A DNA stretch of 64,000 bases from Bacteroidia bacterium (GTDB lineage Bacteria; Bacteroidota; Bacteroidia; UKL13-3). The DNA lies in contig JAGPCK010000005.1 in the NCBI GenBank assembly GCA_018058135.1, positions 1 through 64,000 of the forward strand, in the 5' to 3' direction. Below are positions 1 through 64,000 of the stretch, piece after piece (positions within the stretch are counted from its first letter, which is position 1; each line of letters starts with the position of its first letter). The translations under genes and the position numbers were made by a program. The notes below the pieces were generated by a model. It was given only the letters and a program-made list of their open reading frames with translations, searched no databases and was not told the origin of the DNA.

Positions 1-2
1 TT

Positions 3-548
3 CAAACCTCACAAAGTTCTACAACAGTAAACAAGCAAACCACTACCCCTACAAACAATACTCCCGGAGGTATAAATTTCAACCTTAATGTTGACCCGAA
101 TAGTGGCAACATGAATATGAACATGAACGGAACAGGTGTGAATGTACAAACTGATCAGAACTCAACCAACACAACAACCACACAGCGTTCAACAACTACA
201 CAACGCTCAACAACAAATCAACAGGCAAATTCAACACCTGAACGAACCACTACTGTAGTTCGAGCCATGAATAGCATGGATTTTCAAAAAGCAGTAGAGC
301 AAATCAAAAAACAAACGTTCGAAGACACAAAAATGAAGGTGGCCAAACAAGTATTAAAAAACAATTACATGAATTGCGCCCAAATAAAAACCATCATCGG
401 CCTTTTCACTTATGAGGCCAGCAAACTTGATTTTGCCAAAACAGCTTATGACAAGTGCGTGGAAAAGAATAACTATTATCTGCTGAATGATGCCTTCACC
501 TATTCAGCCTCTGTTGATGAACTGAATGAATTCTTAGAATCAAAATAA
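3..548 (+). CDS. DUF4476 domain protein, 5' truncated by window edge
   Basis: The frame is open from the first bases of the window, so the N-terminus lies outside. The visible N-terminal part is low complexity, rich in Asn, Thr and Gln with repeated TTTQRST-type segments, probably an exported linker. The last ~95 residues match what I know of the Bacteroidota DUF4476 domain: alternating helices with the pattern FDxxKxxxAKQxLxxNY, then KLDFAKxAY and NNYYxLNDAF. The function of the family is unknown; members usually carry a signal peptide, which cannot be checked here. A strong terminator follows 24 bp after the stop. The first internal ATG (position 111) lies within the low-complexity region and is unlikely to be the true start. 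Confidence 0.8.
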   Translation, partial: QTSQSSTTVNKQTTTPTNNTPGGINFNLNVDPNSGNMNMNMNGTGVNVQTDQNSTNTTTTQRSTTTQRSTTNQQANSTPERTTTVVRAMNSMDFQKAVEQIKKQTFEDTKMKVAKQVLKNNYMNCAQIKTIIGLFTYEASKLDFAKTAYDKCVEKNNYYLLNDAFTYSASVDELNEFLESK

Positions 549-571
549 ACAACTCATTGAAATAATTATTT

Positions 572-606
572 AAAAGTCCTGCTATACCGCAGGACTTTTT
601 ATTTTT
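572..606 (+). terminator. Rho-independent terminator after the DUF4476 gene
   Basis: An 11-bp perfect stem (AAAAGTCCTGC / GCAGGACTTTT) encloses a 6-nt loop and runs into a T-rich tract. The T tract overlaps the predicted -7 element of the next gene, so termination and initiation signals share bases. Confidence 0.85.
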
Positions 607-607
607 G
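600..607 (+). promoter_or_regulatory. Bacteroidota -7 element TATTTTTG upstream of the rRNA methyltransferase
   Basis: It matches the TAnnTTTG consensus and sits only 4 nt before the ATG at 612. A start site about 7 nt downstream of such a box would give a leaderless or nearly leaderless mRNA. Confidence 0.5.
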
Positions 608-611
608 CACC

Positions 612-1793
612 ATGTATAAAAAGCTATTTCTTAAATCAGGCAGAGAACGTTCATTGTACAATCGCCACCCCTGGCTCTTCTCAGGCGGTGTTAAACAAGC
701 ACCGCAAGCAACTGAAGGAGAAATTATTCAGGTATGTTCCAATCACGGTGATTTACTGGGATATGGTTTTTACTCAACACACAGCCAGATTGTTTGCCGC
801 CTGTTTGAATTTACTCAGGATGAAAAATTGATTATTGACGAAACCTATTGGCTCAATAAAGTAAAGATGGCCTATGCACTTCGTAGTGCACATGTTTTGA
901 ATCCTGAAACAAATTGCTACCGCTTACTTCATGCGGAAGGTGACTTTACCCCCGGAATTATCTGTGACATTTACAACAACGTTGCTTCTGTTCAACTGCT
1001 GATTAAAGGAACGGAATTAATACAGGAACAACTTATCCGCGCCATTGAGCAAATAACCGGAGTAGATCATGTGTTTCTGAAAACTAAAAAAAGTTCACAA
1101 ATGATGGAGGGTGTGGAAAGCGGTACCAGATGGACCACCAATCCTCCTGTTTCCAAAACAGAGGTAACAGAAAACAATATCCGATTTTTGGTAGATGTGG
1201 AACACGGTCAGAAAACAGGTTTCTTCATTGACCAGCGTGATAATCGTCAACTCTTAACACATTTTGCTAAGGATAAAAAAGTATTAAACACATTCAGCTA
1301 CACAGGGGGATTCAGTTTGTATGCATTGGCCGGAGGCGCCTCATTGGTGCATTCTGTCGACATTTCAAAAGATGCTTGCAGCATGTGCGATGAAAATGTT
1401 ACACTGAACTTCCCAGATTGCACAATACACGAATCTTTTAGTGCCGATTGTTTCGACTTCATCAAACAACAGGCAGAGCAATATGATGTAATTGTACTTG
1501 ACCCGCCTGCATTTGCTAAAAATGCACGATCAGTAGATAATGCCGCTCGCGGATACAAGGAGCTGAATATGGCGGCTATAAAGAAAATAAAATCCGGAGG
1601 CATTATTTTCACTTTCTCTTGCTCACAAAATATTGACCGCGATTTGTTTCGCAAAATAGTATTCAGTGCAGCAGCAGATGCCCGCAGAAATGTGCGCATT
1701 ATTCACCAACTCACCCAACCGGCCGATCATCCGGTTAACATTTTCCATCCGGAGGGAGAATACCTGAAAGGGCTGGTTTTACAGGTGGAATAA
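612..1793 (+). CDS. rlmI: Class I SAM-dependent rRNA (cytosine-C5) methyltransferase, RlmI family
   Basis: 393 aa, the normal size for the RlmI/YccW family, which methylates C5 of a 23S rRNA cytosine using S-adenosylmethionine. The N-terminus (KSGRERSLYNRHPWLFSGGV) is the PUA-type RNA-binding domain. The Rossmann fold follows: the SAM-binding segment KVLNTFSYTGGFSLYA around residues 224-239, DPPAFAK beginning at D297, and SCS with Cys337 in the motif VI position. It stands alone between a terminator upstream and a 100-bp gap downstream, with its own promoter. The exact target nucleotide is inferred from the family and may differ in this phylum. Confidence 0.88.
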   Translation: MYKKLFLKSGRERSLYNRHPWLFSGGVKQAPQATEGEIIQVCSNHGDLLGYGFYSTHSQIVCRLFEFTQDEKLIIDETYWLNKVKMAYALRSAHVLNPETNCYRLLHAEGDFTPGIICDIYNNVASVQLLIKGTELIQEQLIRAIEQITGVDHVFLKTKKSSQMMEGVESGTRWTTNPPVSKTEVTENNIRFLVDVEHGQKTGFFIDQRDNRQLLTHFAKDKKVLNTFSYTGGFSLYALAGGASLVHSVDISKDACSMCDENVTLNFPDCTIHESFSADCFDFIKQQAEQYDVIVLDPPAFAKNARSVDNAARGYKELNMAAIKKIKSGGIIFTFSCSQNIDRDLFRKIVFSAAADARRNVRIIHQLTQPADHPVNIFHPEGEYLKGLVLQVE

Positions 1794-1893
1794 CGTTACA
1801 CACAGTTAATTACAAGCACTGATTTATCCACATTATTTTGCCCCTGCAGGTAAATGTATTACTTTTACTTTTAAGCCTCATGCTTAAACATAC

Positions 1894-2295
1894 ATGATGA
1901 AAATATTCTCTTTCATGCTATTGTTGCTTTGTTGTTCATTTACCATAAGCACATTTCCGCCAAGAGTTCAGGTGGGGAATGCCAGCTATTACGGAGTGAA
2001 AAAATTTCACATGCGCAAAACTGCCAGCGGAGAACTGATGCACCGCGACAGCATGACTGCTGCACACCGCACCTATGCATTCGGTACAAGGGTAAAAGTA
2101 ACCAACCTCAAAAACAACAAGTGGGTAATTGTACGTATTAATGACCGTGGTCCGCGTAGTAAAAGTAGGGTAATTGACCTCTCTGTCGCAGCAGCACGTA
2201 AGCTGGACATGATACAGGCCGGAATAGTGAAAGTAAAAGTAGAGACCATTCTCAACTTAAAAGAAATTCAGGATTCAATTCCAACCTCCAAATAG
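1894..2295 (+). CDS. RlpA-like double-psi beta-barrel protein
   Basis: 133 aa with an N-terminal hydrophobic signal segment (MMKIFSFMLLLLCCSFTIS) followed by one RlpA-type domain: ASYYG, KTASGE, TAAHRTYAFGTRVKVTN, NDRGP and IDLSxAAARKLDM. RlpA proteins act on denuded peptidoglycan strands at the division site. This copy has only the barrel domain and no SPOR domain, which is common for short Bacteroidota homologues, so its targeting may differ from that of E. coli RlpA. Enzymatic activity is not established from sequence. It probably precedes the next exported-protein gene, which starts 19 bp later. Confidence 0.85.
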   Translation: MMKIFSFMLLLLCCSFTISTFPPRVQVGNASYYGVKKFHMRKTASGELMHRDSMTAAHRTYAFGTRVKVTNLKNNKWVIVRINDRGPRSKSRVIDLSVAAARKLDMIQAGIVKVKVETILNLKEIQDSIPTSK

Positions 2296-2302
2296 AAGAG
2301 TA

Positions 2303-2310
2303 TATATTTG
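2303..2310 (+). promoter_or_regulatory. Bacteroidota -7 element TATATTTG
   Basis: A perfect TAnnTTTG match 4 nt before the ATG at 2315, in the 19-bp gap after the RlpA-like gene. It suggests independent, nearly leaderless transcription of the gene that follows. Confidence 0.5.
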
Positions 2311-2314
2311 CCCT

Positions 2315-2782
2315 ATGTATCCAGTCTCCAAAACCATAACCTGCATGCTGCTTATGCTGGTCACATCGGCCCTCTTTACCGATTGCCGTTCAGGAAAGAA
2401 AAAAAGCAACACCTTAACTGAAGAAGCTATTGCCAATAATCATTTTATTCGCGTGGGGAAATCAGGAGGTATTACAGGTGTCTCACAAATCTATTCATTG
2501 AACTCAGCAGGAGAAATAATGTTTTTCTCCGGATTAGGAGTTAACCAAACAGGTAAACCCGTTGGTAAAATTTCTACCGCTGATTGCACCATGCTGTACA
2601 AATCATTACGAACTCTTAAGCTATCTGATTATGCTGTCAAAACCACCGGAAACATTACTTATTTCATCCGGGAAACAAAGGGAGACAGTACTTACGAAGT
2701 AAGCTGGGGCATTGAACAAAAAGATGTTCCTGAACCCTTAAAAAATTACTATCAATTATTCATGTCTAAAATTCCACAATAA
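2315..2782 (+). CDS. Small exported protein of unknown function, possible lipoprotein
   Basis: 155 aa. The N-terminus MYPVSKTITCMLLMLVTSALFTDC resembles a lipoprotein signal, but TDC is an imperfect lipobox because Asp lies at the -1 position. The rest is soluble, with alternating beta-type segments (FIRVGKSGGITG, IYSLNSAGEIMFFSGLG) and a charged C-terminus. I do not recognise a family. It lies 5 bp upstream of the secreted M4 protease gene and may be co-transcribed with it. Confidence 0.7.
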   Translation: MYPVSKTITCMLLMLVTSALFTDCRSGKKKSNTLTEEAIANNHFIRVGKSGGITGVSQIYSLNSAGEIMFFSGLGVNQTGKPVGKISTADCTMLYKSLRTLKLSDYAVKTTGNITYFIRETKGDSTYEVSWGIEQKDVPEPLKNYYQLFMSKIPQ

Positions 2783-2787
2783 ATAAT

Positions 2788-5700
2788 ATGAAAAAGCTTT
2801 TTATCACCGGGATAGCATTGCTGCTGGTTATAGCCACTGCAATGGCACAAAAACAGGTAAATTCTTTTGATGCCCGAAACAAACAGAAAAACATCCGCTC
2901 TGTTGAGAAGCCCGCTATACACGGCACTATTCAAGGCAAAAGATTTCCAAAAAGTTCCATTGCTCCCTCCGCCTTAAACCGCCTACAAAAAAACGGAACA
3001 ACCTATGCACCACAGATAATCCGTGAGCAAGCACACACACTTCCTTTATTCATTAAAAAAGAAGCGGCACCTGAAAGTGCAAAATTCAAAACCTATTCTG
3101 TATTCGAAGCACAGGAACTGGCTCATCAGTTTCTTGCGGAGGTAAAGGATATGATGCAGATTAAACAACCTGCTGATGAGTGGAAGGTGAGCAGCATTTC
3201 ACAGGATGAACTGAACAATCAGCACACACGTTTAGAGCAAATGTATAAGGGAATACCTGTTTATGGCGCAGAGATTATACTCCATGCCAAAAACGGAGTT
3301 AATGAAGTAATGAACGGAAGATACTTCCCCACACCTGAATTACCTTACACATCTGCCGCAATCAACTCCGCTGATGCAATACGTTCAGCGATAAAAGAGT
3401 TACAATCAAAAACAAAGTGGAAGGAGTTAAATGAAGTTCAATCACAGTTGTGTAAGTACAAAGGCCCGGAAGCAAAACTGGTGGTTTACCATGTGAATCA
3501 GGATGCAAGTAAAGAAAAAATTACCTGGCACATTAAAATCAAACCCAACTGGCTCGAAAGCTGGAATGTTTTTATTGACGCCAATACCGGAGAAGTTCTC
3601 CATTCCTTTAACAATGCCTGTACTATCAATGGGCCAAAAACAGCCAGTGGTAATGACCTGAACGGGGTAAACAGAACTATTAATACATATGAGTATAACG
3701 GGAGTTTTTATCTGATTGATGCTTCCCGCAGCATGTACAATTCATCACAATCAAGTTTACCGAATGACCCTGTAGGTGCGATCTGGACTATCGATGCACA
3801 AAATACTCCCGGCAACAGCATCTACAACATTACCACAAGTACAAATTCAGGCTGGAACAACAAAGCCATTTCCGCACACTACAATGCCGGCATAGCTTTC
3901 GACTATTATAAAAATACACATAGCCGCAATTCTATAAATGCTCAGGGAGGAACTATTACTTCAGTAATTAATGTTTCAGATGACGATGGCTCAGGATTGG
4001 ATAATGCTTACTGGACAGGTGAAATGATGTGCTACGGAAACGGAAAATTTGCCTTCAAACCTTTGGCAGGTAGTTTGGACGTAGCCGGACACGAAATGAC
4101 CCACGGTGTAGTGCAGAATACTGCCAACCTTGAGTATCAAGGACAATCAGGAGCAATCAATGAATCTATGGCCGATATCTTTGGCTGCATGATGGATCGA
4201 AACGATTGGCTGATAGGTGAAGAGGTGGTGAAAACTCAATATTACCCATCGGGCGCATTACGTAGTATGCAAGACCCTCACAACGGAGGCAACAACTTAA
4301 ATGATGACGGATATCAACCCCGTGTAATGAGCGAATACTATACAGGCACACAAGACAACGGTGGAGTACACATCAACAGCGGAATTCCGAACTGGGCCTT
4401 CTATAAATATGCCACTGCTATTACCAAAGAAAAAGCCGAAAAGGTTTATTACCGTGCATTAAATAACTACCTCACTAAAACTTCACAATTTGTTGACCTT
4501 AGAATAGCGGTTGTGCAGTCGGCCATTGATTTATACGGTAACAACACCACCGAAGTAAACGAAGCTAAAAATGCGTTCAATGCAGTAGGAATTTATGCCA
4601 CCGACCCCGGAGGAGGTGGAAGTGGCGGAGGTGGAACAAATACAGCTGTTGACTTACCTGTTAATCCCGGACAAGACTACATTCTGAGTTACGATGAAAA
4701 TACGTCTGACCCCGTAACGCTTTATTCATCAAGCACAACAGGCACCAATTATGTGAGTAAATCACAACGCAACATGAAACGTAAACCAAGTGTGGTTGAC
4801 AACGGCTCCAGTTGTGTATTTGTGGGCACCGACAGTAAAATATATTCACTCAACCTAACTGGAACAGCAAGTGAATCAGTAATCTCTTCTCAAACAATTT
4901 GGGACAACGTAGCCATTGCAAGAGATGCCTCAAAACTTGCAGCTATTACCACTGATGTTGATACATCAATTTACATCTACGATTATAATCTTCAACAATG
5001 GAAACAATTTGTTCTGTATAATCCAACTTTTTCAGAAGGTGTGGATGCCGGGGGTGTGCTGTATGCTGATGCTTTGGAATGGGACTACAGCGGCCAATAC
5101 ATTATTTATGATGCAAAAAATGTTATCTCCAATCCATTTGGTGATGATATTGAATATTGGGATATTGGTATGATAAAGGTATGGGATAATGCAACCAATA
5201 CCTGGGGAGATGGTTCTGTACAGAAGTTATATACTCAGCTACCCGAGGATGTTAGCATAGGCAACCCGACTTTTGCTAAAAACTCCCCTTATATTATTGC
5301 TTTTGATTACATTGACTCATACAATAATGTGAATGCTGTACTTGCCAAAAATATTATTACAGGTGATGATGATTTAATCTGTACCAATACTGTTTTAGGC
5401 TTCCCTGATTACTCCAAGTTGGATAATAAAATACTTTTTAATGCTGAGGATGTAAATAATAATCCGATAGTTGCCCAAATCGGTGTGACAACATCTAAAA
5501 TAAAAGGATCGGGTAGTTCTTCTTTGCTTATTCCTGATGCCAAATGGGGAATATGGTATTCGCAGGGCACGCGCTCACTCAAAAGCAGTGGCAAAGACCT
5601 TACCTCTTTCAGCTTTCCATCGCTCACTCCTGCAGCGAATGCCACAATATCCGGAACTAATGTAAGTGTGACCGTTCCTTCCTCCACCAACATCAATGCT

Positions 5701-6108
5701 TTAATTGCATCTTTCTCTGTGTCGCCCCTGGCACAAGCGAGTATCGGTTCCACCAAACAAATAAGCAGTGTAACAACCAATAATTTTACCAACCCGGTTA
5801 TTTACACCATAAAAGCAGAAGATGGTACTACTAAAAATTATACCGTTACCGTAAGTAAAAACACAGGCGTGGGAACAATTGCCCTGCCAGCGTTCAACAT
5901 CTACCCTAACCCGACAAACAGCTCATTTACCATTGACATGAAAGGTAATTTCACATACGAATTGATTGACATCACAGGTAAATCTGTTCGTAAAGGAAAC
6001 GCGCAAGACAAAGAAGTGATTTCGATAGCCGATATGACCAAAGGAATTTACATCCTCCGTCTTACCACACCTGAAAAAAACTACGTGAGCAGATTAATAA
6101 AGGAATAG
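2788..6108 (+). CDS. Secreted M4 (thermolysin-like) metallopeptidase with T9SS type A sorting domain
   Basis: 1106 aa. A signal peptide ending at AMAQ is followed by an FTP/PepSY-type propeptide (residues ~95-270) and an M4 catalytic domain with HEMTH (zinc ligands H435 and H439, catalytic E436), third ligand E459 in NESMAD, and the catalytic His of GGVHINSG at H528. A Gly/Ser linker near residue 610 leads to a region of ~300 aa with TolB/WD-type propeller character, then a beta-sandwich-like stretch ending in NYTVTVS. The C-terminal ~75 residues (IYPNPTNSSFTID to YVSRLIKE) are a type A sorting signal, so the protein should cross the outer membrane by T9SS. It is predicted to be an extracellular, propeptide-activated protease. 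The substrate is unknown. Confidence 0.92.
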   Translation: MKKLFITGIALLLVIATAMAQKQVNSFDARNKQKNIRSVEKPAIHGTIQGKRFPKSSIAPSALNRLQKNGTTYAPQIIREQAHTLPLFIKKEAAPESAKFKTYSVFEAQELAHQFLAEVKDMMQIKQPADEWKVSSISQDELNNQHTRLEQMYKGIPVYGAEIILHAKNGVNEVMNGRYFPTPELPYTSAAINSADAIRSAIKELQSKTKWKELNEVQSQLCKYKGPEAKLVVYHVNQDASKEKITWHIKIKPNWLESWNVFIDANTGEVLHSFNNACTINGPKTASGNDLNGVNRTINTYEYNGSFYLIDASRSMYNSSQSSLPNDPVGAIWTIDAQNTPGNSIYNITTSTNSGWNNKAISAHYNAGIAFDYYKNTHSRNSINAQGGTITSVINVSDDDGSGLDNAYWTGEMMCYGNGKFAFKPLAGSLDVAGHEMTHGVVQNTANLEYQGQSGAINESMADIFGCMMDRNDWLIGEEVVKTQYYPSGALRSMQDPHNGGNNLNDDGYQPRVMSEYYTGTQDNGGVHINSGIPNWAFYKYATAITKEKAEKVYYRALNNYLTKTSQFVDLRIAVVQSAIDLYGNNTTEVNEAKNAFNAVGIYATDPGGGGSGGGGTNTAVDLPVNPGQDYILSYDENTSDPVTLYSSSTTGTNYVSKSQRNMKRKPSVVDNGSSCVFVGTDSKIYSLNLTGTASESVISSQTIWDNVAIARDASKLAAITTDVDTSIYIYDYNLQQWKQFVLYNPTFSEGVDAGGVLYADALEWDYSGQYIIYDAKNVISNPFGDDIEYWDIGMIKVWDNATNTWGDGSVQKLYTQLPEDVSIGNPTFAKNSPYIIAFDYIDSYNNVNAVLAKNIITGDDDLICTNTVLGFPDYSKLDNKILFNAEDVNNNPIVAQIGVTTSKIKGSGSSSLLIPDAKWGIWYSQGTRSLKSSGKDLTSFSFPSLTPAANATISGTNVSVTVPSSTNINALIASFSVSPLAQASIGSTKQISSVTTNNFTNPVIYTIKAEDGTTKNYTVTVSKNTGVGTIALPAFNIYPNPTNSSFTIDMKGNFTYELIDITGKSVRKGNAQDKEVISIADMTKGIYILRLTTPEKNYVSRLIKE

Positions 6109-6129
6109 AATAGTCACAAAATACTCCTC

Positions 6130-6160
6130 AAAGCCCTTTGCTTGTGCAAAGGGCTTTTTA
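6130..6160. terminator. Bidirectional terminator between convergent genes
   Basis: A 12-bp perfect stem AAAGCCCTTTGC / GCAAAGGGCTTT with loop TTGT and flanking A/T runs. It lies between the protease gene (+) and the barrel gene (-), whose stop codon directly abuts the hairpin. Confidence 0.85.
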
Positions 6161-6934
6161 ATGGTTGTAAATTATCCCGATGGAGAATGTGGGATGCAAG
6201 TAGCTTCCCGCATCGGGAGATTTGGTTACCGAAGTGAGTGTGCCTCTTACACCCGGTTCAACTTTTAATGAAAGCTCCTGATTAACTTTTACAAAACAAC
6301 CGGCACCTCCATACCAGCCTATTATCATCGGGTTGTATTCCATTTTGTAGTTATTCTGCGGTAAACCTACATTGTACGCTTCATCTTCAAAAAACAAAAA
6401 CCATATACCACTACCCACACTTGCATACCAATCTACTTTGGGGCCCGCGTGTAAAACATACTTCAAATGCAATGGAACATAGAGGTAGTTTTGTTTGAAC
6501 TCCTGTCTTAGATTTCCGAAAACAATCGTATCAAAGCCACTTACTGCGGTTGCTTTCATGGGCACATCGTATTTCTGTATGGCAAAAAATGAAGGTACAT
6601 ACAACACCCCGGTTTCAAAGAACCACTTGCTGCTGGCAGTATACATAACAGTAACACCAAAGTGAAAATTATTGTAAGGAATTCTGTTACCTACATTTTT
6701 AAAATTGGTAGGTGAGTTAGGGACGGTATCAGAGGTAGTAAAGCTCCTGTAGTTACGCTCATAACCTCCTTCAATGCCAAAGCGCCAGCGTTTGATAGCA
6801 GGTTCAAAACCTCCGTCAATAAAAAAACTATCCCGCTTCTCAGCAAAAACAGTGTCCTGCTGTGCCATAACCTGTAAACTAAAGATTACGCAAACACTAA
6901 GAATATACAGGCGTAAAGCTGAATGTATTGCCAT
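6158..6934 (-). CDS. Outer-membrane beta-barrel protein (PorT-like fold)
   Basis: 258 aa from the ATG at 6934. The open frame extends to a GTG at 6952, but the ATG at 6934 is preceded by AAAGG 8 nt upstream and gives a clean signal peptide ([20 protein letters not shown], cleavage after VMAQ). The mature part has repeated amphipathic strands rich in aromatic residues ([49 protein letters not shown]) and ends with FSIGIIY, typical of 8-10-strand Bacteroidota barrels. Its role is unknown. The start overlaps the 3' end of the adenine deaminase gene by 38 bp, so translational coupling is likely. Confidence 0.8.
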
Positions 6935-8513
6935 CAAACAAACCTTTATCACTTAATTTTAAACTTGGAATAACTAACAGGGCCATAAAAGACAACGACA
7001 TAAAAGGTGCATCCAGCTTGCTTCCTAATACCTTTGCCTGATTATGAATAAGCTTGTACCCATCTGCCACTTCTGCCCCACTTTTGTCGCTCATAATACC
7101 TGCAACAGGTAATGGCAATTCATACTCTTCCATCCCATCAGCCAAACTGATACCACCTTTGTTCATGATAATCATGTTGACTGCACGGCACAAATCATCA
7201 TCGTTGGTTCCCACGGCAACAATATTGTGGCAATCATGAGCCACACAAGATGCAATGGCCCCACGCTGCAAACCGAAATTTTTGATGAAGCCAATAGCTA
7301 CCGGGGCATCAGCATACCTGTTGACTACTGCTATTTTTAAGACATCAGCTGCAACATCGCTTTCGAAACTAGTGCCCTGTTCTACAGCATGAGTTGTATG
7401 GCGGGTAATTAACTGCCCGTTGAGCGCTTCAATAACATGAACCGTGTTTCCTGTAGCCACAGATTTAAAATCATCTGCGTGTTTGGTGCTGCAATTAAAC
7501 TGGTTAACAATATTAACATTCACCGGATGTATACGAACCTGCTGTTGAGCAAAAATTTCCTCCCCCTTTATCACCGTGCGTAAAATGGTAAACTCGCTAA
7601 GATCATCTACCTCAATAAAATCTGCACTATCTCCTTCGCGCAGCAAACCTACCGGTAACTTATAATGTTCCACCGGATTGACACAAGCTGCCTGCAACAC
7701 ATCGAATACATCAAAGCCATCTTTAACAGATCTTTCTACTAACTGATTAATGTGCCCCAACAATAAATCATCGGGGTGCTTATCATCCGAACAGAACATT
7801 ACATTTTTGGCATGTGAAGACAACAGCGGTTTTAACGCTTCAAAATTTTTAGCAGCACTTCCTTCACGAATCAGTATTTTCATGCCCAATTCCACCTTTT
7901 CCAATGCCTCTTCCAAAGTGAAACATTCATGATCGGTAGTTATGCCTGCAGATTGATATGTTTTTAAATCAGCTCCCGTCAAGCCCGGAGCATGTCCGTC
8001 CACCGGCTTACTTGCATGTTTTGCTGCAGCAATTTTAGCCAGTACTTTAGCATCCCCGTGAATCACTCCGGGGTAATTCATCATCTCTGACAAATACCAG
8101 ATATCAGGACGTTGCATTAACTGCTTCACCTGTTCTTCATCCATCACCGCACCAGCAGTTTCAAAAAATGTTGCAGGAACACAGGACGGGCAACCAAAGA
8201 AAAAGTGAAAAGGAACTTTAGCTGCATTGTTGAGCATGTATTCCACCCCTGCCGTGCCTAGCACATTGGCTATTTCGTGAGGGTCAGAAACTGTTGCTAC
8301 TGTTCCGTGTGTTACAGCTAAACGGGCAAACTCTGAAGGCACCAACATGGAGCTTTCAATGTGTACATGCGCATCAATAAAACCCGGAAGTATAAAAGTG
8401 TTGTATATTTTATCTGTTGGAGTAATGCTATGAATATATCCGTCTTTAATAGTAATGCATACGGGATAAATCTTCCGTTCATGAACATCAACTAAGTTGG
8501 CTCCAATAATCAT
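6897..8513 (-). CDS. ade: Adenine deaminase
   Basis: 538 aa, the usual size for the Ade/AdeC amidohydrolase that converts adenine to hypoxanthine and ammonia. The metal-binding amidohydrolase signature [11 protein letters not shown] has H49 and H51. Further conserved segments are [19 protein letters not shown], the DGHAPGLTG block and CVAHDCHNI in the C-terminal domain. It starts within the stop codon of cdd (4-bp overlap), so the two nucleobase/nucleoside deaminases form a salvage operon. The assignment is confident at family level. Confidence 0.93.
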
Positions 8514-8998
8514 TTCTTCAGTTGTTCAGGCGTAAAACGGAAAGGAAGAAAATTACTCACCCCGTTGGTGACCAATACATCTCCTGTTGCACCTGAAAGA
8601 ATAATTTCAAATGTTTCTCCCTGCCGGTATTCTGTCTCCGACATCACCTGCAAACAAGCCCCGCAAGGAGAAACCGGACCATCAGGAGAATTGTGTTGAC
8701 CTAGTGCCGTAACGACCAAACGTGTAACTTTTTTGTGCGGGTAAATAGAGCCGGCATGAAACAAAGCCACTCGTTCAGCACATAATCCTGAGGGGTAAGC
8801 AGCATTTTCCTGATTAGTTCCGCTGATAACAGTACCGTCTTCCAGAATAGCGACTGCCGCTACCTTAAAATGACTATATGGCGCGTAAGCATTAGGCAGC
8901 AGGGCTTTAGCAATAGTAAGTGCCTGTTGTTGTTCCTTGTTCAGCTCTTCAGGCAACATCACCTCTGCGGTAACTTCTTTCCTAACAGATTTTTTCAT
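8510..8998 (-). CDS. cdd: Cytidine deaminase
   Basis: 162 aa. It deaminates cytidine and deoxycytidine to the uridine forms. The zinc site is visible as CAE (C73, proton-shuttle E75) and PCGAC (C112, C115). The substrate-side motif [17 protein letters not shown] fits the tetrameric short-type CDA. The first ~20 residues are an extra charged extension relative to the minimal enzyme. It is the first gene of the cdd-ade pair and diverges from the saccharopine-dehydrogenase-like gene. Confidence 0.93.
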
Positions 8999-9076
8999 AT
9001 CAAATGTGCTTTCTCAAACTTACGGTTAAAGAACGAAAGAGGCAAACTGTGTTCAAAGAATTTCTATGTAATCCTT

Positions 9077-9084
9077 TAGCTTTG
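9077..9084 (+). promoter_or_regulatory. Bacteroidota -7 element TAGCTTTG
   Basis: A TAnnTTTG match 9 nt before the ATG at 9094. It supports a start well inside the longer open frame that begins at 9004. Confidence 0.5.
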
Positions 9085-9093
9085 CCCAAAAGA

Positions 9094-10419
9094 ATGCGTA
9101 TGAAAAAAATTCTGGTTATAGGTGCGGGGCTGTCTTCCTCCTCGCTTATACGTTACCTGTTGCAACATGCTGCATCAGAAAAATGGCAGGTAACCGTTGC
9201 AGACCAATCACCCGAACTGGCAAAAAAGAAAATAAAACGCTCCAAAAATGCTGTGGCTGTTGGTTTCTCCATAGAAAATAAACTGCAACGCGAAGAGTTA
9301 ATAAAGGAACATGATTTAGTTATTTCGTTGTTACCGCCTTCCCTACACATCACAGCAGCAAAAGACTGCATCAAATTCGGCAAACATTTACTTACGGCCT
9401 CTTACATTTCACCTGCCATGCAGGAGATGGACAAAGCTGCTCAAAAAGCCGGTGTACTTTTGCTGAATGAAATGGGGCTTGACCCGGGCATTGACCACAT
9501 GTCGGCCATGCAGTTGATGCAGGAAATACGTAAAAAAGGCGGACAAATTACTGCCTTCAAATCATTTTGCGGAGGCTTGGTAGCACCTGAATTCGACACC
9601 AACCCCTGGAATTATAAATTTACCTGGAACCCGCGTAATGTAATTATGGCGGGAAATGCCACGGCAACTTATACAGAGAACAAGCAGGTGAAATTTATTC
9701 CATATAACCGCATTTTTGAACAAACTGAAGAGGTAAAAGTAAAAGGATACGGAAGTTTTGAGGCTTATGCCAACCGCGACTCTAATGGGTATATTATCCC
9801 CTATGGACTTCAAAAGGCAGAGACCGTTTTAAGAGGCACACTACGCAGAAAAGGGTATTGCACATCATGGAATCACCTGATTAAATTAGGACTAACTGAT
9901 GACGCACTACAATTGCCCGAAACACTTACCTGGAGAGAGTTGGTTAATGCCTTGTTACCTTCCGGTTCAGAAACCACAGAAAAAAAATTGTGTAACACAC
10001 TGCAAATTCCCATTAACGGAAAAGAGTTTAAGAAGCTGCAATGGTTGGGTATTCTTGAGTCCAAAGCATTAGGCATTCAGCAAGCAACACCTGCCACAGC
10101 ATTGCAAAAATTACTTCAGGAAAAATGGAAACTGAACATGGGTGAGCTTGACATGATTGTGATGCAACACCAGATAAGTTATACACTCCATGGTAAATCT
10201 CATCAGGTAAAAAGCTCATTGGTGGTAAAAGGTGAAGACGAAACCTACACCGCCATGTCGAAAACGGTGGGGCTACCTATGGCCATTGCCGCTAAACTTT
10301 TGTTGCAGGGAAAAATAAAATCACGGGGAGTTCACATGCCTGTTATACCTGAAATTTATGAACCCGTATTAGCTGAGTTGGCACAAAACGGAATACGTTT
10401 TTTTGAAGAACAAAAATAG
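9094..10419 (+). CDS. Saccharopine dehydrogenase family oxidoreductase
   Basis: 441 aa from the ATG at 9094; a second ATG lies at 9100. Starting here places the dinucleotide-binding motif VIGAGLSSSSLIRYL at the N-terminus and puts the -7 element just upstream. Later landmarks are LLNEMGLDPGIDHM and FKSFCGGLVAPE, which are typical of LYS9-like saccharopine reductases. The family interconverts saccharopine and amino-acid semialdehydes with NAD(P). In Bacteroidota a role in lysine degradation or related metabolism is likely, but no pathway partner is adjacent. It converges on corA with a 1-bp gap. Confidence 0.82.
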   Translation: MRMKKILVIGAGLSSSSLIRYLLQHAASEKWQVTVADQSPELAKKKIKRSKNAVAVGFSIENKLQREELIKEHDLVISLLPPSLHITAAKDCIKFGKHLLTASYISPAMQEMDKAAQKAGVLLLNEMGLDPGIDHMSAMQLMQEIRKKGGQITAFKSFCGGLVAPEFDTNPWNYKFTWNPRNVIMAGNATATYTENKQVKFIPYNRIFEQTEEVKVKGYGSFEAYANRDSNGYIIPYGLQKAETVLRGTLRRKGYCTSWNHLIKLGLTDDALQLPETLTWRELVNALLPSGSETTEKKLCNTLQIPINGKEFKKLQWLGILESKALGIQQATPATALQKLLQEKWKLNMGELDMIVMQHQISYTLHGKSHQVKSSLVVKGEDETYTAMSKTVGLPMAIAAKLLLQGKIKSRGVHMPVIPEIYEPVLAELAQNGIRFFEEQK

Positions 10420-10420
10420 T

Positions 10421-11371
10421 CTACAGCCACTTGTTCTTTTTGAATACCAACAAAGTAATAATAGAAGAAAGCACCATTAAGGCAACAGCAAAGAGGTAGC
10501 CGTAATTCCATCCAATCTCCGGCATGTGGGTAAAGTTCATGCCGTAAATACTGGCTATTAATGTAGGTGGCATAAAGATTACTGATACCACTGTGAAGAT
10601 CTTGATAATCTTGTTCTGCTCCAGATTAATTAATCCCAAAAAGGTTTCCTGCAAGTACTCCAAACGTTCGAAGCCAAAATCCGTGTGATCTATAAGTGAA
10701 CTGATATCTTTCAAAATACTGCGTACGCGCGGGCTATACTCTTCAGGGAAAAACTCACTTCGCAACAACGATTGCATTACCCGCTGCTTGTCAATAATAT
10801 TCTGACGCAACAACATATTCATTTCCTGAAAATAGGAAATCTTAAAAATGATATCCTTGCTTACCAATTTCTCATCACTCACCAGTTTGCCGGTTTGCGT
10901 AATATCGTTCGCGATGCTCTCAATTAAATCTGCGTCCAGGTCAATACGTATTTCAAAAATAGTAACCAGTATCTGATAACCGTTCGAGTAGTTTTTAGCA
11001 TGTGTTTCCAAGCGTTTAAACATCTCGTTAAATGAACGCAAATCATAATTACGGTAAGTAATCAGGTAATTATTTTTCAAAATAAAGGAAGCGGGTTCCG
11101 GACGGTAAGTACCACTCACGGGCACAAGAAAATTGGAATTGGCAATAATGATACGCTCACTTTCATAATACCTTGAACTTGACTCAATTTCCATCATCTG
11201 TTTATCGTCAGGGATATTGATGTGAAAACGCGTTTCAATAAACACTTCTTCTTCAGCGGTAAGGTTGTTCAGATCAACCCACACCAATTTATTGTAATCA
11301 ATATCGGCAAGACTTTGAGTGCCGGTACCTTTAACCAATCGATCGTTTTCCCTGTAGTAAATGGTAATCAC
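10421..11371 (-). CDS. corA: CorA family magnesium/divalent cation channel
   Basis: 316 aa. A long acidic cytoplasmic domain is followed by two C-terminal membrane helices. The signature YGMN (Gly277-Met-Asn) closes the first helix and the protein ends in the short basic tail FKKNKWL. The family forms homopentameric Mg2+ channels. The start lies about 100 bp downstream, in transcription direction, of the tRNA-Leu terminator, so it is probably transcribed separately from the tRNAs. Confidence 0.92.
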   Translation of the reverse strand: MITIYYRENDRLVKGTGTQSLADIDYNKLVWVDLNNLTAEEEVFIETRFHINIPDDKQMMEIESSSRYYESERIIIANSNFLVPVSGTYRPEPASFILKNNYLITYRNYDLRSFNEMFKRLETHAKNYSNGYQILVTIFEIRIDLDADLIESIANDITQTGKLVSDEKLVSKDIIFKISYFQEMNMLLRQNIIDKQRVMQSLLRSEFFPEEYSPRVRSILKDISSLIDHTDFGFERLEYLQETFLGLINLEQNKIIKIFTVVSVIFMPPTLIASIYGMNFTHMPEIGWNYGYLFAVALMVLSSIITLLVFKKNKWL

Positions 11372-11439
11372 ACGGGCAAGTTAGGAAAAATGTTGTAAAC
11401 AGAAAGATGAAGTGACAGAGGTAACACATTCTTAACTGA

Positions 11440-11471
11440 GTAAAAAAAAAAGCCGCTGTGAAAGCGGCTTT
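11440..11471 (-). terminator. Terminator of the tRNA-Gly/tRNA-Leu transcript
   Basis: On the minus strand, AAAGCCGC / GCGGCTTT (8 bp, 7-nt loop) is followed by a run of ten T. It starts 5 nt past the CCA end of tRNA-Leu. Confidence 0.88.
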
Positions 11472-11475
11472 AGAA

Positions 11476-11563
11476 TGGTGCTCGGGGCGGGAATCGAACC
11501 CGCACGGCTGTTGAGGCCACAGGATTTTAAGTCCTGCGTGTCTACCAGTTCCACCACCCGAGC
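11476..11563 (-). tRNA. tRNA-Leu, anticodon TAA
   Basis: The reverse strand reads GCTCGGG at the 5' end and pairs with CCCGAGC followed by A and an encoded CCA. The anticodon loop CTTAAAA between the CAGGA/TCCTG stem arms gives anticodon TAA. The extra-long variable arm is typical of a class II leucine tRNA. 88 nt including CCA. Confidence 0.96.
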
Positions 11564-11644
11564 TAAACAAAAAAGGTCATCAGAATTAGCCACCGAAAGA
11601 GTTGTTTCAAACAAATGACTAGTGCCTAATGACCATTTTTTAGA

Positions 11645-11720
11645 TGGAGCGAGAGACGAGTCTCGAACTCGCGACCTCAACCTTGGCAAGGTTGCGCTCT
11701 ACCAACTGAGCTACTCTCGC
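11645..11720 (-). tRNA. tRNA-Gly, anticodon GCC
   Basis: The acceptor stem GCGAGAG / CTCTCGC is followed by T and an encoded CCA. The anticodon arm CAACC-TTGCCAA-GGTTG gives GCC, and the T-arm GTTCGAG is intact. 76 nt including CCA. It is the promoter-proximal gene of a two-tRNA unit with tRNA-Leu. Confidence 0.96.
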
Positions 11721-11739
11721 ACGTTATGTAAACGGACTG

Positions 11740-11747
11740 CAAATATA
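11740..11747 (-). promoter_or_regulatory. Promoter of the tRNA operon (-7 TATATTTG)
   Basis: On the minus strand TATATTTG lies 19 nt before the 5' end of tRNA-Gly. A TTG lies about 19 nt further upstream, in the -33 position expected for the Bacteroidota primary sigma factor. Confidence 0.6.
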
Positions 11748-11831
11748 AGGCTACAGCCAACTTTTGCAATAGTAGCCGTAAATATTTAAGAGATTTTATC
11801 TACTTGTTTTTCAGCAGGCTAAGGGGAGGCA

Positions 11832-14438
11832 TTATTTTCCTTCTACTATTTTCTTCAAATAATGCAGTTTCATCAGAGCTTCCAAAGGGGTAATCGCATC
11901 TACTTCCACCTTGTGCAACTCCTCTTTTACCCGCTGTACCAAGGGGTCGTCAATCTGAAACATGTTGAGTTGAAAATCAGGATTTGTGAGTTTCTTCACT
12001 ACCTCTTTACCGCTAAGTGAAGATCGGTTCTCTTCCAGGTAATGCAGAATCTCCTCGGATCTGCGCAGTACCTCTTTGGGTATACCTGCCATACGGGCCA
12101 CGTGAATACCAAAACTATGCTCACTCCCTCCTTCTTTTAATTTTCGCAGAAAAATTACTTTGTTACCTGATTCTTTAACCGCCACATGGAAGTTTTTTAT
12201 CCCATCAAATTTACCTTCCAGCTCATTGAGCTCATGGTAATGCGTAGCAAAAAGTGTTTTAGGTTTTTGTTTCACCTGTGTAAGATATTCTGCAATGGAC
12301 CAAGCCAGCGAAACCCCATCATACGTGCTGGTTCCACGTCCTATTTCATCCAGCAGAATAAGACTTCGGTCAGACAGATTGTTCAGAATGCTGGCTGTTT
12401 CCATCATCTCTACCATAAAAGTTGACTCACCGCTGGAAATATTATCAGATGCCCCCACACGGGTGAAAACCTTGTCAACAATACCCATACGCGCATAGGT
12501 AGCAGGCACAAAACTTCCCACCTGAGCCATCAAAACGGCCAGTGCAGTTTGCCTGAGTACTGCCGACTTACCCGACATGTTGGGACCGGTTAAGATAATC
12601 ACCTGCTGCTTTTCATTATCCAGCCAGATATCATTAGGTATGTATTGTTCCCCAACCGGCAACTGGTGCTCGATAACCGGATGACGGCAATCTTTGAGCA
12701 TTAACTCAAATGTATCATTCACCTCAGGGCGGCAATACTTATTCTTTAATGCTACATGGGCAAATGAAAGCAAACAGTCAATTTTAGCCAGTTGCATGGC
12801 ATTCTGCTGAATCGGAGTGACGTATTCGGTAAGTTCTACCACTAACTCGGTAAAGAGCCGCTCTTCAATAGCGGCAATTTTTTCTTCGGCACCCAAAATT
12901 TTATCTTCGTATTCTTTGAGTTCCTGAGTAATGTAACGCTCAGCATTTACGAGCGTTTGCTTACGTATCCACTCCAGCGGTACTTTATCTTTGTGGGCAT
13001 TCGTAACCTCGAGGTAGTAACCAAAAACATTATTATAAGATATTTTGAGCGAGGTAATTCCTGTGCGTTGCACTTCACGTTGCTGAATTTGCAACAGGTA
13101 ATCTTTTCCTGAAAAAGCAATTTTGCGCAACTCATCCAAATCAGCGTTTACACCTTCTGCAATCAATCCACCTTTGTTAATTAATGCCGGAGGCTCAGCG
13201 CTGAGTGTTTGCTCCATGCGAAGAATAGCAGTATGACAAGGAATCAATTGATCGGCTAGTTTCTTTAATTGCAGTGAATCTGTAGTGCGAAACAATATCT
13301 GAACAGGCTCTACAACTTTTAACGAACGACACAGCTGCATCAGTTCCCTTGGGTTGATGCGTTTCATTGCTACCTTAGAAACCAGTCGTTCCAAATCACC
13401 CACCTGCCTTAGGTAAACGGCTACTTCTTCCGCCAGTTTCTGTTGCTTGGTAAATTGCTCAACAATTTCAAGTCGTTCCTCAATCAGTTTCTGTTCCTTT
13501 AAGGGCATTACCATCCACCTGCGCATGAGGCGGCCACCCATAGGAGTTAAAGTAGTATCCAAAATCTGAATGAGCGGAACTCCGTTTTCATTCGGACTAT
13601 TAACCAACTCCAGATTGCGCACAGTAAAAGCATCCAACCACACGAAACGATCTTCTTCCAAACGCGATATGGAACCAATGTGTCCAAGTTGGTGGTGTTG
13701 ATTTTCGTGCAGGTAATGTAAAGAAGCACCGGCCGCAATAATACCCAGGTTCAATCTGTCAATACCAAAGCCTTTAAGTGATTGCGTCTCAAAATGACGT
13801 TGTAGTTTTTCAGTAGCATAATCGGTGGTATAAATCCAATCGTCTAACTGAAAAGTAAAAAATTTATCTCCGAACAATGAAGTAAATTGCCTGAACTGTG
13901 GCTTGCTTACTAATATTTCAGAAGGTTTTAAACCCTGCAATAATTTATCAAGGTAATCGTGTTTGCCTTGAGCAACAAAAAACTCTCCGGTAGAAATATC
14001 CAGGAAAGAAATTCCACCATCTTTCTCTTGCAGGTATATTGAAGCGAGGTAGTTGTTTTGTTTTACTTCAAGAATTTTATCGTTGTAAGAAACTCCGGGA
14101 GAAACCAGTTCAGTAACACCTCGCTTCACAATTTTTTTAGTGAGCTTGGGATCTTCCAACTGATCGCAAATGGCCACACGTTGTCCGGCTCTTACCAGTT
14201 TAGGCAGATAAGAGTCCAGCGAGTGATGCGGAAAACCGGCCAGTTCAATATGAGATGCACTGCCGTTGGCCCTTTTAGTAAGTACAATACCCAGTATCTG
14301 CGAAGCTTTTATGGCATCGTCACCGAATGTTTCATAAAAATCACCCACCCTGAACAGCAGTATCGCATCCGGATACTTCTGCTTTATCTGGTTGTATTGC
14401 CTCATCAAAGGCGTTTCAGCGGTTTCTGTTGTTTTCAA
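11832..14438 (-). CDS. mutS: DNA mismatch repair protein MutS
   Basis: 868 aa. The N-terminal mismatch-recognition domain contains FRVGDFYETFGDDA, including the Phe-X-Glu that inserts at the mismatch. Connector, lever and clamp domains follow. The ATPase has Walker A TGPNMSGKS near residue 617, Walker B LILLDEIGRGTSTYDG and FATHYHEL. It recognises mismatches in DNA and recruits MutL. The open frame begins with TTG at 14438; no ATG lies upstream in frame before a stop, and the next internal Met is residue 12. Alignment to the family favours TTG or Met12. It is divergent from the TrmH-type gene across 43 bp. Confidence 0.95.
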   Translation of the reverse strand: MKTTETAETPLMRQYNQIKQKYPDAILLFRVGDFYETFGDDAIKASQILGIVLTKRANGSASHIELAGFPHHSLDSYLPKLVRAGQRVAICDQLEDPKLTKKIVKRGVTELVSPGVSYNDKILEVKQNNYLASIYLQEKDGGISFLDISTGEFFVAQGKHDYLDKLLQGLKPSEILVSKPQFRQFTSLFGDKFFTFQLDDWIYTTDYATEKLQRHFETQSLKGFGIDRLNLGIIAAGASLHYLHENQHHQLGHIGSISRLEEDRFVWLDAFTVRNLELVNSPNENGVPLIQILDTTLTPMGGRLMRRWMVMPLKEQKLIEERLEIVEQFTKQQKLAEEVAVYLRQVGDLERLVSKVAMKRINPRELMQLCRSLKVVEPVQILFRTTDSLQLKKLADQLIPCHTAILRMEQTLSAEPPALINKGGLIAEGVNADLDELRKIAFSGKDYLLQIQQREVQRTGITSLKISYNNVFGYYLEVTNAHKDKVPLEWIRKQTLVNAERYITQELKEYEDKILGAEEKIAAIEERLFTELVVELTEYVTPIQQNAMQLAKIDCLLSFAHVALKNKYCRPEVNDTFELMLKDCRHPVIEHQLPVGEQYIPNDIWLDNEKQQVIILTGPNMSGKSAVLRQTALAVLMAQVGSFVPATYARMGIVDKVFTRVGASDNISSGESTFMVEMMETASILNNLSDRSLILLDEIGRGTSTYDGVSLAWSIAEYLTQVKQKPKTLFATHYHELNELEGKFDGIKNFHVAVKESGNKVIFLRKLKEGGSEHSFGIHVARMAGIPKEVLRRSEEILHYLEENRSSLSGKEVVKKLTNPDFQLNMFQIDDPLVQRVKEELHKVEVDAITPLEALMKLHYLKKIVEGK

Positions 14439-14481
14439 AATATGTTGTTCTTTTCAGCAGAAAGATGCAAAATTGCATGCT

Positions 14482-15015
14482 ATGGTGCGCAAATTAAAGA
14501 ATATTGAACTAAACCGCTTAAGTGTGGAAGAATTCAGAACAACTGATAAAATGAACGTGGTGCTGGTACTGGATAATATTCGTAGTGCGCTTAATGTGGG
14601 ATCTATATTCAGAACAGCCGATGCGTTTACTGTCAAATCACTGTATTTGTGTGGAATAACAGCTTCTCCACCCAACAACGAGTTACGAAAAACTGCCTTG
14701 GGAGCAGAAGAAAGTGTAAACTGGAAATATTATCCCTCTACCATAGAGGCTATTACTGCTTTAAAAGATGAAGGCTACAGCATTATGGCCGTGGAACAAA
14801 CCAGCTCAAGTCTTATAATAAATAATTTCACGCCAGAAGAAGGCGTAAAATATGCCCTTATTCTGGGAAACGAAGTACACGGAGTAAGTGAAGATTGCTT
14901 GCCCTTGTGCAATAAGTATCTTGAAATACCGCAAGCAGGAAGTAAACATTCACTAAATGTAGCAGTTAGTGCCGGTATAGTAAGCTGGCACTTTTTTCAG
15001 CACCTGTATAAATGA
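14482..15015 (+). CDS. TrmH/SpoU family RNA 2'-O-methyltransferase
   Basis: 177 aa from the ATG at 14482 (MVRKLKNIELNRLSVEEF). The upstream part of the open frame overlaps mutS and does not look like protein. SpoU motifs are present: NIRSALNVGSIFRTADAF (motif 1), LILGNEVHGVS (motif 2) and LEIPQAGSKHSLNVAVSAGI (motif 3), which together form the trefoil knot that binds SAM. The target is probably a tRNA or rRNA ribose; it cannot be told from sequence. A strong terminator follows immediately. Confidence 0.9.
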   Translation: MVRKLKNIELNRLSVEEFRTTDKMNVVLVLDNIRSALNVGSIFRTADAFTVKSLYLCGITASPPNNELRKTALGAEESVNWKYYPSTIEAITALKDEGYSIMAVEQTSSSLIINNFTPEEGVKYALILGNEVHGVSEDCLPLCNKYLEIPQAGSKHSLNVAVSAGIVSWHFFQHLYK

Positions 15016-15045
15016 AAAATCCCCCGGCAAGCGGGGGATTTTAAC
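15016..15045 (+). terminator. Terminator after the TrmH-family gene
   Basis: A perfect stem AAAATCCCCC / GGGGGATTTT with a 7-nt loop begins one base after the stop codon. Being symmetrical, it may also serve the OmpA gene that arrives from the other strand. Confidence 0.85.
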
Positions 15046-15064
15046 AAAACAAACTATAACAGCT

Positions 15065-16669
15065 TTACTCAACTATCTTAAAAGTTACACGTCTGTTGGC
15101 AGCTAACGCATCTCTGCGCCTACCGTCTACCAACGGATCTTTTTTACCAATGGTTTGAACTATTAAACGGCTGCGGTCTATTCCGAATTTCTTAGACAGA
15201 ATATCGGCTACTGACTGAGCGCGTTTGCGTGCAAGTTCAAGGTTATAGGACTCGTCTCTGCGCATATCCGCGCCACCAATAATGTAAATTTTAGTTTCAG
15301 GGAAGTTTCTTAGTGCGTGGGCTACACCGTATAAGTCAGCATAGTATTTTGAAGGCACATCAAACTCATCTGTTTCAAAGAATATGGCAGGCAGGTAACC
15401 TATTTTACCCACTTGTTTAAACATCTGTTCTGCTTTATCAGTAGGAACAGATTGCAATTCTTTGGCAACTGTTTTAGAAATAATCGCAATACCTTGGTGG
15501 TTCACAATCATACTAGTATCAGTACCCGGCTCTAAATCTTTATGATCCGGAACACCGTCTCTATCTGTATCTTGAGATTTGCCGCTAGCATCTACCTGTG
15601 CTCCAGGATCAGTGAACGGCTCAACATCCAAGTGGTCAGGAATTCCGTCACGGTCAGTGTCAACTGCCTTACCGCTTCCGTATACATTTACGCTATCAGG
15701 TGTGTTTACTTCTCTGTCAAAGAAATCAGAAACTCCATCATTGTCGTTATCTATTTTCAAAGCTTCTACCGTTTTCTTCATCATTGTTAAATCATCATAC
15801 ATGTATTTAACCGGATTAGACCATTCAATCGGAGTAGCTACTTTTTTACCAAAATGATAGGTAATACCAATAGAAGGAAATGCGTACCAGTCATATGACT
15901 TATTATTTACCCCTGCGCCACCTGTTGGGTTCCATAAATCAACCGAATCACTTTGGGTCATACGTAATCCGAACTCCGCCAATATATCAATTGAATTACT
16001 CAATTGGTACTTCAACCCTAGCCCAACGGGAACGGAGTAAACTGTTTTGGTGTAAGGCTTTAACGGAGCGTTCCATTCTGAGAAGCTAATAGCTTCCGGC
16101 ATTAACATGGCAAATCCAACATATGAGTACATTTGAATTGGGCGATGTGGTCTGATGAAATTAATGTTACCAATATTAAATACAAAAGCGCCTGAAATTT
16201 CAGCAAAACTTGTTCTTTGTCTGAGTGTGTCTGTTTTCAAGTGTCCTCTGGAAAATTGCCCACCCATAAAGCCAAAGCGCAGGCCTAGTGAGTGTGTCAG
16301 TTTCAAATTTAAAGTACCGCCATAAACAGGACTCATCTTATAATTTTCTAAATCAAAGAACGTAACCGGAACACCCACCATACCGGTTATCGAAACACGT
16401 TTGAAATCGCGTTTAGGGAAATTATTGACTACAGGTACCTTAGGTGCTTTTGCTTTGGGATCCTTAGATGTGGTTTTACCTTTTGGATCTGGCTTCTTTT
16501 TCGGCTCCGGTTTTTTCTTAGGCGCAGGCTTTGCTGCCGGCTTCTTTTTGGGAGCTGGTTTAGTTGCCGTCTTCTTTTTAGGATCGGTTTTAGTTTTGGG
16601 GTCCGTCTGTGCAAATGCCAGAGAAAGGGACACCAAAGTGCAAATGAGTAAGAGGGTGATTTTTTTCAT
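15065..16669 (-). CDS. OmpA family outer-membrane protein with Lys/Pro linker and TSP3 repeats
   Basis: 534 aa. A signal peptide (cleavage after AFAQ) is followed by ~55 residues of Lys/Pro/Ala-rich repeats (PAPKKKPAAKPAPKKKP) and a beta-barrel of ~220 residues (strands such as LGLRFGFMGGQFSR). Three thrombospondin type 3-like Asp-rich repeats come next (DNDNDGVSDFFD, DTDRDGIPDHLD, DTDRDGVPDHKD; residues ~308-385), which probably bind Ca2+. The C-terminal OmpA/MotB domain (residues ~420-534) contains YNLELARKRAQSVADIL and ends in ANRRVTFKIVE. It should link outer membrane and peptidoglycan. It is transcribed alone, downstream of bshC. Confidence 0.88.
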   Translation of the reverse strand: MKKITLLLICTLVSLSLAFAQTDPKTKTDPKKKTATKPAPKKKPAAKPAPKKKPEPKKKPDPKGKTTSKDPKAKAPKVPVVNNFPKRDFKRVSITGMVGVPVTFFDLENYKMSPVYGGTLNLKLTHSLGLRFGFMGGQFSRGHLKTDTLRQRTSFAEISGAFVFNIGNINFIRPHRPIQMYSYVGFAMLMPEAISFSEWNAPLKPYTKTVYSVPVGLGLKYQLSNSIDILAEFGLRMTQSDSVDLWNPTGGAGVNNKSYDWYAFPSIGITYHFGKKVATPIEWSNPVKYMYDDLTMMKKTVEALKIDNDNDGVSDFFDREVNTPDSVNVYGSGKAVDTDRDGIPDHLDVEPFTDPGAQVDASGKSQDTDRDGVPDHKDLEPGTDTSMIVNHQGIAIISKTVAKELQSVPTDKAEQMFKQVGKIGYLPAIFFETDEFDVPSKYYADLYGVAHALRNFPETKIYIIGGADMRRDESYNLELARKRAQSVADILSKKFGIDRSRLIVQTIGKKDPLVDGRRRDALAANRRVTFKIVE

Positions 16670-16721
16670 CGCGCTTTTTAATTTTAGGCTTACACAAATT
16701 TCTCTTGCGCGGTGATGCCTA

Positions 16722-16747
16722 CCAAACCTATACTTTGAACAGGTTTG
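16722..16747 (-). promoter_or_regulatory. Inverted repeat overlapping a -7-like box upstream of the OmpA gene
   Basis: CCAAACCT (16722-16729) and AGGTTTGG (16740-16747) are perfect 8-bp arms around 10 nt. On the minus strand TAGGTTTG (16723-16730) fits the -7 consensus about 55 nt before the ATG. The dyad may be an operator or a weak bshC terminator; no T run follows it. Confidence 0.4.
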
Positions 16748-16756
16748 GGGTGTTGT

Positions 16757-18361
16757 CTAAATTTTCACACAAGCCACATTTTGTTCAAAGGGTTGTGTAA
16801 AATTGTACATAGTTTCAATATATGTGAATGCCTCATTTTTTGCCTTACCAAGTATGTTTTCACTGCGCTCAGCCAATGCATTTTCAGGAAGTATATGTTC
16901 TCTTAATTTTAGTAGTTTATCTATTTGATTATCATTAGATTCCTTTACTATATCCACAAAATCTTTTCCCATTTTCTTGATAAGTGCCTTTTGTTCGTTG
17001 ATTCGCTTCACCCATGCACCTACTTTGGACTTATCAACAAGCTCCATCTTAGATGTGAATACATCCAAAAACGCATTTATCTGCTTAATCTCCTCTGATA
17101 CGGAAAACTGCTCACCGCTTTTTTGCAGAAATAAATCCACTAAAATGTGCTCATCCTGAAAGAAATCAGCCACGCTCAAACTGCTTGAAATTATTTGCTT
17201 TTCAGCCTTCTCACCTAGAGTAACAAAACTGTTTCTCAAGTGTAAAACAGGGAAGTTTACATTGAATTTTTCAAAGCTTTTTTTCAACTCCAACCAATAC
17301 GCTATCTCACCCGGACCACCAACATAGCCCAGATTTGGGAGAATTACCTCTTGGTACAAGGGCCGCATTATTACATTCGGACTAAAACGTTCAGGATAAA
17401 GTTTTAATTCCTGCTTCAGTTCTTCTGCTGAAAAAACAATGTCAGTATTATTGATTTGATAATTATTATCTCCTGAAATTCTTTCTCTATTGCCTTTTTC
17501 TGTGATATAAAAATGGTTGATTTCTCTGGGGTTAACCTGAATTTTATACCCTTCACTTTCGAGCAACCTGATTGATTCTGCAACCTCAAACTGTGCTTTT
17601 TTCCCAAAGATATCTTCAGCAGCAAATGAACTGAAAAGTTGCTTGAGTACCGGATTATCAGGTTGAAGAATTAACAACCCGTAGGAAGCAAAAAGGTGGT
17701 GGTATATTTTAAATGTTGCATCAGCCAGATTGGAACTATGCTGGTAGGCTTCTTTAAAAGGTTCAAGTAAACTCGCTGGCAAACGCAAATCTTCCAGTTG
17801 TTTGATTACTTCGTCTATTCCGTTTAATGGTAAACGCCCAACCGGTTGTCCTTTCACCTTTGACGGATAAACCCACTCAAGCTTTTTTCCGAAAAGATGA
17901 ATGTGATTGATTTCATCAAAATCGTGATCTTCTGTAGCCAACCAAAAAACAGGAACAAACTTTTTATCCGAATGTAACTTTTGCAACTCCTCTGCCAGAC
18001 GAATAGTAGTAAGTATCTTGTAGATACAATACAGCGGACCTGTGAAAATATTAAGTTGATGGCCTGTAGTTACCGTATAGGTATGAGGCTGAGCCAATAC
18101 ATGGATGTTATCTCTTACCTTCTGTGCTGAATCGGCATCCCATAGATTGAGGCTGCGGTATTGTTTCTCCATCTCACCGACTAATACAGGCCTGTTAGCT
18201 TCATTGTATTGCCTTTGAGTAATGGCTTCAGCGTACCCTTGCGGAGTACAAAAAGCAGTAACGAATGGTTTTAATTTTTCTTCCTTGTTGATATAATCAA
18301 CTACCAACGGAGGAAATTGTCCCGATTGGGCTAAGCTCACATGGCCTACTAACTCACTCAT
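16757..18361 (-). CDS. bshC: Putative cysteine ligase BshC (bacillithiol biosynthesis)
   Basis: 534 aa, the expected length for BshC, which adds cysteine to glucosaminyl-malate in the last step of bacillithiol synthesis. Recognisable segments are TVTTGHQLNIFTGPLYCIYK near residue 97, VPVFWLATEDHDFDEINHI near residue 137, the YPERFSPNVIMRPLYQE region and LPNLGYVGGPGEIAYWLEL. The C-terminal part is a helical coiled coil. It overlaps rimO by 4 bp and is therefore translationally coupled to it. bshA and bshB are not in the window. Confidence 0.92.
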   Translation of the reverse strand: MSELVGHVSLAQSGQFPPLVVDYINKEEKLKPFVTAFCTPQGYAEAITQRQYNEANRPVLVGEMEKQYRSLNLWDADSAQKVRDNIHVLAQPHTYTVTTGHQLNIFTGPLYCIYKILTTIRLAEELQKLHSDKKFVPVFWLATEDHDFDEINHIHLFGKKLEWVYPSKVKGQPVGRLPLNGIDEVIKQLEDLRLPASLLEPFKEAYQHSSNLADATFKIYHHLFASYGLLILQPDNPVLKQLFSSFAAEDIFGKKAQFEVAESIRLLESEGYKIQVNPREINHFYITEKGNRERISGDNNYQINNTDIVFSAEELKQELKLYPERFSPNVIMRPLYQEVILPNLGYVGGPGEIAYWLELKKSFEKFNVNFPVLHLRNSFVTLGEKAEKQIISSSLSVADFFQDEHILVDLFLQKSGEQFSVSEEIKQINAFLDVFTSKMELVDKSKVGAWVKRINEQKALIKKMGKDFVDIVKESNDNQIDKLLKLREHILPENALAERSENILGKAKNEAFTYIETMYNFTQPFEQNVACVKI

Positions 18362-19665
18362 ACTACAGGTGTTCCATATAAATCAAACTCTTCAGCCGAA
18401 GTAATTTTAACCTGAACAAAGTCACCTATACGCACGTAATTTTCAGCAGGAATAAGCACTTCATTATCCACCTCAGGTGAGTCAAACTCGGTTCTTCCAA
18501 TGAAATGGTTGCCTTCTTTGCGATCAATAAGCACTTTGAGTGTTTGTCCAACACGACTTTTATTTACTTGAGCAGAAATATCCTGCTGTATCTCCATAAT
18601 GGTTGCAGCCCGCTCTTCTTTTACTTCCTGAGGAACATCATCTGCCAATGTGTGTGAATGCGTTCCTTCTTCATGAGAGTAAGTGAATATCCCCAGGCGT
18701 TCAAAGCGGCTTTGTTTTACAAAATCAGCCAGTTGTTCAAAATCGTCTTCTGTTTCGCCCGGGTGTCCGGCAATCAACGTAGTGCGGAAAGCTATCTCCG
18801 GAACTTTTTGCCTAACGATATCTACCAATTCCTCTGTACGTTTACGCGTAATGCCTCTGCGCATAATTTTGAGCATATTGTCGCTGATGTGTTGCAATGG
18901 CATATCAATATACTTGCATATGTTATCCCGCTCGCGCATTACATCCAGTACTTCCAGCGGGAACTGAGAAGGATATGCATAATGCAAACGAATCCACTCC
19001 AGACCGTTTACATCAGAGAGGGCACGCAATAAATCAGGCAGCTTACGATCGTTATATAAATCAAGTCCGTAATAGGTACTGTCTTGTGCAATAATCAACA
19101 GCTCTTTCGTACCGTTTTTAACCAGGTGCTGCGCTTCTTTTACCAATTGGTCTATAGGTTTGGAAACGTGTTTGCCGCGCATAATGGGAATAGCACAAAA
19201 AGAACAAGGCCGGTCGCAACCTTCAGCTATTTTAAGGTAAGCATAGTGCTGAGGGGTGGTTAGCGAACGTTCACCTATTAATTCATGTTTATAATCTGCA
19301 CCCAGTGCATTCAGCAACTGAGGCAAATGCATGGAACCAAAATATTGGTCTACTTCAGGAATTTCTTTTTCTAAATCGGGCTTGTACCGTTGAGAAAGAC
19401 ACCCGGTAACAAAAACCTGCTCCACCTGCCCCTGCTGCTTGGCCTCTACATAACGTAAAATGGTATCTACTGATTCCTGCTTGGCATTATCAATAAAGCC
19501 GCAGGTATTAATCACTACGATATTTGCATCGTCCTTAGCTGACTCATGTTCTACTTCAATATTGTTCGCTTTTAACTGCGAGTACAACACTTCTGAATCA
19601 ACAATATTTTTGGAACAACCCAGGGTAACAATATTTATTTTCTTTTTGCGTGTTTTGGTTTTCAT
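18358..19665 (-). CDS. rimO: Ribosomal protein S12 methylthiotransferase RimO
   Basis: 435 aa. The N-terminal UPF0004 domain carries a first [4Fe-4S] set at C17, C55 and C89. The radical SAM core has GCDRPCSFCAIPIMRGKH with C150, C154 and C157. A C-terminal TRAM domain spans roughly residues 370-435. It uses SAM and sulfur to methylthiolate the conserved Asp of S12. MiaB is the close alternative, but VTLGCSKNIVDSE and the overall pattern favour RimO. It is encoded 5 bp after ftsY and upstream of bshC in one operon. Confidence 0.95.
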   Translation of the reverse strand: MKTKTRKKKINIVTLGCSKNIVDSEVLYSQLKANNIEVEHESAKDDANIVVINTCGFIDNAKQESVDTILRYVEAKQQGQVEQVFVTGCLSQRYKPDLEKEIPEVDQYFGSMHLPQLLNALGADYKHELIGERSLTTPQHYAYLKIAEGCDRPCSFCAIPIMRGKHVSKPIDQLVKEAQHLVKNGTKELLIIAQDSTYYGLDLYNDRKLPDLLRALSDVNGLEWIRLHYAYPSQFPLEVLDVMRERDNICKYIDMPLQHISDNMLKIMRRGITRKRTEELVDIVRQKVPEIAFRTTLIAGHPGETEDDFEQLADFVKQSRFERLGIFTYSHEEGTHSHTLADDVPQEVKEERAATIMEIQQDISAQVNKSRVGQTLKVLIDRKEGNHFIGRTEFDSPEVDNEVLIPAENYVRIGDFVQVKITSAEEFDLYGTPVV

Positions 19666-19670
19666 CTGTA

Positions 19671-20633
19671 TTACCTGCTTATTCCTTTAAACAATGAATC
19701 TACAAATTCGGCTTTATTAAACAGTTGTAAATCGTTAATCCCTTCACCAACTCCTATATATTTTACCGGTATATTGAATTGATCGGCAATACCAATTACC
19801 ACTCCTCCCTTGGCTGTACCGTCAAGTTTGGTAAGGGCCAATGCGTTTACATCTGTTGCAGCGGTAAATTGTTTGGCTTGCTCAAATGCGTTTTGTCCGG
19901 TAGAGGCATCAAGTATAAGCAACACCTCATGCGGTGCCTCGGGAATAATTTTAGCCATCACCCTTTTGATTTTGGTAAGTTCATTCATCAGGTTCACCTT
20001 GTTGTGCAAACGGCCGGCTGTGTCAATAATCACCACATCGGCATTTTCTTCTACCGCTTTTTTAACAGCATCAAAGGCAACTGCAGCAGGGTCGGTATTC
20101 ATCCCATGCGCTATAAAACCAACTCCGGAGCGCTCTGACCAGATGCGTAATTGCTCTACAGCGGCTGCACGAAAAGTGTCTCCTGCTCCTAGTATGACTT
20201 TTTTACCTTCGCTGTTGAAAAGGTTGGCCAACTTACCAATGGTAGTGGTTTTTCCAACACCATTTACACCCACCACCATAATAACATAGGGCTTGGCAAT
20301 TTTAGTGAAATCATGTTGAGCGGCAGGCTGGTGACTATTCTCCGAAAGCATTTGCACAATTTCATCGCGCAAAAGAGCATTGAGTTCATTACTGCCTACA
20401 TATTTATCTTTAGCCACTCTATTTTGTAAACGGGCTATAATTTTTAAGGTAGTCTCCACTCCCACATCAGAAGAAATTAATATTTCTTCCAACTCATCTA
20501 AAAACTCATCATCAACAGAGGTTTTTCCAACCAGTGCTTTGCTGATTTTATCAAAAAGACTGGTTTTGGTTTTTTCCAATCCCTGATCCAGCTTTTCTTT
20601 TTTGTCTTTACCAAACAGACCGAAAAATGCCAT
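19671..20633 (-). CDS. ftsY: Signal recognition particle receptor FtsY
   Basis: 320 aa, a short form with almost no acidic A domain. The NG domain is complete: helical N domain (residues ~15-100), P-loop GVNGVGKTTTIGKLA, DTAGRLHNK, TKLDGTAKGG and C-terminal GEGINDLQLFNKAEFVDSLF. It docks the SRP-ribosome complex at the membrane and stimulates the paired GTPase Ffh. It heads the rimO-bshC genes and follows the ribosomal-protein genes, separated from them by a terminator hairpin. Confidence 0.96.
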   Translation of the reverse strand: MAFFGLFGKDKKEKLDQGLEKTKTSLFDKISKALVGKTSVDDEFLDELEEILISSDVGVETTLKIIARLQNRVAKDKYVGSNELNALLRDEIVQMLSENSHQPAAQHDFTKIAKPYVIMVVGVNGVGKTTTIGKLANLFNSEGKKVILGAGDTFRAAAVEQLRIWSERSGVGFIAHGMNTDPAAVAFDAVKKAVEENADVVIIDTAGRLHNKVNLMNELTKIKRVMAKIIPEAPHEVLLILDASTGQNAFEQAKQFTAATDVNALALTKLDGTAKGGVVIGIADQFNIPVKYIGVGEGINDLQLFNKAEFVDSLFKGISR

Positions 20634-20650
20634 ACTGATTGAAATATTTA

Positions 20651-20696
20651 ATTAAAAAAAAAGAGCTCCCCGATACCTTTGAACGGAAAGCTCTTT
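20651..20696 (-). terminator. Terminator after the DUF4295 gene
   Basis: On the minus strand AAAGAGCT / AGCTCTTT (8 bp, 21-nt loop that may pair further) is followed by a T run. It separates the ribosomal-protein transcript from ftsY, at least partly. Confidence 0.7.
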
Positions 20697-20715
20697 CTTA
20701 CTCAAAACGTAAAAA

Positions 20716-20868
20716 TTACGCTTTAAAATGTTGTTTAATATTGTCGTTAGGAACCATCTCTTCTTTGAAGGTATAAGCTCCGGTTTTGGGTGATTTCACC
20801 GCACGTATAATTTTAGCAAACTCTTTACCGGCTCCGGTTTTCAGTGTTGCAACTACTTTCTTAGCCAT
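20716..20868 (-). CDS. DUF4295 family small basic protein
   Basis: 50 aa, read directly from the sequence: it starts MAKKVVATLKTGAGKEFAKI and ends NDNIKQHFKA. Bacteroidota carry this short Lys-rich protein between rpmG and ftsY, exactly as here. The location and basic composition suggest a ribosome-associated role, but the function is not established. It follows rpmG by 22 bp. Confidence 0.88.
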   Translation of the reverse strand: MAKKVVATLKTGAGKEFAKIIRAVKSPKTGAYTFKEEMVPNDNIKQHFKA

Positions 20869-20890
20869 AGTATATCTTTACTTAAACGGG

Positions 20891-21073
20891 TTATTTAATT
20901 TCTTTGTGAAGAGTAACACGTTTCAGAATAGGGTTGTATTTTTTCAACTCTAAACGCTGTGTTGTTGTCTTTTTGTTTTTGGTGGTAATGTAACGCGATG
21001 TGCCATGCATACCGCTCTCTTTGTGCTCTGTACACTCAAGAATTACCTGAATTCTGCTTCCTCTTTTAGCCAT
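20891..21073 (-). CDS. rpmG: 50S ribosomal protein L33
   Basis: 60 aa, [20 protein letters not shown] and ending [10 protein letters not shown]. Only one Cys (ECTEHK) is present, so the four-Cys zinc ribbon of the C+ form of L33 is absent; this is the zinc-independent C- form. The gene lies between rpmB and DUF4295. Confidence 0.95.
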
Positions 21074-21090
21074 GATGCGTATATTTTAGC

Positions 21091-21324
21091 TTAAATAGAA
21101 CCTTTTTTAATTAAATCGTTCAGGCAGGCAGCGATACCTTTTTTGTTGATGGTGCGCATGGCCGATGTAGATACTTTTAAAGTAATCCAGCGGTTTTCTT
21201 CTGGCAACCAAAACTTTTTCACCTGTAAATTAGGGTAAAACTTACGTTTTACTCTGTGGTTGGAGTGAGACACGTGGTTACCCACTATGGCTTTCTTACC
21301 GGTTAAATCACAAACTCTTGACAT
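21091..21324 (-). CDS. rpmB: 50S ribosomal protein L28
   Basis: 77 aa. MSRVCDLTGKKAIVGNHVSH and RTINKKGIAACLNDL are typical. It has one Cys near the N-terminus and no CxxC pairs, the non-zinc form. It is the first gene of the rpmB-rpmG-DUF4295 unit. Its promoter should lie in the 275-bp region that separates it from the divergent hydrolase. Confidence 0.95.
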   Translation of the reverse strand: MSRVCDLTGKKAIVGNHVSHSNHRVKRKFYPNLQVKKFWLPEENRWITLKVSTSAMRTINKKGIAACLNDLIKKGSI

Positions 21325-21599
21325 AACTATTTTGCAAAAATGAGGTGCAAATATCTATAATTTCGAGTAATAAACAAGCGGTTACTTAAAAAAATACTTA
21401 AAAAACAAAGTGAATCAGGGTTTCAGACCAGTTATTAAGATCTTAATTCGGGCTGTGGTTGATTTTAGTTAGTAAAATGCGGAAATTATTGTCCCCGCAA
21501 TTGTTTAAAGCCCTTTCAGGCCTAACCCGGATATAAAACTGCTCTAGCATATCGTATCAAAACCTAAACACATCAATAGCTTACCTTATCTTTGTCACC
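21325..21599. other. Divergent intergenic region rpmB / hydrolase
   Basis: 275 bp, AT-rich, holding two outward promoters. No open frame or repeat worth naming was seen apart from the -7 element at 21587. Confidence 0.5.
21587..21594 (+). promoter_or_regulatory. Bacteroidota -7 element TATCTTTG
   Basis: A perfect TAnnTTTG match 5 nt before the ATG at 21600. It implies a leaderless or very short-leader transcript. Confidence 0.5.
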
Positions 21600-22367
21600 A
21601 TGCTATTGCATTACAATGTTTACGGAACAGGCCAAACTCCCCTTATAATATTACATGGTTTTATGGGTACTGCCGATAACTGGCATACGCTCGCACAGAA
21701 GTTTTCAAATGATAGGCAAGTAGTTACCATTGATTTGCGCAACCACGGACGCTCTCCTCATAACGAAGGGTTCAGTATACAGCTTATGGCTGATGACGTT
21801 TTGCATGTAATGCAGGAGATGAATATATCCAACTGCTTTCTGTTGGGGCATTCCATGGGTGGTAAGGTAGCCATGTTTTTGGCGCTACATTATCCCGAAA
21901 AGGTTAGTCGGTTATTGGTGGCCGATATCGCACCCCGCGCCTACTACAGAGGGCATGATGATGTTTTTGATGCACTTTTTGCGGTTGATCTTCCTAACAT
22001 CAAAACCCGCAAAGAAGCCGAAGAAGCCATGTTACCCTTTGTACCTGATTTTGGCGTGCGCCAGTTTTTGCTGAAAAATCTGGCACGCAATGAAGATGGT
22101 TCTTTTTATTGGAAAATGAATCTGGAGGTATTGCATACTAAATATGAGGAGATTATTATTCAAATAGACCACAACTCAACATATGCAAAACCTTCACTTT
22201 TTATACGGGGAGGAAACTCCAACTACATACGGGATAAAGACATTGATGACATACACCGCTTGTTTCCGGCAGCTGAACTGCTTACTCTACCAAAAGCCGG
22301 GCATTGGGTACATGCTGAACAACCGGCACTTTTCTTTGATGCTGTAAATTCATTTATTTCAAAATAA
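21600..22367 (+). CDS. Alpha/beta hydrolase, YbfF-like esterase family
   Basis: 255 aa. It has the oxyanion segment LHGFMGTADNWHTLA, the nucleophile elbow LLGHSMGGK (Ser85) and the catalytic His in KAGHWVHAEQP (His235). DLRNHGRSPH is the hallmark of the YbfF/ABHD11 branch of acyl-ester or thioester hydrolases. It should be cytoplasmic, as no signal peptide is visible. The substrate is unknown. Confidence 0.87.
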   Translation: MLLHYNVYGTGQTPLIILHGFMGTADNWHTLAQKFSNDRQVVTIDLRNHGRSPHNEGFSIQLMADDVLHVMQEMNISNCFLLGHSMGGKVAMFLALHYPEKVSRLLVADIAPRAYYRGHDDVFDALFAVDLPNIKTRKEAEEAMLPFVPDFGVRQFLLKNLARNEDGSFYWKMNLEVLHTKYEEIIIQIDHNSTYAKPSLFIRGGNSNYIRDKDIDDIHRLFPAAELLTLPKAGHWVHAEQPALFFDAVNSFISK

Positions 22368-22396
22368 AAATTAACAATTTGCTTATTTTCGAACCA

Positions 22397-23038
22397 ATGT
22401 TAAAATCAGGATTCATTTTACTATTGCTCCTTTTTACCGGTTTGTTAAACTGTTCACATGTTAATGCCCAACGATTTGTTTACCAAAAACTAACCTTAGT
22501 AAAAGACGGAGTAAGCGGTAGCATTGGGTTTGTGGGTGTAGCTCCTCGCATACATAAAATAGCCGGAAAAAATGCTTTTACAGCTGGAATACAACTTGGC
22601 TGGTATTTAAGTGACAAGTTTTTGATATCCAGCACCATTTGCCAAACCATTTCAAAAGTAAAACTTCCTTACAATTATTTTGACATAGCCATTGTTGAAC
22701 AGCATTGGGAGAACAGAATGGGGGTAACTCACATAGCTTACGTTCCCAAAACATATAAACTAATCCACCCTGTATTTGGAATTGGATTGGGTGGTGGTGA
22801 AATTAAAGCCCGCATAGCCGATGATGCAACTTACCAGTTTTACAATGCCTCCAATTCTTACTATGGTTTTGTTGAACCTTATGTTGAAGCTGAGTTAAAT
22901 ATTTCTAAACATTTCAGAACATCATTGGGGGCTACCTATACGCATACCTTTTTTCAAACCAATCAATACAGTAAAATTTCGAACAGCCAACTTTCTACTC
23001 CCGGTATTTATCTAGCTTTCCGTTTCGGGGAGTTTTGA
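22397..23038 (+). CDS. Exported protein, probable outer-membrane beta-barrel
   Basis: 213 aa from the ATG at 22397; the open frame extends to a TTG at 22379, but only the ATG gives a proper signal peptide (MLKSGFILLLLLFTGLLNCS, cleavage near NAQ). The mature part shows alternating beta strands (FTAGIQLGWYLSDKFLISS, FVEPYVEAELNISKHF, TSLGATYTHTFF) and a C-terminal strand ending in Phe (YLAFRFGEF), the usual barrel end signal. No family is recognised. It lies 29 bp after the hydrolase, possibly in the same transcript. Confidence 0.72.
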   Translation: MLKSGFILLLLLFTGLLNCSHVNAQRFVYQKLTLVKDGVSGSIGFVGVAPRIHKIAGKNAFTAGIQLGWYLSDKFLISSTICQTISKVKLPYNYFDIAIVEQHWENRMGVTHIAYVPKTYKLIHPVFGIGLGGGEIKARIADDATYQFYNASNSYYGFVEPYVEAELNISKHFRTSLGATYTHTFFQTNQYSKISNSQLSTPGIYLAFRFGEF

Positions 23039-23297
23039 TAATTAAAGATTGGTGCTAGAGTGTGTTTTTGAAGCGATTAATTGCAAAGCTAGGTACATAT
23101 GGATTAGAATTAATAACTTACAGCAGGATTACATTAGTGCAATGTTAGAAAAACTCCTCCTTGTTGAAGTTATATCGCTATCCTTTTGATATGACCTGTC
23201 TTAAGCAATCTTTTCCCAGTGTTAGAAAAGCAGTTATTAGTAGAAAATTTTCGCATGGCGCTTACTGCTTAACACCCTAAGTTAAACTAGTTTCAGA
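23039..23297. other. Gap between convergent genes
   Basis: 259 bp between the barrel gene (+) and the large T9SS protein (-). I see no open frame, no clear terminator and only a short imperfect direct repeat (TGTTAGAAAA, near 23142 and 23221). Confidence 0.4.
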
Positions 23298-26200
23298 TTA
23301 TCTCAGTAGAGTAATTTCCCCTTTCAAGTAGCGGTACTTATCATCAAAACCTTTGGCTTCTATGGTATACACATATACTCCATCCTGAACTGGGGTATTG
23401 TTATATTTACCATCCCAAGTGAGCGGTAATTGTCCTCTTGACCAACTGCCCTCGTAGATAATTTGCCCCCACTTGTTGAGAATAATCATACGCATCCACT
23501 TCATTTCGCCTGTGGTTACCTGAAAGACATCGTTCAAACCGTCTTCATTTGGCGAGAATGCCGTTGGAATGTGAATATCCGAATAGTCGTATACCCGAAT
23601 GCCATCAAACTCGAACTCCTGCCAACATCCTTTTGAGGTAAAGGCTTTCAGTTTCACTTTATATGTTCCAGGCTTGTTATAAGTGTATGATGGATCACGT
23701 TCAGTTGATACCCCGATGGAATCTCCAAAATCCCACAGATAACTAACAATATCGCCTGTTGACTGGTTGGTGAACTTCACTCCCAAAGGATATTTTCCTT
23801 CTGCTACATCTGTTTTAAATGCTGAACTCGGAATAGGCTCCACTTTCACGTTAACAGATTCACCCAAACTAGTGCAGGTTCCGTCTGAAGTTTTTACCGT
23901 GTATTCGTCAGTTGCCGGTGGGATTGCCCAAAATGATGCTGAGCTTGATACTACCTGACCTGCTTTATTTCTCCATTCAAATGTAGAACCTGAAGGAGAA
24001 TTTGCACTTAAAAGTACACTGTCTTTTTCACATATGGTTTGATCGACACTTGCGTTGATCTGCGGCAGTTGTCGTACATAGACTGTAACACTATCAAAAC
24101 CATAGCATCCGTTCACACCTTTAACCATCAATGTATAGGTGGTAGAAATAAGCGGTTGAGCAAAGGTATTGGATGAAGAAGCATTACTCAGGTTTGAAAT
24201 AGGGTTCCATAAATACTCCACTCCTCCGCTGCCTGTCAATGATGCTTTGTCTCCCCGACAAATAGAAGTATCAAGTCCTGCACTTGCCGGAGGAAGTGGT
24301 TTCATGGAAATTTTAACACTGTCATACGCAATACAACCGTTAATGTCAGTTCCTTTTACTTTGTAAAAACGTTCTGCATAAGGGAAAACTTCCGGGTTGG
24401 GAATGTTCGTACTGTTAATATTTACATCGGGGGTCCATTTATAACTCAATGCACCTCCTGCAAAAAGCATGATGCGTTGACCCGGACAAACAACTGTATC
24501 TACCGAGGCTGAAACAGGGGGCAGCGCATGCACAATAACTTTTACTGAATCAAAATTCACACAGCCATTTATGTCGGTTCCTTTTACTTTAAAGAAAGAG
24601 GTGCTTACCGGATTTACTGCAGGTGATGCAATGGTGGTATCTGCAATGTATGCTGAAGCATTCCATTGATAGGATACGGCACCTTTGGCATCGAGATAAA
24701 CATTATTGCCTATACAAAGCGAGGTATCTTTACCCGCATCAACACCAGGAAGCGGATTTACTGACACATAAACTGAGGCTGTATCAGAACAAACCCCGTT
24801 AAATCCTTTTACGGTATAACGACCTGTGGCCAAAGGTCGCACAATTACTTTACCTGTGGAATCCCAACTTTCTATGAATGTATTTGAGTTCCAAATATAA
24901 GTTAGGGTAGATAGTGGTTGTATGGTTACTGCTTCACGGTAACAGGTAAATGTATCGCGTGTAATCTGAATCTGTGGTAAAGCAAGTACATTTACATACA
25001 AACTGCGTTGTAAAATACACCCTTTGTCGGATGTAGCGGTAAGGGTGTACTGGGTTGCGGTAGTAGGGAATAATTTCGGACTTCCTGTCTGATCATCTAT
25101 CACCGTTTGTGGCGGTGACCAGGTGAAAGAAGAAGCATCTGAGGAGAAATATAACCTTAGCGTGTCGTTTAAACACATGGAGGTATCAGGCATTGATGAT
25201 ACCTGAGGAAGTCGATTGATTTTTAAACGCACTTTAGTGGTATCACTGCATATACCGTTGGAAACGGTAAGGGTATAGGTGGTATCCTGGTTAGGATAAA
25301 CACGGGCTACACTGCTACCTGGATTAATGATGTTGTACAACGGACTCCAGCTAAAGGAAGTTCCGTTAGTTGATGTAGACGTAAGTGTGGAAGTATCCTT
25401 ATCACAAATGGTTAACGAACCTGAAACACTGGCCTTAGGCCTGGCTACAACAGTAACATTCACCGTATCGTAACTACCACAATTGCCGGGGTTCCATGTG
25501 TGCAATATATACTCCTGGTTATTTAACGGTTTAAAATACGGACTTTTTCCATTAGCATTGGAAACCCCAACGGAAGGACTCCATTGATTGTACCAACCGT
25601 TGTTACCTGTAATTTGCACACTGTCGCTTAAGCAAATGGTTTTGTCAGCACCTGCATTAGCTACCGCGTATGTTGATATAATGAATGTTTTATTGACAGG
25701 ATATCCTACAATATTAGGTAAGGAACCAACCACCCTCACTCGGTATCCCACCCCCATTAACAGGTTAGACGGGAGTTTAACCTTGAACACTCCTGAATTG
25801 ACGCTGTTAAGTGTACCTAAAACCAATGGATTGTCAAAATCTCCGCTGGAATCTGATAGTTGTAGAGTAAATATATTGCCATTTTGAAATGTTCCGTATT
25901 TTGTATAACTCACTACCATGCTATCACCCACGCAATAAGCTGTTTTATTTATACTATTGGTGGTAATTACCTCTGTGTTTCTGAAACGGGAAAGATACTC
26001 TCCCCAATAAAAACCGTAATAACCATAGGTAAATCCGCTTCCTACAATACCTACAGGTACTGTGTCATTATTTTTAAAAATGGCTAAAGGCAAATAATAT
26101 GTTTGATTAGTATACATATATGAAGTGCCTGAGAAATAGACATTACCAAAATAATCCAGCCCTATGCCATTTACGTTCTCATTGCACCCGTAATAACCTC

Positions 26201-27611
26201 TTGTTCTCACGTTCCAACCCGATGTTCCATCAGAATTAATTTTAATCACAAACCCCGCTCGTTTCCAATTGTAGTGAAAATAGGGGTAATACCTCACATT
26301 GGATATAGTGCATACTGAGCCTGGTTCCGTATCATCAACCAATGTACCCGACACATAAATATTACCTGCTGGGTCCACTTCAATATCTGATGACCAATCG
26401 CCTGTATTATCTCCACAATAGTTTCCTACTGTTTTATTTTCATCACTTCCAATACGCTTTGTCCATACAAAATCTCCTGCAGCTGACATTTTAGCTATAT
26501 ACACATCATGTTTACCGGGTGCAAAAGGAACATATGTAGTTGTGCCAAATGTGGTAGTGGTGTTGTAAACTCCGGTAATTAAAATATCACCATAAATATC
26601 TGTAGTAGCTGCGATGGCATGTGTACCAATTTTTCTAGCCCACATTGGAACCCCTGTTGCAGAATATTTAATGATTGCACCATAAGTTTGATTACCTGTA
26701 ATGGGAACATATACTGATCCTTGACTGAAAGTAGCGTCTGCATATAAATTAGCAGTAAGGTAAATATTACCCGAATTGTCTATGGTAATGTCAGACGGGT
26801 ACTCATCCTCTGCTCCTCCACCTGAACGCATCCAAAGTGGTAAACCTGTTGGAGAAATTTTTGCCAAAAAAACATCGCGTTTACCATTAAAAGCCGGAGT
26901 GCTGGCTGTTAAAGAACTGGTTACTTTAATAAACCCGCTTCCGCTACCTGCCACGTAACAATTACCATAACGGTCAACCTCAACAGCTGACACACACTCT
27001 TCAGAAGCACCTGTTAATTTATGGGCCCATATCCATTGTCCACTGGGGCTTATTTTTGCTACAAAACCATCCTGACCTTGTGGATTCAATTTTAAATTTG
27101 GGCCAAAGTTCACATCAATTGCATTTGTACCGTTAATGGTTCCACCTACATAAACATATCCTTCTTCATCAACAGCTATGGCGTTAGCTAAATCCATTTG
27201 TGATCCTCCTGCCGAAACTGCCCATAATGCATTCCCTGAAGAATCATATTTTGCCACATAAAAATCAAAACAAGCATAACCTGTGCTGGCCCATCCGCAC
27301 AAATTACAGTTGTTCACGTTATTTGAAATGAGTACATTATTACCTATTTTAACAGTCCCGTTAAAACTACCAATTACATAAGTATTTCCATCAGCATCAA
27401 CAGTAGAATTTCGTTTACCTGCGTTACCGTACCAAGCATAAGTATTGTTTTGTACAATCCCGTTGCAGGAATTACAACTGTTTGCCCACCAATAAGCATA
27501 CCCTGTACTCATAGAATCAATAGCCTTTCGAGCCCATTTGTATTCCTGGGCATTTACATTGTTGTATGAGCAAAAGAAAAGGAGAACAATAATTAGTCGT
27601 AAAACTCTCAT
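23298..27611 (-). CDS. Very large T9SS-secreted surface protein with SBBP, Ig-like and PKD domains and type B sorting signal
   Basis: 1437 aa. The signal peptide ends at NNVNAQ. Residues ~60-520 hold propeller-like SBBP-type repeats (pattern DxxGNxYVxG, for example VDEEGYVYVGGT and VDRYGNCYVAGS). Residues ~650-1260 contain seven or eight tandem Ig-like/PKD-like modules of ~80 aa, marked by NAGADKTIC, DAGKDTSLC and SAGLDTSIC with SYxWxP. A canonical PKD domain (YLWDFGDS) follows. The last ~95 aa begin IPTAFSPNEDGLND, the gliding-motility-associated CHU C-terminal (type B T9SS) signal. It is probably a cell-surface adhesin or a filamentous surface component. Transcribed alone. Confidence 0.92.
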   Translation of the reverse strand: MRVLRLIIVLLFFCSYNNVNAQEYKWARKAIDSMSTGYAYWWANSCNSCNGIVQNNTYAWYGNAGKRNSTVDADGNTYVIGSFNGTVKIGNNVLISNNVNNCNLCGWASTGYACFDFYVAKYDSSGNALWAVSAGGSQMDLANAIAVDEEGYVYVGGTINGTNAIDVNFGPNLKLNPQGQDGFVAKISPSGQWIWAHKLTGASEECVSAVEVDRYGNCYVAGSGSGFIKVTSSLTASTPAFNGKRDVFLAKISPTGLPLWMRSGGGAEDEYPSDITIDNSGNIYLTANLYADATFSQGSVYVPITGNQTYGAIIKYSATGVPMWARKIGTHAIAATTDIYGDILITGVYNTTTTFGTTTYVPFAPGKHDVYIAKMSAAGDFVWTKRIGSDENKTVGNYCGDNTGDWSSDIEVDPAGNIYVSGTLVDDTEPGSVCTISNVRYYPYFHYNWKRAGFVIKINSDGTSGWNVRTRGYYGCNENVNGIGLDYFGNVYFSGTSYMYTNQTYYLPLAIFKNNDTVPVGIVGSGFTYGYYGFYWGEYLSRFRNTEVITTNSINKTAYCVGDSMVVSYTKYGTFQNGNIFTLQLSDSSGDFDNPLVLGTLNSVNSGVFKVKLPSNLLMGVGYRVRVVGSLPNIVGYPVNKTFIISTYAVANAGADKTICLSDSVQITGNNGWYNQWSPSVGVSNANGKSPYFKPLNNQEYILHTWNPGNCGSYDTVNVTVVARPKASVSGSLTICDKDTSTLTSTSTNGTSFSWSPLYNIINPGSSVARVYPNQDTTYTLTVSNGICSDTTKVRLKINRLPQVSSMPDTSMCLNDTLRLYFSSDASSFTWSPPQTVIDDQTGSPKLFPTTATQYTLTATSDKGCILQRSLYVNVLALPQIQITRDTFTCYREAVTIQPLSTLTYIWNSNTFIESWDSTGKVIVRPLATGRYTVKGFNGVCSDTASVYVSVNPLPGVDAGKDTSLCIGNNVYLDAKGAVSYQWNASAYIADTTIASPAVNPVSTSFFKVKGTDINGCVNFDSVKVIVHALPPVSASVDTVVCPGQRIMLFAGGALSYKWTPDVNINSTNIPNPEVFPYAERFYKVKGTDINGCIAYDSVKISMKPLPPASAGLDTSICRGDKASLTGSGGVEYLWNPISNLSNASSSNTFAQPLISTTYTLMVKGVNGCYGFDSVTVYVRQLPQINASVDQTICEKDSVLLSANSPSGSTFEWRNKAGQVVSSSASFWAIPPATDEYTVKTSDGTCTSLGESVNVKVEPIPSSAFKTDVAEGKYPLGVKFTNQSTGDIVSYLWDFGDSIGVSTERDPSYTYNKPGTYKVKLKAFTSKGCWQEFEFDGIRVYDYSDIHIPTAFSPNEDGLNDVFQVTTGEMKWMRMIILNKWGQIIYEGSWSRGQLPLTWDGKYNNTPVQDGVYVYTIEAKGFDDKYRYLKGEITLLR

Positions 27612-27710
27612 TTCTATATCGTATGATTTTATTTTAAACGAATATAATGGTAGTTAACGAAAAAACAACAGGATTTGGCTACAGTACAAAAATTTGACAA
27701 TCAGATGAAT

Positions 27711-28697
27711 TTACCTCACCTTGATTTTCCGTCCGGTTCTCAATACAGCGTTGCGTTTAATTCGGTTTATCTGGCAAAGTCTGTTTATTGTGGTACCATA
27801 CCGGTAGGCAATGTGTGCTAAAGTATCTCCTCTTCGTACCACGTGGTAACGTGAGTGTGATGCAGATGATTTGGCTTTTTTAACCGCCACCTTGTGTGTA
27901 AAGTATGTTTTATCTATGTAAACTGTATCAGAGTAAAGTCTGCTTTCAGGAAAACAAATTAAACGAGTGGGATCCACTTTTTCCCCTTTAAAGCGTACTT
28001 CAAAGTGCAAATGACTTCCTGTTGAACGACCGGTACTACCACCCAAGCCAATAACGTCTCCCGCACGAACTGTTTGCCCGTTAACTACTAAAAGTTTAGA
28101 AAAGTGGGCGTACAACGTTTCAAAACCATTGTAATGCCTGATGAGTACCACATAGCCATAATCAACACTTAGCTTGGCTACACGTACCACTCCATCAAAT
28201 GCCGCATAAACCGGATCTCCTGTATACAAGCGCACATCAACACCATAATGAAACTTAAGTCTGCGTCCCCATCTCCTAAAACCAAAACCCGATGTAATCT
28301 CTCCCTTACATGGTGGAAAGAAGAAACAATCATCATCATCTTGCAACGGAATGGGAATAATCTCCTCCATATTGGCCAGGTCTTCATTGTATGGATTAAT
28401 TACAATGGTATCCCATATGGCGTAATATTGTTTGGCCGGAATGATAGCTGAATCAAACATAAACGCGTAACGTTTTCCTTCGGCATTGTATAGTGAATCA
28501 ATATATACAGCAAGCTTTTCGTCCAGCTCGGCATCAATCATATCAATAGACTCTTCGGAAATAAATTCTACGGAATCAATCTCTTCCACGTCTGCACTAT
28601 CAGGTAACACCAAGTCATCTTCTTCTGTTTGTGCAAAAGCAGAAAACGATACAACCAATAAACTAAATGCGAATAAAAATAATCTAACTCTTTTCAA
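27711..28697 (-). CDS. M23 family peptidase with C-terminal LysM domain
   Basis: 328 aa. A signal peptide ends at SAFAQ. An acidic stretch (residues ~24-60) precedes the LytM/M23 domain: FHYGVDVR supplies H150 and D154, and GSHLHFEVR supplies H229 and H231, so the full zinc site is present and activity is expected. The LysM repeat (VVRRGDTLAHIAYRYGTTI, residues ~285-328) should bind peptidoglycan. It probably acts as a periplasmic cell-wall endopeptidase. It follows ribF by 19 bp. Confidence 0.92.
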   Translation of the reverse strand: MKRVRLFLFAFSLLVVSFSAFAQTEEDDLVLPDSADVEEIDSVEFISEESIDMIDAELDEKLAVYIDSLYNAEGKRYAFMFDSAIIPAKQYYAIWDTIVINPYNEDLANMEEIIPIPLQDDDDCFFFPPCKGEITSGFGFRRWGRRLKFHYGVDVRLYTGDPVYAAFDGVVRVAKLSVDYGYVVLIRHYNGFETLYAHFSKLLVVNGQTVRAGDVIGLGGSTGRSTGSHLHFEVRFKGEKVDPTRLICFPESRLYSDTVYIDKTYFTHKVAVKKAKSSASHSRYHVVRRGDTLAHIAYRYGTTINRLCQINRIKRNAVLRTGRKIKVR

Positions 28698-28716
28698 TAC
28701 GATATCTCTGGTGCAC

Positions 28717-29646
28717 TCAACCTAAAATTCTGAGCGCTTCAAATTTATCCTTTTCGAGTTGTTTTTTGAGGTCATCAAGGCTAGGAAACTTAATTTCGTT
28801 CCGTATTTTTTCAACAAAGTTTATCTTGATAACTCTTCCGTACAGATCTTTTGCTGAGTTAATCAAATGTACTTCAATGGTTACATCTCCGCTTCCGCCT
28901 ACTGTGGGCCGTTTGCCTATGTTAAGCATGCCTTTAAATTTCTCCCCCAACACATCTACTTCCACAGCATACACTCCTTCACCCGGAATGAGTTTATACT
29001 TCTCTAAAATGTAAATATTAGCTGTAGGAAAATCTATGGTTCGGCCAATTTTATTGCCCTGCTTTACTACACCTTTCAACTTAAAAGTATAACCCAACAA
29101 TTCTGTTGCTTTGCTTATGTTACCTGTTAACAGCGCTTCCCGTATTTTAGTTGAGCTTACAGTTACTCCGTCAAGTATAAGTGCGGGTGCTTCCTGTACA
29201 TCAAAAGCATATTTCTGCGAAAGTTCTTTTAAATCTTTAAAACCACCCTCTCTGTTTTTTCCAAAACGATGGTCGTGACCAACAATCAAATTTTTGACCC
29301 CTATTTTATCTACCAGAATATCGCGAACAAATTCCTCTGTAGTTTGGCGGGAAAAGTGTGTTGTAAAGGGTTCTACAATCAAATGATCAATTCCGTATTT
29401 ATCAAAACGCTCCACCTTCTCTTCAAAAATCTGTAGTATTTTAAAATCCTCATTATCGGGGTAAAGCACCATGCGAGGATGAGGAAAAAAAGAAAGCAAA
29501 ACTGTTTCACCACCCGTGCGCTCCTTTACTTCGAGCATTCGTCTTATTATTTCCTGATGGCCGATGTGTACACCATCAAACGTACCCTGCGATACCACAG
29601 CATTCTCGATGCGTGCAAAATCATTCAGGCTACGATAAAGTTTCAT
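28717..29646 (-). CDS. ribF: Bifunctional riboflavin kinase / FAD synthetase
   Basis: 309 aa. The N-terminal nucleotidyltransferase domain has TFDGVHIGHQEII and GHDHRFGKNREGG. The C-terminal flavokinase domain has KIGRTIDFPTANI and IEVHLINSAKDLYG. It makes FMN and then FAD from riboflavin and ATP. Its start overlaps the 3' end of truB by 17 bp, and the truB-ribF order is a common bacterial arrangement. Confidence 0.96.
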   Translation of the reverse strand: MKLYRSLNDFARIENAVVSQGTFDGVHIGHQEIIRRMLEVKERTGGETVLLSFFPHPRMVLYPDNEDFKILQIFEEKVERFDKYGIDHLIVEPFTTHFSRQTTEEFVRDILVDKIGVKNLIVGHDHRFGKNREGGFKDLKELSQKYAFDVQEAPALILDGVTVSSTKIREALLTGNISKATELLGYTFKLKGVVKQGNKIGRTIDFPTANIYILEKYKLIPGEGVYAVEVDVLGEKFKGMLNIGKRPTVGGSGDVTIEVHLINSAKDLYGRVIKINFVEKIRNEIKFPSLDDLKKQLEKDKFEALRILG

Positions 29647-30394
29647 TCTCTTTTTTTTGTTTAGTTAACAAATCTATAATATTTTTTAATTCAATAGCAT
29701 CTTTAATTACATATTCTCCCACTTTGGTCCTGCAAAGTGCTGTCAAATACCCACCTGAGTTTAGTTGTTTGCCAAAATCATGTGCCAAACTCCTAATATA
29801 GGTTCCTTTGCTGCATACAATTCTGAAATCAACTTCAGGTGGACGAAAATCAACTATTTCAAACTCTTTTACTGTCACTGTTTTCGGTGATATTTCAAAA
29901 TCCTTGCCTGAGCGTGCCATATGGTACGAACGTTTCCCATCAATCTTAACGGCTGAGTATATAGGGGGGCGTTGTTGCAACTCACCGGTAAACTGTTTTG
30001 CAGCATTATACGCCATTTCTTTGGTAATGTGCTCCCAAGGAAAAAGCGCGTCAGGCTCCATCTCACTATCGTATGTAGGTGTAGTTGCTCCCAACTTTAT
30101 GGTGCCTGTATATTCTTTTTCCTGAGCTTGTATTATGTCAATGTTTTTTGTGGCGGCCTTGCCTACACAAATAACCAACACACCGGTAGCCAAAGGGTCC
30201 AAAGTTCCTGCATGTCCTACTTTAATACCCAATTTCCCGAAATTGTCCTTGTATTGAGGGTATAATTCAGGGTTCCTGCGCACAAAACCGTTTACCCCGA
30301 ATCTGATTTTATTGACTACATCAAACGAGGTCCATTCTAAAGGTTTATTCACTACCCAAACGGTACCATTTACTATATCAGGTGGGAATTGCAT
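29630..30394 (-). CDS. truB: tRNA pseudouridine(55) synthase TruB
   Basis: 254 aa. It has NKPLEWTSFDVV near the N-terminus, the catalytic segment VGHAGTLDPLATGVLVIC (catalytic Asp within GTLDPLA) and RPPIYSAVKIDGKRSYHMAR. It forms pseudouridine 55 in the T-loop of tRNAs. The C-terminal PUA domain is short, so this is the compact bacterial form. It sits 1 bp after uppP. Confidence 0.96.
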   Translation of the reverse strand: MQFPPDIVNGTVWVVNKPLEWTSFDVVNKIRFGVNGFVRRNPELYPQYKDNFGKLGIKVGHAGTLDPLATGVLVICVGKAATKNIDIIQAQEKEYTGTIKLGATTPTYDSEMEPDALFPWEHITKEMAYNAAKQFTGELQQRPPIYSAVKIDGKRSYHMARSGKDFEISPKTVTVKEFEIVDFRPPEVDFRIVCSKGTYIRSLAHDFGKQLNSGGYLTALCRTKVGEYVIKDAIELKNIIDLLTKQKKENETLS

Positions 30395-30395
30395 A

Positions 30396-31187
30396 TTATA
30401 CGTGTAACTCTAAACCTGTATACCAGGCGTAGGCCAAAAATAAAATACCGAGCAGTATGCGGTAATAACCAAAATGTTTAAAGCCGTAGCGGGTTAAAAA
30501 AGTAACAAAGGCTTTAACCGCCAAAAGGGCCACAACAAATGCTACCGCAGCTCCTAAAAGTAAAATGGAAATATTGCCAGAGTTGATGTATTCATAACTC
30601 TCCAGCAAGTCCAAACCTGAGGCGGCAAACATGGTGGGTATAGCCAGCAGAAAAGAAAACTCCGCTGCTTGTGTGCGGTTAAATCCTGAAAACACTCCGC
30701 CAAAAATGGTTGCTGCAGCACGCGATACTCCGGGAATCATGGAGAGACACTGTATGCAGCCAATCTTGATGGCATCTTTGTAAGTAATGTCTTCAATATT
30801 TACATAGCGTGATTTTTTCTCGCCCGACCATTTGTCGAGGAGTATCAGCACAACACCGCCAATAATTAAGGAAACGCTCACCGTTACCGGATTGAACAAA
30901 TAAGCTTTAATCATTTTATAGGCCAGCAAACCCATGATACCCGTGGGCAAAAAGGCAACTGCCAGCTTTAAATAGATGTCAATACTTACCAGAAAACGTT
31001 TGTAATACATTGCAAGAACAGCCAAAATAGCTCCCAATTGAATGACAATTTCAAATGTTTTTACAAATTCATCCTCACTGATGCCCATAAGTGATGAGGC
31101 CAAAATCATGTGGCCGGTGGACGAAACAGGTAAGAATTCAGTGATTCCTTCAATAATGGCAATAATAATTGCCTGAACAATTTCCAT
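30396..31187 (-). CDS. uppP: Undecaprenyl-diphosphate phosphatase UppP (BacA)
   Basis: 263 aa, multi-spanning membrane protein. Motif 1 is EGITEFLPVSSTGHM. Motif 2 reads PGVSRAAATIFGGVFSGF, with Ala-Ala where many homologues have Ser-Gly; the catalytic Arg is kept. It dephosphorylates undecaprenyl diphosphate to recycle the lipid carrier for peptidoglycan and O-antigen. Its ATG overlaps the DUF3098 stop codon (TAATG), so they are coupled. Confidence 0.95.
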   Translation of the reverse strand: MEIVQAIIIAIIEGITEFLPVSSTGHMILASSLMGISEDEFVKTFEIVIQLGAILAVLAMYYKRFLVSIDIYLKLAVAFLPTGIMGLLAYKMIKAYLFNPVTVSVSLIIGGVVLILLDKWSGEKKSRYVNIEDITYKDAIKIGCIQCLSMIPGVSRAAATIFGGVFSGFNRTQAAEFSFLLAIPTMFAASGLDLLESYEYINSGNISILLLGAAVAFVVALLAVKAFVTFLTRYGFKHFGYYRILLGILFLAYAWYTGLELHV

Positions 31188-31435
31188 TAGTACTTAGGCT
31201 TTTTCATGATGGCATAAATCTCTAACGAGAAACCGGCCAATACAACCAAAGGTGCGAGTGTAATTTTGGTAAACCCAAAAATATCTTCTTTGCCGTACAT
31301 CAGAATAAAACCGAGTATAATCACAACAAGACCCACTATCATGAGCAAGTAATTTTGTTTGTCAAACGCAAATGATTTTTCCGAACCTGAAGCTTGTGCA
31401 GGTTTACTTTTAATTGGTGCTGTATTTTTTGACAT
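31187..31435 (-). CDS. DUF3098 small membrane protein
   Basis: 82 aa. The N-terminus is polar and Ser/Lys-rich; two membrane helices follow (YLLMIVGLVVIILGFILMYG and the ITLAPLVVLAGFSLEIYAIM segment) with a basic C-terminus (KKPKY). The family is Bacteroidota-specific and typically sits between ftsX and uppP, as here, suggesting a link to division or wall-precursor recycling. Its function is unknown. Confidence 0.88.
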   Translation of the reverse strand: MSKNTAPIKSKPAQASGSEKSFAFDKQNYLLMIVGLVVIILGFILMYGKEDIFGFTKITLAPLVVLAGFSLEIYAIMKKPKY

Positions 31436-31452
31436 AGTGCAAAGGTATCAAA

Positions 31453-32325
31453 TTAATATAAATCGTCTAACTTGAGGCGAAGATAACGTTTGGTCGCTAT
31501 CCAACTGCTCACCATAGATATAATCATCCCGGCCAGCAGAATGCCCGCGAATAAAACGGCAAACTGGTTATAATCGTATAATTGCTGTACACCTGCCAGT
31601 TTTTGTGGCAGAAATGAGAGCACCCCGGCCAGCAAAGCTCCTGCAATAAAGGCACTGTAAATTCCGTGTAAAACAGAGCGCAGCATAAACGGGCGAATGA
31701 TGAACCACTGCGTGGCCCCTACCAGTTGCATACTCTTAATTAAAAATCTGCGGGCATAAAGGTTTAGGCGAATGGTGCTGTTGATGAGTGTTAAGGCAAT
31801 CATAAAAAACAAACCGCTTACGGCCAATACTATCCAACCTATGGTTTTGAGGTTGGCGTTAACTTGTTCTATCAGATTTTGCTGGTAGGTTATCTCCTCT
31901 ACAATGGGGTTGCTGAGTAGCTTTTTCTCTACTTCCTTCATTTTGCTCACATCAGCAAACTCTGCTTTTAAGCTGAGCTCAATAGATGAAAGCAAAGGGT
32001 TGTAACCGATAAACTCCACAAAATCATGTCCCAGTTCCTGTTGAAATTCCTTGGCCGCATCCTTTTTGCTGATGAACCTTACCTCTTTGGTAAAATCTTC
32101 CATTTCCAGCTTCTTCTGCAAGCCCAGCATATCGCTTTCGCTGGCCTCATCTTTCAGAAACACATTGAGCTGAATGTGCTCCTTAATGTGGTCGGAGAGT
32201 TTTTTTCCTGAAATAATGATGATGCCGAACACGCCCACCATAAACAGCACCAAAGAGATGCTGATGATAGACGGCAGGTACGATGGCCTGCGTTTGTATG
32301 TGCTTTTACCTTCCTGTATTGCCAT
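31453..32325 (-). CDS. ftsX: Cell division protein FtsX (ABC transporter permease-like)
   Basis: 290 aa. Four membrane helices: one near residues 20-40, then a large periplasmic domain (residues ~45-165), and three near residues 170-285. RLNLYARRFLIKSMQLVGAT is the conserved cytoplasmic loop. With FtsE it couples ATP hydrolysis to activation of septal wall hydrolases; ftsE is not adjacent. It heads the operon ftsX-DUF3098-uppP-truB-ribF-M23 peptidase, an envelope and RNA-modification group. It is divergent from leuS. Confidence 0.93.
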   Translation of the reverse strand: MAIQEGKSTYKRRPSYLPSIISISLVLFMVGVFGIIIISGKKLSDHIKEHIQLNVFLKDEASESDMLGLQKKLEMEDFTKEVRFISKKDAAKEFQQELGHDFVEFIGYNPLLSSIELSLKAEFADVSKMKEVEKKLLSNPIVEEITYQQNLIEQVNANLKTIGWIVLAVSGLFFMIALTLINSTIRLNLYARRFLIKSMQLVGATQWFIIRPFMLRSVLHGIYSAFIAGALLAGVLSFLPQKLAGVQQLYDYNQFAVLFAGILLAGMIISMVSSWIATKRYLRLKLDDLY

Positions 32326-32468
32326 AACTTATACTTGCGAAAGTAAACAGTATTTGAGTAGTATGCAATTATTCAAAAAACTAAGGCTGCACATAGTTAT
32401 ACACAGGGGCATTGCTGGTATTTTTTTGTTATTTTGCGCCTCATTTTTCATAGCAGAATAGCATACAC

Positions 32469-35375
32469 ATGTCAGAATACCATTTCAGAGAAATAGAGCA
32501 AAAGTGGCAACAGCGCTGGGCTGAACAAAAAACTTACCGTACGGAGAATGGCGGACCAAAACCCAAGTACTATGTACTGGACATGTTCCCCTACCCTTCG
32601 GGTGCCGGTCTGCACGTAGGCCACCCGCTGGGGTACATTGCTTCTGATATTGTGGCCCGTTTTAAAAAATTGAAAGGCTTTAATGTGTTGCACCCTATGG
32701 GTTACGATGCCTTTGGATTGCCTGCTGAACAATACGCTATTCAAACCGGACAGCACCCTGCTATTACTACCAAAAACAACATTGAACGCTACCGCGAGCA
32801 GTTGGATAAAATTGGCTTGGGTTATGATTGGGACCGCGAAATACGTACCTGCGAAAAGGATTACTATAAATGGACCCAGTGGATTTTTATTCAGTTGTTC
32901 AACAGCTGGTACAATCCTGCTACCGATAAGGCTGAAAACATCAGCACACTCATTCACATTTTTGAAACACGCGGCTTTAAAGGCAGCAACGACAGCATTC
33001 TTACCGGTGACATCGAAATAGAACGGGATGGATTTACTCCCGCACAATGGGCCGATTTTGGTGAAGCCACACGCGAAAGTATGTTGCAACATTTTCGCCT
33101 GGCTTATTTAAGTGAGGCTTACGTGAACTGGTGCCCGGCTATGGGAACGGTGTTGGCCAATGATGAAGTAAAAGACGGAGTGAGCGAACGCGGTGGTTAT
33201 CCTGTGGAGCGCAAACTAATGAAACAATGGAGCCTGCGCATTACCGCGTATGCCGACCGTTTGTTGCGCGACCTCGACACCATTGAGTGGAGCGACAGCA
33301 TAAAAGAAGCACAACGCAACTGGATTGGCAAAAGCGAAGGTTGCTCACTGAAATTTAAAGTAGAAAATTCATCACGCGAAATAGAAGTATTTACCACCCG
33401 CCCCGATACCATTTTCGGGGTGAGTTTTGTAACGCTGGCACCTGAGCTGGAACTGGTGAATGAACTGGCCACACCTGAGTACAAAGCGCAGGTAGATGCT
33501 TACGTTCACTATGCCAAAAACCGCAGTGAGCGCGAGCGGCAAACGGATGTAAAAAAGATTACCGGACAGTTTACGGGTGCTTATGCCCTTCATCCGTTTA
33601 CAGGAAAACAAATTCCTATATGGATTGGAGAATATGTGTTGGCCGGTTACGGTACCGGTTGCGTAATGGGCGTACCCGCACACGATAGTCGTGATTTTGG
33701 TTTTGCCACACACTTTGGTATTCCCAAACAACAGGTCATACAACCTGCAGGTGAATGGAATTTTGAAGAAGCCTCTTATGATGCCAAAGAAGGCACCCTC
33801 ATCAACTCCGATTTTTTAAACGGGCTGGAAGTAAAATCCGCCATTAAAAAAGCCATTGAGGCTGTTGAAGCCAAAGGTTTGGGACAAGGCAAAACCAACT
33901 ACCGTTTGCGCGATGCTGTGTTTGGCCGCCAGCGTTACTGGGGCGAGCCTATACCCGTTTATTACAAAGACGAAATACCTTATGTAATGCCGGAAAGTGC
34001 ATTGCCGCTGGAGTTACCTGAGGTAGATAAATTTTTACCAACAGAAGATGGTGAACCACCTTTGGCCCGTGCGAAAAATTGGGTGTATCAACAAGACGGA
34101 AAAGAATACCCTATTGAAACTACTACCATGCCAGGTTGGGCCGCGAGCAGTTGGTATTACCTGCGTTACATGGACAACAAGAACCCGAATGTTTTTGTAA
34201 GCAAAGAAGCCATTGATTACTGGCAGCAGGTTGACCTCTATTTGGGCGGAAGTGAACACGCTACCGGCCACTTGTTGTACGTACGTTTCTGGACCAAGTT
34301 TTTGTTTGATTTGGGCTACTTACCTTTTACTGAACCTGCTAAGAAATTGGTGAATCAGGGGATGATTATTGCTTTTTCAAATTATGTTTATGTAAATAGA
34401 AAATATAAAATTGCTATTTCAAGTGATTTGATAAGCTCTTTTGATATACACCAAATAGATAAAGATATCATCAATGTAAAAGATGATGTAGAATTCCTTT
34501 TATCACAAATCGAAAATACGGATTGTCTATCAAATCTTAATCTGATTCTGTCTGATACAACTTTTAGCTCAAGAGTCCATAGTGAGCCTGTTTTAGAAAT
34601 AGAAACGTTCGTAAAGGCATACCCGGAATTCCATGACTTCAAGTTTATTTCAAACAGCAAAGGCAATTTTATTTGTCAAGATGTTATTGAGAAAATGTCC
34701 AAGTCAAAACTAAATGTAGTAAATCCTGATGATGTAATCAACCAATACGGAGCAGACACTCTTCGCTTGTACGAAATGTTTTTAGGTCCGCTGGAGCAAA
34801 GCAAACCCTGGAGCACACAAGGCATTGAAGGTGTTTCCCGTTTTTTGCGCAAACTGTGGCGTTTGTTTTTTGATGAGCAAGGCAACCTGAATGTGAGCGA
34901 TGCCGCACCTGAACCAAAGGAGTTAAAATCATTGCACAAAACCATTAAGAAAGTAGAAGAAGACATTGACAACTTATCGTTCAATACTTCGGTAAGTGCG
35001 TTTATGGTGTGCGTAAATGAACTCACCGATTTAAAATGCAACAAGCGCGAAGTACTGGAGCAACTGCTGGTTACACTTTCTTCTTTTGCCCCGCACATTT
35101 GCGAAGAGTTGTGGTCGAGACTGGGGCATACTGAGAGCATTACTAAAGCCACTTACCCTACATTCAATGCCGCTTACTTAATAGAGAATAGTTTTAGTTA
35201 TCCTGTTTCCATCAACGGAAAAGTGCGTACCAACATTGATATGGAACTTTCCCTTGATGCCGCAGCAGCCGAACAGATTGTACTGGCAGACGCCACCGTT
35301 CAAAAATGGCTGGAAGGCAAAGCCCCCAAGAAAGTAATTTTTGTAAAGGGCAGGATAGTGAATATTGTGTTGTAA
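32469..35375 (+). CDS. leuS: Leucyl-tRNA synthetase with a divergent, AT-rich insert before KMSKS
   Basis: 968 aa. The class I signature is HVGH (residues 49-52, in PYPSGAGLHVGHPLGY) and KMSKS is at 742-746. The CP1 editing domain has a T-rich motif (EVFTTRPDTIFGVSF) and VMGVPAHDSRDFGF. After KMSKS, NVVNPDDVINQYGADTLRLY leads into the anticodon-binding and C-terminal domains. Between GMI (residue ~631) and KMSKS lie ~110 residues; the phylum usually has an extra segment here, but this one appears longer. The DNA of positions 34381-34560 is 25% GC by direct count, against 45-52% in flanking 60-bp blocks. The frame is intact, so the enzyme should be functional. Confidence 0.94.
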   Translation: MSEYHFREIEQKWQQRWAEQKTYRTENGGPKPKYYVLDMFPYPSGAGLHVGHPLGYIASDIVARFKKLKGFNVLHPMGYDAFGLPAEQYAIQTGQHPAITTKNNIERYREQLDKIGLGYDWDREIRTCEKDYYKWTQWIFIQLFNSWYNPATDKAENISTLIHIFETRGFKGSNDSILTGDIEIERDGFTPAQWADFGEATRESMLQHFRLAYLSEAYVNWCPAMGTVLANDEVKDGVSERGGYPVERKLMKQWSLRITAYADRLLRDLDTIEWSDSIKEAQRNWIGKSEGCSLKFKVENSSREIEVFTTRPDTIFGVSFVTLAPELELVNELATPEYKAQVDAYVHYAKNRSERERQTDVKKITGQFTGAYALHPFTGKQIPIWIGEYVLAGYGTGCVMGVPAHDSRDFGFATHFGIPKQQVIQPAGEWNFEEASYDAKEGTLINSDFLNGLEVKSAIKKAIEAVEAKGLGQGKTNYRLRDAVFGRQRYWGEPIPVYYKDEIPYVMPESALPLELPEVDKFLPTEDGEPPLARAKNWVYQQDGKEYPIETTTMPGWAASSWYYLRYMDNKNPNVFVSKEAIDYWQQVDLYLGGSEHATGHLLYVRFWTKFLFDLGYLPFTEPAKKLVNQGMIIAFSNYVYVNRKYKIAISSDLISSFDIHQIDKDIINVKDDVEFLLSQIENTDCLSNLNLILSDTTFSSRVHSEPVLEIETFVKAYPEFHDFKFISNSKGNFICQDVIEKMSKSKLNVVNPDDVINQYGADTLRLYEMFLGPLEQSKPWSTQGIEGVSRFLRKLWRLFFDEQGNLNVSDAAPEPKELKSLHKTIKKVEEDIDNLSFNTSVSAFMVCVNELTDLKCNKREVLEQLLVTLSSFAPHICEELWSRLGHTESITKATYPTFNAAYLIENSFSYPVSINGKVRTNIDMELSLDAAAAEQIVLADATVQKWLEGKAPKKVIFVKGRIVNIVL

Positions 35376-35453
35376 GTACAGGCGAATATTACTGCCACTG
35401 ATTGCACTGATTTAAGAAACGATTTTTTATACGCACGTCATTTACTAATGCCC

Positions 35454-35509
35454 CCAATGAGAAATACTGCTCAACTTTAGGAGACTGCTTCGTGCCTCGC
35501 AGTGACGTT
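35454..35509 (+). repeat. Interspersed hairpin repeat, unit 1
   Basis: 56 nt running from CCAATGAGAAATACTGCTCA to GCAGTGACGTT. The core ACTGCTTCGTGCCTCGCAGT pairs over 5 bp (ACTGC / GCAGT). It resembles the GTCATTGCGAGGCACGAAGC-type repeat dispersed in many bacterial genomes, here in inverse orientation. Confidence 0.75.
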
Positions 35510-35542
35510 GCTTTTGAGAAGGAAGAAAGACTTCAAACATAC

Positions 35543-35581
35543 CGTCATTGCGAACCATGTACTCATGGTGTGGCAATCTCC
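35543..35581 (-). repeat. Interspersed hairpin repeat, inverted unit
   Basis: CGTCATTGC and GCAATCTCC bracket a smaller hairpin ACCATG-TACT-CATGGT. CGTCATTGC is the reverse complement of GCAATGACG and so is an inverted version of the ends of units 1 and 2. Confidence 0.7.
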
Positions 35582-35648
35582 CAATGAGAACTTCTGCTCA
35601 ATTTTATGGGACTGCAATCCCGATAGCCATCGGGATTGCAGTGACGTT
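35581..35648 (+). repeat. Interspersed hairpin repeat, unit 2
   Basis: 68 nt. It shares CCAATGAGAA, CTGCTCA and GCAGTGACGTT with unit 1, but its centre is a perfect 14-bp stem (ACTGCAATCCCGAT at 35611-35624, ATCGGGATTGCAGT at 35629-35642) with loop AGCC. Confidence 0.75.
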
Positions 35649-35668
35649 TATGGTATCCTCTTAAAATA

Positions 35669-35702
35669 GAAACAGCTATCAGGAAAACCTGATAGCTGTT
35701 TC
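35669..35702. terminator. Bidirectional terminator leuS / hppA
   Basis: A perfect 15-bp stem GAAACAGCTATCAGG / CCTGATAGCTGTTTC with loop AAAA and A/T-rich flanks on both sides, placed between the two convergent genes. Confidence 0.85.
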
Positions 35703-35724
35703 TTATTTATATACTCGAAAATAA

Positions 35725-38124
35725 TTAGTGCGCGTGTTCGTGGCCTTCTTCGGCAGTTTCTTCACCTTCGTGGTGTTTACATTCTTCTTTTGATTTGCAA
35801 CCGTGTTCACAACCTTCCATAGAAGAGTGGTCACCTTTTCCTGCATGCTTTACACACATGGCTTTTTCTTCAGGTGAACAACCTACGCTATCGCAATAAG
35901 CAGCACATTCTTCTTCACTCATATCTGCACACATGCTCATATCGCATTTCATTTCTTTTTTAGCAGCGCAACATTCTGTTTTAGTTCCGTCCATCAGCAT
36001 GTCCTCAGCAGTACCGCCATCAACAGCAATGTAAGGAGCAATAACCAATGACACGATAGACATCAATTTAATTAAGATGTTCATAGAAGGACCTGAGGTA
36101 TCTTTGAAAGGATCACCAACGGTATCACCTGTAACCGATGCTTTGTGCGGCTCAGACTTTTTGTAGAACATTTCACCGTTAATCATCACTCCTTTTTCGA
36201 ATGATTTTTTAGCATTGTCCCATGCACCACCGGCATTCGATTGGAAAATTCCCATCAACACACCCGATACGGTAACACCGGCCAATAAACCACCCAGTAC
36301 TTCAGGGCCGAATACGAAACCAACAATTACCGGAGTAATCAAGGCAATACCGCCCGGTAACATCATTTCACGTATAGAAGCTTTGGTAGAGATAGCTACG
36401 CATTTTTCATACTCAGGCTTCGCTTTGTATTCCATAATACCAGGAATTTCGCGGAATTGTCTGCGTACTTCCTGCACCATGTCCATAGCCGCTTTACCTA
36501 CCGCCTGAATACACAGAGCTGAGAAAATAAACGGAATCATTCCGCCTACAAATAAACCGGCCAATACATTTGCTTTATAAATGTTGATGGCATCAATACC
36601 GGCAATACCCACGAAAGCCGCAAACAAAGCTAAAGAAGTTAAGGCAGCAGAAGCGATGGCAAAACCTTTTCCGGTAGCTGCAGTAGTATTACCCACAGCA
36701 TCCAGATTATCGGTACGCTCACGTACTTCAGGAGGCAACTGGCTCATTTCAGCAATACCACCGGCATTGTCAGCAATAGGACCAAATGCGTCAATCGCTA
36801 ACTGCATGGCTGTTGTTGCCATCATTCCGGCAGCAGCAATAGCCACACCGTATAATCCGGCAAAATGGTACGATAACATGATACCTGCAGCCAGTGTTAA
36901 AATAGGAATTACAGTAGATTTCATACCCACAGATAAACCACCGATGATGTTGGTAGCATGCCCTGTTGATGACTGTTGAATGATAGACAACACGGGAGCT
37001 TTGCCCATAGCTGTGTAGTATTCAGTAACAATACTCATGATTGCACCAACCACAGTACCAACTAAGATAGCCCAGAATACATTCAATTTAGAAAATTCGT
37101 ATCCGCGCAGGTTCAATGTATCAGGTAACATCCACATCACAACAAAGTAAGAAGCTACAACGGTTAAGCCCATAGAAGCCCAGTTACCCAGATTTAAGGC
37201 GTTTTGTACATTTGATTTATCATCTTTAATGGTCACAAACCAGGTACCTACTATAGAGAAGATAATTCCCAAACCACAGATGAGCATAGGCAACAAGATA
37301 GGAGACATTCCACCGAAGTTGTCTTCAACAGAAATCTCCTGACCCAGCACCATGGTAGCCAAAATGGTAGCCACGTACGAACCGAATAAGTCGGCACCCA
37401 TACCGGCCACGTCACCCACGTTATCACCTACGTTATCGGCAATAGTAGCGGGATTACGCACGTCATCTTCGGGAATACCGGCTTCAACTTTTCCTACTAA
37501 GTCAGCACCTACGTCAGCAGCTTTGGTATAAATACCTCCACCTACACGGGCAAACAAAGCGATAGACTCAGCTCCCAAAGAGAAACCCGTCAATACTTCG
37601 ATAGCTGTTTTAACCGTATCAGGACCTAAATCGGCAAAGATGGACAAGAAGGCAATGAATAAACCTCCTAAACCCAATACCGCCAATCCGGCTACACCCA
37701 ATCCCATAACAGTACCACCGGTAAACGACACCTTTAAGGCTTGTTTTAAACTGGTGCGGGCAGCTTGGGTGGTACGCACGTTGGCTTTAGTGGCCACTTT
37801 CATACCGATGTATCCTGCGGTAGCAGAAAATACTGCACCTATAATAAAGGAGATGGAAATTATCCAACTGGAGTGGATAGGCTTTCCGTTAACTTCATGT
37901 ATTGTGCCTGAGTAGGCTAATAAAGCAGCAGCAATAGCCACGAAAATACTGAGCACTTTCCACTCTGCTTTCAAAAAGGCCATAGCACCATCGGCTATAT
38001 ACCCGGCCAGTTCTGTCATTTTTGCATCGCCTGCATCCTGCTTTGATACCCAGGCCGATTTAATTGCCATGACAAGTAATCCAACTACTCCCAGTGCGGG
38101 AATCAGGTAAAGAACATTTTCCAT
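35725..38124 (-). CDS. hppA: Membrane-bound ion-pumping pyrophosphatase with Cys/His-rich C-terminal tail
   Basis: 799 aa from the ATG at 38124. The longer open frame to 38166 runs over a promoter -7 box, so it is rejected. It has about 16 membrane helices. The catalytic loop [20 protein letters not shown] and [18 protein letters not shown] are intact. [10 protein letters not shown] has Ala where K+-independent enzymes carry Lys, so K+-dependence is predicted; H+ versus Na+ pumping cannot be decided. The last ~85 residues, after the final helix, contain 11 Cys and 8 His ([16 protein letters not shown], then [16 protein letters not shown] and GHEHAH). That tail is not part of the standard enzyme and looks metal-binding. 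Known M-PPase topology would put it outside the cytoplasm. Confidence 0.95.
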
Positions 38125-38163
38125 ATAATCTATTTTAATGTTTAGGTTCCGTTTTAAGGACGG

Positions 38164-38171
38164 CAAAAATA
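38164..38171 (-). promoter_or_regulatory. -7 element TATTTTTG of hppA
   Basis: On the minus strand TATTTTTG lies 39 nt before the ATG at 38124 and overlaps the first codons of the longer open frame. It therefore decides the start of hppA. Confidence 0.55.
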
Positions 38172-38279
38172 CGATTTACTCTTAATTTTTAAAGGATTTT
38201 GATTTTTCAATGAGTTGAACCATAATTGAAAAGCAAATAATTCATACAAAATTCATATGTATTCGCTTAATTTACAGCC

Positions 38280-39125
38280 ATGAAGCTACTGACAAGGATT
38301 CTGCTCACCCTGTGTATAACAAGTGCATCCGCGCTACTTGGGCCAAAGGCTTTGGCTTTTGACTTTTACCGCCCTGTGGGTGCCAAAGGCTGGGGAATGG
38401 GCAATACTACTGTCACCTTCAGCGATTTATGGAGCGTACAAAACAACCAGGCCGGCTTGGGCTTTATCAAACAAACCTCCGCGGGAACTTACCTCGAAAA
38501 CCGTTTCCGACTCACTAACCTCAACTTTGGGAGCGTTGCAGCGGCATTGCCCACTAAATTCGGTACATTCGGTATTAACATCAATCAGTTTGGTTATACG
38601 GCTTACCATGAACAAAAATTCGGTCTGAGTTTCGGCAGGGCATTTACAGAAAAGTTCTCCTTCGGCTTTCAAATGAACTACCAGCTTGTGCGCATATCAG
38701 AATATAGCTCAGGTGGAGCAGCTGCCATTGAAGCAGGTGTTATATATAAGGTAAGTAAACAACTACATACCGGTTTTCACCTGAGCAACCCTACCCTGCA
38801 AAAATTAGGTGAGCCTTATAATCAATCGCTGCCTACTGTGGGCAAAATCGGGCTGGCCTATTTTCCCTCAGATAAAATAATTCTTTGCTTGGAAACACAA
38901 AAAGAAATGGAGACTGATGCCGGCATTAAACTGGGAGCCGAATACAAGGCACACTCCAAACTACACATAAGAGCCGGATATTACAGTAACCCCAATACCG
39001 TAACCATGGGTGTGGGCTATAACAGAGGGCCTTTAGAGGTTGATATTGCAGCCAGCGTACAACCCGTTTTAGGTGTTTCGCCTCATGCCGCTATTAGCTA
39101 TAGGTGGGCAAAAAAGAAAAAATGA
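38280..39125 (+). CDS. Exported PorV/PorQ-like outer-membrane barrel protein
   Basis: 281 aa. The signal peptide ends near KALAF. FYRPVGAKGWGMGNTTVTFSD and NNQAGLGF resemble the N-terminal GAxxxGMGxAxVA...NPAGL pattern of FadL/PorV-type barrels. The remaining sequence is a series of amphipathic strands (FGLSFGRAFTEKFSFGFQMNY divided into two strands, LHIRAGYYSNPNTVTMGVGY) and ends ISYRWAKKKK. No substrate can be given. Its stop overlaps the start of the helix-hairpin-helix barrel gene (ATGA), so the two are co-translated and may work together. Confidence 0.75.
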   Translation: MKLLTRILLTLCITSASALLGPKALAFDFYRPVGAKGWGMGNTTVTFSDLWSVQNNQAGLGFIKQTSAGTYLENRFRLTNLNFGSVAAALPTKFGTFGININQFGYTAYHEQKFGLSFGRAFTEKFSFGFQMNYQLVRISEYSSGGAAAIEAGVIYKVSKQLHTGFHLSNPTLQKLGEPYNQSLPTVGKIGLAYFPSDKIILCLETQKEMETDAGIKLGAEYKAHSKLHIRAGYYSNPNTVTMGVGYNRGPLEVDIAASVQPVLGVSPHAAISYRWAKKKK

Positions 39126-41233
39126 GTCTGATGTTTCGACTGAAAAATATTCTTCTTTTAAGTCTGCTGCTGTCAGTTACTTCCCTCACTCCTGTTTGGG
39201 CACAAAATAAACCTGCACGTGAGGAAGACGAACGGGTGGTCCAGGATTTTCTAGAGAGGTTGATTGAGAACGAAGAGTCGAACATTGATTACACCGACTT
39301 ACAGGATCAGCTGCTCTATTTCTACCGCAACCCTATTAACCTTAATAAAGCCGGGAAAGAACAATTACAACAACTGGGCTTTTTAACCGAACTGCAAATC
39401 AATAACCTGTTGTTACATCGGTTAACATTTGGTGATTTATTATCTGTGTATGAGTTGCAGGTAATTGAAGGATTTACGCAACAGGTTATTCAGGATTTGT
39501 TGCTTTTTGCCACCGTAAATGGCGATTGGATGACAGAAAAACTCACGTTCAAAAAAATATTCACCCAATCGCGGCAAGAAGTTTACCTGATGCACCAACA
39601 AACCTTACAAACACAAAAAGGCTATACCCTGCCGAATGCGGAAGACCCTGATGCCACCAACTATTACCTGGGCTCACCATACCGCCACTTGTTCAGATAC
39701 AACATGGCTTACGGCACTCGTTTCAGCGCGGGTTTGATTGGCGAAAAAGATGCCGGTGAACAGTTTTTCGAAGGCAACAACAAAAACGGATTCGACTTTT
39801 ACTCCTTCCATTTATTTGTGCGTGATGTGGGAAAATTTAAGTCCATAGCACTGGGCGATTTTCAGGCTGCCTTCGGCCAGGGATTAACGTTTGGTTCAGG
39901 TTTGGCTTTTGGCAAAAGTCCTTTTGTGCTTAATGTAAAACGTAATTACCAATCACTCCGGCCATACCGTTCAGTAAACGAGAACGAGTTTTTACGCGGA
40001 GCCGCTTTCACTTATGCCCTTCACAAAAAAATGGAGTTCACTACCTTTCTCTCGCACAAAAAAATTGACGGCAACATAGCTTCCAACACCGACACTATTT
40101 TCTCTGACGAAAGTGCTTTTACTTCCATCATTTCCTCCGGATTTCACCGCACGCCCAATGAAATAAAAGACAAACAAACCGTAACACAAACCATAGCAGG
40201 CGGGCATTTGCGCTACAAACTTTCCAACTTTCAACTTGGTTTAACAGTGGTGCACACTACCTACGACCAGGCTTTTCAACGCGATGATAAACCATACAAC
40301 CGCTATGAGTTTTCAGGAAAAAGTTTGCTGAATACAGGCATGGACTACACCTGGTATTACCGCAACCTTACTTTATTTGGTGAAGTAAGTCGTAGTAGCA
40401 ATGGTGCTATGGCTACTACCCATGGTTTGCTGGCCTCACTGCATCCAAAAGTTGATGTGAGCATGGTGTACCGTAATTTTGCTAAAGATTACCACACCAC
40501 CTACAGCAGTGCTTTTGGTGAAAACTCCCGCAACATCAATGAACAGGGTTTTTACATGGGTATCTCGGTACGGCCCGTTCCCAAATGGACCATCAACGCG
40601 TATACCGATGTGTATTCCTCCCCTTGGCTCAAGTACCTGGTAGATGCACCTTCACGAGGATATGACTACATGGCTGAGTTGAATTACGCCCCTTCACGAA
40701 CCGTTCAGATGTATTGGCGTTTCCGCAATGATAACAAAGAGAAAAACGCTACCGGCAATGAAACCGTAAGCGATTATCTCGTAGTGCACCGCAGGTATAC
40801 TTACCGCTATCAAATCAGTTACAAAGTATCACCTTCCTTTACTTTAAAAAACCGTGTAGAATTCAGCGAATACCAAACACCTGTAACAGCCACTGAAAAA
40901 GGTACGGTGTTCATTCAGGATGTGCAATATAAACCTCTCAGAGGAGCATTTACGTTTATCGGTCGCGCTGCTTATTTCAGTACTGACGGGTACAATAGCC
41001 GCTTATATGCTTTTGAAAATGATTTGCTGTACCAGTTTTCAGTTCCCGCATTGCAAGACAAAGGCATGCGCTATTTTCTGTTAATCAGATACAAACCAAT
41101 TCGTTCTGTTGATGTTTGGCTAAAGCTGGGCAGCACCGCGTATACTAATAAAAACACTGTAGGTTCAGGATTAGATGAGATTAACGGGAATGCCCGTACC
41201 GACCTGAAAATACAAGTGCGTTACAGCTTCTAA
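39122..41233 (+). CDS. Exported protein with N-terminal helix-hairpin-helix motifs and a large C-terminal beta-barrel
   Basis: 703 aa from the ATG at 39122, which overlaps the upstream stop; a GTG at 39104 is the longer alternative. The signal peptide ends at VWAQ. Residues ~40-135 hold two helix-hairpin-helix-like units: INLNKAGKEQLQQLGFLTEL, similar to the ComEA pattern, and SVYELQVIEGFTQQVIQDLL. From residue ~150 the protein is strand-rich with aromatic ends (HLFRYNMAYGTRFSAGLIG, FKSIALGDFQAAFGQGLTFG) and closes with LKIQVRYSF, a barrel-type C-terminus. It is a Bacteroidota family of unknown function. HhH motifs normally contact DNA, which is unexpected in a predicted outer-membrane protein. 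Confidence 0.82.
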   Translation: MSLMFRLKNILLLSLLLSVTSLTPVWAQNKPAREEDERVVQDFLERLIENEESNIDYTDLQDQLLYFYRNPINLNKAGKEQLQQLGFLTELQINNLLLHRLTFGDLLSVYELQVIEGFTQQVIQDLLLFATVNGDWMTEKLTFKKIFTQSRQEVYLMHQQTLQTQKGYTLPNAEDPDATNYYLGSPYRHLFRYNMAYGTRFSAGLIGEKDAGEQFFEGNNKNGFDFYSFHLFVRDVGKFKSIALGDFQAAFGQGLTFGSGLAFGKSPFVLNVKRNYQSLRPYRSVNENEFLRGAAFTYALHKKMEFTTFLSHKKIDGNIASNTDTIFSDESAFTSIISSGFHRTPNEIKDKQTVTQTIAGGHLRYKLSNFQLGLTVVHTTYDQAFQRDDKPYNRYEFSGKSLLNTGMDYTWYYRNLTLFGEVSRSSNGAMATTHGLLASLHPKVDVSMVYRNFAKDYHTTYSSAFGENSRNINEQGFYMGISVRPVPKWTINAYTDVYSSPWLKYLVDAPSRGYDYMAELNYAPSRTVQMYWRFRNDNKEKNATGNETVSDYLVVHRRYTYRYQISYKVSPSFTLKNRVEFSEYQTPVTATEKGTVFIQDVQYKPLRGAFTFIGRAAYFSTDGYNSRLYAFENDLLYQFSVPALQDKGMRYFLLIRYKPIRSVDVWLKLGSTAYTNKNTVGSGLDEINGNARTDLKIQVRYSF

Positions 41234-41288
41234 CTTTGCACAATAGCTGCATTTTTTTCACAAAACCTTAATATTAGCTGCGAAGCCT

Positions 41289-41296
41289 TATTTTTG
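41289..41296 (+). promoter_or_regulatory. Bacteroidota -7 element TATTTTTG
   Basis: A TAnnTTTG match 21 nt before the ATG at 41318, leaving a short 5' leader. Confidence 0.5.
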
Positions 41297-41317
41297 CGCA
41301 ACTTTTAAATACATAAG

Positions 41318-42562
41318 ATGGATTTATTCGAAAAACTTGCAAGCAGACCCGGACCACTGGGCCAACATGCCGACAGAAGTCATGGCTATTACATGTTCCC
41401 TAAGTTGGAAGGACCAATTGGTGCACACATGAATTTTATGGGTAAACAAAAATTGGTGTGGAGTCTGAACAACTATTTAGGCTTAGCCAATCACCCGGAA
41501 GTGATGAAAGCAGATGCAGAAGGTGCTGCAAAATTTGGTATGGCCTACCCTATGGGTGCACGCATGATGAGCGGCAATAGCGACTATCACGAACAATTAG
41601 AAAAAGGTCTTGCTGAATTTATTGGTAAGGAAGATGTAATACTGATGAACTACGGTTATCAGGGCATGGTAAGTGCCATTGATTCTTTAGTTGACCGCCA
41701 CGATGTAATTGTATACGATGCCGAATCTCATGCTTGTATCATCGATGGAGTTCGTCTTCACCAAGGCAAACGTTTTGTTTACAACCACAACAACATGGAG
41801 AGCCTGGAGAAACAACTGGAGCGTGCTACACGCTGGGTTGCTGAAACCGGTGGTGCCATACTCGTAATTACCGAAGGTGTATTTGGTATGTCGGGAGTAC
41901 AGGGTAACCTTAAAGGTATTGTAGAACTGAAAAAGAAATTTGATTTCCGTTTGTTTGTAGATGACGCACACGGTATAGGCACCATGGGTAAGACAGGAGC
42001 CGGTACAGGTGAGGAACAAGGTGTAATGGATCAGATTGATATTTACTTCGGCACCTTTGCCAAATCATTTGCCGGTATCGGAGGTTTTATAGGCAGCAAC
42101 AAAGCCATTGTGAACCACCTGCGCTACAACACCCGCTCACAAATTTTTGCCAAATCGTTGCCCATGCCTATGGTAATAGGTGCATTAAAACGTTTGGAAC
42201 TTATTCGCACAAATCCTGAGTTGAAAAACAATTTATGGAAAATTGTGAATGCTTTGCAAAACGGCTTAAAGGAAGCCGGATTTAACATAGGCATTACCTC
42301 TTCTCCTGTAACTCCGGTAATATTAAACGGCACTATACCTGAGGCAACGGCACTTACGCACGACCTTAGAGAGCACTACAACATCTTCTGTTCTATTGTA
42401 GTGTATCCGGTTATTCCAAAAGGCATGATTATTCTTCGATTAATTCCAACAGCTGTTCACACCATTGAAGACGTTAACAGAACCATAGAGGCCTTTAAGG
42501 AAGTTAAGGAAAAGCTGGTTGCCGGAAAATACAATGTAGAGCAAATAGTGAAAGCTATTTAA
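41318..42562 (+). CDS. Alpha-oxoamine synthase family PLP enzyme (serine palmitoyltransferase / KBL-like)
   Basis: 414 aa. Fold-type I PLP enzyme. Landmarks: WSLNNYLGLANHPEV, MMSGNSDYHEQLE, DAESHACIIDG, VDDAHGIGTMGKTG and GTFAKSFAGIGGF, where K249 is the Schiff-base lysine. The family condenses an amino acid with an acyl thioester. In Bacteroidota such enzymes start sphingolipid or sulfonolipid synthesis (serine or cysteate as amino acid); other members are 2-amino-3-ketobutyrate CoA ligase and BioF. The neighbours do not decide between them. It is flanked by its own promoter and a terminator-like hairpin, so it is monocistronic. Confidence 0.82.
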   Translation: MDLFEKLASRPGPLGQHADRSHGYYMFPKLEGPIGAHMNFMGKQKLVWSLNNYLGLANHPEVMKADAEGAAKFGMAYPMGARMMSGNSDYHEQLEKGLAEFIGKEDVILMNYGYQGMVSAIDSLVDRHDVIVYDAESHACIIDGVRLHQGKRFVYNHNNMESLEKQLERATRWVAETGGAILVITEGVFGMSGVQGNLKGIVELKKKFDFRLFVDDAHGIGTMGKTGAGTGEEQGVMDQIDIYFGTFAKSFAGIGGFIGSNKAIVNHLRYNTRSQIFAKSLPMPMVIGALKRLELIRTNPELKNNLWKIVNALQNGLKEAGFNIGITSSPVTPVILNGTIPEATALTHDLREHYNIFCSIVVYPVIPKGMIILRLIPTAVHTIEDVNRTIEAFKEVKEKLVAGKYNVEQIVKAI

Positions 42563-42586
42563 CTCTACTTTTTTGAAATCTGATTA

Positions 42587-42610
42587 AGGGGTTGATACAG
42601 TTCAGCCCCT
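42587..42610 (+). terminator. Terminator-like hairpin after the alpha-oxoamine synthase
   Basis: AGGGGTTGA / TCAGCCCCT pairs over 9 bp with one G-U and a 6-nt loop. The following bases are CTTCATTAT, a poor T tract, so this is a moderate call. Confidence 0.5.
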
Positions 42611-42762
42611 CTTCATTATAATTATGTTGCTTCGTTTATTTTAAGCCTCAAACACAAATACTGTGTTCAGGGTGGGGAAAGGAATTTGCTGTATCTAAGC
42701 ATTGTATTACCCTTACTCCTAATTTTGGCTCAAACTCCCAAATTAGACCAAATGATATATTT

Positions 42763-42777
42763 TTCCTAATTTAGGAA
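42763..42777. promoter_or_regulatory. Perfect palindrome TTCCTAA-T-TTAGGAA
   Basis: Seven-bp arms around one central T, about 110 bp before the start of the 1229-aa protein. The size and symmetry fit a dimeric regulator site. No regulator gene is adjacent. Confidence 0.4.
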
Positions 42778-42827
42778 TTTAAGATTAAATAATTCCATTA
42801 TGGGACTAATGTAGGGCATAACTAATT

Positions 42828-42889
42828 CATATTTAGATATTTACTAAATGGCACAATTATGCAAACAATAGTGCAAATATCTAAATATG
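42828..42889 (+). promoter_or_regulatory. Perfect 15-bp inverted repeat ending in the start codon
   Basis: CATATTTAGATATTT (42828-42842) and AAATATCTAAATATG (42875-42889) are exact reverse complements separated by 32 nt. The last three bases of the right arm are the ATG of the next gene. An inner GCAC/GTGC stem abuts the right arm. In RNA the hairpin would bury the start codon; in DNA it could be an operator. Confidence 0.7.
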
Positions 42890-45800
42890 AAAACAAAAAT
42901 AACTAAATCAAGATCATCAGTTCTCAAAATTGCACTTTACGTTAGTTTGCTATTGTCTATTTCCGCAAAAGGTGAAATAAGAACATGGACTAACGGAACA
43001 AGTAACGGTCTTTGGGCAAATGCTGGAAACTGGTCTCCTGCCGGAATACCTTCAGCAGCTGATACCGTGTTATTCAATGGCACTTCAACAGGTAACTGTA
43101 CCATTAATTCAAGTGCAAGCATCATGGGAATATTAATTGATTCTTCCTACAGTGGTACAATAGCACAAAATTCAAGCATCAGTATTGGTGCCTATGGATT
43201 TTATATGATGGGTACAGGGGTTTTTCAAGCATCTTCAAGTAGTATTACTGTGAATGGCCCATTTGAACTGAGGAGAGGAACATTAACTTGTTCGTCTGGC
43301 TTGATTACATTTAATAATACATGCCAGATTTCAGGAGGAGTATTCTCCGGAAATCATGGGAATATTGATTTCAATAGTTCATTTGAAATATCAGGAGGAA
43401 ACTTTATTGCTTCTGAAGGAACTACATTCTTCGCTATGGACATCAATATCTCAGGTGGTGAGTTTCATCCTAATAATGGAAGCATTGAAATCAATAGCTC
43501 AACCTCTCGCACCTTTGATTTAATGGGGAAATTGGAAGTGAATAACTTAATTATAAACTTCGGTAGTAGTGCACAATTAAACATTGCAAACGATGACACT
43601 ATATATGTAACTAAAAAACTTACGCTTCAAAACGGGATTTTCGCATCAGGAGTTGTAGCCGCAAATGATACCATTCTCATTAACTCAGGTTGGGATGATG
43701 GTAACGGAACTTTGCTTGTAAATGGCAGTTCAGATCAAGTAATGATTTTTAATGCTGACTGGCAAGGATGTAATCTAATAGTAGACAAACCAATTTCAAC
43801 TGCATTAAAACTAACAAAAGGAACAAGTAGCGTAATTTTTGGTAATACCAGTTCCAATCTTTCAATAGTGAGCGGGAAATTAATTCTCCCGCAAAATGAA
43901 GATGCCACAATAAATCACAGTAACGTAATTATTGAAATAAACGGGGAATTAGTTGCATCATCGGCTACAAGTGTATTAGGTGGCAACCTCCAAATTAATG
44001 AGGGAAAATTTACACATAACAATGGCATAATCGAGTTCAGAAGTTCAACCGCACGCACGCACAATTTCAGCAACGCTCTGTCAATAAACAAAGTCATTAT
44101 TAACTATAATGGTGTGCAGTTCAATATAGCAGAAAATGACACTTTGGTAATTAACAAGCAGCTATATCTCAACAATGGGGTGTTTAACTCTGGTGTAATA
44201 GCAGCAAAAGATAGTATAACAATTAACAACAGTTGGGACGATGGTAACGGAACACTAATAGTGAGCGGAGAGAACAATCAATACATGTTATTTAACGATG
44301 TTTGGAACGGATGCAATCTTATACTCAATAAAACAACTTCAAGCGGCACATTAAATATGGTAAAGGGTACCGCTTACATAACAATAGGGAATAGCAGTAC
44401 AAATCTTTTATTACTAAAAGGTCGGTTACTATTTCCTAATAACGATACGATTGACATCAACCATCAAAATATTATCGTTGAAGCAGATGCTGAGTTAACT
44501 GCCAGCTCATCACTTACCAGAATATCATCCAGTATTAAGATAAATGACGGGAAATTTTCACACAATAACGGAAGTATCGTTATTGATAACAGCTCAACAA
44601 GAACTTATCAAAGTACACAAATTGATACTTTATATAACCTTACTCTTAACTGTACAAGTAGTAGTATCATTTTCTCCATCACAAACGGAGATACTATAGT
44701 TGTACTTAACCAGCTTACTTTTCAAAATGGGAAACTTGATACAGGAGTTATTTTAGGGCTTGGTAACATAAGCTTCCTCAACACATCAGACAATGGAACA
44801 GCACCAGTAATAGCAAGCGGTTCGGGAAATACGATACTGAATATTTCAGCGAACATGACGACCCGAAACTTTATCATCAACAAACAAAACGCTACGGATA
44901 CAGTTTCAATAATAAATACGCTTGGAACAAGAGTTACTTCCGGAGGAAATACTACTCAGTTCAAACTGATAAGCGGAATAGTATGTTTTCCTGAAAATGA
45001 TACTGTTGACTTTAATTTCATAGATATTATTGTTGAAACAGCGGGAACATGGATTGCCACATCAACCTTATCATTAGTTTCTTCTAATGTAACCGTTAAC
45101 GGAGTATTTGCTCACAACAACGGAAATTATACCATTGATGCCGGCAGTTCCAGAAATTATTCCCTCTCGTCACCTTTGACTTTTTTCAATTTTACCCAAA
45201 ACCAATCGGGCAGTTTGAATATACAAAGTGATGACACTCTTATTGTAGAAGGCAACTTAACTCTTACTAATGGTTTATCGAATACGGGATTAATTAATGC
45301 AAAAGGAAATGTAAGCGTAGGGTCTTCGTTTGACAGAGGCACTGCAAAATTATTATTTACAGGTTCAGGTAATCAAACTTTTTCAATTAATAATTCCTCG
45401 AACTTTGATGGAGATATTATTCTAAACAAACCAAACCTCAGTGCAGTAATACTAAGCTCTCCCTTCAGTCTAGATGCTACCGATCAGGAACTAACTCTCA
45501 CAAAAGGCTATCTCGTTACCACTTCAACTAACCTGCTTACGATTGCTGACAACAGGTCAATTTCAGGAGGAAGTTCACAAGCCTTTATTTCAGGACCAGT
45601 AAGAAAAGTAGGTAATGACATCTTCACCTTCCCGGTTGGAAAAGACTCCGTATATGCACCAATAAGTATCTCTGCTCCTTCCAACTCGTCCCACCATTTT
45701 ACTGCTGAATACTTCAAATCAAATCCGGAGGTTGCAGCATACAACCGTACATCAAAAGAATCGTCCATAAATACCGTGAGTGCCAATGAGTTTTGGATAC

Positions 45801-46576
45801 TTGACAGAACCAACGGAACCTCAAATGTAACTGTAACATTAAGCTGGAATAGCGCAAGAAGCGGAAATATAACTGACACTTCTGATTTACTGGTAACTCG
45901 CTGGAACGGAACACAGTGGGTAAATCATGGCAAAGCCTCCTTTACCGGCAACACATCAGAAGGCACCATCACAACGTCTTCAGCAATAACCTCTTTTAGT
46001 CCTTTTACTTTAGGTTCATTCTCAGGAGTAAATGCATTACCTGTTGAGCTCATTAATTTTACGGCTCATCAACAACGCAACTCAGTTGAACTTAACTGGA
46101 GCACAGCTACAGAGATCAATAATGATTACTTTGAGGTTGAACGTGCTGCTAATATTACCGATTTCACTGCTATAGGTAAGGTAAATGGACACGGAAACAG
46201 TATTGAACTTTTACATTACACCTTTATTGACAACTCCCCACTTTCCGGAATCAGCTACTACAGGTTAAAACAGGTAGATTTTGACGGAACAGTACACTAT
46301 TCTTCAATTCAACCTATTAATAATATGCAAATCGAGATTAAAAACGTCTATCCAAACCCGGCAAGTGAAGTATTAAACATTGAGACTTCAGAAGAAATGA
46401 ATCACCTAAGTAGTATAACGGTTTACAACCTGCTTGGTCAAAAAGTTACCTGCAACTTCACCTATTCAGGCAATACTTTACATTTAGATGTATCATCTAT
46501 GAACCGTGGAAGTTACACTGTTTTACTTCAGAATAATAGTAGCATACAAACTATCCGGTTTAATGTAGCCCGATAG
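42887..46576 (+). CDS. T9SS-secreted repeat protein with type A sorting domain
   Basis: 1229 aa. A signal segment (ISKS-type basic start, then VLKIALYVSLLLSISAKG) is followed by a beta-strand-rich region opening with TWTNGTSNGLWANAGNWSPA, a pattern common in secreted beta-helix-like proteins. Units beginning HPNNGSIEI, HNNGIIEF, HNNGSIVI and HNNGNYTI recur at residues ~194, 377, 559 and 742, a period of ~183 aa. Each contains INxxNDTLxVxxxLxLxNG. After residue ~1050, LPVELINFTAHQQRNSVELN is the module often found before the sorting signal. The last ~80 aa (VYPNPASEVLNIET onward) are the type A T9SS signal. It is probably an adhesin or surface-layer component; the function is unknown. Confidence 0.88.
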   Translation: MKTKITKSRSSVLKIALYVSLLLSISAKGEIRTWTNGTSNGLWANAGNWSPAGIPSAADTVLFNGTSTGNCTINSSASIMGILIDSSYSGTIAQNSSISIGAYGFYMMGTGVFQASSSSITVNGPFELRRGTLTCSSGLITFNNTCQISGGVFSGNHGNIDFNSSFEISGGNFIASEGTTFFAMDINISGGEFHPNNGSIEINSSTSRTFDLMGKLEVNNLIINFGSSAQLNIANDDTIYVTKKLTLQNGIFASGVVAANDTILINSGWDDGNGTLLVNGSSDQVMIFNADWQGCNLIVDKPISTALKLTKGTSSVIFGNTSSNLSIVSGKLILPQNEDATINHSNVIIEINGELVASSATSVLGGNLQINEGKFTHNNGIIEFRSSTARTHNFSNALSINKVIINYNGVQFNIAENDTLVINKQLYLNNGVFNSGVIAAKDSITINNSWDDGNGTLIVSGENNQYMLFNDVWNGCNLILNKTTSSGTLNMVKGTAYITIGNSSTNLLLLKGRLLFPNNDTIDINHQNIIVEADAELTASSSLTRISSSIKINDGKFSHNNGSIVIDNSSTRTYQSTQIDTLYNLTLNCTSSSIIFSITNGDTIVVLNQLTFQNGKLDTGVILGLGNISFLNTSDNGTAPVIASGSGNTILNISANMTTRNFIINKQNATDTVSIINTLGTRVTSGGNTTQFKLISGIVCFPENDTVDFNFIDIIVETAGTWIATSTLSLVSSNVTVNGVFAHNNGNYTIDAGSSRNYSLSSPLTFFNFTQNQSGSLNIQSDDTLIVEGNLTLTNGLSNTGLINAKGNVSVGSSFDRGTAKLLFTGSGNQTFSINNSSNFDGDIILNKPNLSAVILSSPFSLDATDQELTLTKGYLVTTSTNLLTIADNRSISGGSSQAFISGPVRKVGNDIFTFPVGKDSVYAPISISAPSNSSHHFTAEYFKSNPEVAAYNRTSKESSINTVSANEFWILDRTNGTSNVTVTLSWNSARSGNITDTSDLLVTRWNGTQWVNHGKASFTGNTSEGTITTSSAITSFSPFTLGSFSGVNALPVELINFTAHQQRNSVELNWSTATEINNDYFEVERAANITDFTAIGKVNGHGNSIELLHYTFIDNSPLSGISYYRLKQVDFDGTVHYSSIQPINNMQIEIKNVYPNPASEVLNIETSEEMNHLSSITVYNLLGQKVTCNFTYSGNTLHLDVSSMNRGSYTVLLQNNSSIQTIRFNVAR

Positions 46577-46590
46577 TACATACCCTAAAA

Positions 46591-46625
46591 AAAGAGATGG
46601 TGTAAATTACACCATCTCTTTTTTT
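46591..46625 (+). terminator. Terminator after the 1229-aa repeat protein
   Basis: AAAGAGATGGTGT / ACACCATCTCTTT, a 13-bp perfect stem with a 5-nt loop, followed by a T run. Confidence 0.9.
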
Positions 46626-46638
46626 ATTGGTGATGACT

Positions 46639-46646
46639 TACATTTG
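46639..46646 (+). promoter_or_regulatory. Bacteroidota -7 element TACATTTG
   Basis: A TAnnTTTG match 3 nt before the ATG at 46650. Only leaderless initiation, or a downstream start codon, would be compatible with it. Confidence 0.45.
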
Positions 46647-46649
46647 TGT

Positions 46650-47126
46650 ATGGAAACAAATCAAATGGAAACGTATTTTGGTGAACACCTGGCGGAAGAT
46701 TTAAATAAAATTAAAAATGTGTCTCCTTTGTGGGGCAAAATGGACGCACAACAAATGCTCGAACATTTATGTCTCCCCTTTTTGATTGCTACCGGAAAAA
46801 TGAGTGTATCACTTACCTCGCCCGAAGATAAAACACCCGTACTTAAACGTATTTTAATGAGCGATAAACCGTTGCCCAAATTATTTCACAACCCTATTTT
46901 GCCTGAAATACCAATGCCTGCAGCCGGTGCCAACCTCGAAGAAAGTAAAAAAGCATTAAAGGAAAGTGTAGCCTTCTTTTTGGATTACTTTAAAAAGAAC
47001 CCTAACGCCACCGCCCTGCACAACATTTACGGAGAACTGAACTACCAGGAATGGTTGGTGATGAACATTAAGCACGTGCGACATCACTTTGCTCAGTTTG
47101 GGGTGGAAATCGATGCTACGCTGTAG
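46650..47126 (+). CDS. DinB-superfamily protein (DUF1569-like)
   Basis: 158 aa from the ATG at 46650. It has the DinB-like four-helix pattern: WGKMDAQQMLEHLCLPF near the N-terminus and KHVRHHFAQFGV at the C-terminus, giving the three-His arrangement typical of metal-binding members. No signal peptide is present. Family members include thiol-dependent S-transferases, some of which use bacillithiol. A link with bshC in this window is possible but unproven. It converges on and overlaps the radical SAM gene by 11 bp. Confidence 0.75.
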   Translation: METNQMETYFGEHLAEDLNKIKNVSPLWGKMDAQQMLEHLCLPFLIATGKMSVSLTSPEDKTPVLKRILMSDKPLPKLFHNPILPEIPMPAAGANLEESKKALKESVAFFLDYFKKNPNATALHNIYGELNYQEWLVMNIKHVRHHFAQFGVEIDATL

Positions 47127-48672
47127 CTCGTTCAACTTTTAGCTGCAGAAGGCGCTTCTCCACCTGCTTTCTGATGTGATTATTCGTCAGATTCATTTGA
47201 TACATCATGATACCATAGAATATTGCTTTGTCAATATATTTTCTGTTGTAACGCAACACCCACCACACCAACTTCCAAAACCATTGGCGATGTGTATCTT
47301 TAATACCCATGAGGTATATAATTCTCAAAGCCACACTTACATCGTGCCAGTTAAATTTCGGATGTATTCTGATATGAGAATCAGGTAAACGATGGTGTAA
47401 AAAAAATGTTTGAAGACGCCTGAACGAACCTAACGGAGCATACAATTTTTCACTCACCTGCAGAAATCCTTCCAACAAAACTGCTTCGTCCATTACAGGT
47501 GTGATATTAGTATCCCCCTCCTCAAAAGCAAATGGCTTAGACAGCCTTCCTTCCCTTTTTAAACGCTCATAAAGTGCAGTGCCTGGAGGAGCTTTAAGAA
47601 TATTTACAATAGGTAAAGGAATGCCACTCTGCTGAATAAAATTACTCATTGTATTAAAACTGCTTGTTGTATCGGTATCAAATCCTACTATAAATCCGCC
47701 TGAAATAATAAAGCCTTTTTCATGAATAAAATGAATGGTTTCTAGCAGATCCCGTTTGAGGTTTTGGTTCTTATGTGATACCGCTAAACCTGCTTCCTCT
47801 GGAGTTTCTATACCAATAAATACATGTCTGAACCCGGCATCCAAAAGCAACTGCATCAGCTCCTCATCATCTGCCAGATTAACTGTGAGCTGAGTAGCAA
47901 AAAAGAATCCGGGATTTGTCTTTTTCCGCCAAGTAATCAGTGCCGGTAAAAGTTCTGCTTTCAAAATCCGCTTATTGCCAATCAGGTTATCATCAGCAAA
48001 TAAAACCAGTTGAACAGCTTTATTACAACTTATTACTTCCAATTCTCGTATAATTTGTTCGGGTGTTTTGGTACGTGGTTTACGTCCAAAAAGTGCGGTC
48101 ACATCACAGAAGTCACACAAATAGGGGCAACCTCTGGAGTATTGCACAATGGCATACAAATAATGACGCATATCCACCAATTCGAATAGTGGAACAGGAG
48201 AGGTGGTTACATCAGCAAACTCTGCTGTAGAGTAAACATCTTTCAATTCTCCATTTTCGATATCGCGAATAAACTCCTGTAAAGTAATTTCAGCCTCATT
48301 CAGCACAAAATGATCCACTCCTTCAAAGCGTTCATATTCGTGGGTAAACAGCGGGCCTCCTGCAACAACTTTTGCACCCGCTTCTTTGCACCGGGCAATT
48401 ATCTCTCTGGCAGATTCCTCCTGCACATTCATCGCGGACAGAAAAATAAAATCTGCCCAACTAATGTCTTCTTCAGTAAGATTTTGCACGTTCACATCTA
48501 CCAATCTCTTCTCCCACCTATCAGGCAATATGGATGCAATGGTTAACAAGCCCAGCGGAGGAAATGCCGCTTTTTTACCTACCACATGAATAAAATGTTT
48601 CAGTGCATAAAAAGTATCGGGCATACGGGGATACACCAGTAAAATTCGGATAGGGCTTGATTTTTCGTACAT
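47116..48672 (-). CDS. B12-binding radical SAM protein with DUF4070-type C-terminal domain
   Basis: 518 aa. The N-terminal cobalamin-binding-like domain (residues ~10-150; AAFPPLGLLTIASILP, then VVAGGPLFTHE) precedes a radical SAM core with YSRGCPYLCDFCDVT (C182, C186, C189) and GFIVGFDTDTTSSFN. The C-terminal ~120 residues are basic and helical with HPKFNWHDVSVALRIIY, resembling DUF4070. Relatives include HpnP- and HpnR-type enzymes that methylate or otherwise modify lipids, but the substrate here is unknown and no hopanoid genes are nearby. It is transcribed alone. Confidence 0.85.
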   Translation of the reverse strand: MYEKSSPIRILLVYPRMPDTFYALKHFIHVVGKKAAFPPLGLLTIASILPDRWEKRLVDVNVQNLTEEDISWADFIFLSAMNVQEESAREIIARCKEAGAKVVAGGPLFTHEYERFEGVDHFVLNEAEITLQEFIRDIENGELKDVYSTAEFADVTTSPVPLFELVDMRHYLYAIVQYSRGCPYLCDFCDVTALFGRKPRTKTPEQIIRELEVISCNKAVQLVLFADDNLIGNKRILKAELLPALITWRKKTNPGFFFATQLTVNLADDEELMQLLLDAGFRHVFIGIETPEEAGLAVSHKNQNLKRDLLETIHFIHEKGFIISGGFIVGFDTDTTSSFNTMSNFIQQSGIPLPIVNILKAPPGTALYERLKREGRLSKPFAFEEGDTNITPVMDEAVLLEGFLQVSEKLYAPLGSFRRLQTFFLHHRLPDSHIRIHPKFNWHDVSVALRIIYLMGIKDTHRQWFWKLVWWVLRYNRKYIDKAIFYGIMMYQMNLTNNHIRKQVEKRLLQLKVERATA

Positions 48673-48965
48673 CTTCTTTATCTCATTTTGATGACTAAGC
48701 GCCTTAGAAGAATAAAACTTTCCGCTTCTCGCCAGGACACGTTGTAGAAGCGAAAATACAACAATATCTTATTTCCTTTAAGTCTGTTTTACTTTCAGCA
48801 TTGCATGCGTAGTAAAATCTGTTTTCTGCACCCTATACGATTTTGTCCGTGAATACAAATGATGGGGAGTTGAAAGGAAGTAAATACTACATCAGGTTCT
48901 TAATACAAAAGAATAAAGTTATGTGTATGTAATACGAAACTGATACGTGATAGTAAAAAAACGCT
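48673..48965. other. Gap between two minus-strand genes
   Basis: 293 bp, AT-rich. No open frame, hairpin or repeat worth naming was found. It should carry the promoter of the radical SAM gene. Confidence 0.4.
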
Positions 48966-50207
48966 TTAACTTTTATGGGAAATATTAGTCATAATATGTT
49001 GCGCGGCAATCCACCCCGTTGTCCAGGCCGCCTGAAAATTGAAACCTCCCGTTACACCATCAATATCAAGTACCTCACCGGCAAAGTACAGGCCGCTCAC
49101 TTTTTTACTTTGCATACTGGTAAAATCCACTTCATTTAAATCAACCCCACCTGCTGTTACAAACTCATCTTTAAATGTGTTTTTACCGGTTACCTGCACT
49201 TCAAAAGCAGAGATAAGGTTAGTTAATTGATTCAATTGTTTGTTACTTACGTCTGCCCAACGGGTATCAAATGGAATGCCTGCCTTTTCTATAAAGTACA
49301 ACCATAACCGTTCCGGCAGGCTAAATAATCTGGCATTGGGAATAATCTTTTTGCCTTCTTTTTGCTTGAGTTGTTGCAGCTCTTGCAGTGTTTGTTCCTG
49401 ATTGTTTTGTGGTATCCAGTTCACCATTAAAGTAAACACATAGTTGCAATCAAACAATTCACGTGCAGCAAAAGCAGATGTTTTCAAAATAGCAGGTCCG
49501 CTTAGTCCCTGGTGGGTAATAAGCAACGGACCTTCGTATATCTTTTTACTTCCGGCTTGTTTCACCGTAGCCTTAGGTACGGCTATTCCGGCCAGTTCAG
49601 TTAATGATTTATCTTTTACAATAAAGGTAAACAAAGAAGGGACAGGGTCAACGATAGCAATGTTTAATGAAGCGATAAAATCATATTGCGATTTTTTAGG
49701 AAATCCACCGCAAGCCAGTAACACATTTTTACTACTCAGTGTTTCTTCTTTGTCAGTATGCAACAAGAACCTTGTTCTTTCTTTTGTAACGGTTCTTATT
49801 CCGCAGCCCGTCATCAAACGTACACCGTATTTCTCGGCTTCATCCGTCAGACAATCCACAATGGTTTGAGAGCTGTTGGTAGATGGGAACATTCGTCCGT
49901 CACTTTCTGTCACCAGTTTTACTCCATGCTTATTGAACCACTCTACCGTGTCTTTTGGCTGAAATCGATTAAATGCCTGTTGCAGTTGTTTGCTGCCACG
50001 CGGATAAAATTTAATCAGTTCCTGCACATCGAAACAATGGTGTGTAACATTGCACCGTCCGCCACCTGAAATTTTCACCTTAGATAAAAACTTAGATGCA
50101 CGGTCAACAATTGCAATGCGTGCAGCCGGATTTTGTGCAGCCACATTCACCGCGCTGAAAAATCCTGCGGCCCCGCCACCTATTACAATGAGATCAAATT
50201 CTTTCAT
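48966..50207 (-). CDS. HI0933/BaiN family FAD-dependent flavoprotein
   Basis: 413 aa. The FAD-binding motif VIGGGAAGFFSAVNVA is at the N-terminus, followed by KVKISGGGRCNVTH, the family hallmark, and C-terminal DIDGVTGGFNFQAAWTTGW. The fold is a two-domain flavoprotein. The physiological substrate of this widespread family is mostly unknown; a few members reduce bile-acid intermediates. It is the last gene after the sigma/anti-sigma/barrel group but is separated from it by a weak terminator. Confidence 0.88.
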   Translation of the reverse strand: MKEFDLIVIGGGAAGFFSAVNVAAQNPAARIAIVDRASKFLSKVKISGGGRCNVTHHCFDVQELIKFYPRGSKQLQQAFNRFQPKDTVEWFNKHGVKLVTESDGRMFPSTNSSQTIVDCLTDEAEKYGVRLMTGCGIRTVTKERTRFLLHTDKEETLSSKNVLLACGGFPKKSQYDFIASLNIAIVDPVPSLFTFIVKDKSLTELAGIAVPKATVKQAGSKKIYEGPLLITHQGLSGPAILKTSAFAARELFDCNYVFTLMVNWIPQNNQEQTLQELQQLKQKEGKKIIPNARLFSLPERLWLYFIEKAGIPFDTRWADVSNKQLNQLTNLISAFEVQVTGKNTFKDEFVTAGGVDLNEVDFTSMQSKKVSGLYFAGEVLDIDGVTGGFNFQAAWTTGWIAAQHIMTNISHKS

Positions 50208-50246
50208 AAAGCAAAAGCTCCCAAAGTTGGTGAAAACCCGGGAGCT
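50208..50246 (-). terminator. Weak terminator between the barrel and flavoprotein genes
   Basis: On the minus strand AGCTCCC / GGGAGCT (7 bp, 17-nt loop) is followed by TTTTGCTTT, immediately before the flavoprotein ATG. Confidence 0.5.
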
Positions 50247-50284
50247 AATTGCAAACGATGATGAAGAAAAGTTTCTTTTGTTAC

Positions 50285-51196
50285 TTAAAAATCGAGGTCG
50301 TTAATTACTATACCAAAAGCCACAGGATACAATTCAGGTCCTCTGTCCTTTTGGAACAACGGTGACAATGAGTAGTTCATGTACAGATTAAACCACCCGT
50401 AACCTATTTTAGCATTGATACCGTAACTCAAACGTTCCACATTCAAATCATTGTAATTTTTCTCTTTACCTTCTTTGCTGCTCACCTGCTTGGTATGCGA
50501 ACCGATGAGGTACCCAACAGTAGGGCCGGCAGCTAAGCGAAAGGAATGCTTGAGTTTATCAGGCCTTGATTCAAACTGAAACCCAACAGGGACCGTTACA
50601 TAAGTAGTAAGAAGTTTGTTCTTTTTCAGGTTATAGCCGGTAGGCAGAGCCTGCAATGAGTCATTGAAACTGCTAAATGTTACGTTCTCGGTAAAGCGGT
50701 AATTGTTGTACTGTATAGTGGTTCCGTAGTAAAAACGAAACTTTCCGTTGGCACTTATTTTCACCGCCTGATCAAACAAATGCAGGTTCACGTTAACTGA
50801 TTTACCCGGGTTCAAATCCAAAGCCGACATTGATTTGGGTAAACTGAATGAACCCTTGTGCAGGTAATTATTAAGACCCAAATCCAAACGTAAATAATTG
50901 GTAAGCACTCTTTTTTCACTGTTGGGTTTCTTTTTGTCCTTACCTATTTTTACGGATACACTGTCTTTCCCATTTTTACCTCCTTTGCTGTACACTTTAA
51001 TTCCGGCAATATCCACCACCACTGATTCACCACTGGTAGAATCGGTGATAGTGATTGTTTTTTTGCGATTCAACTCTTCCTGTTGGTTTTTAACCACAGC
51101 ACGAAGTGAATCCAGTTCTTTTTGTTCGGGAGTTTGAGCAAACAAAGCTCCTCCTGCAAGCAGCAATGCTGCCATTAATTTGATTGACTTTTTCAT
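50285..51196 (-). CDS. Exported outer-membrane beta-barrel with N-terminal coiled coil
   Basis: 303 aa. The signal peptide ends at ALFAQ. Residues ~25-45 (PEQKELDSLRAVVKNQQEEL) form a short coiled coil. A Lys/Gly-rich linker precedes a ~200-residue barrel (LTNYLRLDLGLNNYL, FRFYYGTTIQYNNYRF, SFRLAAGPTVGYLIG, LYMNYSLSPLF), which ends IVINDLDF. It is encoded directly after an anti-sigma-like gene and an ECF sigma gene, so it is probably a target of, or a signal input to, that pair. Its function is unknown. Confidence 0.78.
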   Translation of the reverse strand: MKKSIKLMAALLLAGGALFAQTPEQKELDSLRAVVKNQQEELNRKKTITITDSTSGESVVVDIAGIKVYSKGGKNGKDSVSVKIGKDKKKPNSEKRVLTNYLRLDLGLNNYLHKGSFSLPKSMSALDLNPGKSVNVNLHLFDQAVKISANGKFRFYYGTTIQYNNYRFTENVTFSSFNDSLQALPTGYNLKKNKLLTTYVTVPVGFQFESRPDKLKHSFRLAAGPTVGYLIGSHTKQVSSKEGKEKNYNDLNVERLSYGINAKIGYGWFNLYMNYSLSPLFQKDRGPELYPVAFGIVINDLDF

Positions 51197-51215
51197 TTTC
51201 TTTTATGATTTATTT

Positions 51216-52088
51216 TTATAATCCGGCTTTCATTGTACTCATCATTTTGAGTCGCTCGTTTTCCAGTTGAATTTTTAAACGTGTTTTGTCATCTTCTTTT
51301 ACCCGCTCAATTTTAAGTGTGGGCTTGCTGAGGTAACTGAGCCAGTTACCTACCTTATTGACAATAGTCTCTTTCACTCCCATTCGCTCAGCAGGTTCAG
51401 GTTGATTGTTTTGCACCACTACAGCCTGAGCTGAATCTTTATCTTTATCAGGCAATACTGAGGCAACTCTTTTTTCCACTTGTTGTTCCAGATGAATTTG
51501 CGGTATGTCTTTTTTAATAATGGAAGTATCCACCTTGGCCATTTGAATGGGTTCCTGTAACGGAGTGAATTTTACCGGAGAAGCAGATTCCTCCTTTTGT
51601 ACAACTCTCTTTTGAGCACTATTTCTGTGAGGCTTTTTTACAGTTGTTGCATACATTGCATGAGGTACAGCTGAAGTCTCATCTGCTATATTCTCCTCAG
51701 TTGTTTCGTTAACAAGGACTTGTTCAGTTGATTGAGGCAGAGTTACAGAAGTGTCATTTTTCGCATTCGCCAGAACACCTGTTGAACTGCTTTCAGGTTG
51801 ATTCAATATCCACAAGGCTCCTATTAAAAGTATCCCGATAGCTGCCACAGAGAGGTAAGGATGGAAAAGGTAAATGAATCCACCTTTTTTACGTTTAAGG
51901 CTTTCCTTATTTTCGAACACCACGGTTTCATCCGCCACCAGCACACTCTTACTGTAAGCGGCTAACTCAGCCGCAAGTTCAGGATGTTGAGCAGCAAAAG
52001 CCCTCACCATTTGTTCTTCATCTGCTGAAAGGTTGCCTTCCATCAGGTCGAAGAAATACATCTCGTAATTTTCTTTGTTGATGCTCAT
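51216..52088 (-). CDS. Putative anti-sigma factor, single-pass membrane protein
   Basis: 290 aa. The N-terminus MSINKENYEMYFFDLMEGNL with SADEEQMVRAFAAQHPELAA is a short cytoplasmic helical domain of the type seen in Bacteroidota anti-sigma factors. One membrane helix lies at residues ~77-95 (YLSVAAIGILLIGALWIL), followed by a periplasmic, Ser/Thr/Val-rich and Lys-rich tail with no recognised domain. No HxxxCxxC zinc motif is visible. It overlaps the sigma gene by 4 bp, the usual coupling of a sigma factor with its antagonist. Confidence 0.75.
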   Translation of the reverse strand: MSINKENYEMYFFDLMEGNLSADEEQMVRAFAAQHPELAAELAAYSKSVLVADETVVFENKESLKRKKGGFIYLFHPYLSVAAIGILLIGALWILNQPESSSTGVLANAKNDTSVTLPQSTEQVLVNETTEENIADETSAVPHAMYATTVKKPHRNSAQKRVVQKEESASPVKFTPLQEPIQMAKVDTSIIKKDIPQIHLEQQVEKRVASVLPDKDKDSAQAVVVQNNQPEPAERMGVKETIVNKVGNWLSYLSKPTLKIERVKEDDKTRLKIQLENERLKMMSTMKAGL

Positions 52089-52573
52089 AATACTTCCTCC
52101 CTGTTTCCGATAATTTTTTTAATGTGAGTGCGTGCCCTGAATAAATACACCTTTACCTGAGCCATGTTCAAACCGGTTATCTCGGCAATTTCTTCGTAGG
52201 TGTAACCTTCAAAATCACGCAGAGTCAAAACGGCCTTCTGTTCCGGTACCAGTGCTTCTGCTGCCCTGTCCACCAAACGTTTCACATCGTTCCTTTCAGC
52301 ATACACTTCTTCAGCGTAATGGTCAGCAACGGCATCCAGTCCGGAGAACCTTTGCTGGTAGCGCCACTCATCCACCATTAAGCGGTAGCCTGTAGTGAAC
52401 AGGTAAGAACGGGCTTTTTCTGATTGTACTTCGGTGCGTTTCATCCACATTTTTTCAAAGGCTGACTGAACTATATTTTTCGCTGTGTCCCTATCTTTCA
52501 GGTTCTTTACCAGAAAACGGTAAAGGCCATCTGAACAGGAATCCACACAGTTATTAAATTCTTTTTCAGTCAT
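52085..52573 (-). CDS. ECF RNA polymerase sigma factor
   Basis: 162 aa from the ATG at 52573 (MTEKEFNNCVDSCSDGLYRF). The open frame extends to 52624 with a non-ATG start, but that extension does not match the family. Region 2 contains KDRDTAKNIVQSAFEKMW and ARSYLFTTGYRLMVDEWR. Region 4 contains LVPEQKAVLTLRDFEGYTYEE and GLNMAQVKVYLFRARTHIKK, a helix-turn-helix for the -35-type element. It probably autoregulates the operon sigma/anti-sigma/barrel. It is divergent from an exported-protein gene. Confidence 0.92.
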   Translation of the reverse strand: MTEKEFNNCVDSCSDGLYRFLVKNLKDRDTAKNIVQSAFEKMWMKRTEVQSEKARSYLFTTGYRLMVDEWRYQQRFSGLDAVADHYAEEVYAERNDVKRLVDRAAEALVPEQKAVLTLRDFEGYTYEEIAEITGLNMAQVKVYLFRARTHIKKIIGNREEVL

Positions 52574-52686
52574 CGTTTGTCGTAGGACGGATTGGATTAT
52601 AGCTTTGTTACAACGGGTCGGCAAAAATGCTACAAAGCCTTGAATTTCTGATGATTATTTTTATTCTCTATTGAAAAAAGCCACAT

Positions 52687-52694
52687 TATATTTG
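52687..52694 (+). promoter_or_regulatory. Bacteroidota -7 element TATATTTG
   Basis: A perfect TAnnTTTG match 22 nt before the ATG at 52717. Confidence 0.5.
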
Positions 52695-52716
52695 TAAGCA
52701 ACTAATAATTACGCCT

Positions 52717-53565
52717 ATGAAAAGTACAATGTTCACACTGTTGATGCTGTTTACGCTTTCAGCGTTAGCTCAATTTGGGTACAAAAGTAAAAAAGAACTG
52801 GAAGCTGTAAAAAACACTGAGTTGATTGTTGTGCTCACGGATGATACTGCTGACCAATACAATAAAAGTATCCGGAACATGGTGAACCAGCACTGGAAAC
52901 ATACGGCAGTTAAATACATGAACACACAACAAGCTGCGGAGAATTCCAAAAAAAGAGATGGTTTTACGTACCTCGTACTGGTTAAATGTGCAGGTGCGCG
53001 TTTAAAAAGTAAAGCCATGAGTTCAGAGATAGAAACAACCGGCCTGCTCATGACTTCCAAATTCAAAAAAGGAAAAATCATGTTGCCTGATATTCTTGCA
53101 TCTGCTTTGTTCGACAGCAAATTTGGCCCCACAGCGGCTGATTATGATGCGCAATGTTTACGAGCTGTGCAGTTTCTGAATAACTTTTTTGCTATGGTAC
53201 CTGATGCAGCAAATGACAAAGAACTGGATTATGAAAACATGCAAAAAAGGTATCCCGGTGAAAAATCATTGGCTGAAGGGAAAAAACTATTGATAGATAA
53301 AAAGTTGGTGCCGGATGAAAAGCAAAAGATGCTGATTGAAAAAAATTACCCCGGTGAAGTAGTATTTACCGATGCGCAGGAGATTACCAAGGCCATTTTA
53401 GCTCAGGATAAAGATATCATTTATTTTGCTGCACCAGCCTTTGAGCTAGACACCCACCTCATGTTTGTAACAGCAAACGGAAGTAAAATTTTGTGGTATG
53501 AACTTACCCGCGGAGGTACAGGATATATTACGGGAAGAGAAGTTCAGCGTTTAGTAAAAAACTAA
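52717..53565 (+). CDS. Exported protein of unknown function
   Basis: 282 aa. A signal peptide (FTLLMLFTLSALAQ) is followed by an alpha/beta-looking soluble domain. Recognisable internal features are two short repeats of a YPGE segment (KRYPGEKSLAEGKKLLIDKK and NYPGEVVFTDAQEI) and a C-terminal segment resembling nothing I know (THLMFVTANGSKILWYEL). I do not recognise the family. It is divergent from the ECF sigma gene, so it could share its regulatory region. It converges on the DUF3352 gene with a 3-bp gap. Confidence 0.75.
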   Translation: MKSTMFTLLMLFTLSALAQFGYKSKKELEAVKNTELIVVLTDDTADQYNKSIRNMVNQHWKHTAVKYMNTQQAAENSKKRDGFTYLVLVKCAGARLKSKAMSSEIETTGLLMTSKFKKGKIMLPDILASALFDSKFGPTAADYDAQCLRAVQFLNNFFAMVPDAANDKELDYENMQKRYPGEKSLAEGKKLLIDKKLVPDEKQKMLIEKNYPGEVVFTDAQEITKAILAQDKDIIYFAAPAFELDTHLMFVTANGSKILWYELTRGGTGYITGREVQRLVKN

Positions 53566-53568
53566 AAC

Positions 53569-56325
53569 TTACTTTAACTGCATCAGTTGGATGGCTCCAC
53601 CTCTGCCACCGGTAAGGAAATAACGACCACCATTCTGGTAAAAGTCAACCACCTTAAATGAAGTAAAGCCGGGAACAGGGAACGTTGCGTATGCTGAACC
53701 ATTGGCGTGGAACAGGTACACTTTATTGCTGCCCGGAGATGGTATTCCTATTTTCACTTTTCCATCAAGTTCAATTAAAAACGGAGCATTAGCCGCAGTA
53801 TCTCCTGTATTAAATGTGCTGATAACTTTTCCATTCAGTGAAAGTAGTTTGTACGAACCATTTCCACCGCACAGCAACTCAGGTGAGCCATCTTTATCGG
53901 CATCCAATATTTCGAGGTAGTTCCCTTTACCAGCATAAAAAGAAGGTAAAGTATCACCTGATTGTCCGAAGTTGTAACATACAATGTATCCCGCTGTATC
54001 TAGCGCGAATACTCTTGCGCGGCTAGTATCAACAGGTTGCACGGCATATGGTGAAGTAAACAAGGTATTTTTCTTTTTATTGTATGGAGCACGCAGTCCT
54101 TTTTTCTGCCATATGTATAAAGTGCCACGTTCAGTTGATGAATACAGGAAGTTACGTGAGCCTAACTTAAACGTGCGCAGCGCATATTTTATATTATACT
54201 CCAAAGTACGCGGGTTCCATCCCTCCAATAACTTACCGCGAATACTGTAGCCGTATATATTCTGATTCTCGCAGGGTACATAGTATTTGTGTTCGCTGGT
54301 ATCAAACTTGGTTAGGGTGAGCCCGCCAGAAGCTTTTCCACCCAGTTTTACCGGGTAGCTGAACATATTATTTCCTGCTGCATCAATTAGGTATACCTGG
54401 TCTTCTGTATTGAACAAGTATTGGCGTTGGCCATTATTCATGGCATCTACCTCGTGTATTTCGCCCAGTATTTTACTATTCAGTTTTTTATCCCACACCA
54501 TCTTACCGCTATTATCAAGCAAATAAAGCGTGTTTAGTACATCCTGAACAAGTACCACATACTGTTTCCTTACCGGATCATAAACAGCCGTTGGCGCAAC
54601 AGATGGAGTAGAGTCAATTGCGGTGGTCCACAAAGCGCGGGTTTCTCCTGCTGATTCAGCTACTTGTTTTTGTTGCGTGGCACTCACGTTGAATTTAAAA
54701 TTCAAGTTAGAGTAAAACATTTTGTTATTAGTGCTACTGAATTGCAGGGTAAAAAACTCCAGCTTGCGGTAGGTATCTACATTACGGTTTAAACTACTGA
54801 TAATACCTTCTGAACCGTATACACCCGGCAGCATAAGTGAACGCGGTACATTGATGTACAACAATACATTGTGTGTGGTAGAAATATTTTCACTGTATTG
54901 TTTGTAGCGTATATCTTCACTCAACACTGCTTTTTGCTCATACTTATCAATTACCTGCTTAAGCGTTGCATAACTGTTGGCAAAAATGAGGTAATCGTTT
55001 AATGAGGTAATAAACGGGGAGTAAATCGAATTAAAAACGCCTCCGTAAAGCAGTCTCAGGTAATTTCCAAAAGGAAGTTTACTCACGGTGTAACCGTTGT
55101 ACATCAGCGTTAAACTATCTGTTTCTCCCTTTTGTGAAGCAGCTCTTTTAAGGTTGCCTATATTCTGCAAGGCTACCTGAATGTTTGGTGCTTTAATCAC
55201 CGCATAACACTCTTGTCTGTAATCAGGTGAAGCAGGCTCATTCATCACTAAAGCAGCCTCATTGCCTGCAACGGGTATCAGACTCTCCTCCAACCTGATG
55301 TTGTAAATTGAGAACAGGCTATCAGAAAAATATTTATACTCCGAGTCAAGTTCTTTAACCCTCAGGTATTCCTGCAGCTCTTTACTGAATGCCGTGTAAT
55401 CACTTATACCCAGGTGAAGCATTAAAGCTGATGAGGATGGTATTACAGAATTAATGGTGTTGGGTTGAGGCAACTGCGACTTGAACAAATCAAGATACCC
55501 CACAGAAGAGTCGCCTGTATTGGTTACACCGGTAAGCAGTGCTCCGTTGGGCTGCAGCCGAACATCCAAAGCTGAACTGTGTGCAAAATCCTTGAGGAAA
55601 GAAAAAAGTTGAGGGTTTTGTTTATTGCTGAAACAATAAAACAATGAGGGCAGTGCCGCATAGTTAATGTATACATTCGCCTCTACATTAGGTGTTGCCA
55701 AAGAACGTACCTGCTCAAATTTTTTCTTCTGAGCTGTCGTACCCGAAATCATTTTGCGTAGGGCATCATCTACCAGCACACCGGTTTCAGAGAAGAGTAA
55801 CAAACCATCGTTTACAGTATAATTGAGCACTGCTTTACGATTTTTATTCAGCAACTCATGAATTTTCACTTTGTTGAAAGAGCGGTTACTTATGGAATAG
55901 CCGGCATTTTGTTTCACCAACCACTCATCCATGTATTTAAAATCAACCTCTTTTCCCAGCTCAACCACAAAGAGGTAATTCAGTTTACCTGTGCTGGTGG
56001 GATGTATGGAAAAGAACAATTTAAAGTTCTTTAATACCTTCCTGAAGTCGGAATTGTTGAAAACCAAGGAGTCATACACCACCAGTTTATCGCTGAACTC
56101 CCGAAAATCAGGCGTTTGTTTTAATTCATTCCAGAAAGGTGAACTGTAGAGATTTGCCCAACCTTGTGTTATGTCATTCAGTTCAAATATGATGGCTGCA
56201 TCATCTGGAACAGCTTCTAAAGCGGGTGTTTCACGTACATTTACCTGAGATTTGTAAAAATACCAGATAAGTGAGCCTATGATTAAAGCTGTGATAGTGA
56301 CTCCGAAAAAAAGAGATTTGTTCAT
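53569..56325 (-). CDS. DUF3352-like membrane-anchored protein with C-terminal beta-propeller
   Basis: 918 aa. An N-terminal membrane anchor (residues ~7-24, FFGVTITALIIGSLIWYFY) is followed by ~520 residues of mixed structure opening with VPDDAAIIFELNDI, the start I associate with the DUF3352 family. From residue ~580 a propeller-like region has repeats such as LYLLDNSGKMVWDKKL and VYLIDAAGNNMFSYPV, with an Asp-rich loop DADKDGSPELLCGGNG that resembles an FG-GAP Ca2+-binding turn. It should face the periplasm. The function is unknown. It is divergent from the DUF423 gene. Confidence 0.75.
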   Translation of the reverse strand: MNKSLFFGVTITALIIGSLIWYFYKSQVNVRETPALEAVPDDAAIIFELNDITQGWANLYSSPFWNELKQTPDFREFSDKLVVYDSLVFNNSDFRKVLKNFKLFFSIHPTSTGKLNYLFVVELGKEVDFKYMDEWLVKQNAGYSISNRSFNKVKIHELLNKNRKAVLNYTVNDGLLLFSETGVLVDDALRKMISGTTAQKKKFEQVRSLATPNVEANVYINYAALPSLFYCFSNKQNPQLFSFLKDFAHSSALDVRLQPNGALLTGVTNTGDSSVGYLDLFKSQLPQPNTINSVIPSSSALMLHLGISDYTAFSKELQEYLRVKELDSEYKYFSDSLFSIYNIRLEESLIPVAGNEAALVMNEPASPDYRQECYAVIKAPNIQVALQNIGNLKRAASQKGETDSLTLMYNGYTVSKLPFGNYLRLLYGGVFNSIYSPFITSLNDYLIFANSYATLKQVIDKYEQKAVLSEDIRYKQYSENISTTHNVLLYINVPRSLMLPGVYGSEGIISSLNRNVDTYRKLEFFTLQFSSTNNKMFYSNLNFKFNVSATQQKQVAESAGETRALWTTAIDSTPSVAPTAVYDPVRKQYVVLVQDVLNTLYLLDNSGKMVWDKKLNSKILGEIHEVDAMNNGQRQYLFNTEDQVYLIDAAGNNMFSYPVKLGGKASGGLTLTKFDTSEHKYYVPCENQNIYGYSIRGKLLEGWNPRTLEYNIKYALRTFKLGSRNFLYSSTERGTLYIWQKKGLRAPYNKKKNTLFTSPYAVQPVDTSRARVFALDTAGYIVCYNFGQSGDTLPSFYAGKGNYLEILDADKDGSPELLCGGNGSYKLLSLNGKVISTFNTGDTAANAPFLIELDGKVKIGIPSPGSNKVYLFHANGSAYATFPVPGFTSFKVVDFYQNGGRYFLTGGRGGAIQLMQLK

Positions 56326-56406
56326 GCGTTAGCTGCTCTTTCAAATTTGCTGGTAAATCCCTGATAAATTGCTGTAATTTGTCAACAAGCTGTACAATAA
56401 AATAGA

Positions 56407-56820
56407 ATGCACAAAAACACACGGTTACTTTTAGCCACAGGTTGCTTACTTACCTGCCTCGGAATAGTTCTGGGAGCTTTTGGCGCACACGGTGTAGAAG
56501 ACCGTGTTGAGCCTTATTTTTTCAAGGTATACCAGACAGCTTCCCGTTTTCATATGTATAATGCCTTGGGATTAATTTTAATCGGACTGATTCATCACCA
56601 GATCTCCTTGCCGGGTATTAAATGGATAACACGGTTGCTGTATGCCGGTATACTCATCTTCTGCGGAACATTGTACTTATTAGGCACCTCTCCGATTTGG
56701 AGTGCTGCCGATATGCGTTGGTTGGGCGCCATTACTCCTATTGGAGGAGTATGTATGATTAGTGCCTGGCTCATCACAGCCATTCAATTGTATCAAAAAA
56801 ATAAAAACTCCACTAAATGA
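56407..56820 (+). CDS. DUF423 family small membrane protein
   Basis: 137 aa with four hydrophobic helices. LGIVLGAFGAHGVEDRV and TASRFHMYNALGLI are the diagnostic motifs, and GAITPIGGVCMISAWLI lies near the C-terminus. The family (YgdD) is widespread and uncharacterised. It overlaps the next gene by 4 bp (ATGA), so the two are translationally coupled. Confidence 0.9.
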   Translation: MHKNTRLLLATGCLLTCLGIVLGAFGAHGVEDRVEPYFFKVYQTASRFHMYNALGLILIGLIHHQISLPGIKWITRLLYAGILIFCGTLYLLGTSPIWSAADMRWLGAITPIGGVCMISAWLITAIQLYQKNKNSTK

Positions 56821-57323
56821 AAAAACTAATTTTGATGCGCCACGCTAAATCAGGATGGGACAATCCTGATCAAAAAGATTTTAACCGCGAACTAAATAAA
56901 CGCGGAATTCGCAATGCGCCTGAAATGGGTTTACGACTCAAAGAAAAAAACTGGCCCGTTCAACTGGTGGTGAGCAGTCTGGCCACACGCGCCAAACACA
57001 CGGCACAATTGGTATGTGCGGCATACGGTTACCCGGAAAAAGAGATTGACTACCGCATAGATGTATACGAAGCGCAGATAAATGATCTTAAACAGGTGTT
57101 GCAGAGTATTGAAGATACGGCTTCATCAGTACTGCTTATCGGCCACAACCCGGGTATGAGCTACTTTGCAGATTATTTGGCCAACTGTGGCCATATAAAC
57201 CTGCCCACTGCCGGTATGATTTATATGCACCTCGATATTAAAACATGGAAAGAACTTAAACCCGGCTGCGGCAAACTTGTTGAATTTGATTTTCCTAAAC
57301 GTGACCCGTTTGATACCGACTGA
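56817..57323 (+). CDS. SixA-like histidine phosphatase family protein
   Basis: 168 aa. The N-terminal RHG-type motif LMRHAKSGWDNP carries the catalytic His, and LLIGHNPGMSYFADYL carries the second conserved His. This short form resembles SixA, which dephosphorylates phosphohistidine on HPt proteins, but the true substrate cannot be deduced. It sits between DUF423 and priA with overlaps at both ends. Confidence 0.9.
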   Translation: MKKLILMRHAKSGWDNPDQKDFNRELNKRGIRNAPEMGLRLKEKNWPVQLVVSSLATRAKHTAQLVCAAYGYPEKEIDYRIDVYEAQINDLKQVLQSIEDTASSVLLIGHNPGMSYFADYLANCGHINLPTAGMIYMHLDIKTWKELKPGCGKLVEFDFPKRDPFDTD

Positions 57324-59812
57324 TGGAATTAGAGTTCACTGATACCTCAGCTCATTCAGAACGCGAAACACTTTTTGCAGAAGTGATTTTGCCCATTGCC
57401 CTGCCTAAAACATTTACCTACCGCATTCCCTATGACATGAACGAACTGGTGGCCACAGGTAAGCGTGTGAGCGTACAGTTCGGTAAGAAAAAAATATACT
57501 CAGCACTGGTGCATCATGTACACAAGCAGGTACCACAGGGTTATCAGGCTAAATACATTCATGCGGTAATTGATGATGAACCTGTAGTAAATGCTACACA
57601 AATTAAGTTTTGGGAATGGATAGCTGATTACTACATGTGCTCATTGGGAGAAGTAATGAATGCGGCACTTCCGGCAGGGATGAAGTTAGAAAGTGAATCG
57701 AAAATTTACCTCAACCGTGATTCAGAAATTGACTACGCAGGGCTCAACGAAAAAGAATATCTGGTAATAGAAGCGCTGGAGAAAAACCATGAACTCACCA
57801 TTTCGCAGGTGTGTGACATCATTCAGCAAAAGCATGCACACAAGCTGCTCAAAGATTTACTTTCGGCCAACCTCATATACATTCATGAAGAACTAAAAAA
57901 TACGTTCAAACCCAAAACCATCACCTGCGTAAGGTTACACAAAGATTACCGAAGCGAGGAACAACAACGCGGGTTGTTCGACAGTCTGGAACGCAAAGCA
58001 CCCAAGCAGGTAGATTTATTAATGGCCTATCTGGGTTTGAGTTACCAAAAAGGCACCATCACCAAAAAGGAATTGATTGAACAGGCCAAATCAAGTGAAG
58101 CGGTTTTCAAAGCACTGGCCGATAAAAATATATTCGAGTTGTTTACTGTTCATCAGGATGAGTTTATGCTGCCACCTGAAATCACTATTCATTTTGACCT
58201 GAACGAAGAACAGCAAAAAGTTTACGATCAACTCAACGAACTGTACAAAGAAAAACAAACTGTATTACTTCACGGAGTAACCGGAAGTGGAAAAACACAC
58301 GTGTATGTAAAACTTATTGAAGAACATTTACGTAAAGGACAGCAAGTGCTTTATCTGCTGCCAGAAATAGCACTCACCTCTCAGGTAATTATGCGCCTGC
58401 GCAGGTATTTTGGCAACCACATCGTAACGTTTCACTCCCGCCTGAACGACCGCGAACGCATTGAAAACTGGCAACGTATAGCAAGCGGAAAAGCCCGTTT
58501 GGTGCTGGGCCCGCGTTCGTCTTTGTTCTTGCCCTACACTAATTTGGGCTTAATCATTGTAGACGAAGAACACGAGGGTTCTTTCAAACAACAAGACCCG
58601 GCTCCACGTTACCATGCCCGTGATACAGCTATTTATCTGGGTAATTTATGGAAATCAAAAATCCTGTTAGGTTCAGCAACCCCATCTTATGAAACCTATC
58701 ACAATGCTGTTACAGGTAAATTCGGTTTAGTAGAATTACTCAAACGTTATGGCGAAACCGATATGCCGGAAATTATTCTGGCCGACATAAGTGAGGATAA
58801 AAAATCCAAGCGTATGCGCGCCATGTTTGGCACCATGCTCATGAGTGAATTGGAGCAATCTTTTGCCAAACACGAGCAGTCTATTCTTTTTCAAAATCGC
58901 AGAGGCTATGCTCCCATGCTGGAGTGCAACGTGTGCAGCTGGGTACCCAAATGTGTAAATTGTGATATTCACCTTACCTACCACAAGTATGCACACAAAC
59001 TTAAGTGCCACCTGTGTGGTTATGCCGAAGCACCTTCCAATAAATGCAAACAATGCGGTTCCGTTGAGTTGGGTATGATGGGGTTTGGAACAGAACGTAT
59101 TGAAGATGATTTAAACGCACTGATACCTGAGGTACGAATATTACGACTGGATTTAGAAACCACACGGGGTAAAAACAGTCATCATGATATTATACACGAC
59201 TTTGAACAGCATAAGGCAGATATACTTGTAGGCACACAAATGATCAGCAAGGGACTTGACTTTGGAAAAGTAAATCTGGTAGGTATTGTAAATGCTGATC
59301 AGCTCCTTACTTTTCCTGATTTCAGAGCCAATGAAAAAGCCTTTCAACTGATAGAACAAGTAGCAGGAAGAGCAGGAAGAAGAGAAACCAAAGGCAGGGT
59401 AATTATTCAAACGGGTAACCCCTCACATAAAGTTTTACAACTGGTAACGCAACATGATTACCATAAACTTTACCTGAGTGAAATGCTCGAGCGCGAACAA
59501 TTTCACTATCCACCCTATTACCGCTTGATTCAATTAACCCTTCGTTGTAAAGACGAGGTTGTTGTGAAAGAAGCCGCTAAACATCTGGCAGCTTCGCTGA
59601 AACAAAGTATTGGTAAAAGGGTAATAGGTCCGGAAAGCCCCTACATTAGCCGTGTGCGTAATAAATACCTGCAACAACTGCTCATTAAATTTGAACGTGA
59701 CAACATTTCACCCAACAAGATAAAAGACTTATTACGCAAAAGTTTTGAAGAGTTGACTTCGGATAAGAAGTTTAAAGTAGTGGAAATTATTGCAGATGTT
59801 GATCCCTATTAA
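57323..59812 (+). CDS. priA: Primosomal protein N' (replication restart helicase PriA)
   Basis: 829 aa. The N-terminal DNA-binding domain has LFAEVILPIALPKTFTYRIP. The superfamily 2 helicase has GVTGSGKTHVYVKLIEEHLR near residue 316 and IIVDEEHEGSFKQQDPAPRYH. The zinc-binding region with eight Cys begins at C535 (CNVCSWVPKCVNCDIHL, KCHLCGYAEAPSNKCKQCGS). GRAGRRETKGRVIIQT follows. It reloads the replisome at collapsed forks. Its start overlaps the preceding stop by one base (TGATG), forming a three-gene operon. Confidence 0.96.
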   Translation: MELEFTDTSAHSERETLFAEVILPIALPKTFTYRIPYDMNELVATGKRVSVQFGKKKIYSALVHHVHKQVPQGYQAKYIHAVIDDEPVVNATQIKFWEWIADYYMCSLGEVMNAALPAGMKLESESKIYLNRDSEIDYAGLNEKEYLVIEALEKNHELTISQVCDIIQQKHAHKLLKDLLSANLIYIHEELKNTFKPKTITCVRLHKDYRSEEQQRGLFDSLERKAPKQVDLLMAYLGLSYQKGTITKKELIEQAKSSEAVFKALADKNIFELFTVHQDEFMLPPEITIHFDLNEEQQKVYDQLNELYKEKQTVLLHGVTGSGKTHVYVKLIEEHLRKGQQVLYLLPEIALTSQVIMRLRRYFGNHIVTFHSRLNDRERIENWQRIASGKARLVLGPRSSLFLPYTNLGLIIVDEEHEGSFKQQDPAPRYHARDTAIYLGNLWKSKILLGSATPSYETYHNAVTGKFGLVELLKRYGETDMPEIILADISEDKKSKRMRAMFGTMLMSELEQSFAKHEQSILFQNRRGYAPMLECNVCSWVPKCVNCDIHLTYHKYAHKLKCHLCGYAEAPSNKCKQCGSVELGMMGFGTERIEDDLNALIPEVRILRLDLETTRGKNSHHDIIHDFEQHKADILVGTQMISKGLDFGKVNLVGIVNADQLLTFPDFRANEKAFQLIEQVAGRAGRRETKGRVIIQTGNPSHKVLQLVTQHDYHKLYLSEMLEREQFHYPPYYRLIQLTLRCKDEVVVKEAAKHLAASLKQSIGKRVIGPESPYISRVRNKYLQQLLIKFERDNISPNKIKDLLRKSFEELTSDKKFKVVEIIADVDPY

Positions 59813-59815
59813 CTA

Positions 59816-60442
59816 CTAAACAAAAACGAGAATCATATCCCCCCAGATTTTGTAAGTAAGTTGAAGCAGTCTCTCATCAACTAACGTGTGAAGCTCCACC
59901 TCTATCTTACCTTCGTTTTTCAAATTAAACGGCTTACAAAGTATCTGCGTCTGAAAATCCAATCCGCTGATGTTGGCCATTTTGAATACCGCTTCTTTTA
60001 CCGACCAGATAAACATCAATGTTTTGAAATCTTCAGCGTGTTGCAAGTACTCCCACTCCGTAGAGTGCATAAAACGTGAAGCAATTTTTTGAATACGCGG
60101 ATGTATTACTTCAATGTCAATACCAACAGGAACCGAAGAAATAATAACCGCTGCATAATCTCCTGCATGACTTATGCTGAGCTGCAAGTTGGGCGATAGT
60201 AAATGTGTGCGCTTGTCTCCCTGTTTGCCTAAAAGTATACTTGTCTGAGGTAAAAGATGCGCAATCAAGAACCTGCTGGCTAAACGTTGTTTGAACAACT
60301 GCTCATTTTTAATGGGGGTGCGCAAACCTTCTTCCTGAAGCGATTCAGGTAATAAGTTCAACAGCTCTTCAGCACTTTCGGTAATGTGCCACACAGCCAT
60401 TTGGCCATTGTTCAAAATATCCTGTCGGAGGAATAGGGGCAT
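59816..60442 (-). CDS. 4'-phosphopantetheinyl transferase superfamily protein
   Basis: 208 aa from the ATG at 60442 (MPLFLRQDILNNGQMAVWHI), the usual Bacteroidota start; a longer open frame to 60490 overlaps the divergent gene. The Sfp-type motifs are LSISHAGDYAAV, VGIDIEVIHPRI (Mg2+ ligands Asp and Glu) and FIWSVKEAVFK. It transfers the phosphopantetheine arm of CoA to a carrier-protein serine. No carrier or synthase gene is nearby, so it probably serves fatty-acid ACP. Confidence 0.88.
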   Translation of the reverse strand: MPLFLRQDILNNGQMAVWHITESAEELLNLLPESLQEEGLRTPIKNEQLFKQRLASRFLIAHLLPQTSILLGKQGDKRTHLLSPNLQLSISHAGDYAAVIISSVPVGIDIEVIHPRIQKIASRFMHSTEWEYLQHAEDFKTLMFIWSVKEAVFKMANISGLDFQTQILCKPFNLKNEGKIEVELHTLVDERLLQLTYKIWGDMILVFV

Positions 60443-60482
60443 TGTGGTAATTTCGCCAAAGTTCATAAAAAAGAACCAATAC

Positions 60483-61391
60483 ATGCGCATAAAACGCCTG
60501 GCACATTTTACCGGTCATAAAGATTGCATCTATGCCCTTGCCCCTGCCCTTAAACCCGATTGCTTTTACACGGGTGCAGCAGAAGGATATATTGTAGAGT
60601 GGAACTATGAAAAAAAAGGAGATGGAGAGTTACTCGCTCAGGTGCCTGCTCCGGTGTATAGCTTAGCCGCGTATGCACAACAACTGTGGTTGTTGGCCGG
60701 CACTGCCCGCGGCAACCTGCATGTAATTGACATCACCACCAAAAAAGAATTACGCAATATTGAAGCCCACACGCAAGGTTTGTATCACATCCACATACTG
60801 CAAAAACACCCCTGGATAATTACTGCCGGTGGAGACGGAGTAGTGCGTATATGGGAACGTTATACATTGGAACTACTTCACACACTTCACCTGAGCGATA
60901 AAAGTGCGCGCGTAATAGCCGTATCGCCTGATGAAAGTAGTTTTGCCGTAGGTTACAGCGATTGCCACATAAGGCAATGGAACCTGCCTGATTGGCAACT
61001 GATGGCCGATTGGGAAGCACACGAAAATTCTGTTTTTTCATTAACGTATACCCCTGACGGAAAAAAAATAATTTCAGGTGGCCGCGATGTACGTTTAAAA
61101 GAATGGGTACTTGCTCCAAAACCCGAACAGCTAAATGTAATTAATGCGCATAACCTGCACATCAATTACCTGCAATACAACCCGTCAGGTAATTTACTCG
61201 CTTCAGTAAGTATGGATAAAACCATAAAAATATGGGATGGAGAATCGCTGCAACTGCTCAAAGTAATTGACAAAGACCGACACCAGGGCCACGTGAGCAG
61301 CGTTAACAAAGTATTTTGGATAGATAACAACCGATTGGTAACCTGCAGCGATGACCGTACTGCGATGGTATGGGAAATTGAAACGGAATAA
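60483..61391 (+). CDS. WD40 repeat protein
   Basis: 302 aa from the ATG at 60483 (MRIKRLAHFTGHKDCIYALA); the longer open frame overlaps the phosphopantetheinyl transferase and is rejected. About seven WD-type blades are visible, ending in VRIWERY, IRQWNLP, LKEWVLA, IKIWDGE and AMVWEIE, with His-Asp pairs. It forms a single cytoplasmic beta-propeller and probably mediates protein contacts. No partner is suggested by the neighbours. Confidence 0.88.
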   Translation: MRIKRLAHFTGHKDCIYALAPALKPDCFYTGAAEGYIVEWNYEKKGDGELLAQVPAPVYSLAAYAQQLWLLAGTARGNLHVIDITTKKELRNIEAHTQGLYHIHILQKHPWIITAGGDGVVRIWERYTLELLHTLHLSDKSARVIAVSPDESSFAVGYSDCHIRQWNLPDWQLMADWEAHENSVFSLTYTPDGKKIISGGRDVRLKEWVLAPKPEQLNVINAHNLHINYLQYNPSGNLLASVSMDKTIKIWDGESLQLLKVIDKDRHQGHVSSVNKVFWIDNNRLVTCSDDRTAMVWEIETE

Positions 61392-61486
61392 GCAGACAGA
61401 AGCAGACGCAGTCCAAATGTAAATTTGGTTTTGTTTCAGTTGTTTAATTACCTTGCCATCCTTTTTTTGTATTAAATACTTACCAC

Positions 61487-62023
61487 ATGCTTCTTTCTGA
61501 TAAACGCATACTCGAAGAAATTGAATTGGGCACCATCCTGATTGAACCTTTCCGCAAAGATTGTTTGGGCTCCAACTCGTATGATGTGCATTTAGGTCGG
61601 TACCTGGCTACATACCGCGACCGTATACTTGATGCCAAAGCACACAACAAAATTGATAGTTTTGAAATACCACCTGAAGGAATTGTACTGCATCCCGGCA
61701 CGCTGTATTTAGGTGTGACAGAAGAATACACCGAAACACACAAACACGTCCCCTTCTTAGAAGGTAAAAGCAGCACCGGCCGTTTGGGTATCGACATCCA
61801 CGCTACTGCGGGTAAAGGTGATGTGGGCTTTTGCAACACCTGGACTCTGGAGATTTCTGTTACACAACCGGTACGTATTTATTACGGTATGCCTATTGGT
61901 CAGTTGATTTATTTTGAGATTGAAGGTGAAGTAGCCACCATGTACAACAATAAGAAAAATGCGAAATACAACAAACGCACAATCAAACCGGTGGAGAGCA
62001 TGATGTGGAAGAATAAGTTTTAA
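61487..62023 (+). CDS. dcd: dCTP deaminase
   Basis: 178 aa. MLLSDKRILEEIELGTILIE, GSNSYDVHLG, FLEGKSSTGRLGIDIHATAG and GFCNTWTLEI are the family signatures; the Glu of WTLE is the expected general base. It deaminates dCTP to dUTP for dTMP synthesis. The alternative dCTP deaminase/dUTPase bifunctional form cannot be excluded. It converges on the TPR gene with no gap. Confidence 0.93.
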   Translation: MLLSDKRILEEIELGTILIEPFRKDCLGSNSYDVHLGRYLATYRDRILDAKAHNKIDSFEIPPEGIVLHPGTLYLGVTEEYTETHKHVPFLEGKSSTGRLGIDIHATAGKGDVGFCNTWTLEISVTQPVRIYYGMPIGQLIYFEIEGEVATMYNNKKNAKYNKRTIKPVESMMWKNKF

Positions 62024-63520
62024 TTACTTCCTCCCTTCAATCCTTCTTAAACCTGTTTTGGCTTTTTGTTGCAGACTATTTTTGTACTCGTGGTTAGTGT
62101 AGTGCATACATTGTTTGAAGTAAACCTCAGCTAACGGATAATAGCCCAACTGCTCATAGATGTACCCTAACTGCAAACAGCTGTTGGCTGCAAAGTAGTA
62201 GGGCATTTTACCTGCAAAATCAATGCACTGCTTATAGTACTCAATGGCCTTAGCTGTATTATTCAGCTCATGATAAATACGGCCGTTACGGTACAGGAAT
62301 TCCGCTTTTAATTTATCTACGGCAAAATCAGAGAGCTGTTTGGGCTTAAGTATAGCTGCTGCTCTAAGAAAATAACTCCCGTCACACAACATCCGCGCTT
62401 TTAGTAAATCTACCTGCTGTACTTCGTTTTGTTCAGCCAGTTTTTGTGCGTGTTTGTCTTCATCCAGATGCGCCACACCAATGGTTTTTACTTTCTCCAG
62501 GTACTTGTCGCTTTGTTTATAGTCTCCCTTTATTTTATAAAACCAGGAAAGCTTGAGGCAAGCATCTTTAAGGTAATTTTCACCCTTAAATTCTTCTACA
62601 TATTTTTTAAGGTACACATCGGCATCCTCATCCAGGCGGTGAAGTTTTGCCAAGCCCAGCAAATAATTAAGGTAATCAAAACGATAGGTTTCAGCTGCCG
62701 GTGGTACCTGTTGCAAAGTACTGATAGCCTCATCTGTATAGCCACATTTCATGGCAAAGGAGGCCCTGTTCCAATTACTGAACAGGTTAGTGGTATAGTC
62801 TTTTGTTAATACATCAACTTGTTGCCAGGCCAGTTTCTTGTCTTTCATTACATGTAGCGTAAGATAAGCCATTTGCATACGGGCATTTTTCTGAAACAAC
62901 AGCACCGCTTCATCTTTGGTAGGGTAATTTATAAACCGTTGCAACATGGCTGTGCCTTTAACAATATCGCCTTCAAGACCCACAATGCGCAAGGCCCATT
63001 TGTAACTATCGGGCACCGTACCGATAAGTGTTTTCATCACTCCCAGAGTTTTGTAATTGAGCATAAAATGCGGATGGGAATGTATGTTCTCTTCCAGTGC
63101 ATGGTAGGCGTTGCGTACGTCAAATACTGCACTTACATAATCCTGAAACTTGAGTTTGAGCACCGCCAGTTGAAGTGCCTTTTCTGCCTGATTGAATAAG
63201 TAATAAGGTGAACTTTCATCCACACCTTTGGTATTTTGCTCTCGTGTTTTGAAGGATAGTAACATCTGCTGGTAACGTGTTCGGTCTTCATCAATATTAA
63301 GGGCTGAACATTCCGCATAGGTTTGTACCAAATCAATCATGCGGTTTTCGGGGTCAATCTTCAGCTCCTGCTCAATAATTTTTTGCGCCTCGTGCAGCCG
63401 CAATTCGAACACGGCATTTTGGGCTTTTAGTAACTGGGGGGTAAACGTGTAGTGGGCCACCGTAAAAAGTGGCTGTAGAAAAAATAAAAATGCCCATGAA
63501 AATTTGAATTTCACGGGCAC
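62024..63520 (-). CDS. Exported TPR-repeat protein of unknown function
   Basis: 498 aa. A signal-like N-terminus (FKFSWAFLFFLQPLFTVAHY) is followed by helical hairpins throughout. The TPR pattern is clearest at the C-terminus (GRIYHELNNTAKAIEYYKQC, LGYIYEQLGYYPLAEVYFKQ). The central part is less regular. It is likely a periplasmic scaffold. It is encoded 24 bp after the zinc-ribbon protein gene on the same strand and probably shares its transcript. Confidence 0.8.
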   Translation of the reverse strand: MPVKFKFSWAFLFFLQPLFTVAHYTFTPQLLKAQNAVFELRLHEAQKIIEQELKIDPENRMIDLVQTYAECSALNIDEDRTRYQQMLLSFKTREQNTKGVDESSPYYLFNQAEKALQLAVLKLKFQDYVSAVFDVRNAYHALEENIHSHPHFMLNYKTLGVMKTLIGTVPDSYKWALRIVGLEGDIVKGTAMLQRFINYPTKDEAVLLFQKNARMQMAYLTLHVMKDKKLAWQQVDVLTKDYTTNLFSNWNRASFAMKCGYTDEAISTLQQVPPAAETYRFDYLNYLLGLAKLHRLDEDADVYLKKYVEEFKGENYLKDACLKLSWFYKIKGDYKQSDKYLEKVKTIGVAHLDEDKHAQKLAEQNEVQQVDLLKARMLCDGSYFLRAAAILKPKQLSDFAVDKLKAEFLYRNGRIYHELNNTAKAIEYYKQCIDFAGKMPYYFAANSCLQLGYIYEQLGYYPLAEVYFKQCMHYTNHEYKNSLQQKAKTGLRRIEGRK

Positions 63521-63544
63521 TAAAATACGTTTATTCGGTTAAAC

Positions 63545-64000
63545 TTAGGCAGTAGCTGGAGTTTCTTCTCCTACCAAAGCTCCGTCAACCAATACGCGAC
63601 CGCAATGTTCGCATACCAGAATTTTTTTGTGTTGACGAATATCAGCCTGACGTTGTGGTGGGATTTTAGCAAAACATCCGCTGCAAGAGTCGCGCATAAT
63701 GCTGGCCACCGCAATACCGTTTTTCACACTGTTGCGAATTTTGTTGTAAGAGTTAAGCAAACGATCTTCAATTATTTTAGCTGCTTTCTCACGTTCCTTC
63801 ATCAACTCAGCCTCATCGCGTTCAGTTTCGGCAACTATGGTTCCTAATTCTGCTTTTTTATTCTGCAGGTCAATTTTACGACCTTCTAACTCAGTTGTAT
63901 TGGCTTCAATCAACTTTCCTTTTTGCTCGATTTCCCAGGTGTATTCTTTAATGCGCTTTTCAGCAGCCTGAATTTCGAGATTTTGCAATTCCATCTCTTT
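63545..64000 (-). CDS. C4-type zinc ribbon protein (CT398-like), 5' truncated by window edge
   Basis: About 150 C-terminal residues are visible and the frame stays open to the window end, so the first ATG seen (63994) is probably internal; family members are ~240-260 aa. The visible part is a long coiled coil (IQAAEKRIKEYTWEIEQKGK to KEREKAAKIIEDRL) followed by a zinc ribbon with CSGCFAKIPPQRQ and CEHCGRVLV (four Cys). The family is linked in some species to sigma-54 or flagellar chaperoning, which need not hold here. Confidence 0.87.
   Translation of the reverse strand, partial: KEMELQNLEIQAAEKRIKEYTWEIEQKGKLIEANTTELEGRKIDLQNKKAELGTIVAETERDEAELMKEREKAAKIIEDRLLNSYNKIRNSVKNGIAVASIMRDSCSGCFAKIPPQRQADIRQHKKILVCEHCGRVLVDGALVGEETPATA

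Follow-up and report, generated by a model that had tools for sequence, protein, structure and literature searches.

RNA thermometers such as ROSE, fourU and cyanobacterial hsp17 pair the translation initiation region within a hairpin of the 5'-UTR, and the known members of this group carry bulges or mismatches in the stem. In hsp17, for example, the stem has a 1x3 bulge (PMC4477652). A stem-loop also covers the initiation region in the leader of the phage T4 lysozyme gene, gene e, where the hairpin cuts translation of the long transcript 100-fold, while translation is efficient on shorter transcripts that lack the 5' arm (PMC3014915). Bacteroidetes themselves carry invertible promoters, or invertons, which are bounded by short perfect inverted repeats and often adjoin surface-related genes (PMC11892184). 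Perfect hairpins can furthermore be made in one step by template switching during replication (PMC8794818), a process that is also reported to homogenise the arms (PMC8604942). In the Bacteroidetes model F. johnsoniae, translation initiates without Shine-Dalgarno pairing and is tuned by mRNA structure near the AUG (PMC6847099).

The repeat considered here lies in a window of 64 kb, the whole stretch of DNA that was analysed. It consists of two perfectly complementary arms of 17 nt, not 15 bp as the first-pass annotation had it, at the place and with the gap of 32 nt that were given there. The left arm, opposite in sense to the start region, occupies 42826-42842 on the plus strand (TTCATATTTAGATATTT), and the right arm, 42875-42891 on the same strand (AAATATCTAAATATGAA), holds the ATG (42887-42889), as had been noted, and extends over the next two bases, which belong to codon 2. 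The edges of the arms are sharp, the six next flanking positions outside them being mismatched, as is the first inner position. Within the spacer (42843-42874), GCAC at 42851-42854 and GTGC at 42871-42874 form a weak inner stem, which had been described as stacking directly on the outer one. The inner stem exists and its GTGC abuts the right arm, but eight unpaired nucleotides (ACTAAATG) lie between GCAC and the left arm, so that the inner stem is a bulged extension and not a direct stack on both strands; at 37 C an alternative inner pairing is predicted for this region. The repeat does not have the features of an intrinsic terminator (a GC-rich stem followed by a U-run), AACAAAAATAAC coming after it, and a terminator scan made no call there.

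The gene whose start codon is enclosed (42887-46576, plus strand) encodes a 1229-aa protein with a signal peptide, and its C-terminal Por_Secre_tail sorting domain and a G8-like match identify it as a cargo of the type IX secretion system (T9SS). The start assignment at 42887 is credible, because the open reading frame begins with a signal-peptide-like sequence (MKTKITKSRSSVLKIALYVSLLLSISAKG) and there is no in-frame ATG soon after. A hairpin with 20-bp arms and a T-rich 3' arm, located just past the stop codon (46586-46626, plus strand), is the probable terminator of the gene. The gene lies between a KBL-like aminotransferase gene upstream (41318-42562) and a gene for a DinB/DUF1569-like protein downstream (46644-47126). 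In a congeneric genome these two neighbours adjoin each other, with little intergenic DNA between them, and the syntenic place lacks the T9SS gene as well as its leader and the repeat, which makes the gene an accessory one. The T9SS cargo load of the genome is very high, with about 150 Por_Secre_tail matches in an assembly of 3.0 Mb that is 84% complete.

That the arms pair by chance is negligible, which bears out the view of the first-pass annotation that a perfect match of such length is very unlikely to be random. In eight second-order Markov copies of the window the longest arms reached 13 nt, and arms of 13 nt or more with a gap of up to 40 were absent from 194 kb of random sequence resembling the leader. 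By analytic calculation, the leader would be expected to hold 1.2e-5 repeats with arms of 17 nt or more and a gap not exceeding 100, and a complete genome of 3 Mb would be expected to hold 0.02-0.1. A survey covering 430 kb of this genome showed the other long perfect inverted repeats to be nearly all short-loop hairpins (gap of 8 or less), many of the terminator type, with the exception of one repeat-family hit with a gap of 26. Among the 316 open reading frames of at least 150 aa in these 430 kb, a single one, the T9SS cargo gene studied here, has its start overlapped by a perfect inverted repeat longer than 10 nt. The repeat is thus a real, non-random feature, the function of which is uncertain.

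It is also a singleton in the sampled genomes. Elsewhere in its own genome the arm sequence has no exact copy and, with up to two mismatches, no more matches than a backwards control. Comparison of the repeat DNA with 64 genomes of the family gave three weak matches of 24-31 nt and nothing beyond them, and these three reflect the AT-rich start context only, with no repeat at those places; the exact arm-spacer-arm pattern was found in the window itself and nowhere else among 395 genomes of the class and viral contigs. A long inverted repeat at the start is absent from about 80 other T9SS leaders of the same genome, taken from among its 150 Por_Secre_tail matches, and from about 28 homologue loci. 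The protein has only partial relatives in the related and GTDB genomes searched, about 30-45% identical and matching mostly in the C-terminal or repeat domains, and no orthologue with its leader was found in the sampled genomes. None of the Rfam covariance models reached its gathering score on the repeat.

The predicted RNA fold is exceptionally stable for the region (z = -4.9, with none of 200 shuffled sequences as stable), and ViennaRNA assigns the hairpin on its own -25.9 kcal/mol at 25 C, which weakens to -19.9 kcal/mol at 37 C. In these predictions the AUG is more than 99% paired, and its probability of being unpaired is less than 0.001 at 25 C, does not exceed 0.002 at temperatures up to 42 C and reaches about 0.01 at 60 C. 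Opening positions -13 to +15 at 25 C would cost 16.9 kcal/mol, as compared with a mean of 7.6 kcal/mol (s.d. 3.3) for 74 other T9SS genes, which ranks the gene second of 75. Comparable opening energies are predicted for three further T9SS genes that have no long inverted repeat over the start, and strong predicted structure alone is therefore not diagnostic. Since initiation in Bacteroidetes is tuned by local structure and not by Shine-Dalgarno pairing (PMC6847099), burial of the AUG should matter.

The promoter context of the gene is unusual as well. The Bacteroidetes -7 element, TAnnTTTG, occurs in exact form at 32 sites within 60 nt of the starts of 74 T9SS genes, against 3 in a reversed control, an enrichment that indicates that such promoters are used by this genome. 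No exact copy lies within 60 nt of the start of the 1229-aa gene. The only one in the leader, TAATTTTG (42720-42727, plus strand), is 159 nt upstream of the ATG and is a weak candidate promoter which, when its flanks are counted, scores below all training sites; since it lies upstream of the whole repeat, a transcript beginning there would carry both arms. A scan for promoters of this housekeeping type found no well-scoring TAnnTTTG-like element on the plus strand between 42775 and 42880 that could start transcription in the loop. On the minus strand, an exact copy (TATTTTTG, 42894-42901) is directed antisense through the hairpin and may be an antisense promoter, but its occurrence is near chance level.

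On the basis of these data we infer, tentatively and with a probability of about 0.4, that the repeat acts in cis as an RNA hairpin that sequesters the start codon and silences the transcripts that carry both arms. Transcripts beginning upstream of 42826, whether by read-through from the upstream gene or from the distal TAATTTTG promoter, would fold into the 17-bp stem, which would bury the AUG and leave the long transcript poorly translated. Relief could come from a transcript with its 5' terminus inside the left arm or beyond it, through a start site or an RNase cut in the 32-nt loop, or alternatively from a factor that opens the stem. The proposal of the first-pass annotation that an RNA may hide the start codon is supported by the geometry and the folding: arms far beyond chance span the AUG, the fold and its opening energy stand out from those of shuffled sequences and of most other T9SS genes, and the repeat is the sole one of its kind over a start in the surveyed portion of the genome, in a phylum whose initiation is structure-tuned. 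Several observations argue against a sequestering hairpin. Such a device is missing from the remaining T9SS genes of the genome and from homologues in other genomes, the sampled genomes hold no orthologue in which it might be conserved, and the three T9SS genes mentioned above attain like opening energies without such a repeat. No -7-like element on the plus strand would let transcription start within the loop, and 17 uninterrupted base pairs make a stem of unusual strength for a switch. Leaders in relatives are moreover short, with a mean of 33 nt in F. johnsoniae (PMC6847099), and the left arm would fall outside a leader of that length.

The closest described parallel is the leader of T4 gene e, with which the locus shares a start codon within a stable stem, as found here in silico. 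In gene e, however, two late promoters have been mapped in the 5' arm and a 100-fold repression has been measured, whereas no promoter is recognisable in the loop of the present predicted hairpin, and its host belongs to a phylum that makes no use of Shine-Dalgarno pairing. With this one defining feature found, we do not claim that the locus belongs to the gene e type. A more specific version would see in it a Shine-Dalgarno-independent start-codon lock of Bacteroidetes that turns an accessory secreted or surface protein on and off, set strictly by the site of transcription start (or by inversion of the spacer through template switching). Because initiation in Bacteroidetes depends on an unstructured AUG neighbourhood, a perfect hairpin on the AUG would have this effect; in this strict form we regard the lock as improbable. 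If functional, the hairpin would represent a leader that sequesters the start codon in a phylum where Shine-Dalgarno signals play no part, and would permit a direct test of the control that AUG occlusion by itself exerts on initiation there. Its general importance is limited, as it is a singleton without orthologues, and any function that it has would follow a principle already described.

The strongest competitor of a sequestering hairpin, doubtful in our estimate and yet to be taken seriously, is that the repeat arose as a by-product of mutation. During replication, one template-switch (snap-back) event would have placed a reverse-complement copy of the start region upstream of it, recently and without selection; the perfect stem would have arisen at once, and an accessory gene would tolerate it. 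The perfection of the arms, their abrupt edges on both sides and the occurrence of the repeat as a one-off in its own genome and in the 395 genomes of the class all agree with such an origin and resemble the template-switch hairpins already described, which are likewise present in one copy and have no homologues (PMC8794818). The absence of the gene from the congener, which marks an insertion or loss locus, fits too. Unlike in the published cases, no ancestral allele is at hand to prove the event, the pre-duplication form being absent from the available genomes. Such an accident would also have had to fall exactly on a start codon, although initiation regions make up a small share of the genome, and a strong block should harm an intact gene for 1229 aa unless it is rarely expressed.

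Unlikely, to a greater degree than the mutational origin, is a DNA operator, also named in the first-pass annotation, in which a regulator binding as two dimers or as a multimer to sites 49 bp apart from centre to centre, and overlapping the start, would control transcription. The lack of the usual TAnnTTTG within 60 nt makes an alternative or regulated promoter plausible, and the leader is rich in CTAA/TTAG (11 occurrences, 4.6 expected), an excess that is not notable once all 4-mers are allowed for. For a simple dimer site, however, 32 nt would be a long spacer, and the exact arm recurs nowhere else in the genome, giving no sign of a regulon.

Another suggestion of the first-pass annotation, that the repeat bounds an invertible segment, is very improbable. 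Here the arms would recombine and flip the spacer, so that a promoter would either face the gene or point in the other direction. The locus resembles the Bacteroidetes invertons in its short perfect repeats upstream of a surface-protein gene, and a flipped spacer would aim two weak -7-like elements with five of six matching positions at the gene (GATATTTG and TAATTGTG); these are not clearly above chance (P = 0.05-0.2), and the spacer contains no consensus promoter in either orientation. To our knowledge, invertons have spacers far longer than 32 bp. The whole assembly encodes three tyrosine recombinases, none of them on this contig, and no dedicated invertase is nearby; pattern search found no second copy of the repeat, which is unshared with other loci, and a flip would leave the start codon and the arms unchanged.

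An RNA thermometer, likewise put forward in the first-pass annotation, is scarcely to be believed, for although an AU-rich stem lies over the start codon and might melt on warming to free the AUG, its 17 pairs are uninterrupted, unlike the stems of known thermometers with their bulges or mismatches, its AUG stays closed in silico through the physiological temperature range and up to 60 C, and the gene encodes a cell-surface or secreted protein and not a heat-shock protein.

Other repeats were encountered in the course of these searches. Next to the aminotransferase orthologue in another genus of the family (genome G078; L051, 2892-2970) is a perfect inverted repeat of 30 nt (TCCGTTGGCTAAAGCCTAACGGCAATGGAT) with a gap of 19. 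In the genome under study, two nearby repeats of the type GTGCCA(C)ATTATGGCAC form inverted repeats on contig C123 (L093, 17366-17424). They lie upstream of a gene on the minus strand, at a distance of about 40-90 nt, and this gene encodes an AAA/restriction-like protein. A palindromic repeat, TTTAGGG-(A/T)4-CCCTAAA, has 16 copies in this genome with at most one mismatch (control, 1), clustered on several contigs and often paired 22 nt apart. They are found on C17 (L096, 1220-1234, 9012-9048, 12501 and 14786-14841), C55 (7479-7515), C87 (38993-39029), C102 (165992-166048 and 171570-171603) and C48 (26774-26807), the last within a region retrieved as a T9SS gene leader (L117). This palindrome looks like an operator or a small repeat family.
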